36,179 nt of DNA from an uncultured Saprospiraceae bacterium (GTDB lineage: Bacteria > Bacteroidota > Bacteroidia > Chitinophagales > Saprospiraceae). The stretch's first letter is position 1, and each line of letters opens with the position of its first letter. This document shows, piece by piece, positions 1 through 36,179 of this stretch. Made by a program: the position numbers and the translations under genes. Location: assembly GCA_947311465.1 (NCBI GenBank), contig CAMZLN010000066.1:1-36179 (forward strand). Direction: 5' to 3'. The notes below the pieces were generated by a model. That model worked only from the letters and a program-made list of their open reading frames with translations, was not told where the DNA came from and made no database searches.

Positions 1-677
1 ATACTTGCATTTACGGAAATAGATTCAATTTCTGGTCTGGGAACCATACATTTTCTAATTCGTACGTCTCCAAGATGTAATACATTTTTAAAAATTTCTG
101 TATCTACATCATCTTCGTAATCACTAATATTGGTTGATTCTATAAAATGTTCTAAATCTAATTTAGAAATAGACATATCATCTTGTTCTATGGGCTGTTT
201 CAAAACATGTTTTAAAATAAAATTTGAAACTCTATTCATAAACATGGCCGGAGCATATAGCAGTAATTCCAAAAAACGTAGTGGATAGGCTAAAATAAAA
301 AGCATATCTTTTGCCCTAGCTTTAAATATAGATTTTGGAAAAAATTCTCCAAAAATTAATACAATTAGTGTGATGAGAAGTGTTTTGGTTATAGATGAGA
401 ACAGTTCTGTTTGAATATTGAAATATTCCAAAATAAAGTTATCTAATGGAGCACTTATTAACGCAGTAAAGACAACCAATGCAATATTATTTCCAACGAG
501 CATTGTGCTTAAGAACGCACCTGGATTTTGATAAAATTTTGAGATAATTTTCGCCCTTTTGCCTTTATTGTCTTTTAATAATTTTATCCAAATTTTATTG
601 GTGGACACAAACGCAATTTCCGTTCCAGAGAAAAGTGCAGAAAACATTAAAAAAAGAATAATCGTAAATGTTAGCAT
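1..677 (-). CDS. CNNM/CBS-domain 'hemolysin-like' membrane protein (N-terminal part; runs off window)
   Basis: Absent from the ORF track because it runs off the left edge. Translating the minus strand from the ATG at 677 gives an open frame of 225 codons. It begins MLTFTIILFLMFSALFSGTE, the usual start of the CNNM (DUF21) transmembrane domain, with ALFSGTEIAF and later LVGNNIA and FGEFFPKS motifs. Four hydrophobic segments lie in roughly the first 160 residues. The frame then enters a soluble part (about residue 215, CMVPRPEIESIS) that in this family leads into the CBS pair and the CorC/HlyC domain, which would lie beyond the window. Family members are inner-membrane proteins linked to Mg2+/divalent-cation export; 'hemolysin' is a historical label. 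Its ATG directly abuts the TAA of lptC (TAA at 680-678, ATG at 677), which suggests translational coupling. Confidence 0.88.
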   Translation of the reverse strand, partial: MLTFTIILFLMFSALFSGTEIAFVSTNKIWIKLLKDNKGKRAKIISKFYQNPGAFLSTMLVGNNIALVVFTALISAPLDNFILEYFNIQTELFSSITKTLLITLIVLIFGEFFPKSIFKARAKDMLFILAYPLRFLELLLYAPAMFMNRVSNFILKHVLKQPIEQDDMSISKLDLEHFIESTNISDYEDDVDTEIFKNVLHLGDVRIRKCMVPRPEIESISVNAS

Positions 678-1238
678 TTATTTTTTAGTCGGTTGTTTTG
701 TATTAAAATTTTGTACATTCAAATCTCCTTGCGGGGCTAAAATTTTCCATTTAGTAAAATCTTGTTCTGCTTCAAATCCATAGCCATAAATCACATCAGT
801 AGTTGTAGTGATTTTCACAAATCTATTGGTAGATACTTTTTTTGTCTTTTCACTCCACACCAACTCGTCCGTTTCAAGCTTTTCTCCTCTTCCACTGATC
901 CAAACTACAGAATCTCGAAGTATAGTTTCTTTTTTATTATCATATTGAACTGCAAATTTTGCCGTCAACTTACTCCCTATTTTTCTCCCATTGAAAAATT
1001 CTACTTTTAAGCCATCTGGAAACTCTTTTCTTCGCAAATTACGATCTATATACGTCAACATGGTTGTTCCTGTTACCTTTATTTTAACAATTGCGGAATC
1101 ACTATAGATCATAGATACATCTTTGGCAACTTCGATGGATAAATCAATATTATCAGCCGAAACAACATCAGTAGCCTTTTTGGGTTTGCATCCAAATGTA
1201 ATTAATAATATCAAGAAAAACATCAATTTATTCATCAA
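678..1238 (-). CDS. lptC: LPS export ABC transporter periplasmic protein LptC
   Basis: The 186-aa product has a short lipoprotein-type signal peptide ending LLITFGC, with Cys at about residue 17. A domain follows with family-typical FPDGLKVEFFN (residues ~73-83), RDSVVWISGRGEKLETDELVW (~128-148) and YGFEAEQDFTKW (~151-162). LptC links the LptBFG ATPase complex to the LptA periplasmic bridge and moves lipopolysaccharide from inner to outer membrane. As in other Bacteroidota, it is encoded just upstream of a CNNM-domain protein. The product ends with a Lys/Thr-rich tail. The call rests on motif and context recognition; no alignment was run. Confidence 0.82.
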   Translation of the reverse strand: MMNKLMFFLILLITFGCKPKKATDVVSADNIDLSIEVAKDVSMIYSDSAIVKIKVTGTTMLTYIDRNLRRKEFPDGLKVEFFNGRKIGSKLTAKFAVQYDNKKETILRDSVVWISGRGEKLETDELVWSEKTKKVSTNRFVKITTTTDVIYGYGFEAEQDFTKWKILAPQGDLNVQNFNTKQPTKK

Positions 1239-1259
1239 TTCGCTGCAAGATTAGAAAAA

Positions 1260-3356
1260 TTATCTCAATACTGTGATATCCCCTTCATAAAGTAATTCTA
1301 CACCATCCACAAAGAGTATAGTGGCGTGAAAAGTATATACGCCTTGTTGTACATTTTTCCCATCTACAGTTCCATCCCATCCTACACGAGCGACTCCCAT
1401 CGGTAAATCTTTTCCTGTAAATATTAATCCTCCCCAACGGTCATAAACACTTAATTCTACAATCCGTACTGCGGCACGTTCTCCATAAATGGTAAAATAA
1501 TCATTGACTCCATCATAATCTGGGTGAAAAACATTGGGTATATGTATGGGACGCTTATCGTTGACAAAAACGGTAATTCTATCTTGAGATACACAGCCAT
1601 CCACATCTACAACATCTATTGTGTACGTTGTAGTGCCAGGAGGTATAATTTCTGTATTAGGACAACTACTACATTCCATAAGTGTATCTGGCGACCAAGT
1701 ATATTCCACGAACCTTCCTGAAGGACTAAGTGTAGAGTGCAATTGTGCTTCATATCCTAAATCTACGGTGATATCTGGACCCGCATCAATAATCAATGGA
1801 GGAGGTGTGGCGATGGAAACGGGAATTTCTGCGACACATCCCAATCGATCATAAGCATCAATTGTATAATCTCCTGCTGGCAGATGAGAAAATGTTGTTC
1901 CAAATTGATACACTTCATTATCTATACTAAATTTATACCATGGATTTCCCAAGTCACCTTGAATAGTAATCAACCCAGAAGAATCTCCATTACAAGTTAC
2001 ATCTTCTACTTCAATTAAATTAATTCTTAAATTATCAACATCGGGACTACAACATTCTAGCACATTGTATTCAATTACTTCTGTAATTAAACAGCCCAAG
2101 TCGCTTTCTACGGTTAATACCACTGACTTTACTCCAAAGGAATTGTACGTTATATCAAAGGGACCTTGTCCCGATCCTGTTTGAGGATCCGCATCTTCTC
2201 CAAAATACCATTCCCAACTTACTATATTTCCTAATGCAAATGATGAACTATCACTAATTTGTACTGTTTCAAGGCATTTTATTTCTGGTGGATTAAATCC
2301 GAAATTTGCTATTGGGCCCAAAAATGTTCCAGAACCGCCCCATTCTACGTTGAATCCATGATCTGCAATAGTGAAATTATTGACCATCAAAGCATAACTT
2401 TTCCCCTTTTCCATTGTGATAGGAGATATGAAATTATCGTTATCATTAGCACAACCAGGTGGCTCACTTATATCTTCTGCATCAAAACTCATCCCTGTGG
2501 ACCCATGACATGGACTAGGATAATTGGATTCGTTTTCCCCCGCAGCCATACATCTCAGTATTATTTTTTCAGAGCAATCATTAATTCCATTGGGTAATTC
2601 AAACACAATAAAATCCAAATCGTCAATATCACTAGAAGGCGTTAATGTCATTGTCAAAGATCCTGGTTCATCACAAGTCCACTTCATCCAGACGGAATTG
2701 GATTCTAAATTAACTCCTCCGATCCCTCCTTCAAAGCATGATCCTGATGGAATTTCTTGAGTATCACTTCCTACTCCCGTTACACTTTCTACTACAAATG
2801 AAGATTTATCACATAATATAGATCCATCAATGCAATCAGAACTTGCATTGGCAGGTGGATTATAATTATTGATACAAAGTTGAAAACTTCCTGTATTGTC
2901 TTCGTATCCATCTATTCGGATATAATAAGTTCCACCGACGATTAGTCCACCTTGATATAATTCAATAACATTTGAACCAGAAGAAGCTTGAGTACATTCC
3001 AATTCGTCGATAGTACCACCGCAAGTTCCATAATAAAGTGCAGCTTCGGGTCTATCCAAGCTTCCACCAGATGCGACAATTGCTTTACCATTGACGGTGA
3101 TTCTTACATCAATTGCTGTGGCAACAAATGAAATCCAAACATCATTTATCTGACCATTCCAACAAGTAGCTTTTCCGTATCCAGAATCTGTTGCATTGAC
3201 ATTTGTAAATTCTCCTTTTTTTGAGCACCAATTTTTGGGATTCTGAATTTTTATCGCTGTTTCACAAAGATCGTTTCCTACTTGGCTCAACAAGTTCGTA
3301 TTTGTAAAAAGTATAGTTACAAAGATAAAGGAAATATAGAGTAGTATTTTTTTCAT
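1260..3356 (-). CDS. Secreted adhesin-like protein with PKD and SprB-like repeats and T9SS type B C-terminal domain
   Basis: The ORF track starts at 3419, but the Met at 3356 (MKKILLYISFIFVTILF) begins a normal signal peptide ending around NLLSQ. I therefore take 3356 as the start, giving 698 aa. The mature protein opens with a Cys-rich beta-sandwich region (C-E-T-A-I-K-I, then a bacterial pre-peptidase-like GTYYIRIDGY segment). A second similar module follows, then a PKD-type domain (SWEWYFGED), a SprB-like repeat (VTCNGDSSGLITI) and an Ig-like segment. The C terminus is a clear gliding-motility/CHU_C type B sorting domain (NVFHPDYDGVNDYFTIYG, VYDRWGGLIF, YTFHATILF). It is therefore expected to be exported by Sec, then T9SS, and held on or released from the surface. 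Specific ligand unknown. It lies 21 bp upstream of lptC. Confidence 0.85.
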   Translation of the reverse strand: MKKILLYISFIFVTILFTNTNLLSQVGNDLCETAIKIQNPKNWCSKKGEFTNVNATDSGYGKATCWNGQINDVWISFVATAIDVRITVNGKAIVASGGSLDRPEAALYYGTCGGTIDELECTQASSGSNVIELYQGGLIVGGTYYIRIDGYEDNTGSFQLCINNYNPPANASSDCIDGSILCDKSSFVVESVTGVGSDTQEIPSGSCFEGGIGGVNLESNSVWMKWTCDEPGSLTMTLTPSSDIDDLDFIVFELPNGINDCSEKIILRCMAAGENESNYPSPCHGSTGMSFDAEDISEPPGCANDNDNFISPITMEKGKSYALMVNNFTIADHGFNVEWGGSGTFLGPIANFGFNPPEIKCLETVQISDSSSFALGNIVSWEWYFGEDADPQTGSGQGPFDITYNSFGVKSVVLTVESDLGCLITEVIEYNVLECCSPDVDNLRINLIEVEDVTCNGDSSGLITIQGDLGNPWYKFSIDNEVYQFGTTFSHLPAGDYTIDAYDRLGCVAEIPVSIATPPPLIIDAGPDITVDLGYEAQLHSTLSPSGRFVEYTWSPDTLMECSSCPNTEIIPPGTTTYTIDVVDVDGCVSQDRITVFVNDKRPIHIPNVFHPDYDGVNDYFTIYGERAAVRIVELSVYDRWGGLIFTGKDLPMGVARVGWDGTVDGKNVQQGVYTFHATILFVDGVELLYEGDITVLR

Positions 3357-3448
3357 AGTTCTGATTTTCAATAGGAAAACGTATTTTTTCAATGTAATAT
3401 TTTGATTGAGAATATACAATTAACGACATTTTCCGTTATCGCTTTAAA

Positions 3449-3487
3449 CAAATTTACAAAATTGTTTAGATGCATACTACAAAGATA
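3449..3487 (-). promoter_or_regulatory. Candidate Bacteroidota -7 boxes for the T9SS type B gene
   Basis: On the minus strand there are two perfect TAnnTTTG matches, TATCTTTG (3487-3480) and TAAATTTG (3456-3449), about 90-130 nt upstream of the ATG at 3356. No well-spaced -33 TTG was convincing, so this is only a suggestion. Confidence 0.3.
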
Positions 3488-3539
3488 AAGAATTATAACT
3501 TACCTTTAACACTATTTTGGTGAACAAACACTAAAAATC

Positions 3540-4292
3540 ATGAAAAAACACATACCCAATATTATTACATTATTAAATTTATTTTTTGGTTGCTTTGCGA
3601 TAATGATGTTGATTGCAGGAAAATTTAATCTAGCCATTTTATATATTGGGTTGGCATCTATTATGGATTTTGGAGATGGATTAACGGCCCGAGCTTTCAA
3701 GGTCCAATCCAATATTGGGAAAGAATTAGATTCTCTTGCAGATATGGTTTCCTTTGGCTTTATACCAGGTTTGATATTATTTATGTTGTTTCAAATTGGA
3801 TTTCATGAAAATAAATCTATTTTCAGTCAATCATTATCAGCATTCGGCTCAACATTATTAGAGACTCCTTATTTATATGGATTTACAGGTTTTTTAGTCA
3901 CACTATTTTCTGCTTTGAGATTAGCCAAATTTAATTTAGATACTCGGCAATCCGAAAGCTTTATTGGATTAAATACTCCGTCCAATACTTTTTTAATCGT
4001 TGGCTTTTTGTTTATTTACATTGAAAATACATTTGGACTAAGAGTATTAATGACCAATCCAATATTTTTAACCATTGCGTCCATTGTATTATCCATTCTT
4101 TTAGTTTCTGAACTTCCCATGTTTAGTTTAAAATTTAAAAAATTGCAATGGAAAGACAATGAGATAAAAATTTCCTTTCTTTTACTATCTATTTTACTTT
4201 TTATTTTATTTAAAGGACCTGCAATTGCATTAATTATGCTTACATATATTACTTTTGCAATAATCTCTAATTTATTTAAAAAACGAGTATGA
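3540..4292 (+). CDS. pssA: CDP-diacylglycerol--serine O-phosphatidyltransferase
   Basis: The 250-aa integral membrane enzyme makes phosphatidylserine from CDP-diacylglycerol and serine, the precursor of phosphatidylethanolamine. The CDP-alcohol phosphotransferase signature is complete: D43-FGD46G-x2-AR-x8-G-x3-D64-x3-D68, read as DFGDGLTAR then GKELDSLADMVSFG. An N-terminal hydrophobic segment and five or six further hydrophobic stretches fit the family. It ends in a basic KKRV tail. It overlaps purS by 4 bp (ATGA at 4289-4292), so the two are probably co-translated. Length is normal for the Bacteroidota subgroup. Confidence 0.9.
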   Translation: MKKHIPNIITLLNLFFGCFAIMMLIAGKFNLAILYIGLASIMDFGDGLTARAFKVQSNIGKELDSLADMVSFGFIPGLILFMLFQIGFHENKSIFSQSLSAFGSTLLETPYLYGFTGFLVTLFSALRLAKFNLDTRQSESFIGLNTPSNTFLIVGFLFIYIENTFGLRVLMTNPIFLTIASIVLSILLVSELPMFSLKFKKLQWKDNEIKISFLLLSILLFILFKGPAIALIMLTYITFAIISNLFKKRV

Positions 4293-4540
4293 AATTCAAG
4301 GCGCTTATTAATATTATGCCACATAAAGAATTATTGGATCCACAAGGAAAAACAGTAAAGAAAAACATGAGTCATATTGATATTGACCATGTAGATGATA
4401 TTCGCATTGGCAAACGAGTGGAAATGATTTTAGATGCAAAAGATACAATTGATGCAACTAATAAGGTAGAAACTGCTTGTAAAAAACTACTTGCAAATGT
4501 CATTATGGAATCTTATGAATATTCTATTTCTGAAATATAA
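4289..4540 (+). CDS. purS: Phosphoribosylformylglycinamidine synthase subunit PurS
   Basis: The 83-aa protein matches PurS in size and motifs: an N-terminal KFKALINIMPHKELLDPQG strand, then DDIRIGKRVEMIL and a C-terminal KLLANVIMESYEY. PurS is the small subunit that bridges PurQ (glutaminase) and PurL (synthase) in the multi-subunit FGAM synthase of de novo purine synthesis. No purL or purQ lies in the window, so the complex is encoded in a scattered way. The gene overlaps pssA by 4 bp, and rsmI starts 3 bp after its stop. Confidence 0.88.
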   Translation: MKFKALINIMPHKELLDPQGKTVKKNMSHIDIDHVDDIRIGKRVEMILDAKDTIDATNKVETACKKLLANVIMESYEYSISEI

Positions 4541-4543
4541 TTC

Positions 4544-5200
4544 ATGTTGTATCTTGTCCCCACACCTATTGGAAATTTAGAAGATATCACTTTGCGTGCT
4601 ATTCGAATTCTGAAAGAAGTTGATTTAATTCTGGCAGAAGATACTCGTACTTCTGGTAAGTTGTTAAAGCATTATGAAATTGAGACAAACATGAGATCTC
4701 ATCACACACATAATGAACATCATACATTGGATCAAATTATTGAGCAATTAAAATCGGGTGTAAATATCGCTTTAATCACAGATGCTGGTTCTCCAGGAAT
4801 TTCTGATCCAGGCTATCTTTTGGTGCGGTCGGCAGTTCAAGAAAAAATACAAATTGTACCTTTGCCAGGAGCTACTGCTTTTGTCCCTGCCCTTACCGCT
4901 TCAGGTATTCCATGTGATAAATTCCATTTTGAAGGTTTTTTACCTCATAAAAAAGGACGACAAACTCGATTAAAATATTTGGCTACGGTCCCCAATACTT
5001 TTGTTTTATATGAATCTCCATTTCGATTGATTAAATGTCTTAAACAGATATTAGAATTTTGTGGAGATAGACCTGCTGCAGTTGGACGGGAAATATCGAA
5101 AATGTATGAGGAGATTGCTACGGGTAGTATTTCTGAATTGATTGACGAATTTGAGAAAAGAGATAAGGTGAAGGGAGAGATTGTAGTTGTAGTGGGGTAG
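4544..5200 (+). CDS. rsmI: 16S rRNA (cytidine1402-2'-O)-methyltransferase RsmI
   Basis: The 218-aa product has the tetrapyrrole-methylase fold signatures of RsmI: LVPTPIGNLEDITLRA at the N terminus, ILAEDTRTSGKLL (~28-40), ITDAGSPGISDPGY (~79-92), PLPGATAFVPAL and FEGFLPHKKGRQ. The enzyme uses SAM to 2'-O-methylate C1402 in the 16S rRNA decoding centre. The protein stops right after GEIVVVVG, so it lacks the C-terminal extension seen in some longer RsmI proteins. It is the third gene of the pssA-purS-rsmI group, 3 bp after purS. A clear terminator is not seen after its stop. Confidence 0.92.
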   Translation: MLYLVPTPIGNLEDITLRAIRILKEVDLILAEDTRTSGKLLKHYEIETNMRSHHTHNEHHTLDQIIEQLKSGVNIALITDAGSPGISDPGYLLVRSAVQEKIQIVPLPGATAFVPALTASGIPCDKFHFEGFLPHKKGRQTRLKYLATVPNTFVLYESPFRLIKCLKQILEFCGDRPAAVGREISKMYEEIATGSISELIDEFEKRDKVKGEIVVVVG

Positions 5201-5284
5201 AATCTCATCCTGAAAAAACTATGTCGTCCTGAAAAAACCTTACAGTTAAAAAATAAATCCTAAAATAGCTTTTCATCATTTTTT

Positions 5285-5314
5285 TTTGAAATTCAAAAAA
5301 AAGATGTACATTTG
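5285..5314 (+). promoter_or_regulatory. Bacteroidota-type promoter (TTTG-N18-TACATTTG)
   Basis: TTTG at 5285-5288 and TACATTTG at 5307-5314, separated by 18 nt, match the Bacteroidota -33/-7 consensus. The predicted transcript starts about 5320, roughly 350 nt before the next large gene. Confidence 0.6.
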
Positions 5315-5372
5315 CACAAAATGATTGTATTATCAACATTGATTGATATCTAGATAATTTATTAGCGTGTTA

Positions 5373-5462
5373 ATGAGTGCTCACCACATGTCTTTGTGCT
5401 GGGCGCTTGTTTGTTTAGGCTCTTTTTTGTTTTTTTATCTTAGCGAAAAATCGCTACCGTAA
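5373..5462 (+). CDS. Possible 29-aa small membrane protein or leader peptide
   Basis: Too short for the ORF track. It starts ATGAGTGCTCACCAC and ends at the TAA 5460-5462. The peptide has a polar start (MSAHHMSLC), a hydrophobic stretch (WALVCLGSFLFFYL) long enough to span a membrane, and a short polar tail (SEKSLP). It lies in the leader between the promoter and the 613-aa gene and overlaps the hairpin at 5376-5407. No purine-rich ribosome binding site is evident, but many Bacteroidota genes lack one. It could equally be a chance ORF in a structured RNA. Low confidence. Confidence 0.25.
   Translation: MSAHHMSLCWALVCLGSFLFFYLSEKSLP
5376..5407 (+). ncRNA. Strong leader hairpin 1 (cis-regulatory RNA or sRNA element)
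   Basis: AGTGCTCA pairs with TGGGCGCT (8 bp, two G-U), then a C/C mismatch, then CACA pairs with TGTG around a 6-nt loop. A U-rich stretch follows (TGTTTGTTTAGG then two T6/T7 runs), so the hairpin might itself pause or terminate transcription. A further small hairpin, AGCG-AAAAAT-CGCT, lies at about 5442-5455. I do not recognise a known riboswitch class. Confidence 0.4.
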
Positions 5463-5535
5463 ATAGTAGAAAATATCTTATTTGCATATTAAATTTGTTC
5501 TAATTATAATTTATGAGCAATGAACATGAAACTTT

Positions 5536-5667
5536 ATGGTTCTAGACAAATCCTTTTTTATGGGAAATAATAATTCAAAACGAGATGAGAAGGCTTCTTA
5601 TCTTTTGAATTTTTCTCTTCTAATAGGATTGTCAAAGAACAAACATTATATAATATTAAAGAAATAA
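5536..5667 (+). CDS. Possible 43-aa upstream ORF, ends 2 nt before the next start codon
   Basis: The frame starts ATGGTTCTAGAC and stops with TAA at 5665-5667, just 2 nt before the ATG at 5670. That spacing would permit translational coupling. The peptide (begins MVLDKSFFMGNNNSKRDEK, ends HYIILKK) resembles nothing I know. It contains the terminator-like hairpin 5573-5610 in its middle. It could be a regulatory leader peptide or chance. Confidence 0.2.
   Translation: MVLDKSFFMGNNNSKRDEKASYLLNFSLLIGLSKNKHYIILKK
5573..5618 (+). terminator. Terminator-like hairpin in the leader (possible attenuator)
   Basis: ATTCAAAA pairs with TTTTGAAT (8 bp). Inside it, after a 3-nt bulge, GATGAGA pairs with TCTTATC (one G-U) around a 5-nt loop. 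The right arm runs straight into TTTTCTCTTC, a U-rich tract. It sits about 52 nt upstream of the start codon at 5670. This placement fits an attenuator, or the 3' end of a ~290-nt RNA starting at the 5285 promoter. Confidence 0.45.
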
Positions 5668-5669
5668 TT

Positions 5670-7511
5670 ATGAGCAAAGTTCACTCTATACATATTCCTG
5701 TAATGGGTCTCGGATTTACAATGGATACACCGGCAAAGGTGGCTCAATATGGAATCGATTCAGTAATCTCGATTGGAGATGATATTCTTATTGAAAAGTT
5801 GAGAAAAGCCTATTGCGAAAATCTCAAAATACCTTACGAAGAAATACATACTAAAATTGAAGATTTTCGAGCTAAAAGGATTACAGCTTATCTTAATTTA
5901 ATGAATGAATTGGTGGTGAAGCGGTTTGAAGAACTCAAAACTTCAACGATGGAATCAGGAAGTGAAATGAAAAAATATTTCGACATGTTACCAGATTCAT
6001 TGTCAATCAAAAAGGAGTTTTCTGACTTTCTTAATAAAATTCCAAGCCTAGATGACGTAAAAAACTGGGCGAAAGATAATTTCTCAATGGGAAGTATTGA
6101 TGTCAATATTATGACAAAAGTAGATCAAGCGCATTATGATGAAAATGGAGAAAAACTACCTATTATGCATAATGATGCCTTTGCAGGAATTAGAGGCTTC
6201 GCAAATAGCGTTTTAGATTCTTCTTTGGTGTTTTCAGCAGGTATGAATCCTAGGTTGTATGGATACGCTGAAGAATTTGATGGCTTTTATCCCGATGAAG
6301 CAGGTCATATCAAGAAAAAAATAGTCTTGAAGGTAAGTGATTATCGTTCTGCGATTATTCAAGGTAAATTTTTAGCAAAAAAAGGACTTTGGGTTTCTGA
6401 ATTTCGAATAGAATCTGGGCTTAATTGTGGGGGTCATGCCTTTGCCACTGATGGCTTTTTATTCGGTCCTATTTTAGATGAGTTTAAAGAGAAGAAAGAA
6501 GATCTTAAAATTGAAGTTTTTGAAATACTAAAAACTGCTTTGGAAAAGAAAGGTCGTATTATTCCTACGAATATCTTGGATTTAAAAATAACAGCTCAAG
6601 GAGGCGTTGGAACTGCCGAAGAACATGAGTTTTTATTGGATCATTATAAAGTAGACTCTGTGGGATGGGGAACACCTTTCTTATTAGTTCCAGAAGCAAC
6701 TTTAGTGGATCAAGATACTATGAATAAGTTGGCTGCTGCCAAAGAAGATGATTTATACATGAGTGGTATTTCTCCTTTGGGAATCCCGTTTAATAGTTTA
6801 CGAAATAATACGAAAGATCAAGAAAAGGAAGCGTTGATTGCAAGTGGCCGCCCAGGAAGTCCATGTCCTAGAAGATTTTTAACATACAATACAGAATTTA
6901 CGGACAAACCAATTTGTGCTGCTTCTCGCCAATATCAACGTTTAAAGATAAAAGAATTGCAGACATTAAATTTGGATGAAAATTCTTATAAAGAACAATT
7001 TGATAAAATAGTCGATAAAGCTTGTCTATGTGTAGGTCTAGGTACTTCCGCAGTGATGGTTACAAATGCAGAAAATACGGTTGAGAAAGAAGCGGTTTTA
7101 GTTTGTCCTGGTCCCAATATGGCTTATTTTTCAAAAGAAGTATCTTTAGAGAAAATGATAGGACACATTTATGGTCGAAATAATATAATTTCAAGAACAG
7201 ATCGTCCGAATATGTTTGTAAAGGAATTGAAATTATATGTGGATTACTTAAAAGGCAAAATGGATGAGGCTAGATGGAATATGAATAGAAAAAATGAAAA
7301 ATATTTGACTAAGTTTGTCGCAAACATGAAAGATGGGGTTGAATATTACCAAAACCTTTTTAGTAATGTAAAGAATAAATTCATTGATTCAAAAGAACAG
7401 ATTCTTTCTGAATTAGATCTAAGTAAAAAAGTATTGACACTTTTAGCTTATGAAATTGACAGTATGGTGGCGGAAAGCAAAAAAGAGTTACAAGTTACAG
7501 TAAAAAAATAG
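5670..7511 (+). CDS. Uncharacterised 613-aa protein with a nitronate-monooxygenase-like TIM-barrel signature
   Basis: I do not recognise a named gene. The N terminus (HIPVMGLGFTMDTPAKVAQYGID) looks like the first strand of an FMN-type TIM barrel. Near residue 309 the segment AQGGVGTAEEHEFLL followed by SVGWGTPFLLVPEAT resembles the phosphate/FMN-binding loop of nitronate monooxygenase (NPD) and related enzymes. It is cysteine-bearing in patches: SGLNCGGHAF (~248-257), GSPCPRRF (~396), KPICAASRQ (~409), KACLCVGLG (~450) and VLVCPGPNM (~479). These could bind metal or an Fe-S cluster. No signal peptide or membrane segment was seen. The C-terminal ~110 residues look helical and charged. It is a single gene behind a structured leader and followed by a hairpin. 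An FMN-dependent redox enzyme is the best guess, with low certainty on function. Confidence 0.6.
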   Translation: MSKVHSIHIPVMGLGFTMDTPAKVAQYGIDSVISIGDDILIEKLRKAYCENLKIPYEEIHTKIEDFRAKRITAYLNLMNELVVKRFEELKTSTMESGSEMKKYFDMLPDSLSIKKEFSDFLNKIPSLDDVKNWAKDNFSMGSIDVNIMTKVDQAHYDENGEKLPIMHNDAFAGIRGFANSVLDSSLVFSAGMNPRLYGYAEEFDGFYPDEAGHIKKKIVLKVSDYRSAIIQGKFLAKKGLWVSEFRIESGLNCGGHAFATDGFLFGPILDEFKEKKEDLKIEVFEILKTALEKKGRIIPTNILDLKITAQGGVGTAEEHEFLLDHYKVDSVGWGTPFLLVPEATLVDQDTMNKLAAAKEDDLYMSGISPLGIPFNSLRNNTKDQEKEALIASGRPGSPCPRRFLTYNTEFTDKPICAASRQYQRLKIKELQTLNLDENSYKEQFDKIVDKACLCVGLGTSAVMVTNAENTVEKEAVLVCPGPNMAYFSKEVSLEKMIGHIYGRNNIISRTDRPNMFVKELKLYVDYLKGKMDEARWNMNRKNEKYLTKFVANMKDGVEYYQNLFSNVKNKFIDSKEQILSELDLSKKVLTLLAYEIDSMVAESKKELQVTVKK

Positions 7512-7526
7512 TGTTACTCTATGGTG

Positions 7527-7562
7527 ATGGGTCTTTCAGTTTGGAAGACCCATTGTTCTTTA
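7527..7562 (+). terminator. Intrinsic terminator after the 613-aa gene
   Basis: Perfect 9-bp stem ATGGGTCTT / AAGACCCAT (7527-7535, 7545-7553) with a 9-nt loop, followed by the T-rich TGTTCTTT. It sits between convergent genes and could serve both directions. Confidence 0.6.
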
Positions 7563-7575
7563 AACCCAATTCGAT

Positions 7576-8247
7576 TTACAAAATAAGTTGATATTCTATG
7601 ATTTGATTTTCAATCAGAATTCGCTTTTCTTCATTTAAAAGAATCGAATCATTTTTATAGCCAATCACTCTGATTAAATTTTCCTGATTGGGTATTACTT
7701 CAAAAATGCGATTATTGGATGTGTTTTTAGTAAACTTAAAATAATCTAGTGTTTTAGGTAATGCACTTAAAATATTGTTTTCGCAAAATTCATGACCGTT
7801 AAAATTCATAGGAGTATCATAGGAGTAAATTTTGACAGAATCGAAATCAAAATCACTAAGTTGAATATCAACAAATGGTTTTGATGATTGTGTTCTCAAC
7901 GAAACATCTTGTTTTAAACCATTTAAAACAACCCTATCTACCGCAGTTTTTATTGGAATAATTTTAAGACTAAGAAATCCAGAAAATTCATTCGATAACT
8001 GATCATCTTTTATGAAATCATATGCTCTTTTTCCATTCTGATTAGTATATAAAGTATCCAACAAACACTCATCAATATAAAGCCCAATTAATGAATTTGG
8101 AACAGGATTTCCATTTTCATCGTCAACGGATATTGATAATTCAACGATACCAGTACTATTTTTCTCTTCGCATTGAAAACTTTGATTTAAAATCACAAAA
8201 GAACTGAACAGAAAATAATAAAATATTTTTTTAGAAAACATAGGCAA
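7576..8247 (-). CDS. Hypothetical secreted protein
   Basis: The 223-aa product has an N-terminal signal-peptide-like stretch (KIFYYFLFSSFVILNQSFQC) and no recognised enzyme motif. The Cys that follows is not in a canonical lipobox, so lipidation is uncertain. After it, VELSISVDDENGNPVPNSLIGLYID reads like a carboxypeptidase-regulatory/Ig-like beta-sandwich opening that might face the periplasm or surface. The start may be Met3 (8241) rather than Met1. Either way it overlaps the upstream gene (stop at 8231), so the two form an operon with coupled translation. Function unknown. Confidence 0.6.
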   Translation of the reverse strand: MPMFSKKIFYYFLFSSFVILNQSFQCEEKNSTGIVELSISVDDENGNPVPNSLIGLYIDECLLDTLYTNQNGKRAYDFIKDDQLSNEFSGFLSLKIIPIKTAVDRVVLNGLKQDVSLRTQSSKPFVDIQLSDFDFDSVKIYSYDTPMNFNGHEFCENNILSALPKTLDYFKFTKNTSNNRIFEVIPNQENLIRVIGYKNDSILLNEEKRILIENQIIEYQLIL

Positions 8248-9010
8248 TTTTTATACTAAATGAAAGTGATTGTTGGTGGTTGAATTCATTTATTGGCTTA
8301 TAGCTATTTTGTAATGTTGATAATATTGAATCCGTTTGGGGTATTCTGTTTTTTTGTTCTAAACTAAAAGGATGAAACTCTTTGTCACAACTATCATGTT
8401 CTAGTGATTTAAAATCAACTGTTGGTTTACTTAAATTGTAAAAATAATCTAAATAAATATCAAGTCTTATTCTATTCTGTAGCGCAATATCTAGTCCAAT
8501 TCTTGGTCCATACCCAACAAGTAGCGTTTGAAAAGATAAAGTTCTTTCTTCTATTTCCAAACATCTGCACACATCACCAGATGTTGATTCAGCAGACTTA
8601 GAACAAATCCTTCTAGAAATATCAAAATTAGTTGTACCAACAACCCCTTTGAACCCAATGTAAAACTTTTTTGAAGATGCTAAATATACTTTTGCAATTG
8701 CTGAAATATATCCATTAATTTTGTGTGTATTTAGACTAATATATGCAGGATCGTTACTAAACACCGTGGTATCATTTTGGTATTTCATGTAGAAGTAATA
8801 ATTCAGCTCTGATTCAAAAGCAATTCTTTTAATAGGTCTGTATTCAAAAGACACCTGCCCAGAACTAATGGATTTCAAAAAACGGAAAAGATCAAGCTTT
8901 ATAGAATAGGTATAATCTTTCTGAATACTGGACGGCAAAGGCTGGATTGTATCTTGCGAAAATCCGGAAATATAAAAAAGTGAGAAAATAGCAATATAGA
9001 TATACTTCAT
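8231..9010 (-). CDS. Predicted outer-membrane beta-barrel protein, function unknown
   Basis: The 259-aa product has a signal peptide (MKYIYIAIFSLFYISGFSQ) followed by alternating amphipathic strands (YSIKLDLFRFL, QVSFEYRPIKRIAFESELNYY, FYIGFKGVVGT, GPRIGLDIALQNRIRLDIYLDYFY). The final residue is aromatic (SFSIKIAYVF), typical of outer-membrane barrels. It resembles the small DUF3575-like barrels common in Bacteroidota, but no specific family is certain. The middle holds a loop with several Cys (RRICSKSAE and GDVCRCLEIEE). It is the first gene of a two-gene minus-strand unit with the overlapping secreted hypothetical. A -7-like TACTTTG lies just upstream (~9035). Confidence 0.65.
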   Translation of the reverse strand: MKYIYIAIFSLFYISGFSQDTIQPLPSSIQKDYTYSIKLDLFRFLKSISSGQVSFEYRPIKRIAFESELNYYFYMKYQNDTTVFSNDPAYISLNTHKINGYISAIAKVYLASSKKFYIGFKGVVGTTNFDISRRICSKSAESTSGDVCRCLEIEERTLSFQTLLVGYGPRIGLDIALQNRIRLDIYLDYFYNLSKPTVDFKSLEHDSCDKEFHPFSLEQKNRIPQTDSILSTLQNSYKPINEFNHQQSLSFSIKIAYVF

Positions 9011-9435
9011 TACATGATTATTAGTTTACTGCAACAAAGTACATGTTTAATTTATCATTTTTTAAATTTTAACTGTTTTTAACAAAAAAATCTGCTAGAA
9101 AAATTTAATAAACTATTCTGATCTGTTTTCTTTGGCACAAGTTCAAAAGTTGGGGATTTCGGTTAAAATAGTTAACTTAGAACGAGCAAAAATAAAAAGT
9201 TATCGAACTATCTTCACTTTTATTACCGTCCAAGCTATTAGAACATTTTGAAGTAAAAGAAATTCATGAATTAGGTGATTGTAAGACTAAAGCATGTTTT
9301 ATAAGCTTGCCCTTGAAGGAAAGAATACACTTCCATCGAAGGCTCTTAGTGGCTTAAAATTTTAAAAAACATGAACTATGTATGTACTAACAGTGAAAAT
9401 AAATAAAGACACCTATAGAATTACCTTTTACTTAC
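9011..9435. other. Gene-poor interval with a possible transposase remnant
   Basis: AT-rich interval between the barrel gene and lutC. Apart from the ORF fragment 9196-9357 I see no RNA gene, repeat or strong promoter in it. Confidence 0.5.
9196..9357 (+). pseudogene. Possible remnant of a transposase N terminus (ISAon1-like)
   Basis: An open frame follows a TAA at 9193-9195 and reads VIELSSLLLPSKLLEHFEVK, then EIHELGDCKTKACF, and stops at 9355-9357. The opening LLLPSKLLEHFEV resembles the N-terminal region of ISAon1-type transposases, which start with a LLLPxxLxxxFxV segment. It has no proper start codon, and no DDE domain or terminal inverted repeats are visible nearby. If real, it is a decayed scrap. 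The similarity is from memory and weak. Confidence 0.3.
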
Positions 9436-10005
9436 TTACACAATGATCACCAACAAACTTCGCGGCCCCTGCGCCCCAATGACCAAGCACTGTTCAATGT
9501 CCGCAGTCTTTGACGGTCCAGCTATAAATACCCCAAAATCAGAATCAGAATGAGTTTCTAGTCTTCGATAAGCATCATGCATATCCCCAACTATATTTCT
9601 TTTATCAAGGATTATCACCAAATGTTCTGCAATAAAAGGAATGACTCGATGGGGAAGATGTTGATTATCCACCCAAATCGCCCCGTTTTCAACCACACCA
9701 AATGCTCCCTGAACAATAGCTAAATCCAAAGGATGAATATCTCGTGGAGCAATGTTTTTAGTTTCAATTCCTTCAATGTCAATTTCAGGAATCGTATTTA
9801 CTATACGTTGATGATTTGAAAAATGAGTTTGAATTACTTCTTCAATAGATTGATTTTCTGCGATATGAACAACTGTAGCGGCACTGGTTTTTGATGCTTC
9901 AATGAAGCTCAATAATGAATCATTATTTCCAAAATTTGGAATTTTCGGAAGATCAATATTTTCAGGCTTATTTGATTTTATTCTATTAATTATTTGATTT
10001 TTCAT
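9436..10005 (-). CDS. lutC: LutC/YkgG family LUD-domain protein (L-lactate utilisation)
   Basis: The 189-aa protein carries the LUD domain: LDLAIVQGAFGVVENGAIWVD (~92-112), LPHRVIPFIAEHLVIIL and DSDFGVFIAGPSKTADIEQ, closing with the family GAQGPRSLLVIIV. LutC is one of three proteins (LutA, LutB, LutC) of the Fe-S L-lactate oxidation complex that turns L-lactate to pyruvate in the cytoplasm. It lies 102 bp downstream of lutB on the same strand. A copy of the TTTTTCACAGTT intergenic repeat lies between them. lutA is not adjacent. The LUD fold is certain; the lactate role is inferred from the lutB neighbour. Confidence 0.85.
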   Translation of the reverse strand: MKNQIINRIKSNKPENIDLPKIPNFGNNDSLLSFIEASKTSAATVVHIAENQSIEEVIQTHFSNHQRIVNTIPEIDIEGIETKNIAPRDIHPLDLAIVQGAFGVVENGAIWVDNQHLPHRVIPFIAEHLVIILDKRNIVGDMHDAYRRLETHSDSDFGVFIAGPSKTADIEQCLVIGAQGPRSLLVIIV

Positions 10006-10107
10006 ATTTATTTTGGCTTGTATTTTCTAGTTTTTCACAGTTTCTAAGTTAACAATTCCCCAAAAACGATATTAATTTGAGAGAAAAAGAAATTTTGACT
10101 TGCTTTT

Positions 10108-11469
10108 TCACCCACCACTTTTTTTCACCCATTCCCTAAAACTCTCCTTAGCTGCAGGTGGCATCGCTCTATTTTTTGCCCATTTATTTGGAGAAATATT
10201 AAACATCGATTTAGGTAATTTTCTTAAAGAAAACCGCATCATTTTAGTATAAAATTTAAATTTTTTCTCATTTTTTAAAATAGAAGCAGTTATTTTCATT
10301 GATTTCTCCTTCATTTTACCCAAATGACCTTCCTTGCCAATTACTTGTCTCCATTTATACAGCTGATGGGCAATATCAATTTTTACAGGACAAACATCTT
10401 CACATGACCCACATAATGTAGAAGCGAACGGTAAATCACTATGTTTTTTCAAATCAGTATTAGGGGCTAAAATAGAACCAATAGGTCCAGGAATTGTAAA
10501 TTGATAACTATGTCCTCCGCTGCGTCGATAAATAGGGCAAGTATTCATACAAGCACCACAGCGAATACATTTCAATGATGAATAAAAATCCTTTTGAGCT
10601 AGTTTTTCCGAACGACCATTGTCCACAATCACAATATGCATTTCCCCCGTCGGTTTTGGTTTTTTATGGTGAGAAGTATAAACCGTGATGGCTTGTCCTG
10701 TAGCGCTTCTTGCCAAAACCCTCGTAAAAACGCCCAGATGTTCCCGTTTAGGAATGATTTTCTCCAATCCCATACAGTGTATTTGTATGGGAGCGATGTG
10801 CGTGCCCATATCTGCATTTCCTTCATTGGTACAAACGACTACTTCACCTGTTTCTGCGACCGCAAAATTCACACCTGTAATTGCCCCTTCGCAAACGAGA
10901 AATTTTTCACGAAGATGTAATCGAGCTGCATTGGTCAAATAATCAGGATCTGCATTTCCTTTTTCTGTATTCAATTGCTCGTGAAACAATTCCCCAACTT
11001 CTTCTTTTTTGATATGAATGGCAGGAAGTACAATGTGACTTGGTGGTTCATTTCTCATTTGAATAATGCGTTCCCCCAAATCTGTATCCATCACTTCAAT
11101 GCCATTAGATTCCAAATAAGGATTGAGATGACACTCTTCAGTGAGCATAGATTTACTCTTTACAACTTTTGTAATTTTGTGTTTTTTAAGAATACCGTGC
11201 ACAATTTTATTATGTGCTTCCCCATCTTCTGCCCAGTGGATATGAACACCATTAGCAAGAGCATTTTTTTCAAATTCTAATAAATAGTTATCTAGATTTC
11301 CTAAGACATGCGCTTTAATTTGACTAGCAATATCACGCAATTGTTCCCATTCTGCTACTTTATTTATTGCAATATCCCGTTTGCTACGAATAAACCACAA
11401 CGCTTGGTCGTGCCAATCTGTACGTTCCGTATTAGCTATAAATATTTCTGCTTTTTTTGCGTGGTTCAT
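10108..11469 (-). CDS. lutB: LutB iron-sulfur protein (L-lactate utilisation)
   Basis: The 453-aa product has an N-terminal LUD domain (motifs KSMLTEECHLNPYLESNGIE ~123-142, VCEGAITGVNFAVAETGEVV ~192-211 and YTSHHKKPKPTGEMH ~266-280). A ferredoxin-like module follows with C-x2-C-x2-C-x3-CP (CIRCGACMNTCPIYRRSGG ~302-320) and a second C-x2-C-x3-CP (CGSCEDVCPVKI ~353-364). These bind [4Fe-4S] clusters that carry electrons from lactate. It is the usual LutB architecture and length. LutA (the CCG-domain subunit) is absent on either side. Upstream is an unrelated zinc-ribbon ORF and downstream is lutC, so this is an incomplete lut cluster. Confidence 0.9.
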   Translation of the reverse strand: MNHAKKAEIFIANTERTDWHDQALWFIRSKRDIAINKVAEWEQLRDIASQIKAHVLGNLDNYLLEFEKNALANGVHIHWAEDGEAHNKIVHGILKKHKITKVVKSKSMLTEECHLNPYLESNGIEVMDTDLGERIIQMRNEPPSHIVLPAIHIKKEEVGELFHEQLNTEKGNADPDYLTNAARLHLREKFLVCEGAITGVNFAVAETGEVVVCTNEGNADMGTHIAPIQIHCMGLEKIIPKREHLGVFTRVLARSATGQAITVYTSHHKKPKPTGEMHIVIVDNGRSEKLAQKDFYSSLKCIRCGACMNTCPIYRRSGGHSYQFTIPGPIGSILAPNTDLKKHSDLPFASTLCGSCEDVCPVKIDIAHQLYKWRQVIGKEGHLGKMKEKSMKITASILKNEKKFKFYTKMMRFSLRKLPKSMFNISPNKWAKNRAMPPAAKESFREWVKKSGG

Positions 11470-11551
11470 CTTGAAATAAATTGAATAATGAAATCATGAA
11501 TCGTAAAAGTAATCAATTCGTTATTTGTAATTAAATTATTCGTCCACGATT

Positions 11552-11911
11552 CTACACCACATAACTTTGCCGCTTGACCAAAGAAAAATAATCCCCTTGA
11601 ATTTCCAAATACCCATAATCATAGCAAAAATAATAAATAGAGCCTTTCTTAGTTGTATAAATATTAGTGAAGTAAGATAAATTAAATCCCTTATCCAATA
11701 GAACTTTTTTATGAACTTTAGCTTTTCCTTCGGGATTGAGCAATTCCAAAATTTTTCTATTTTTTTTAAGAATCTGATTAATATCCTTAATCATTGTATT
11801 TGAAATTGCATTAATTCTATTGTTATAACTTGTTCTACATGTATCGGAACAATATTTCTTATCTTTTCGTCCTATAAAGGATTCTTGGCATTCAATACAA
11901 ATTTTTTTCAT
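11552..11911 (-). CDS. Small zinc-ribbon hypothetical protein
   Basis: The 119-aa product has an N-terminal four-cysteine zinc ribbon (CIECQESF then KYCSDTCRTSYNN, i.e. C-x2-C-x~13-C-x3-C). A helical linker (IKDINQILKKNRKILELL) and a C-terminal globular part (GYLEIQGDYFSLVKRQSY) follow. Such proteins are widespread and uncharacterised in Bacteroidota; nucleic-acid binding is possible but not shown. It is 82 bp upstream of lutB on the same strand, so co-transcription is possible, though there is no functional reason to expect it. Confidence 0.6.
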   Translation of the reverse strand: MKKICIECQESFIGRKDKKYCSDTCRTSYNNRINAISNTMIKDINQILKKNRKILELLNPEGKAKVHKKVLLDKGFNLSYFTNIYTTKKGSIYYFCYDYGYLEIQGDYFSLVKRQSYVV

Positions 11912-12158
11912 AGATTAAAGTTTTTACTCATTGATGCAAATTAGTTTTTAGATCAAGTTTTTCTGTCACACCTCTATATCAATAGAATAGCAGTTTTCTA
12001 AAGCTGCAACAATATAATGTTTTTATATGAAAAAGTATAAATCTCCATTCAATTTTAAGAATTTTAAAAAATAGTAATAAGAATCATTAACTATTATGTA
12101 CTTTGGTATCTCCAAATTCCGTTACCATTAAAAAATTTTCAAACGCAAAACCAAAACT

Positions 12159-14402
12159 ATGTATAAATCCATTTTTTTGCTCCTATTTCTATTGAGTGTA
12201 CAATTTAGTTTTTCACAAGATAATGACAATGTTCCAATGCGTGTGATACACGCAACTGCTGTACCACAAGATGTCGCTGTTCAGAATATTTTCGTTGATG
12301 AAAATAATACTAAATGGGTTGCCAATTCAAAAGGAATTTATAGAATAAATTCAGTTGATAACGCTACCAAAAAAACATCTACGCCAGGTGAATGGTCCTT
12401 GCTTAGACAATATGGAGGGAATTCCAACTTGGTTATTCAAAAATATGAATTAGAAAAATTATCATCAGCCCAAAGCTTTGAAAAGGCTAAGGGTGAAGGA
12501 AAAATCACGACAACTTATTATGATGCTAAGAGAAAACATCTTTGGGTAGGAACAGATGACTCAGGGCTTTATAAATATAAAATTGGAAAGGAAGTTAAGT
12601 TATTAAAACGCTTTAATACATCAAATTCCGATTTAAAATCAAATCATATTAATTCTGTTGTGGTTGATAAATACAAAAGAGTTTGGGTAGGTACAGATAA
12701 AGGAGTTCTGTTTGGACGTGATGATCACTGGAAATTATATGAAGATGATTCAAAAATTTTATCAGTTTTACCTTTGGGTTTAGATGTTTGGATTTTAGGT
12801 CAAGAAATTCTTTGGAAAGTTGATGAAAATGGGCGTTGGTATCCAGGAGATATTGACCCAAAATTATCAAAGGGTACTATTAAAAGTATGACATTTGATA
12901 GTGATGCGAAATTATGGGTTGCTTCGGATATTATTACACGATATGATGTGGTTAAAAATAAAGTAGAACGTTTTGACCGATCAAATGGATTTATGGCAAA
13001 ACATATTAATTGTATAAAATTGGATAAGGATAATGCTCTATGGGTAGGTACTGACCAAGGTTTATTTCTAATTGATAAAGAATCTGCAATGACTGTCAGC
13101 TTGATGGTTAGCAAATCTCTAAGTTGTTCAGGATTTAAAGATGATGCTGCGCTACAAGTAAATATTATGGGTGGAGTTCCACCTTACGTGTACAAGTGGG
13201 ATAATGAATATATCGGAGCAAATCCTACCAATGTTGGTCCAGGCTATTACAAGGTTATGGTGACTGATTCATTGGGGCAAAAACGTGAAGTAAGTGCTGA
13301 AATTATAGACAACCGTCTTAAAGTACTAGTGGAAAAGGAAGGTAGAGAATCAAGCCCTAACGCACTTGACGGTACGGCCAAATTAAACATAGAAGGCGGT
13401 GAAAAACCATACAAAATTGCTTGGGATAATGGAGAGAAAAAAGAAAAGGCGAAGCGCCTTTCCGCAGGACAACATCAAGTTACTATTTCTGATGCTTCAG
13501 GTTGTTCAACCACGATGACCGTAAATATCGCTGGACAAGCGATTGCTGCAACAGCAACGAAATTGAATATATTAGTGGAACAAGGTAAAGCATTGAATTG
13601 TGCTGGAAAGAAAACAGCAAGTATTGATGTAATTGCTCAAGGAGGAAAGCCACCTTATAAATATGAATGGAGTCACGGATTAGAAGGAAAAAGCCCATCT
13701 GGAATTGGAAGTGGAACATATTCAGTAACCGTTACCGATGCCGCCAATCATAAAGCACTTGGCTCCGTTACGATTAATGCACCAAAATCACTTTCTGCTT
13801 TTGCGGTACAAACTAGTCCTGCAAGTAGAAGAAAAAGAAATGGTGTAGCATCCGTAACCGTTTATGGTGGAACTGCAGGTTATAAATATCTATGGGACAA
13901 TGGAGCTACTACAAAAGAAGCTAAAAAATTGACTAAAGGAAAACATTCTGTAACAGTTACAGACATGAATGGGTGTATTGCTGTAGCGAATGTCAATCTT
14001 TCTAAAAAAGAAGTTGCCGTTCTGGCTTTAAACTCTGGCAAATTGCGAAAAGGTCAAATTTATAGATTAGATAAGTTATATTTTCCAGCAGACAGTACAG
14101 ATATGACAGTAGAATCTTTGTCATCGATGGATGAATTATTGTCTTTTTTACATAAAAATTCAAAGGTTAAAATAGAAGTTGGTGGACATACCAATAATAT
14201 CCCTAAAGATGAATATTGTGATCGTTTGTCAACCGCTAGAGCGAAATCTGTTGCTAAATATTTGATTAGTAAAGGAATAGAAGGAAATAGAGTTTTCTAT
14301 AAAGGTTATGGTAAGCGTAAGCCAATTGCTTCTAATAATACATCTAGTGGTAGAGCAAAGAATCAACGTGTTGAAATTAAAATTTTGGAAACAGGGAATT
14401 AA
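12159..14402 (+). CDS. Beta-propeller / SprB-repeat / OmpA fusion protein
   Basis: The 747-aa product is made of three blocks. After a signal peptide (YKSIFLLLFLLSVQFSFSQ) come propeller blades of the two-component-regulator type (HLWVGTDDSGLYKYK, RVWVGTDKGVLFG, LWVASDIITRYD, LWVGTDQGLFLI; ~120-310). Four SprB-like repeats follow (GGVPPYVYKWDN, GGEKPYKIAWDNG, GGKPPYKYEWSHG, GGTAGYKYLWDNG; ~330-610), each with a GxYxVTVTD-type strand. The end is an OmpA domain (~630-747) with the peptidoglycan-binding motif GHTNN...LSTARAKSVAKYLISKGI and a YGKRKPIASN segment. The last block suggests anchoring to peptidoglycan, leaving the propeller and SprB repeats in the periplasm or outward. It may be involved in gliding or surface sensing; this is inferred from architecture. 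Confidence 0.8.
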   Translation: MYKSIFLLLFLLSVQFSFSQDNDNVPMRVIHATAVPQDVAVQNIFVDENNTKWVANSKGIYRINSVDNATKKTSTPGEWSLLRQYGGNSNLVIQKYELEKLSSAQSFEKAKGEGKITTTYYDAKRKHLWVGTDDSGLYKYKIGKEVKLLKRFNTSNSDLKSNHINSVVVDKYKRVWVGTDKGVLFGRDDHWKLYEDDSKILSVLPLGLDVWILGQEILWKVDENGRWYPGDIDPKLSKGTIKSMTFDSDAKLWVASDIITRYDVVKNKVERFDRSNGFMAKHINCIKLDKDNALWVGTDQGLFLIDKESAMTVSLMVSKSLSCSGFKDDAALQVNIMGGVPPYVYKWDNEYIGANPTNVGPGYYKVMVTDSLGQKREVSAEIIDNRLKVLVEKEGRESSPNALDGTAKLNIEGGEKPYKIAWDNGEKKEKAKRLSAGQHQVTISDASGCSTTMTVNIAGQAIAATATKLNILVEQGKALNCAGKKTASIDVIAQGGKPPYKYEWSHGLEGKSPSGIGSGTYSVTVTDAANHKALGSVTINAPKSLSAFAVQTSPASRRKRNGVASVTVYGGTAGYKYLWDNGATTKEAKKLTKGKHSVTVTDMNGCIAVANVNLSKKEVAVLALNSGKLRKGQIYRLDKLYFPADSTDMTVESLSSMDELLSFLHKNSKVKIEVGGHTNNIPKDEYCDRLSTARAKSVAKYLISKGIEGNRVFYKGYGKRKPIASNNTSSGRAKNQRVEIKILETGN

Positions 14403-14426
14403 GAATTAAAATATAGGTTAAAATTT

Positions 14427-14467
14427 ATGGGCTATTTAGGTATCAATTGATAACCTAAATAACCCAT
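14427..14467 (+). terminator. Long hairpin between convergent genes
   Basis: Near-perfect inverted repeat (ATGGGcTATTTAGGTTA-like left arm against TAACCTAAATAACCCAT) about 16-17 nt per arm. It lies 25 bp after the stop of the fusion-protein gene and between convergent genes. No strong U-tract follows, but the stem is long, and it may terminate both strands. Confidence 0.5.
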
Positions 14468-14640
14468 ATAATTAAAATTGCATGTTTTTATAATTAAGGA
14501 GTTGTGTAGAAATAAATGTTCAGAATTTAAGTTTTTATTTTATCCATATTTATCCATAATTTGGAGTTTGAAATAGGAGTTTATCTAGATAAGTGACATT
14601 TTTCAAACTACCAAATAGGGGTAAAAGAATTAGTTAAAAA

Positions 14641-14670
14641 TGAACATTTATTTTTTCACAGTTCCTAAAG
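14641..14670. repeat. Dispersed intergenic repeat, copy A (TTATTTTTTCACAGTTCCTAAA)
   Basis: One of at least six related short sequences in intergenic DNA of this window (others near 10029, 18185, 18211, 18242 and 29261). This copy lies just downstream of the ATP-grasp gene stop codon. Confidence 0.5.
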
Positions 14671-14672
14671 TT

Positions 14673-15740
14673 CTATTTATTAAAAGCTGCCCATTTATCA
14701 TTTACAACAGCTTCTGCATCTAATAAAGCCAATACTTCATCAGCAATATTTTCGCTTAATTCTAAAAATGTTGTAAATCCCACGCATGACGCATTGATTT
14801 CACCTAATATATAAATATCTTTCTTTGTTTTTTTATCAGTATCAAGAATGAAATCAGCAGTCCAAATTAATGGTAAATCATAGTTTCCTAAACGTTGTTG
14901 AATAAGTGGTAGCGATTTCACAACCAATTCCACTAATTCAGGCCACATTTCAGGTGTGTCATAGCGATATTTTGCCCCAGAAAAAAGAGTTGCAGAGAAA
15001 GCATCTTTTGTATCTGCTGGCTTTTTATGAACGATATTAACTACTTTATTTCTTAGCATTAATACACGAATTTCACCTTCTACAATTCTTTCTAAAAAAG
15101 GCATGTCTAATATCATTCCATTTTCCCCTTCTAGATATTGGATACAAAATTCTAGAAATTCTAGTAATGATTTTTCTTCTGTATGATTGTCCTTGGCTTC
15201 TGTAAGTTTAAGTTTCGCGTCTAAAGGAATTTTTCCTTTGTATTTATCTGCATTTAGGACTTCAACTCTCCAAATGCCTTCTCCAGCTGAACCACGATTT
15301 TGCTTTATGACCCGAACCCCATTTTTTAATGTTTTGGGCAGCATCTCTTTCATGGTTTCATATTCATAATATGTGTAAACATCTTCAGGAACTAAACTAG
15401 TGCCTTTGAGTCGTTCAACAGAATTTTTAGCACCATAAGCAATCATTGCATCTGGATGTGGCAATCCTTCAACTCCATTGTTAACCAACTCTTTTAACAT
15501 TTGAAAATAACCTACTTCATTTGGTAAGTTTCCTGGATTTACACGACTAATATAAGCATCCGCTTTATTTACGGTATAACGGTAAATTTCTCCTCTATCT
15601 TCATCGGTATAAAAAATAATTTCAGCTGTCCACCCTCTGCTTTGAAGAGAATCAATTATGGGTTTAGAATCTTTTCTAAATCCATAGGTTCCTTTATCAG
15701 ATCCTCCTCGTGCTTCAAAAATAATGATGTGTTTTTTCAT
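14673..15740 (-). CDS. Cj0069-family ATP-grasp-like protein
   Basis: The 355-aa product starts KKHIIIFEARGGSDKGTYGFRKD and has an ATP-grasp-like layout: an N-terminal Rossmann-type domain (~1-130), the VIKQNRGSAGEGIWRVEV glycine-rich loop (~150), an acidic/basic pair EGEIRVLML (~238) and a C-terminal metal-binding segment ILGEINASCVGFTTF (~323). It matches the group annotated as Cj0069 family, whose substrate is unknown; ATP-dependent carboxylate-amine ligation is the inferred chemistry. It is transcribed divergently from hsp20 and has no operon partner. A -7-like box TAGATTTG lies at 15786-15779. Confidence 0.65.
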   Translation of the reverse strand: MKKHIIIFEARGGSDKGTYGFRKDSKPIIDSLQSRGWTAEIIFYTDEDRGEIYRYTVNKADAYISRVNPGNLPNEVGYFQMLKELVNNGVEGLPHPDAMIAYGAKNSVERLKGTSLVPEDVYTYYEYETMKEMLPKTLKNGVRVIKQNRGSAGEGIWRVEVLNADKYKGKIPLDAKLKLTEAKDNHTEEKSLLEFLEFCIQYLEGENGMILDMPFLERIVEGEIRVLMLRNKVVNIVHKKPADTKDAFSATLFSGAKYRYDTPEMWPELVELVVKSLPLIQQRLGNYDLPLIWTADFILDTDKKTKKDIYILGEINASCVGFTTFLELSENIADEVLALLDAEAVVNDKWAAFNK

Positions 15741-15894
15741 GCTAAATTTTTTAGATTTTTAGAATATATTTAAAAATCCAAATCTATAAAATATAGATTA
15801 CAAATGAGTTGACTAGAGTCATATGTCAATATGATTGTAATTAGTAGTTAATATGAAAAAAATCATATTTTAGGGCTAACATTATTTTTGGACT

Positions 15895-15936
15895 GACTTT
15901 TTGTCATGCCTTTTTGTTTAATTAGGACAAAATGTC
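15895..15936 (+). promoter_or_regulatory. Paired GAC-N5-GTC palindromes (candidate activator sites)
   Basis: GACTTTTTGTC (15895-15905) and GACAAAATGTC (15926-15936) share the form GAC-N5-GTC. Their centres are 31 bp apart, about three helical turns. They lie some 30-70 bp upstream of the sigma-54-like promoter, the usual place for an enhancer-binding protein dimer pair. Confidence 0.4.
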
Positions 15937-15963
15937 TATGTTTTCCATTAAAAATATTCAAAA

Positions 15964-15980
15964 TGGCAGAAAAATAGCAA
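15964..15980 (+). promoter_or_regulatory. Candidate sigma-54 promoter of hsp20
   Basis: TGGCAGAAAAATAGCAA has the GG-N10-GC spacing of the -24/-12 elements (consensus TGGCAC-N5-TTGCA; it departs at C6 and the second T of TTGC). Expected start is about 15990, leaving a leader of about 87 nt before the ATG. Confidence 0.45.
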
Positions 15981-16002
15981 TGGAATAGCATTTGATAAAG
16001 AT

Positions 16003-16032
16003 TAAGTAGGTGAACATATTACCACCTGCTTA
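16003..16032 (+). promoter_or_regulatory. Hairpin in the hsp20 leader
   Basis: TAAGTAGGTG pairs with CACCTGCTTA as a full 10-bp stem in RNA (one U-G), with a 10-nt loop. It ends about 44 nt before the ATG, too far to hide a ribosome binding site directly. It may stabilise the transcript. Confidence 0.4.
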
Positions 16033-16076
16033 GATGAAAGTTATTAAATTAAATTAATAAACCAAAATATATAATT

Positions 16077-16523
16077 ATGAATTACGTCAGAAGATCACCT
16101 AGATTAAGTCAAACAGGATTTTTCCCAGTTGCAGCTATTCTAAATGAATTGGCACATGGTAAACCTACAATTACTGAACAGGACAATGTAAACACATTTA
16201 CTCCGTTAGTAAATATCATTGAAACGAAAGATGACTTTAGAATTGAAATGATTATTCCAGGGTGGAGCAAAAAAGAAATTAATGTACAACTAGAAAATGC
16301 TCAATTAAAGATAAGTGGGGAAAGAGATTTTGTTGAAAAAGAAGGAGAGACTTATTTGAGAAAAGAGTTTGATTTGAGTAAATTTAATCGTTCATTTCAG
16401 ATTCCAGATTCTGTAAATTTATCTAAAGTAAAAGCAAATTTCAAGAATGGAATCTTGATCATTAATTTAGCAAAGAAGGAGGAGTCAAAAGAATTGCCAC
16501 CAAGAAAAATCGAAATTGGATAA
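16077..16523 (+). CDS. Small heat-shock protein, Hsp20/alpha-crystallin family
   Basis: The 148-aa protein has a variable N-terminal arm (~1-40). The alpha-crystallin domain follows (~42-138), recognised from VNIIETKDDFRIEMIIPGWSK, the KISGER-type strand and FKNGILIINLAKKEE. The C terminus lacks an obvious separate I-x-I tail but has ELPPRKIEIG. Small Hsps form oligomers that hold unfolded proteins for refolding by DnaK/ClpB. A sigma-54-like promoter with paired palindromes and a leader hairpin lie upstream, and an intrinsic terminator follows. It looks like a single-gene stress-induced unit. Confidence 0.92.
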   Translation: MNYVRRSPRLSQTGFFPVAAILNELAHGKPTITEQDNVNTFTPLVNIIETKDDFRIEMIIPGWSKKEINVQLENAQLKISGERDFVEKEGETYLRKEFDLSKFNRSFQIPDSVNLSKVKANFKNGILIINLAKKEESKELPPRKIEIG

Positions 16524-16591
16524 TTGAGAATATTTATTTATTCTGAATTTTCAATTTCTAAATTTTTGAAAGAAAAGTTTAGGTTAATTTT

Positions 16592-16625
16592 AAAAGTGAT
16601 ATCAATTTGGTATCACTTTTTTGTT
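16592..16625 (+). terminator. Intrinsic terminator of hsp20
   Basis: Stem AAAAGTGATA / TATCACTTTT (16592-16601, 16611-16620) with a 9-nt loop and further T residues (TTTTTTGTTG) after it. Confidence 0.7.
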
Positions 16626-16731
16626 GTACAAATCGAGTTTATAGCGTTATGTTACTATAAAAAAGTGTCCTATGCATAAAACATTACAATCTGTAGTAGA
16701 AATTAATACAATAGAAATTGAAGACTAACTC

Positions 16732-18153
16732 TTATTTACGAATTTTTAACCGATCACCAGGATTTGGTAATTTAAAAAGAGTAAAATCATTATCCTTCAT
16801 TAATGTTCTTAAAGTCGTTTTTGGATACTTACGTAGGACATCTCTGATGGAATCTGAATTTTTCATTGTATAATACTCAAAATTGGAATCATAGATTTTA
16901 TCCAAAATCTTTAGTTTCATGTGAATATCTTTGTATTTATCAATGACTACCTTTTTTACTTCCTGCTGTGGTATTGAAACCCCAACACTTGCAATTACGG
17001 ATGTGGTATTATTTGAACCAACAGGCTGAAATATGACTAATTTTTGTCCAATACTAATTTGATTGGTTGGTAAGTTATTCCAAGCACGGATATTGTAAAT
17101 ATTGCAATCAAAAAGTTTTGATAATTTATAGATATCATCACCAGATTGTACAGTATATTCTGATTTTGTAAAGAAATTCATTGGATTATACCCTCTAAAC
17201 ATACCATCGTATAAGGATACATGACTTAATAAATATTCACAGTCAGGATTATTGACATATTTGCTTAAAATATCTGTAGCACGTTTTGGGATGATTAGAT
17301 AATTCCCAACATAACTTCGGGGAATTTTATTTTGCTTGTATGAAGGATTTAATGCCTGCAATGTATAAATAGGTACACCCGTAATCGCAGAAATTTGTGT
17401 GAAAGTCATTTCATGATATACTTTTATACTTTCAATAACTTGCATGTCCATATCTGGATAAGTAGGCTGTAGATCATGATAATAATAGTAATTTACTAAA
17501 TAACTAGCGGCTATGAAAGCTGAAACATAATTTCTCGTTTCCCTAGGTAAATACTTCTTTATTTTCCAATAATCATGGCTTTTTCCTTTACGAATAGCCT
17601 TGCGCACTCTTCCCGGACCACCATTATATGCAGCCAATGCTAGATCCCAGTTTCCAAATTTGCTATGTAAAACGGAAAGATATTCTAAAGCGGATTGAGT
17701 TGCTTTGTTTGGGTCTAATCGTTCATCGACTAAACTATTTATATTCAGATTATATTCTCTTGCCGTTGGAGCCATAAATTGCCATAAGCCTTTGGCACTT
17801 GACCTAGATTCTGCAAATGGTATCAAGGCTGATTCTACTACTGCTAGATATTTTAAATCTTTAGGCATATTTCTTTCTTCCAAATATTTTTCAAACATTG
17901 GAAAATAGGTAACTATTCGACCTAAAATTGCAGATGCTTTTTGGCGATCTTTAACGGTATAGGTTTTTAAATAACTTTTTACGGTAGAATTGTATTTGGA
18001 TTGAACACAAAGATTCAAATTATTTAATCTGAATTGAATCTCTGAATCAGAAAGTTCATCTATTGGAGTATTTGGATCCGTAAAATTTAACGAATTTGCA
18101 ATTGCAATTTGACTCAAGAGTAGAAAAAAAATAATTTTTGTGATAAATTGCAT
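16732..18153 (-). CDS. MltD-like membrane-bound/periplasmic lytic transglycosylase with LysM
   Basis: The 473-aa product has a signal peptide (FFLLLSQIAIANS). A goose-lysozyme-type SLT domain (~90-205) follows, with the catalytic Glu in LAVVESALIPFAES, then the SSAKGLWQFMAPTAREY and LALAAYNGGPGRVRKAI motifs. The LysM-type peptidoglycan-binding part is YTVQSGDDIYKLSKLFDCNIYNI...IGQKLVIF (~335-385), and a degenerate second one ends the protein (SDSIRDVLRKYPKTTLRTL...PGDRLKIRK). It cleaves the glycan strand of murein to form 1,6-anhydro ends. It is on the same strand as, and downstream of, PBP1A, giving a wall-synthesis/wall-turnover pair separated by 183 bp that contains the repeats B-D. Confidence 0.88.
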   Translation of the reverse strand: MQFITKIIFFLLLSQIAIANSLNFTDPNTPIDELSDSEIQFRLNNLNLCVQSKYNSTVKSYLKTYTVKDRQKASAILGRIVTYFPMFEKYLEERNMPKDLKYLAVVESALIPFAESRSSAKGLWQFMAPTAREYNLNINSLVDERLDPNKATQSALEYLSVLHSKFGNWDLALAAYNGGPGRVRKAIRKGKSHDYWKIKKYLPRETRNYVSAFIAASYLVNYYYYHDLQPTYPDMDMQVIESIKVYHEMTFTQISAITGVPIYTLQALNPSYKQNKIPRSYVGNYLIIPKRATDILSKYVNNPDCEYLLSHVSLYDGMFRGYNPMNFFTKSEYTVQSGDDIYKLSKLFDCNIYNIRAWNNLPTNQISIGQKLVIFQPVGSNNTTSVIASVGVSIPQQEVKKVVIDKYKDIHMKLKILDKIYDSNFEYYTMKNSDSIRDVLRKYPKTTLRTLMKDNDFTLFKLPNPGDRLKIRK

Positions 18154-18184
18154 GGTTTATGTGTTTTGTGTCTAGTGATTCAAT

Positions 18185-18270
18185 AAGGAACTGTGAAAAA
18201 ATAAATCTATATTTATTTTGTCACCGTTCCTAAACTAATTCGGAACATTTATTTCTTCGTAATTCCTAAA
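18185..18270. repeat. Intergenic repeat cluster, copies B, C and D; C and D form a long hairpin
   Basis: 18186-18206 and 18211-18231 form an inverted repeat: AGGAACTGTGAAAAAATAAAT against ATTTATTTTGTCACCGTTCCT, 19 of 21 positions paired, 4-nt loop. These two arms are copies D and C of the TTATTTTTTCACAGTTCCTAAA repeat. A third related copy (GGAACATTTATTTCTTCGTAATTCC) lies at 18242-18270. The cluster occupies the gap between the PBP1A stop and the lytic transglycosylase start. Confidence 0.6.
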
Positions 18271-18336
18271 AAGTGCAAAAATGCAGAAAATTTATCAAAT
18301 TAAAAAATTTGACATGTGTAATTATTTGTATATTTT

Positions 18337-20970
18337 CTATAATTCTTCTCCAAAGTCGTCTTCCTCATCACTAGTTTCTTGATCTGTTGAATCTTGCTCA
18401 ATCTCATCTCCAAATTGATCTGGATCCATTCCTTCTATGGTTTCATCAAAATCAGTATCCCCATTTTCTTGTTGATAGATTTCACAATCCAATTCTATAC
18501 CAATATCTCCTTTGGGAATAGGGAATCTTACTTTAGTATCAAATTTCAATTCTTCATCATCTTCTAGACTTTGCAATAATTTTGCAAAAATGGGGCGTGC
18601 CATTTTTGCGCCACTACCATGCCTAAGTGATTTGAATCTAATCCATTGCTCTTCTCCACCAACCCATGTCCCACAAACCAATCTAGGGGTCAATCCCATA
18701 AACCATCCATCTACGGAGCTATTGGTTGTTCCTGTTTTTCCTCCAATTTCACTTTTTATCTTATCAAATCCAGGAAGACCTTGATGCATTACTTTCTTTA
18801 ACATTTGAATCATTACATAATTGACTCTTGGCTCTAGTGCAGGTTTATTATCAGGGTATTCTGTATAAATTACTCGATCATATTTATCTACAATCTTTGT
18901 GAGAAAAATAGGTTTTGTACTTGTCCCATTGTTTGCAAAGGAGGTGTACGCTCCTGTCATTTCTGTGACGGCAAGTTCTGCTGATCCCAAACATATTGAA
19001 GGGGAAGGTGGCACTTTTTCTTTCGGAATCCCCATATTTGATGCTAGTTCTCTTACACTTTCTGGATCACCAAGTTGTTTCATCAAATAAACAGATACTG
19101 TATTTTTTGAATATTGCAGTCCTTTAAAAAGGGTGAAAGGTTCTCCTGAATATTCATTATTTGCATTATTGGGAGTCCAATCTTTCTTTAAATGAAAATT
19201 GCCTTCGCCCGCATGTATTGTATATGGAATATCATCAACGACAAAACAAGGAGACATTCCTAATTGGGCAATCGCAGTTGAATAAATCAGTGGTTTAAAG
19301 GTAGATCCTACTTGTCTATTAGAAGTGACATGATCATATTTGAAATATTTATGATTGATTCCTCCTACCCATGATTTGATTTCTCCAGTCACTGGGTCAA
19401 CGGACATTGATCCAACTTGTAAAAAATTTCTGTGATATTTTAATGAATCCATAGGAGTCATTAAGGTATCTTTTTCTAAAGATTCATTGTCGTATGTAAA
19501 CACCTTCATTTGTGTTTTTTTAGCGAATGATTCTTCTAAAGTTTTTTTGAAAGTGCGCCATTGATTTTTGACGATTTTCCAATCTTTACTTTTTAAAAGC
19601 GTGTTGTATTTCTTTTCGAAGTTTTTTGAAATTAATTTCTTCTTTCTTAATTTTTTAAGATAACCTTTGTCTTTATCCGCATTTAACAAACGTAGAATAT
19701 CAATATCTCTAAGAGGTATTTCGTAATCTTTTTTTATTTGCTTAGTTAAATCACTGAAATATTTTTTTCGTATTGCTTTCGCACGATCAGTAGATCGAAT
19801 TAATCTATCTAATACTTTTTCACGAATGACCATTTCTTCATCAGTAGTACCCAAATCTTCTGGATCATTTGGATTGGGTGGAATTCGATATTCCCAAGGA
19901 TCATCTTTTTTCCATTCTTTATTAAAAAATTTTTGAAGCTTTTTCATGTGTATGAGCATTGCTTCTTCGTGATGTTTTTGAATGATAGGATCTATGGTAG
20001 TATAAACTTTTAATCCATCTCTGTAAATATCATAAGGTTTTCCATCAGATTTCTTATCAGCTACATTTTTCAAAACATGTTTTAAATGCTTTCTCAATTC
20101 CATTCTGAAATATGGGGCAAGTCCTGTAGTATGAGATTCTTTATGAAAACTGGACATATCAAGGGGCAATACACGCAGGGAATCATATTGCATTTGAGAA
20201 ATATACTCTTTCTTTTTCATCTGATGAAGAACAACTTCTCGTCGCTTCAATGCCCTTTTAGGAGCTCTTAAAGGATTGTATCTGGCTGGATTTTTCAACA
20301 TACCTACAAGCATGGCAGATTGCTCTAGCGAAAGATTATCTGGGGTTTCATTGAAATATATTTCCGAAGCAGCTCGAATCCCATAAGCTCCATATAAAAA
20401 ACTAAATTTGTTGAGATACATCGCAATGATTTCCTCTTTTGTATAATTTTTTTCTAGTCGTACCGCAATGATCCATTCCTTGAATTTTTGAAAGATTCTT
20501 TGAACAATATTCTTTGACGCAGTTCCTGTAAATAATAATTTCGCTAATTGTTGAGTAATTGTACTGGCTCCTCCATCTTTTCCAAAACGTGCAACAGCTC
20601 TAGCTAAACCTTTCATGTCAATACCAGAATGCTTGTAATATCTTTCATCTTCGGTGGATAAAAGTGCATTTATTAAATGGGGTGATAAATCTTCGTAAGT
20701 AACGGTTACACGATTTTCGATATAGTATTTTCCAATAACGCTTCCATCATTTGCAAAAACTTGAGTTGCTTGGTCGTATTTTGGATTTTCTAGTTCTTCG
20801 AACGAAGGTAGTTTTGTGAAGGAGGTAATAATAAATATTAACGGAATACTCAAAATGAATAATCCCGTTAATATCCAAAGATATTTTATATATTTCCGAT
20901 GTTTGGTTATGGTAATATCGTCTCCATCACCATTTTTTCCTCTAAAAAAATGTTTTATTTTTTCTAGCAT
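18337..20970 (-). CDS. Bifunctional penicillin-binding protein 1A (transglycosylase/transpeptidase)
   Basis: The 877-aa protein has one N-terminal membrane helix (LWILTGLFILSIPLIFII, ~31-48). The GT51 transglycosylase domain (~65-240) carries the EDERYYKHSGID (~107) and GASTITQQLAKLL motifs. A linker that includes a charged helical insert (~330-510) follows, and then the transpeptidase. The transpeptidase has the active-site STFK in GSTFKPLIYSTA (~560), the SKN motif in YSKNTVSVYLM (~620) and KTGT in GGKTGTTNSSVDGW (~743). It ends in a long acidic low-complexity tail (EIEQDSTDQETSDEEDDFGEEL). It polymerises and cross-links murein from lipid II. It was probably once adjacent to aroB; the T9SS pair and aroB fragment now intervene. 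Confidence 0.92.
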   Translation of the reverse strand: MLEKIKHFFRGKNGDGDDITITKHRKYIKYLWILTGLFILSIPLIFIITSFTKLPSFEELENPKYDQATQVFANDGSVIGKYYIENRVTVTYEDLSPHLINALLSTEDERYYKHSGIDMKGLARAVARFGKDGGASTITQQLAKLLFTGTASKNIVQRIFQKFKEWIIAVRLEKNYTKEEIIAMYLNKFSFLYGAYGIRAASEIYFNETPDNLSLEQSAMLVGMLKNPARYNPLRAPKRALKRREVVLHQMKKKEYISQMQYDSLRVLPLDMSSFHKESHTTGLAPYFRMELRKHLKHVLKNVADKKSDGKPYDIYRDGLKVYTTIDPIIQKHHEEAMLIHMKKLQKFFNKEWKKDDPWEYRIPPNPNDPEDLGTTDEEMVIREKVLDRLIRSTDRAKAIRKKYFSDLTKQIKKDYEIPLRDIDILRLLNADKDKGYLKKLRKKKLISKNFEKKYNTLLKSKDWKIVKNQWRTFKKTLEESFAKKTQMKVFTYDNESLEKDTLMTPMDSLKYHRNFLQVGSMSVDPVTGEIKSWVGGINHKYFKYDHVTSNRQVGSTFKPLIYSTAIAQLGMSPCFVVDDIPYTIHAGEGNFHLKKDWTPNNANNEYSGEPFTLFKGLQYSKNTVSVYLMKQLGDPESVRELASNMGIPKEKVPPSPSICLGSAELAVTEMTGAYTSFANNGTSTKPIFLTKIVDKYDRVIYTEYPDNKPALEPRVNYVMIQMLKKVMHQGLPGFDKIKSEIGGKTGTTNSSVDGWFMGLTPRLVCGTWVGGEEQWIRFKSLRHGSGAKMARPIFAKLLQSLEDDEELKFDTKVRFPIPKGDIGIELDCEIYQQENGDTDFDETIEGMDPDQFGDEIEQDSTDQETSDEEDDFGEEL

Positions 20971-21079
20971 GTTTTCTCATTTTACTTTGCTAAATATTTT
21001 GAAAAATAATAAGTAGTTGAATATAATTATACGGTCAGTAACTTAATTCTTCAAAATCGAACCAAGTTACAGAATAAAG

Positions 21080-21197
21080 ACATTATAAAGAAATATAATA
21101 TTCTAAACTTTCTTGAATCAATGAATTATTCGCTGTTTGATTTAAAATGACGGTCCCAATCTCAGAAATCATTGCGAAGTTGATGATTTGATTTTGA
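21080..21197 (-). pseudogene. Truncated duplicate of the aroB 3' end (about 38 codons plus stop)
   Basis: The stop is at 21085-21083 and the frame, read leftward from ~21197, is QNQIINFAMISEIGTVILNQ followed by TANNSLIQESLEYYISL. This is nearly the same as the C terminus of the intact aroB (25616). Nucleotide identity from 21080 to ~21196 against 25613 to ~25729 is high, with about nine substitutions. Five or so are silent and two change amino acids conservatively (T to A, I to V), so it was diverging under coding constraint. Homology ends 3 nt beyond the stop on one side and at the codons just before the T9SS gene stop on the other. Confidence 0.85.
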
Positions 21198-21203
21198 AGG
21201 TGG

Positions 21204-22742
21204 TTATTGTTTTATAAATTTATGAATTTTGAATTTCCCATCTTTATGAATAAGTTTTAGAAAATAATTCCCAGTTAGTAATGAATTTACATTTATTGTT
21301 TCTTTTAATAAATCTTGTTTAACAATATTGCCTGTAATATTAATTATTTGGTACATGTAAAACGAATTGTTATTTATATTTAATGTATTGTGGCATGGAT
21401 TTGGAAAGATATTTTGATGACTCTCTAAATTTGCTAATTCTATGTCCAAAATATTTACTTCATCGCAATTGGATGAGATAAAACATCCATTTTCATCAAT
21501 TGATAATATCCAAATATCATAATGTTGTGTTAGAGTTGAATCCCAATAAGGAGATTCCCCAAGTAAAACAAAAGATCCATTTTGCCTTTCAACTATTTTA
21601 TTAAATATTGAATGTTTATATTTTCCACCTCTATTTGGTTCTGATTTTTCTCCTTCTCGTAGTTTATTTTTGTAAATTTTCAACCATTGTAGTTCGAGGG
21701 TAGTGTTAAAACAAAGGACAAATCCAGATAATTTCCAGTCTACTTTATCTTTTTCAAAAACATCCTGGACGGTACCTGATAGTACAATATTGCCTTTTTT
21801 TGTGATAATCATTTGATTTGCGATGTAAGTTCTACCTATTTGGGTGATATCAAGTGGAATATATAGTTTTGATAATAAGATAGAGTCTAATTGACTGTCA
21901 ACTTTTGTTATAGCTCCATAGTCAACATTATATCCGTCAATTTCGGATGGTTCTACATGAGATGTAAAATAATAATTCCCATTTTTGCCAATAATTTTTG
22001 ATGGTATAAAATCATCATTGATTCCACTAAACTTAAATAACCGCTTTTTTATTACTTCACCATCAGTATTATTAACTGAAATTAATGTTTGGGTTGGTCC
22101 ACTAACTGCACTATTTTGTACAACGAAAGAAATATTCTCACTATTTTTTGTTGATAAACCTACTAATCTAGGATGAAGTGCATTTTTGATACTATAGGTT
22201 TTTTCCCATTCTTTTTGGTTTGAGAGTTGATTTAGTTTTATTACGATACCTTTGATTTGTTTTGAAGGATAATAAACTCTAGTTCCATATAAATAATATT
22301 TTTTTTCAAAGACATAAATACCTTCGGGATTTAGCACTTCATTGTCTATGGATGCGAAAATAATTTCATCAATTGTTTCAAAATTTAAGGATAATACTTT
22401 TAAAACAAAATTCCTACCGTTATTGACTTTTTGGGTGCTAGAACCTACAAGTATGATGTTTTTGCCATCGTAAATTAATGGAGAGTCAAATCCCGGGAAA
22501 AAATTTTCAATTAATTTTGTATGAATAATATTACCATTATTATCAATTTTTGTTAATTGACATGCTCCTGATTCTAGATAAAGAATAGATGCGACAATAA
22601 AAAAATCATCAAAACTTATAATTGCACTAGACAAATTAATTGTTGCATTTTCTCCTAGTGGGTACAGCTTATTGAAATTGTTTTGAGAATAACAATAAGT
22701 TGTACCTAGAAGTAATGAAATAAATAAGATAATTTTATTCAT
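21204..22742 (-). CDS. Secreted T9SS type A substrate, beta-propeller-like
   Basis: The 512-aa product has a signal peptide (NKIILFISLLLGTTYCYSQ). The body is made of repeated strand pairs (DDFFIVASILYLESGACQLTK, KNIILVGSSTQKVNNGRNFVLK, NIVLSGTVQDVFEKDKVDWK), which suggest a propeller of the delta-60 or quinoprotein kind. The C-terminal ~75 residues (IFPNPCHNTLNINNNS ... LLTGNYFLKLIHKDGKFKIHKFIKQ) are a standard T9SS type A sorting domain. It has no visible catalytic residues. It begins 23 bp downstream of the metalloprotease gene in the same orientation and is probably its operon partner. The aroB fragment lies 8-120 bp beyond its stop. Confidence 0.75.
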   Translation of the reverse strand: MNKIILFISLLLGTTYCYSQNNFNKLYPLGENATINLSSAIISFDDFFIVASILYLESGACQLTKIDNNGNIIHTKLIENFFPGFDSPLIYDGKNIILVGSSTQKVNNGRNFVLKVLSLNFETIDEIIFASIDNEVLNPEGIYVFEKKYYLYGTRVYYPSKQIKGIVIKLNQLSNQKEWEKTYSIKNALHPRLVGLSTKNSENISFVVQNSAVSGPTQTLISVNNTDGEVIKKRLFKFSGINDDFIPSKIIGKNGNYYFTSHVEPSEIDGYNVDYGAITKVDSQLDSILLSKLYIPLDITQIGRTYIANQMIITKKGNIVLSGTVQDVFEKDKVDWKLSGFVLCFNTTLELQWLKIYKNKLREGEKSEPNRGGKYKHSIFNKIVERQNGSFVLLGESPYWDSTLTQHYDIWILSIDENGCFISSNCDEVNILDIELANLESHQNIFPNPCHNTLNINNNSFYMYQIINITGNIVKQDLLKETINVNSLLTGNYFLKLIHKDGKFKIHKFIKQ

Positions 22743-22765
22743 TTGTACTATTTTATAGCTAATTT

Positions 22766-25565
22766 TTATTCGATTAATATTTTCTTTGAATAAATATTTG
22801 TTTTGTCTTTTATAATATGAATGTAATATACACCTTGTTTGAATTGAGTTGCATTGATTTTTAAAACATTCTGAGAGCTTTTTTGTTGTAAAATTTTGTT
22901 ACCAAAAGAATCAGTTATTGTTATTTCGATTGTGTTTGCATCATTAAATTTAATGGTAAAGTAGTTATTCGCAGGGTTAGGAAATATTTTTGGATTGCCT
23001 ATTTTAGAAATTGAAGTAAACTTGAAATTGTCATCAACTTCATCACCATCTTTTGGCTCAAGTAATATTTTTGTTAATGAATAATATAGGGAAAGTGCTA
23101 TCCCAGAATTTTCATTAGACTTTAATGCAATTGATTGTATTTCGTTTAATTCTGCCAGAGTAGGAGTGAACAGTACTTTATTATTTAGTCGTTTTAAGTT
23201 GATTTTTTGTAAAGTGACAAACTCTTTGTTCTCTATTGTTGCTAGATATTTTTTTGCTTCAACTAAATCTCCTTCTAATAGATATGTACTGTAAATCAAT
23301 AATTGATTATTGCCATTAGATTTAATTAGTTTACGTACTTTAGTAAAATTACCAGCTTTGATTTCTGCAGTTACTATTTTTTGAAATGAAAACTCATCAT
23401 TAGGTGGAGCTACAATATAGTCACAAGGATTAGATGGGTCATTAAAGTATGAAAACTTTCTTGTAACATTAGGTGTACTTAATATTGCATCTTTACAATC
23501 AGTATCCCTATCATCCGGTTCCCAATATTCAAAATTGTTTGGATATCCTGAAATTGAAGTAACACTTGAATTGGTATTACCAGTATGCGTAAAACAATTA
23601 TTTACTGGCCTCATTCCAGGCTTGATTTGTATTGGATTTACATTTCCATGTATTCGAATATCGGATTTTGTTGTATTGAAGCAATTATCTCTGAAGATTA
23701 GTCCGCCATTATTATTCCATAAACGGATTCCATATTTTGTATTGGAGAATCTGTTATTTTGAATAAAATTTGAACCGAATCCATTTGCTACATTAAATAT
23801 GCCATAATATCCTTCAAATTTATTATCTGTTATTGTGTAATTATTTTCGCCTCTAATTTCAATATTTTTAAAGGAATAATTGAACTTATTGTTTTCGATA
23901 TTGTGTTTTCCAATTGATAAGGCACTTGAGAATATATTTCTATTTGTTGAATAAAATATATTGTCATATATGTTGGAAGGAAGAACAGCATGTGTACTTG
24001 TTAGCATTATGTCCTTAGATCCTCCATGGAACTCATTATTTCCTATTAAACTGAAATCAGCATCTTCTCCAATGATGCATCTGTCTTGGATATTAAAAAA
24101 CTTACAGCCAATAACATGTAAGTCACTACAATTCCAATTTGTAATTCCCCATTTCCCGCCATATTGGGTACAATTGACTATTGTACTTTTGTTAATTCTT
24201 GGTTGATAGGCAATAAACTCAGCCAATCTATTACAATTTCTAAAAATAGTATTTTGTGCATCTAATTTTCCATTCCCATAATTAGTTTTTTCAGGCCATG
24301 GAAGAGCTGGAAACATAGAGACTGCAGCATTATTAGTATTTTCTATTGTTGCATCTATAAATTTTACATCATAAAAATTAAATGCAGGATCAAAATTTCC
24401 ACCAGTAACTTTAATACCTGACCATTTGTTGCAATTAGAAGTAATTTTTCCTCCATTTACTATTAATTTTGCATTTTTATGGACTATTATTTTTTTATTA
24501 GGTGCCATAATACATGTACCGTATACATTAAATGTTGCACCAGGCATAATTTCGACATCATGGTGAAAAATTTCTGTTGAATATATTGCATAGGAATTTT
24601 CAAATTTCGAATCCCAAAGTTCTTTTCTTGCTGTTTTTAAAAAATAATACATTCTTTTCGCTTGTCCTTCTGTAAATTCTGTAGCACAAGCATGAAAATA
24701 TCCCATGTAATTTTCTTCTGGATATAACCAATTCCAATTGCTATTACAATTTTCACAATTTGAATTTTTATCCTTTTCAAGACAGTCATATTCTATCAAT
24801 GGTCTTATGCAAGGTGGTGTATCGCAAACAAAATCACCATTTTTACAACATTCTGATTCTGTTAACCCATTTTGGTGACAATGATTTCCATTACATTCAT
24901 CATCATCATCATCTTCTCCCCATATATGATATAAACCTAAATAGTGCCCAAGTTCATGAGTTAATGTTTTTAAATAATAAGGTGCACTTCCAAATTCTGA
25001 TGTTGAACCGAATGCCCAATACGAAATTGTAATTCCATCTAGTATACTTGTAGTTGGAGGGAGTACTGCACTACCACCCTGACCTAAAGGACCGTTTTTA
25101 ATAATCCATATATTTAAATATTTTTTCTTATCCCATGATGTTGTAGTATGTAAATTCCATTTATGTCCTGGAGGATTGGTATCAGTATATTGAGAATAAA
25201 TTCTTTCAATTCCAGAAGTGCAATTTCCATCTGGATCAATATTTGCGAGAACTAATTTTATCTTTGTATTATATCCTCCATAAAGACCTTTTAAGTGATC
25301 ATTTGTTTCTTTAATTGCAGCGTGTACTTGTGCATCTGGTATATTTTCGGGACCATTCAGATGAATTATATGAACTATTGTTGGAATAACGTATTGGGAT
25401 GTTTCTGCGTCAGTTTTTTCTTCACATTTTGTAGTATTGTTAAGATTAGAAGAATTGTAATTTTGATTGTATTCAAATCCACATTGAAATTGGGCAAATA
25501 GATATAAGGGCATGATGCTTAACATTAATAATACCCCCCGAAATTATTTTTTTTCGTAAAAACAT
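22766..25565 (-). CDS. M43-family metalloprotease with beta-helix and T9SS type A domain; disrupted at a G6 tract near its 5' end
   Basis: The ORF track gives 919 aa from Met at 25525, whose signal sequence lacks a positive N region. A better start at 25565 (ATG at 25565-25563) would give MFLRKKIISGVLLMLSIMPL..., a textbook signal peptide, if one base were missing from the run of six G at 25539-25534 (or the A8 run just before it). As sequenced the two pieces are in different frames. The domain order is an M43 (pappalysin-type) peptidase with zinc motif HELGHYLGLYH (H190, E191, H194, H200 in track numbering) and Met-turn ENYMGYFHACATEFT (~272), a right-handed beta-helix region (~330-690), and a T9SS C-terminal domain (IFPNPANNYFTIKFND ... 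GVYYIHIIKDKTNIYSKKILIE). It would cleave extracellular protein. A -7 box TATATTTG (25602-25595) precedes the 25565 ATG. Confidence 0.8.
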
Positions 25566-25594
25566 GATTTAAAAATTTTGTTTGATTAATGATG

Positions 25595-25602
25595 CAAATA
25601 TA
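25595..25602 (-). promoter_or_regulatory. -7 box of the metalloprotease operon
   Basis: TATATTTG on the minus strand, a perfect TAnnTTTG match, followed about 30 nt later by the ATG at 25565. The -33 position (TTTC) is weak and lies in the end of aroB, so promoter and aroB 3' end overlap. The position favours the 25565 start over 25525. Confidence 0.45.
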
Positions 25603-25615
25603 TAAATAAAAAACA

Positions 25616-26665
25616 TTATAAAGAAATATAATATTCTAAACTTTCTTGAATCAGTGAATTATTCGCTGTTTGATTTAAAATGATGGTCCCAATTTCTGAA
25701 ATCATGGTGAAATTGATGATTTGGTTTTCGTTCTTTTTATCCTTGGTCATTAAATGTAAATAGGTCGAAAAATTTGATTTTTTCAATTTATATTTTCCAT
25801 AGTGGTTAATGATGTATGTGGATATTTTATCTAATGACTGAGCCGAAAGTCCAACTACTTTGTGCGATAAAAAGGATTCACAAATCAATCCAATCGCAAC
25901 GGCTTCTCCATGCAAAAGAGAAATTCCATTACTTAATGCATGACTTTCTATCGCATGTCCTATGGTATGACCGAAATTTAAAGATTTTCGCAATCCCATT
26001 TCAAAGGGATCTTTATGAACTACAGATTTTTTTATTTCTAAGGACGGTATGATGTATTTTTCCCAATCTGTAACTTCTGATATTTTTTTTATATTTTGAA
26101 GTTCTATCCAATCATCTTTGGATGCGATTAATCCGTGTTTGATTAATTCTGCGAATCCACTACGAATTTCTCTAATGGATAAAGTCTTTAAAAAATCTGC
26201 TGATACACAAACTTGACTTGGATTTTTAAAAAGCCCAACGGCATTTTTTAAATTCATAAAATCAATACCTAATTTACCACCAATGGATGCATCAACTTGA
26301 GAGAGTAGGGTGGTTGGAATTTGAATAAAATCCATTCCTCGATAGAATGTGGATGCTGTAAATCCACCCATATCTCCTATCACACCACCACCAAGATTAA
26401 TCATACAAGATTTTCTATCTGCTCCGTTTTTGACCATTTCTGACCAAATAAATTGACAAGTCTCTATGTTTTTATGAATTTCTCCAGATTGTATTTCTAT
26501 GAGATGGAAATCCAAATTCGAGATATTATTTTCGAAAATTGGTAAGCAATGTTCTTTTGTGTTTTGATCTGCAAGCACAAAAATAGATGAATACTTTTTT
26601 AGTTGTATCTCCTTCCAAAAATCTCCAATTTGTATCTTGTAGGTATCTAAATCTATAACTTTCAT
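25616..26665 (-). CDS. aroB: 3-dehydroquinate synthase
   Basis: The 349-aa cytosolic NAD+- and metal-dependent enzyme turns DAHP into 3-dehydroquinate, step two of the shikimate pathway. Key motifs are present: the NAD-binding NLGGGVIGDMGGFTASTFYRG (~90-110), PTTLLSQVDASIGGKLGIDF, GFAELIKHG, GHTIGHAIESHAL and HGEAVAIGLICES with metal-binding His/Glu residues. Its stop is at 25618-25616. The final ~38 codons are duplicated at 21083-21197, and a two-gene T9SS block sits between the two copies. An ABM-like gene ends 22 bp upstream, with a tandem-repeat array at the junction. The gene looks intact and of normal length. Confidence 0.95.
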   Translation of the reverse strand: MKVIDLDTYKIQIGDFWKEIQLKKYSSIFVLADQNTKEHCLPIFENNISNLDFHLIEIQSGEIHKNIETCQFIWSEMVKNGADRKSCMINLGGGVIGDMGGFTASTFYRGMDFIQIPTTLLSQVDASIGGKLGIDFMNLKNAVGLFKNPSQVCVSADFLKTLSIREIRSGFAELIKHGLIASKDDWIELQNIKKISEVTDWEKYIIPSLEIKKSVVHKDPFEMGLRKSLNFGHTIGHAIESHALSNGISLLHGEAVAIGLICESFLSHKVVGLSAQSLDKISTYIINHYGKYKLKKSNFSTYLHLMTKDKKNENQIINFTMISEIGTIILNQTANNSLIQESLEYYISL

Positions 26666-26697
26666 AACTCTTTATAACTTCGTAACTCTATAACTCA
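26653..26697. repeat. Tandem array 1 (degenerate ~8-10 bp units, TATAACTC-like)
   Basis: CTATAACTTT, CATAACTCTT, TATAACTTCG, TAACTCTATA, ACTC read as a run of related units. It straddles the 5' end of aroB and the 3' end of the ABM-like gene. It also partly encodes both ends (aroB starts ATGAAAGTTATAG; the ABM gene ends GAGTTATAG). Confidence 0.45.
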
Positions 26698-26972
26698 TTT
26701 ACACTCCACGCCATAGGTTTACCATCAAAAAGAAGTTTTGTTGCTTTCCAAGTTGATTTAAATAATTCAGAATGTCGATATTTTTCTAAATCAGATGCAT
26801 CTTTCCAAAAACTGTAGGTAAAAAATACATTGGGATGATCTACATCTTGCCATAACTCTAAATGTTCGCATCCTTCAAATCCACGTATTTTCTCTTTTTT
26901 CGATTCAAAAATAGCTTTAAATGTTTCGATTTCGGAACTTTTGAAAGTTAATTTTACTATTCTTTTTATCAT
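26688..26972 (-). CDS. Putative ABM-family monooxygenase (YgiN-like)
   Basis: The 94-aa protein has the ferredoxin-like alpha/beta dimer shape of the antibiotic-biosynthesis-monooxygenase (ABM) domain: VKLTFKSSEIETFKAIFESKKEKIRGFEGCEHLELWQDV, then NVFFTYSFWKDASDLEKYRHSELF. The family includes quinol monooxygenases (YgiN) and heme-degrading enzymes, but most small members are of unknown substrate. It lies between SAM hydrolase and aroB on the same strand, with repeat arrays on both sides. The stop is within array 1. Called by fold only. Confidence 0.7.
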   Translation of the reverse strand: MIKRIVKLTFKSSEIETFKAIFESKKEKIRGFEGCEHLELWQDVDHPNVFFTYSFWKDASDLEKYRHSELFKSTWKATKLLFDGKPMAWSVNEL

Positions 26973-26978
26973 ATAAAA

Positions 26979-27149
26979 AAGGTTGTGAGTTATTGGTTGT
27001 AAAAGGTTGTGAGTTATTGGTTGTGAAAAGGTTATAGGTTATGCACCTTGTATCCTTGCACCTTGAATCATTGTACACCTTGAATCATTGCACCTTGCAC
27101 CTTTGCACCATTGTACCATTGTACCATTTCATCATTTCATCATTTCATT
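26979..27149. repeat. Tandem array 2 (degenerate ~8 bp units, (A)AGGTGC/AATGGTAC-like on the minus strand)
   Basis: Reading the minus strand, units such as AATGGTAC, AATGGTGC, AAAGGTGC, AAGGTGC, AATGATTC and AAGGATAC repeat about every 8 nt. Two longer near-copies (GGTTGTGAGTTATTGGTTGT, plus strand) lie at the left end. The array fills the 159-bp gap between two genes. It runs over the stop codon of the SAM hydrolase gene and so encodes that protein's last residues (NEMMK). Confidence 0.6.
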
Positions 27150-27920
27150 TTTATCATAAAAATCAATTTGAATCGTATCCTCAGGACGAATATCCAGTAA
27201 TGTAGAAGCATTTCCCATGCTGACCCCAATTTCTAAATATCCAGCAGAATTGAATAGGGCTAAGACTTCACCAATATTAACACTCAAATAATGTTCGCTA
27301 AGTATTGTAATTGGCGATTTTCGTTTTACATAAATTGCAAATAAGCGATTGCTTCTGGCGCTATCAAAAAGTTCCTTTTTGATATTTACAATGGCATTTC
27401 CAAAATCATCAATAAGTATCACTGTGCCACGCATGTGATTTTTTCCAAGGACAGGTTGAAGCGCAAATCGAATTTCAACTGCTTCTTGCTTAGATCCTAT
27501 TTTTTCTATTGATTTTCCAGATGTAAGGAAATTGACGGCCTTTGAAGCGACATAAGGCAATGGGAAAACTTCATCATCCCCTTTGTCTAAAACGTATATT
27601 TCTGTAGGTAATTCATCGAAAAGCATTGAAAAAAGCCCATTGTCGGGTCCAATGAAGAAATGTTCATTGTGTTTAACTACTACAAATTGAATGTCCTTAC
27701 TGTAACGCTCTTTTACACTGACAATATGGATTGTTCCTTTTGGAAAATATGGATAGGCATGTTTTAAAATGTAGGATGCCTGAACTATATCATGCTTATT
27801 GACGTTATGAGAAATATCTATAATGTTTAAATCAGCATTTTGTGTCAATAGCGCACCCTTTACTATTGCAACATAGTTGTCCATGATACCAAAATCTGTC
27901 ATAAATGTAATTATGGGCAT
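27132..27920 (-). CDS. SAM hydrolase/SAM hydroxide adenosyltransferase (DUF62 family)
   Basis: The 262-aa product starts MPIITFMTDFGIMDNYVAIVKGALL, with the conserved TDFG...D-Y-V...KG pattern (~7-22). It continues with NIIDISHNVNKHDIVQASYIL, FFIGPDNGLFSMLFDE (~88-103) and VILIDDFGNAIVNIKKELF (~167-185), all hallmarks of the family. These enzymes split S-adenosylmethionine to adenosine and methionine with an activated water; bacterial fluorinases and chlorinases are relatives that use halide. The plain GPDNG and DDFGNAI motifs favour the hydroxide type, but substrate cannot be settled from sequence alone. The C-terminal NEMMK lies in the tandem array. It is divergent from phoH. Confidence 0.85.
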   Translation of the reverse strand: MPIITFMTDFGIMDNYVAIVKGALLTQNADLNIIDISHNVNKHDIVQASYILKHAYPYFPKGTIHIVSVKERYSKDIQFVVVKHNEHFFIGPDNGLFSMLFDELPTEIYVLDKGDDEVFPLPYVASKAVNFLTSGKSIEKIGSKQEAVEIRFALQPVLGKNHMRGTVILIDDFGNAIVNIKKELFDSARSNRLFAIYVKRKSPITILSEHYLSVNIGEVLALFNSAGYLEIGVSMGNASTLLDIRPEDTIQIDFYDKNEMMK

Positions 27921-28063
27921 AATTCTTGAGTCTTATATTGACAATGTATTCTCATGTTTTTTCAGTAAAATCGGAAAATTACATATATTTAAACTATAAA
28001 AGCTGGATATTGTTTTATTTTTCTGAAATTATTGACATTTAATTAATTCTAAAATATTAAAAT

Positions 28064-29074
28064 TTGAAGACCCAATTGAGTGAAATCGTACTTACCGTCG
28101 AAGATATTAATCTTGTTAATTTATTTGGAGCTAAAAACTCTAAGTTGAATATTATTAAAAACGCATTTCCAAATGTGAATATTACGGCTAGGGGAAATAA
28201 TATAAAAATACAAGGGGATAAAAAAATATCTCAAAAAGTGAAATCTGTTTTTGAAAAGATGATTCGCTTAATTAAAGACGATAATGAATTGTCTATCCAA
28301 GTAATTCAATCTATGGTAGATGGTGATAATCCTTTTGAAAGTCGAATAAGCAATGGGTCGTCGGATAATAAAGTGATTGTGCATGCTAAAAATGGGCGTA
28401 CAATTAAACCAAAAACCAAAAATCAAAAAAAGTTATTCGAAGCTTCTGAAATTGACGATATCGTATTCGCAGTTGGTCCTGCAGGTACAGGTAAAACTTA
28501 TGTGGCTGTAGCAATTGCCTTGAGAGCATTGAAAAATAAGCTGGTAAAGAAAATTATTCTTACAAGACCAGCAGTCGAAGCAGGGGAGAGTCTTGGATTT
28601 TTACCTGGTGACTTGAAAGATAAAGTTGATCCTTATCTGAGACCTTTATATGATGCACTTTTTGATATGCTTCCAAAGGACAAATTGGAGTTCTTTATGG
28701 CAAATGGTGTCATTGAAGTCGCTCCTTTGGCTTTTATGAGAGGGCGTACCTTGGATCATGCTTTCATTATCTTGGATGAAGCTCAAAATACAACTTCAAT
28801 GCAATTGAAAATGTTTTTGACACGTTTGGGACCTTCCGCTAAATGTATAATTACAGGTGATTTATCCCAAATTGATTTACCAAGACATCAAAAATCTGGG
28901 CTGCGTACTGCTATCCAAATCTTGAAAGGAACAAATGGTATATCTATCATGGAACTTACGGATGAAGATGTGGTAAGACACCGTTTGGTAAAGAAAATTA
29001 TCTTAGCATATAATAAGGAAAGTGAAAGAAAACGAAGGGAACGTGAAGATAATGAAAAAGATACTGGGGAGTGA
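28064..29074 (+). CDS. PhoH-family ATPase
   Basis: The 336-aa protein has an N-terminal KH-like segment (residues ~1-75: NLFGAKNSKLNIIKNAFPNVNITARGNNIKIQGD). The PhoH ATPase core follows: Walker A GPAGTGKTYVAV (~144-155), RPAVEAGESLGFLPGDLKDK, FMRGRTLDHAFIILDEAQN (Walker B, ~224-242) and TRLGPSAKCIITGDLSQID. This is the YbeZ-like PhoH group, linked to RNA and ribosome metabolism; here ybeY is not adjacent. The start is TTG (28064-28066) with an in-frame TAA two codons upstream, so no earlier start is possible. The C terminus is a charged tail (KRRREREDNEKDTGE). A GACGGCAA tandem array follows 10 bp later. Confidence 0.9.
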   Translation: MKTQLSEIVLTVEDINLVNLFGAKNSKLNIIKNAFPNVNITARGNNIKIQGDKKISQKVKSVFEKMIRLIKDDNELSIQVIQSMVDGDNPFESRISNGSSDNKVIVHAKNGRTIKPKTKNQKKLFEASEIDDIVFAVGPAGTGKTYVAVAIALRALKNKLVKKIILTRPAVEAGESLGFLPGDLKDKVDPYLRPLYDALFDMLPKDKLEFFMANGVIEVAPLAFMRGRTLDHAFIILDEAQNTTSMQLKMFLTRLGPSAKCIITGDLSQIDLPRHQKSGLRTAIQILKGTNGISIMELTDEDVVRHRLVKKIILAYNKESERKRREREDNEKDTGE

Positions 29075-29084
29075 TTTTTTTTGA

Positions 29085-29218
29085 GACGGCACGACGGCAC
29101 GACGGCAAGATGTCAAGATGTCACGACAGCAAGACGGCAAGATGGCAAGACGGCAAGACGGCAAGATATTAAGACTTTCGACGGCAAGACCTTTGACCGC
29201 AAGATGTTAAGACTTTGC
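29085..29218. repeat. Tandem array 3 (8-bp units, GACGGCAA-like)
   Basis: About 16 consecutive 8-bp units beginning GACGGCAC, GACGGCAC, GACGGCAA, GATGTCAA, GATGTCAC, GACAGCAA, and so on. The right end is more degenerate (GATATTAA, GACTTTC, GACCTTTG). It lies 10 bp after the phoH stop and is conspicuously G+C-rich against its AT-rich surroundings. Confidence 0.85.
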
Positions 29219-29260
29219 TTGCTAGGTTTTGGACAATAGATAATACTTTTAAAATTATTA

Positions 29261-29283
29261 ATTATTTTTTCATAGTTTCTAAA
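29261..29283. repeat. Dispersed intergenic repeat, copy E (TTATTTTTTCATAGTTTCTAAA)
   Basis: Matches copy A at about 20 of 22 positions. It lies between tandem array 3 and the xdhB promoter region. Together with the array and the -7 box at 29322 it accounts for the visible content of the 302-bp gap 29075-29376. Confidence 0.5.
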
Positions 29284-29321
29284 TGTTAAATCAATAGTAT
29301 ACAGATTATTGATACTATTTT

Positions 29322-29329
29322 TAACTTTG
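29322..29329 (+). promoter_or_regulatory. Candidate -7 box for the xdh operon
   Basis: TAACTTTG is a perfect TAnnTTTG match about 48 nt upstream of the xdhB start codon. No properly spaced -33 TTG is visible. Confidence 0.35.
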
Positions 29330-29376
29330 GCAATAATTTTACTTTTACTGCGAATAAACTATTGAAAAAATAATAA

Positions 29377-31623
29377 ATGAAAAATATAGATTCAAAAGGA
29401 CATGTAACGGGCAAGTCTATCTATTTAGATGATATTCCAACAATACAAGGCACTCTATATGCTGCGGTCTATTCTTCGCCTAGCGCTCATGGAATTATTC
29501 AATCTGTTGATTATTCCAAGGCATTGGCTCTTTTTGGCGTTGAAAAAATATTGACATTTGATGATATTAAAGGTGAAAATCAAATTGGTGGAATATTTCC
29601 TGATGAAGAACTCTTAGCTGAAAAAGAAGTCCATTTTCAAGGACAACCCATCGCTGTCGTAATTGCAAAATCTGAATCTATTGCTTTTAAAGCTAGAAAA
29701 TTAATAGAAATTGATATTCTTGAAAAAGAAGTTATCATTGATGCTAGAGAAGCTCAAAAAAAAGGGCAGTTGATTATGCCACCTCGAATTTTTAAAAGCG
29801 GAAACCTTGACTTGGCTTGGTCTGTTTGTGAATATATATTTGAAGGAAGGGCAAGTTCAAATGGACAAGAACATCTTTACTTAGAAACCCAAGGGGCTTA
29901 CGCAATACCTTTAGAAAACGGGAATATCAAAATATCTTCATCTACTCAAGGTCCAACGGCTGTTCAAAGAGCAGCGGCGAAGGTTTTAGACGTGGGTATG
30001 CACAATATTGAAGTAGATGTCGTTCGGCTAGGTGGTGGATTTGGTGGAAAAGAAGATCAAGCTACTCCTTGGGCAATTATGGCAGCAATGGGCGTTCAAA
30101 TATTGAATAAACCTGTCAAATTGATTTTGAGCAGAATGGATGATATGAAAATGACTGGAAAACGTCATCCCTATGATTCAGATTATAAAATTGGACTATC
30201 AAAAGATTTTAAGATATTAGCTTACGAAGTACATTTTTATCAAAATGCAGGTGCTGCGGCTGATTTGTCTCCAGCAGTTTTAGGACGAACATTATTTCAT
30301 GCCACCAATGCTTATCATATTCCAAATACACGATTAACGGCTTATAGTTGTAAAACTAATTTACCGCCCAATACTGCATTTCGTGGATTCGGTGGACCAC
30401 AGGGAATGTTCGTTATTGAAGCCGCATTGGCTCATGCTGCAAAAAAATTGAAGATTTCAACCCATATTTTACAAAAGAAAAATTTATTAAAAACGGGAGA
30501 TGAATTCCCTTACGGGCAAATTGCCGAAGGTGTTGTTCTAAATAAACTTTGGTCTGATTTAGATTCTAAATTTGATTTAAAAGCAGTTGAAAATCGTATT
30601 CATAATTTTAATCAAGAAAACACCTATTCCAAAAAAGGATTTTCATTGATGCCTATTGCTTTTGGAATATCATTTACAAAAACACCAATGAATCAGGCTC
30701 GTGCTTTGGTGCATATTTATAGTGATGGTACCGTTGGGATCAGTACAGGTGCCGTTGAAATGGGGCAAGGGGTCAATACTAAAATGCTTCAGATAGCAGC
30801 TTCTTCGTTTGGTATTCATCCAAATAAAGTCAAATTAGAGACCACCAATACTACACGTGTAGCCAATACATCTCCAACGGCGGCAAGTGCCACCGCAGAC
30901 TTGAATGGAAAGGCTTTGCTCAAAGCTTGTACTGCTTTATTGGAAAGATTAAAAAATAGCGTTGCGATCAAATTTGATGTAAATATAGATAATGTTAGTT
31001 TTGAAAATGATTTAGTTTACATTGATAATGTTCCAACTGAAATGACTTGGGAACAATTGGTGGATCAAGCATTTTTAGAACGTGTGTGCTTAACTGAAAA
31101 TGGTCATTATGCTACGCCAATTATTAATTTTGATATGGAAACCCAAAAAGGACATCCTTTTGCTTATCATGTTTTTGGATTGGCATTGACAGAAGTTACC
31201 GTAGATTGTCTTCGTGGTACTTATGAATTTGATGCTGTGAAAATTATCCATGATTTTGGAAAATCTATGAACCCTTCTGTTGATATGGGGCAAATCGAAG
31301 GAGGGCTCGTTCAAGGAATGGGATGGATGACTTTGGAAGAAATTAGATATAATAAGGAAGGTAGATTGCTTTCTAATACGCTTTCTGCTTATAAAATACC
31401 TGATATTTATGCTGTTCCTAAGGAAATTATTGTGTATCCAGTGGAAACAGAAGGTAGTGAAATGGCCATTTTGAAATCCAAGGCAGTGGGTGAACCCCCG
31501 TTGATGTACGGGATTGGGGCGTATTTTGCGATTGATAAGGCGGTAATGGCTTTTAATCCTAATGCTAAGTTGGAAATGAGTGCTCCTTTTACGGCGGAGA
31601 AGGTTTTGATGGGACTTTATTAA
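29377..31623 (+). CDS. xdhB: Xanthine dehydrogenase molybdopterin-binding subunit
   Basis: The 748-aa protein is the large catalytic subunit of the molybdenum hydroxylase family. It has the N-terminal TGKSIYLDDIP segment, QEHLYLETQ (a xanthine-dehydrogenase-type Glu in the pocket, ~168-176), VVRLGGGFGGKEDQ (~213-226), TAFRGFGGPQG (the Arg for substrate binding), AVEMGQGVNTKML, TSPTAASATADLNGKA and SKAVGEPPLMYG with the catalytic Glu near the C terminus (~710). It oxidises hypoxanthine/xanthine to urate. The partner XdhA (2Fe-2S plus FAD subunit) is not in the window; upstream is phoH. A membrane protein and xdhC follow in the same direction, forming an operon. Confidence 0.92.
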   Translation: MKNIDSKGHVTGKSIYLDDIPTIQGTLYAAVYSSPSAHGIIQSVDYSKALALFGVEKILTFDDIKGENQIGGIFPDEELLAEKEVHFQGQPIAVVIAKSESIAFKARKLIEIDILEKEVIIDAREAQKKGQLIMPPRIFKSGNLDLAWSVCEYIFEGRASSNGQEHLYLETQGAYAIPLENGNIKISSSTQGPTAVQRAAAKVLDVGMHNIEVDVVRLGGGFGGKEDQATPWAIMAAMGVQILNKPVKLILSRMDDMKMTGKRHPYDSDYKIGLSKDFKILAYEVHFYQNAGAAADLSPAVLGRTLFHATNAYHIPNTRLTAYSCKTNLPPNTAFRGFGGPQGMFVIEAALAHAAKKLKISTHILQKKNLLKTGDEFPYGQIAEGVVLNKLWSDLDSKFDLKAVENRIHNFNQENTYSKKGFSLMPIAFGISFTKTPMNQARALVHIYSDGTVGISTGAVEMGQGVNTKMLQIAASSFGIHPNKVKLETTNTTRVANTSPTAASATADLNGKALLKACTALLERLKNSVAIKFDVNIDNVSFENDLVYIDNVPTEMTWEQLVDQAFLERVCLTENGHYATPIINFDMETQKGHPFAYHVFGLALTEVTVDCLRGTYEFDAVKIIHDFGKSMNPSVDMGQIEGGLVQGMGWMTLEEIRYNKEGRLLSNTLSAYKIPDIYAVPKEIIVYPVETEGSEMAILKSKAVGEPPLMYGIGAYFAIDKAVMAFNPNAKLEMSAPFTAEKVLMGLY

Positions 31624-31726
31624 TTGTTAATTATAAATGATTAATTGTTAATTACTCAACCAGATTCCTATTCTTGTTTCAGGTTCAAGAAATTTAGGGA
31701 GTCTAATTTTTGAATAATCACAGATA

Positions 31727-32215
31727 ATGAAACTTACAAGTACAAAATCAAATATCATTCGGGGTGGACTTATCTATATGCTGGGTGACACTATTGCTGC
31801 TGTTATACAAACAGAATTTGACTGGATTAGGGTTTTAGGTATTCTATTTATCGGAGCAACTATCTACGCTTTAGAGATTCCAAATTATTTTAAATGGATT
31901 GATAAAAAAGTAATTAATGATGGTAGTTTCAAAGCATCTATTCTTAGAGCAAGTATGGCGATGTTGTATTTCAATCCCTTATGGATTGCACGTCATATTT
32001 TATTTATTAAATTAATTTCAAGGGAATATAATCAAATTGGAATGAATCTATTGTCTATTGGTTGGAAATCCTTTTTATATAATATTCCCATTTCCTTGGT
32101 AGCAAATTATTTGATTCAAAACAAAATCCCCTTGAAGCATCGTTTCTTGGCAAGTGCCATTTTCTCTGGATTAATGGCAATATATTATTCATTGAGTGCA
32201 ACATGGTTTAAATAA
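31727..32215 (+). CDS. Uncharacterised small membrane protein in the xdh operon
   Basis: The 162-aa product has about four hydrophobic segments and motifs MLGDTIAAVI, GATIYALEIPNYFKWID, NPLWIARHILFIK and IGWKSFLYNIPISLVANYLI. The GDTIAA opening and the overall size and helix layout faintly recall Mpv17/PMP22-type proteins, but this is weak. The stop codon (TAA, 32213-32215) shares its last A with the xdhC ATG, so translation is coupled. Location within the operon suggests a link to purine uptake, Moco delivery or xanthine dehydrogenase assembly. No function is shown by sequence. Confidence 0.6.
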   Translation: MKLTSTKSNIIRGGLIYMLGDTIAAVIQTEFDWIRVLGILFIGATIYALEIPNYFKWIDKKVINDGSFKASILRASMAMLYFNPLWIARHILFIKLISREYNQIGMNLLSIGWKSFLYNIPISLVANYLIQNKIPLKHRFLASAIFSGLMAIYYSLSATWFK

Positions 32216-33147
32216 TGGAAATTTGGTTAAAAATTAAATGTGCACTTGAATCTGGGAATCGAGTAGCTTTATTATATGTGTTGGAAAGCATAGGAAGTAG
32301 TCCTGGTCGGCAAGGATTTAAAATGATGGTATCACAAAACGGATATTTATTTGGATCTATTGGGGGTGGAATGATGGAGTACAATCTGGTAGAATCTTGT
32401 AAAAAATGGCTTCAAGAAGAACAAAATTCGCCTATTTTAAAACGTCAAATACATCGAAAAAATACAAGTGATTCGTCAGGGTTGATATGCTCTGGAGAAC
32501 AAATAGTAGGGATATACTCTTTAGGAAAGAAAGATCTTCCTCAAATAGATGATTTTATCCAATCCACGCAAAATGGAACTTATGGAATATTGGTTGCAAC
32601 AGAAAAAGAAATAAAATTAATTCCCAAGGCGACGCTTTCTGAAAAATTCACTACGAATATCTCAAAAGACCGGTGGCATGTTCAAGAAGATTTGGGATAT
32701 CACCTTGTATTACATATCATAGGGGGTGGGCATGTAAGCCAAGCACTTGCAAAATTTGCTCCTGATTTGGGATTTAAAGTAATCGTTTATGATGATCGAA
32801 ATAATTTGAATACATTTTCAAAATATGCCAAAATTCAACTTATTTCTGATTATGAAAGTATCGGCAAATATATCCCACAAGGCAATCGTCATTATATAGT
32901 CGTTATGTCTTTTGGATATCAATCTGATTTGAAAATCATTCAGCAACTCCTGCCTTTTGACTATAAATATATAGGATTGATGGGAAGTAAAAATAAAATT
33001 CGGATGTTGAAAAAAGAATTGATAGCTCAAAACAATTCAAATCTTGAGAAATTGCATGCCCCAATTGGAATCCAGATTTCTAGTCAGACTCCAACTGAGA
33101 TTGCAATTAGTATTATGGGGGAGATGATTTTAGTGAAAAATAAATAG
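32215..33147 (+). CDS. xdhC: XdhC-family molybdenum cofactor insertion/maturation protein
   Basis: The 310-aa protein has an N-terminal XdhC/CoxI domain (ALLYVLESIGSSPGRQGFKMMV and GSIGGGMMEYNLVE, ~18-62). The C-terminal Rossmann-like domain has the glycine-rich IIGGGHVSQALAKFAPDLGFKVIVYDDR (~164-191), then YIVVMSFGYQSDL and YIGLMGSKNKIRMLKKEL. XdhC binds the molybdenum cofactor, lets it be sulfurated and inserts it into the XdhB subunit. It overlaps the preceding gene by one base. Convergent with the small secreted protein after it. Length and motifs are normal. Confidence 0.9.
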   Translation: MEIWLKIKCALESGNRVALLYVLESIGSSPGRQGFKMMVSQNGYLFGSIGGGMMEYNLVESCKKWLQEEQNSPILKRQIHRKNTSDSSGLICSGEQIVGIYSLGKKDLPQIDDFIQSTQNGTYGILVATEKEIKLIPKATLSEKFTTNISKDRWHVQEDLGYHLVLHIIGGGHVSQALAKFAPDLGFKVIVYDDRNNLNTFSKYAKIQLISDYESIGKYIPQGNRHYIVVMSFGYQSDLKIIQQLLPFDYKYIGLMGSKNKIRMLKKELIAQNNSNLEKLHAPIGIQISSQTPTEIAISIMGEMILVKNK

Positions 33148-33183
33148 TGGCTGGATGGAAACTCACACACTAAATAATAAATT

Positions 33184-33540
33184 CTATTTTAAATCGCCCT
33201 TAATTTCAGGTATAAAAGGATCCCCTTTTGTTGCATTCCATTTTAATATAAATCTTTCGCTATCATCTACCGAATAAGCTTGTACAAATTCCCATCCATT
33301 TGCCACCAAAAAATTCAAGGCATCAATCAGGGTATTAAACTCTTTATCAGATCCATCTTTTTCAATGATTAATTGATTACTCGTTGTCAATCGGACTTTA
33401 GAATATTGACCAAAATCCATTGTGACTTTACATTTATTTCCTAAAAAAGGAAAACTTGATATTTCGCAAAATGAATCCGTTTGAGCATAAGACAAGGAAA
33501 TGAATAAAGAAAAGACAAAAAACAGTAAATACTTTTTCAT
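33184..33540 (-). CDS. Small secreted hypothetical protein
   Basis: The 118-aa product has a clear signal peptide (KKYLLFFVFSLFISLSYAQ). A small domain follows, with two Cys (SFCEISSF and NKCKVTMDF) and the segment TLIDALNFLVANGWEFVQAYSV. The latter resembles the DUF4177-like 'LNxLGxxGWExV' pattern. Otherwise nothing is recognised. It is convergent with xdhC and divergent from hppA, and it probably has its own promoter. Confidence 0.6.
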   Translation of the reverse strand: MKKYLLFFVFSLFISLSYAQTDSFCEISSFPFLGNKCKVTMDFGQYSKVRLTTSNQLIIEKDGSDKEFNTLIDALNFLVANGWEFVQAYSVDDSERFILKWNATKGDPFIPEIKGDLK

Positions 33541-33673
33541 AATAAGTGAAGTTTGATGAGCTATTAAATTAGGGGGGAATTTATATTATGTCAAGTAATT
33601 TTCTGTTTTTAACATTATTTTAACCTAGATTTCAAGTAAAATAGTCTATTCTCTCAACGTTTCCTCTCTTTAT

Positions 33674-33705
33674 TGCGAATTTTTATAAAAAAATACTATT
33701 TTTGT
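33674..33705 (+). promoter_or_regulatory. Promoter of hppA
   Basis: TTG (33674-33676) and TATTTTTG (33698-33705), spacing 21 nt, match the Bacteroidota promoter. Leader of about 37 nt follows to the ATG at 33749. Confidence 0.6.
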
Positions 33706-33748
33706 CAGCTGCGAGAAATTTATTTATAAAACAAAACAAAAATCAATT

Positions 33749-35938
33749 ATGTCTAAAACAATTATTTCAATTATACCAGTATTTGGTGTTATCGCCTTAC
33801 TGTTTACATTTTGGAAATCTAGTTGGGTTTCTAAACAAGATGAAGGTAGCGATAAAATGAAAGGTATCGCAAAAGCTATCTCTGATGGGGCAATGGCTTT
33901 TTTAAGAGCAGAATATAAGCAATTGGCAATTTTCGTTGTAATAGCAGCGGCTATTTTAGGTTTCTCTGCACAGCAGGATACATCGTCACCATTAATTGCG
34001 GTGTCATTTATTATTGGAGCAATTTGTTCAGGATTGGCTGGAATCATAGGGATGAAAGTAGCTACAAAAGCTAATGTAAGAACAACTCAAGCGGCTAGAA
34101 CAAGTTTAGGGAAAGCTTTGGAAGTAGCTTTTGCTGGTGGAGCAGTTATGGGACTTGGAGTTGTAGGACTGGGTATGCTAGGACTAGGATCTCTTTTCTT
34201 TATATTTTCTAATATTGATGGTTGGAGCACAATGCAAGTTATTACTGTATTGACAGGATTTTCATTTGGAGCGTCTTCTATCGCATTATTTGCCAGAGTA
34301 GGTGGTGGAATCTATACAAAAGCTGCCGATGTAGGAGCTGATTTGGTAGGTAAGGTAGAAGCAGGTATTCCTGAAGATCATCCTTTGAACCCGGCAACTA
34401 TTGCGGATAACGTAGGTGATAATGTAGGTGACGTTGCGGGTATGGGAGCCGATTTATTTGAATCTTATGTTGGATCTATCATTGCTACAATGGTATTGGG
34501 TGCAGGTTTTATTGGAATTGTTGGGTATGAAAATACCAATAGTTACGATGGTCTTAATGCCGTAATTTTACCTTTAATGTTAGCTTCAGTAGGAATTATC
34601 ACGTCAATCATTGGTACTTTCTTTGTAAAAGTAAAAGAAGGTGGTGATCCACAGAAAGCGTTAAACTTAGGAGAATTTTTATCTTCGGGCTTGATGCTGT
34701 TGGCTACTTATTTTATCGTTACTCAAGTATTGCCAGCTTCATGGTCTGTATTAGGAATAACTTACACATCTTTAGGAGTATTTTGGGCAGTATTGTTTGG
34801 ATTAGGTGCGGGATTATTGATAGGTATGATTACTGAATATTATACAGGAACAGGAACGAAGCCAGTTCAAAGAGTAGTTGATCAATCCGTAACAGGAGCA
34901 GCGACAAATATTATTGCTGGATTAGGATTAGGAATGCGTTCGACTGCTATTCCAATCGTGATTTTAGTAATCGCAATTTTAGGTGCGCATTATTTTGCAG
35001 GATTATATGGTATTGCGATTGCAGCAGTTGGTATGCTTTCGAATACAGGGATTCAATTGGCAGTTGATGCTTATGGCCCTATTTCTGATAATGCAGGGGG
35101 AATCGCTGAAATGGCTGAATTACCAAAAGAAGTAAGAAAACGTACTGATAAGTTAGATGCAGTAGGAAATACAACAGCTGCAATCGGAAAGGGATTTGCC
35201 ATTGGTTCTGCTGCTTTGACAGCGTTAGCATTATTTGCTGCATTTGCTCAAACAGTGAGTCCAGATGCACCACTTGTAATTAATATTACAGACCCAATAG
35301 TAATGGCTGGTCTTTTCTTGGGTGGTATGCTTCCATTTTTATTCTCTGCAATGTCAATGGATGCAGTAGGTAAGGCAGCAATGGATATGATTCAAGAAGT
35401 GAGAAGACAATTCAGAACTATACCAGAATTGAAAAATGCTTTGAGTCTAATGAGAAAGTATGATGGAAAAGATATGGCTGAATGGTCAGATGCCGATAGA
35501 GTTACTTTTGAAAAAGCAGATGGTAAAGCAGATTATAATAAGTGTATTGAAATTTCAACAGATGCATCTATTCGTGAAATGAGAATGCCAGGTGTTGTTG
35601 CAATACTAGCTCCTATCGTAGTTGGGTTTGGTGGTAATTATCTGTTTGATGCTGGTCCAGAAATGTTGGGTGGTTTATTAGTTGGTGTGACAGTAACAGG
35701 TGTCATGATGGCTATCTTCCAATCAAATGCAGGTGGAGCATGGGATAATGCTAAGAAAATGTTTGAAGATGATGTGACTATTAATGGAGAAATTCACAAG
35801 AAAGGATCTGAGGCGCACAAGGCAGCAGTAGTTGGTGATACAGTTGGTGATCCATTTAAGGATACATCGGGCCCATCATTGAATATCTTATTGAAATTGA
35901 TTTCAGTGGTTGCGTTGGTGATTGCTCCTTTTTTATAG
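33749..35938 (+). CDS. hppA: Membrane-bound pyrophosphatase (ion-pumping), K+-dependent type
   Basis: The 729-aa multi-helix membrane protein couples pyrophosphate hydrolysis to H+ and/or Na+ pumping. Its substrate motifs are intact: [20 protein letters not shown] (~188-207), [21 protein letters not shown] (~224-244) and near the C terminus [26 protein letters not shown]. The segment [21 protein letters not shown] has Ala, not Lys, after GNTT, which in this family marks K+-dependent enzymes. Whether it pumps H+, Na+ or both cannot be decided here. It has its own promoter and a strong terminator. Some spacing loops contain acidic cytosolic segments typical of the family. Confidence 0.95.
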
Positions 35939-35965
35939 GAATCAAGTAAAGCAAAATATAAAATT

Positions 35966-35998
35966 AAGCTCTCTTATCTTAGATAGGGGAGCTTTTTT
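35966..35998 (+). terminator. Strong intrinsic terminator of hppA
   Basis: Stem AAGCTCTCTTATC / GATAGGGGAGCTT (13 bp, two G-U) with a 3-nt loop TTA, directly followed by TTTT-G-TT. Beyond it to 36179 I see nothing coding. Confidence 0.8.
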
Positions 35999-36179
35999 GT
36001 TAAACAATACTCCGTTAGGAATTAGACGTTATTTTAGAGAAGCTCATAATAAAACACTATTATTGATTTATTTTTATAAATTTAGGTCATTTTTCAGAGT
36101 TTGATTTTAATAGTTAAATAAAATTTCTTAAAAGAATTGAATCTAAATTTATGGGATGAGAAAAGGATAAAAAATTAAA

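Follow-up and report, generated by a model that had tools for sequence, protein, structure and literature searches.

A probable MITE and a predicted promoter-terminator unit adjoin in the leader of a conserved gene of an uncultured Saprospiraceae bacterium

Does the long leader of a conserved gene without an assigned function contain a regulatory RNA, or has its structure another origin? The question is raised by the intergenic spacer of 469 nt (5201-5669) between rsmI, which encodes the 16S rRNA 2'-O-ribose C1402 methyltransferase (4544-5200, plus strand, TIGR00096 above cut-off), and the gene of a 613-aa protein (5670-7511, plus strand). Both genes are located on a contig of 36,179 nt, analyzed here at its full length and called the window, which belongs to a draft genome of 3.0 Mb and 84% completeness (G000). 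The whole leader is predicted to fold with -89.8 kcal/mol (z = -3.8 in comparison with shuffled sequences), and the initial annotation had proposed a new cis-regulatory RNA, an attenuator or a small RNA of about 290 nt. Our analysis indicates that the region is composed of two unrelated things adjoining each other, a probable MITE in the 3' part and a predicted promoter-terminator unit in the 5' part.

The 613-aa protein is conserved, but neither Pfam nor NCBIfam gave a match to it; its closest relatives suggest that the genome probably belongs to the Saprospiraceae. At least 558 stretches encode it; it is common in Bacteroidota and also occurs in Ignavibacteriales, Chlorobiota and Neomarinimicrobiota MAGs, and the motifs CGGH and CPGP are invariant. 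The structure model is TIM-barrel-like with low confidence (pLDDT 60) and gave weak matches including PfaD, which were not used as evidence. In one other genome of the sample a relative of the gene is cut to two pieces at one place (G001:C159, L005 and L006, residues 4-93 and 411-568), which is an internally deleted remnant. Elsewhere in the window, ARAGORN called a tRNA-Cys (anticodon aca, 26305-26394, minus strand), which lies within a 349-aa open reading frame on the same strand and is probably a false positive.

The 3' part of the leader is very probably a MITE that has inserted there, and not an attenuator. Positions 5538-5641 (minus strand) form a palindrome of 104 bp (fold z = -4.6) with the terminal inverted repeats GGTTCTTTGACAAATC, in the window copy GGTTCT(TTG)ACAAATC. 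The palindrome includes the hairpin 5573-5618 that had been described as terminator-like; the hairpin does exist, but as an intrinsic terminator it was absent from a consensus scan and outside the best 30 sites of a scan of U-tracts. When the leader was compared by BLASTN with 399 genomes of the order, a single long match was obtained apart from the locus itself: a stretch on another contig of the same genome (G000:C69) that is 72% identical to window positions 5534-5640 (107 nt, E = 8.5e-8). This copy is a nearly perfect palindrome (z = -8.1), and its neighbors are what we take to be ssb and a gldE-like gene. G000 also contains a third copy, which is partial. Searches with the C69 copy and its ends yielded more intergenic palindromes with the same ends. 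The end motif was found 56 times in G000 compared to 11 times for the reversed control, and a longer motif and its control were counted 17 and 0 times in G000, 81 and 4 times in G014, and 18 and 1 times in G015. A covariance model detected copies in the own genome as well as multi-copy families in G014, G015 and G022, in which the interiors differ and the ends are related. Besides the own genome, relatives of the palindrome are thus known from three further genera of this family. After omission of the window copy from the model, the top match of the window was still 5538-5640 (E = 9.8e-7). In all, the repeats are short, non-coding, intergenic and dispersed in many copies; in G022, some copies of 91 nt are nearly identical to each other and are flanked by duplications. 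The genome of G014, from the same family, has a size of 11 Mb. Pairing of its 81 matches would give about 40 elements, and clean duplications of 8 bp are seen, for example, in L212, L216, L220, L224 and L236. G000 contains another palindrome family as well (AAGTAGTTGGACACATG..., L147 1384-1430 and L174 in G000:C216), possibly a second MITE or the end of an insertion sequence.

The borders of the palindromes point in the same direction. In the window, the order is AACTTTAT (5530-5537), GGTTCT...GAACA and AACATTAT (5642-5649); the two flanks, to which no strand is assigned, are identical at seven of eight positions, and in the whole 469-nt spacer these two borders are the only 8-mers with at least 7/8 similarity to AACTTTAT. 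Flanks of 8 bp that are at least 7/8 identical accompany 15 of the 27 palindromes of the four genomes, while permutation of the right flanks in 5,000 trials gave a mean of 1.2 and a maximum of 6 of 27. Fully identical duplications include GCTTTTCT, ATAAAACA and TTATTTTT from G014. Another one, ATAATAAA, is located in G000 upstream of a gene whose product is presumably an aspartyl-tRNA synthetase. Duplications with a fixed length of 8 bp are a signature of DDE-type transposons, and therefore we interpret the small non-coding palindromes as MITEs. Against this stands that the window duplication has one mismatch and that 2.6% of mismatched AT-rich flank pairs also reach 7/8, and the orthologous spacers do not align with the window spacer, so that an empty site is not demonstrable. 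A further point against it is that ISL3 or IS6-type transposases were not detected in G000, G014 and G015; G022 has one ISL3 gene, which is disrupted and lacks such ends, and no IS6-type transposase. In a search for PF01610 and PF13610 transposases in the four genomes, some of which are incomplete, no element with these ends was found, and a search of a plasmid collection gave no match. Our preferred scenario is that a DDE transposase moved the MITE in trans to a position some 30 nt ahead of the 613-aa gene, with duplication of 8 bp of the target. Its palindromic ends together with the interior would then fold into the hairpin that was mistaken for an attenuator. In view of the repeat copies and the target-site duplication, the identification of 5573-5618 as an attenuator is not supported.

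The ends of the repeat resemble the boxA of ribosomal RNA operons. As the 16S leader of the own genome is absent from the assembly, the boxA of the order was read from two genomes of the same order, where it is GTTCTTTGAAGTATTGG in the 16S leaders (L180, L181) and GTTCTTTGACATATTGG in the 16S-23S spacer (L181:3362). Repeat ends and boxA have 9-11 bases in common, with GTTCTTTGACA as 11 identical bases. This likeness to the antitermination element, together with the many palindrome sites that fall in gene leaders, would fit palindromes that were never transposed but serve at scattered sites as antitermination signals of the boxA type, each paired with a folded structure. We consider such an origin scarcely credible, since the 8-bp duplications and the near-identical G022 copies show insertion, the ends in G014 and G022 depart from boxA, and the window copy lies within a transposon-like inverted repeat and is broken on the plus strand (GGTTCTAGACA), which is the strand carried by the mRNA of the 613-aa gene. 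Because of this broken copy, the likeness of the MITE ends to boxA is regarded as chance or site preference rather than function. It is also very unlikely that these are miniature transposons with functional boxA ends, in which transcripts entering from either side would meet boxA and the polymerase would become resistant to termination; if true, their insertion into an operon would not be polar.

The 5' part of the leader is a different matter. The initial annotation had noticed a promoter of good fit about 355 nt upstream of the gene, and this agrees well with P1 (5286-5315, plus strand), which consists of TTG at -33 (5286-5288), a spacer of 18 and TAcaTTTGc at -7 (5307-5315) and corresponds to the consensus of Bacteroidota (PMC7366714). 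P1 is one of just three intergenic full matches to this consensus in the 36-kb window, and transcription would start near 5320, about 350 nt upstream of the ATG. The strong hairpin that had been placed at 5376-5407 was likewise recovered, with a main stem at 5372-5411 and an extension to 5364-5421 (plus strand, -23.9 kcal/mol, z = -4.26). It is directly followed by the U-tract TTTTTTGTTTTTTT (U6GU7, 5423-5436), which had not been joined to it before. A terminator scan of the window, which covered both strands and the 1,098 U-tracts present on them, ranked this combination of hairpin and U-tract first with -23.4 kcal/mol, followed by the next independent site with -16.7. The region 5364-5436 thus has the stable hairpin adjoining a U-tract that characterizes an intrinsic terminator, with a weak outer stem: the main stem stops 11 nt before the U-tract, and as only five weak pairs bridge this gap, the efficiency of termination is uncertain. 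A small hairpin (TAGCGA-AAAA-TCGCTA) is located further downstream at 5441-5456 on the plus strand.

At the level of sequence, the 5' part has a promoter and a terminator of its own, the features by which intergenic sRNAs of B. thetaiotaomicron are delimited (PMC7366714). A housekeeping promoter of the Bacteroidota type, a strong hairpin and a U-tract would make 5286-5436 a compact transcription unit that starts near 5320 and terminates near 5437; the 613-aa gene would have its own start further downstream. The predicted product would be an intergenic, unconserved RNA of about 117 nt (5320-5436), and its terminator would also block read-through from rsmI. From the proposed small RNA of about 290 nt, the idea of an sRNA thus survives but not the length, and we see about even chances that the 5' part makes such a short terminated RNA. 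It is unique in G000, with no second copy elsewhere in the genome, and a DNA search in the 399 genomes gave only short AT-rich stretches expected by chance.

A simpler explanation would be that the hairpin merely terminates the rsmI operon, while P1 is weak or inactive and no distinct small RNA is made. The rsmI gene stops at 5200 and there is no earlier terminator-like site before 5364, which is in line with this explanation, but the terminator would be located 164 nt behind the stop codon, which is far, and the full consensus match of P1 is rare in the intergenic DNA of the window. We therefore regard termination of rsmI as the sole role to be rather unlikely, although it deserves consideration. 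A cis-acting function for the 613-aa gene, in which transcripts start at 5320, stop by default at 5437 and read through on a signal, appears improbable. The order of promoter and hairpin with U-tract upstream of the gene would be correct for an attenuator, and a 10-codon open reading frame (MIVLSTLIDI) is located at the start of the P1 transcript. Two orthologues with 76-78% identical proteins (L002 and L008) have strongly folded leaders as well (z = -3.6 and -6.1). The hairpins in these leaders, however, differ from the window in sequence and lack its U-tract, and they are not accepted as homologues of its structures. An antiterminator search revealed no competing fold: if the main stem is not formed, even the most stable alternative loses 11.3 kcal/mol, and because of this cost there is no indication of an attenuation switch. 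The attenuator of the initial annotation thus lacks support on two counts, as the proposed hairpin belongs to a transposed repeat flanked by a duplication and the true hairpin with U-tract has no antiterminator within 11 kcal/mol.

The search for related leaders, which had been suggested as a check, did not support a new conserved cis-regulatory RNA either. Rfam gave no credible match to the leader at gathering and relaxed thresholds, with none above the gathering score, and the leaders of about 80 orthologues show no similarity to the window leader and overall fold no better than controls. Among the 399 genomes of the order, which include no second genome of the genus, the leader is unconserved beyond chance stretches. 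Judged by lack of conservation, a criterion of the initial annotation itself, the reading as a conserved RNA fails within this sample. Long near-perfect hairpins right before the start codon were observed in L002 (2010-2047), in L008 (about 60-20 nt upstream of 3001) and in L076 (about 80-40 nt upstream of 3001). Their sequences are unrelated and have no U-tracts, and they are perhaps other mobile palindromes.

Small open reading frames are present, as stated in the initial annotation, but they do not exceed chance in number (P = 0.13) or length (P = 0.09). One encodes a hydrophobic peptide of 29 amino acids and overlaps the 5' hairpin (5373-5462, plus strand); another, with 43 amino acids, lies mostly within the MITE and stops 2 nt before the ATG (5536-5667, plus strand). 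Both are probably due to chance, and searches revealed no family above cut-off and no relative in the loci examined. The hydrophobic segment of the 29-aa frame and a sub-threshold match to the Hok family (E = 0.03) are reminiscent of a type I toxin-like peptide. This reading is extremely unlikely, as the match has a score of 14.1 bits where 73 would be required, the frame is at chance level without a relative, no promoter of the Bacteroidota type is present in antisense orientation in the region and the U-tract would terminate the RNA inside the frame.

If the 5' terminator is active, the 613-aa gene would probably be transcribed from a start downstream of it, possibly from P2 (5490-5497, plus strand). 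This candidate, which the initial annotation did not mention, is a -7-like element (TAaaTTTG) without a -33 element and may be due to chance. P2 would give a leader of 167 nt, close to the leaders of L002 (173) and L008 (147) and within the range of 28-173 nt that follows from the promoters of the four nearest orthologues. Before the MITE and the duplicated target arrived, the P2 leader would have had a length of about 55 nt. The insertion would thus have extended the 5' UTR by about 112 nt, duplicated target included, most of it a stable hairpin, from the end of which about 30 nt remain to the start codon. A modest effect of this hairpin on translation or on the stability of the mRNA is conceivable, with no indication of regulatory use. 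When a palindrome has been transposed into a 5' UTR, it can mimic a regulatory hairpin, and recognizing it averts a false annotation as riboswitch or attenuator; in addition, the MITE family can be used to mask artefacts in RNA-structure scans.

The predicted 5' unit is similar to Bacteroidota sRNAs with a sigma-ABfr promoter and a Rho-independent terminator with respect to promoter type and the short, terminated intergenic unit, and such sRNAs are often strain-specific, as in B. thetaiotaomicron, whose 49 high-confidence intergenic sRNAs include 27 of this kind (PMC7366714). An unconserved sRNA of the promoter-terminator type is thus commonplace in Bacteroidota. In contrast to these sRNAs, the unit described here is a prediction from sequence, and no sequence relative was found.

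The 3' element matches bacterial MITEs in its size of about 65-125 bp, the lack of coding capacity, the inverted ends, the many intergenic copies, the target-site duplication and the strong transcribed hairpin, but differs in that no autonomous partner was found and that the ends GGTTCTTTGACAAATC fit no family tested. Insertion-sequence families with 8-bp duplications include ISL3, IS1595, IS6 and IS66; some IS6 members start with GGTTCTGTTGCAAA and ISL3 members with GGCTCTT. The mostly AT-rich 8-bp duplications of the MITE resemble those of these families, whereas the four repeat-bearing genomes have no IS6-type transposase and the sole, disrupted ISL3 gene, in G022, lacks these ends. MITEs are a known kind of element, but the family with the ends GGTTCTTTGACAAATC appears to be undescribed: no description was found in the literature searched, the coverage of which is incomplete, and within it the repeats, which have an 8-bp duplication and occur in a single taxonomic family in four genera or more, are apparently defined here for the first time. 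With REP and BIME elements it shares the intergenic palindromic repeats, but REPs have a length of 20-40 bp (PMC3733652), from which the MITE family differs in its length of mostly 65-125 bp and in its 8-bp duplications.
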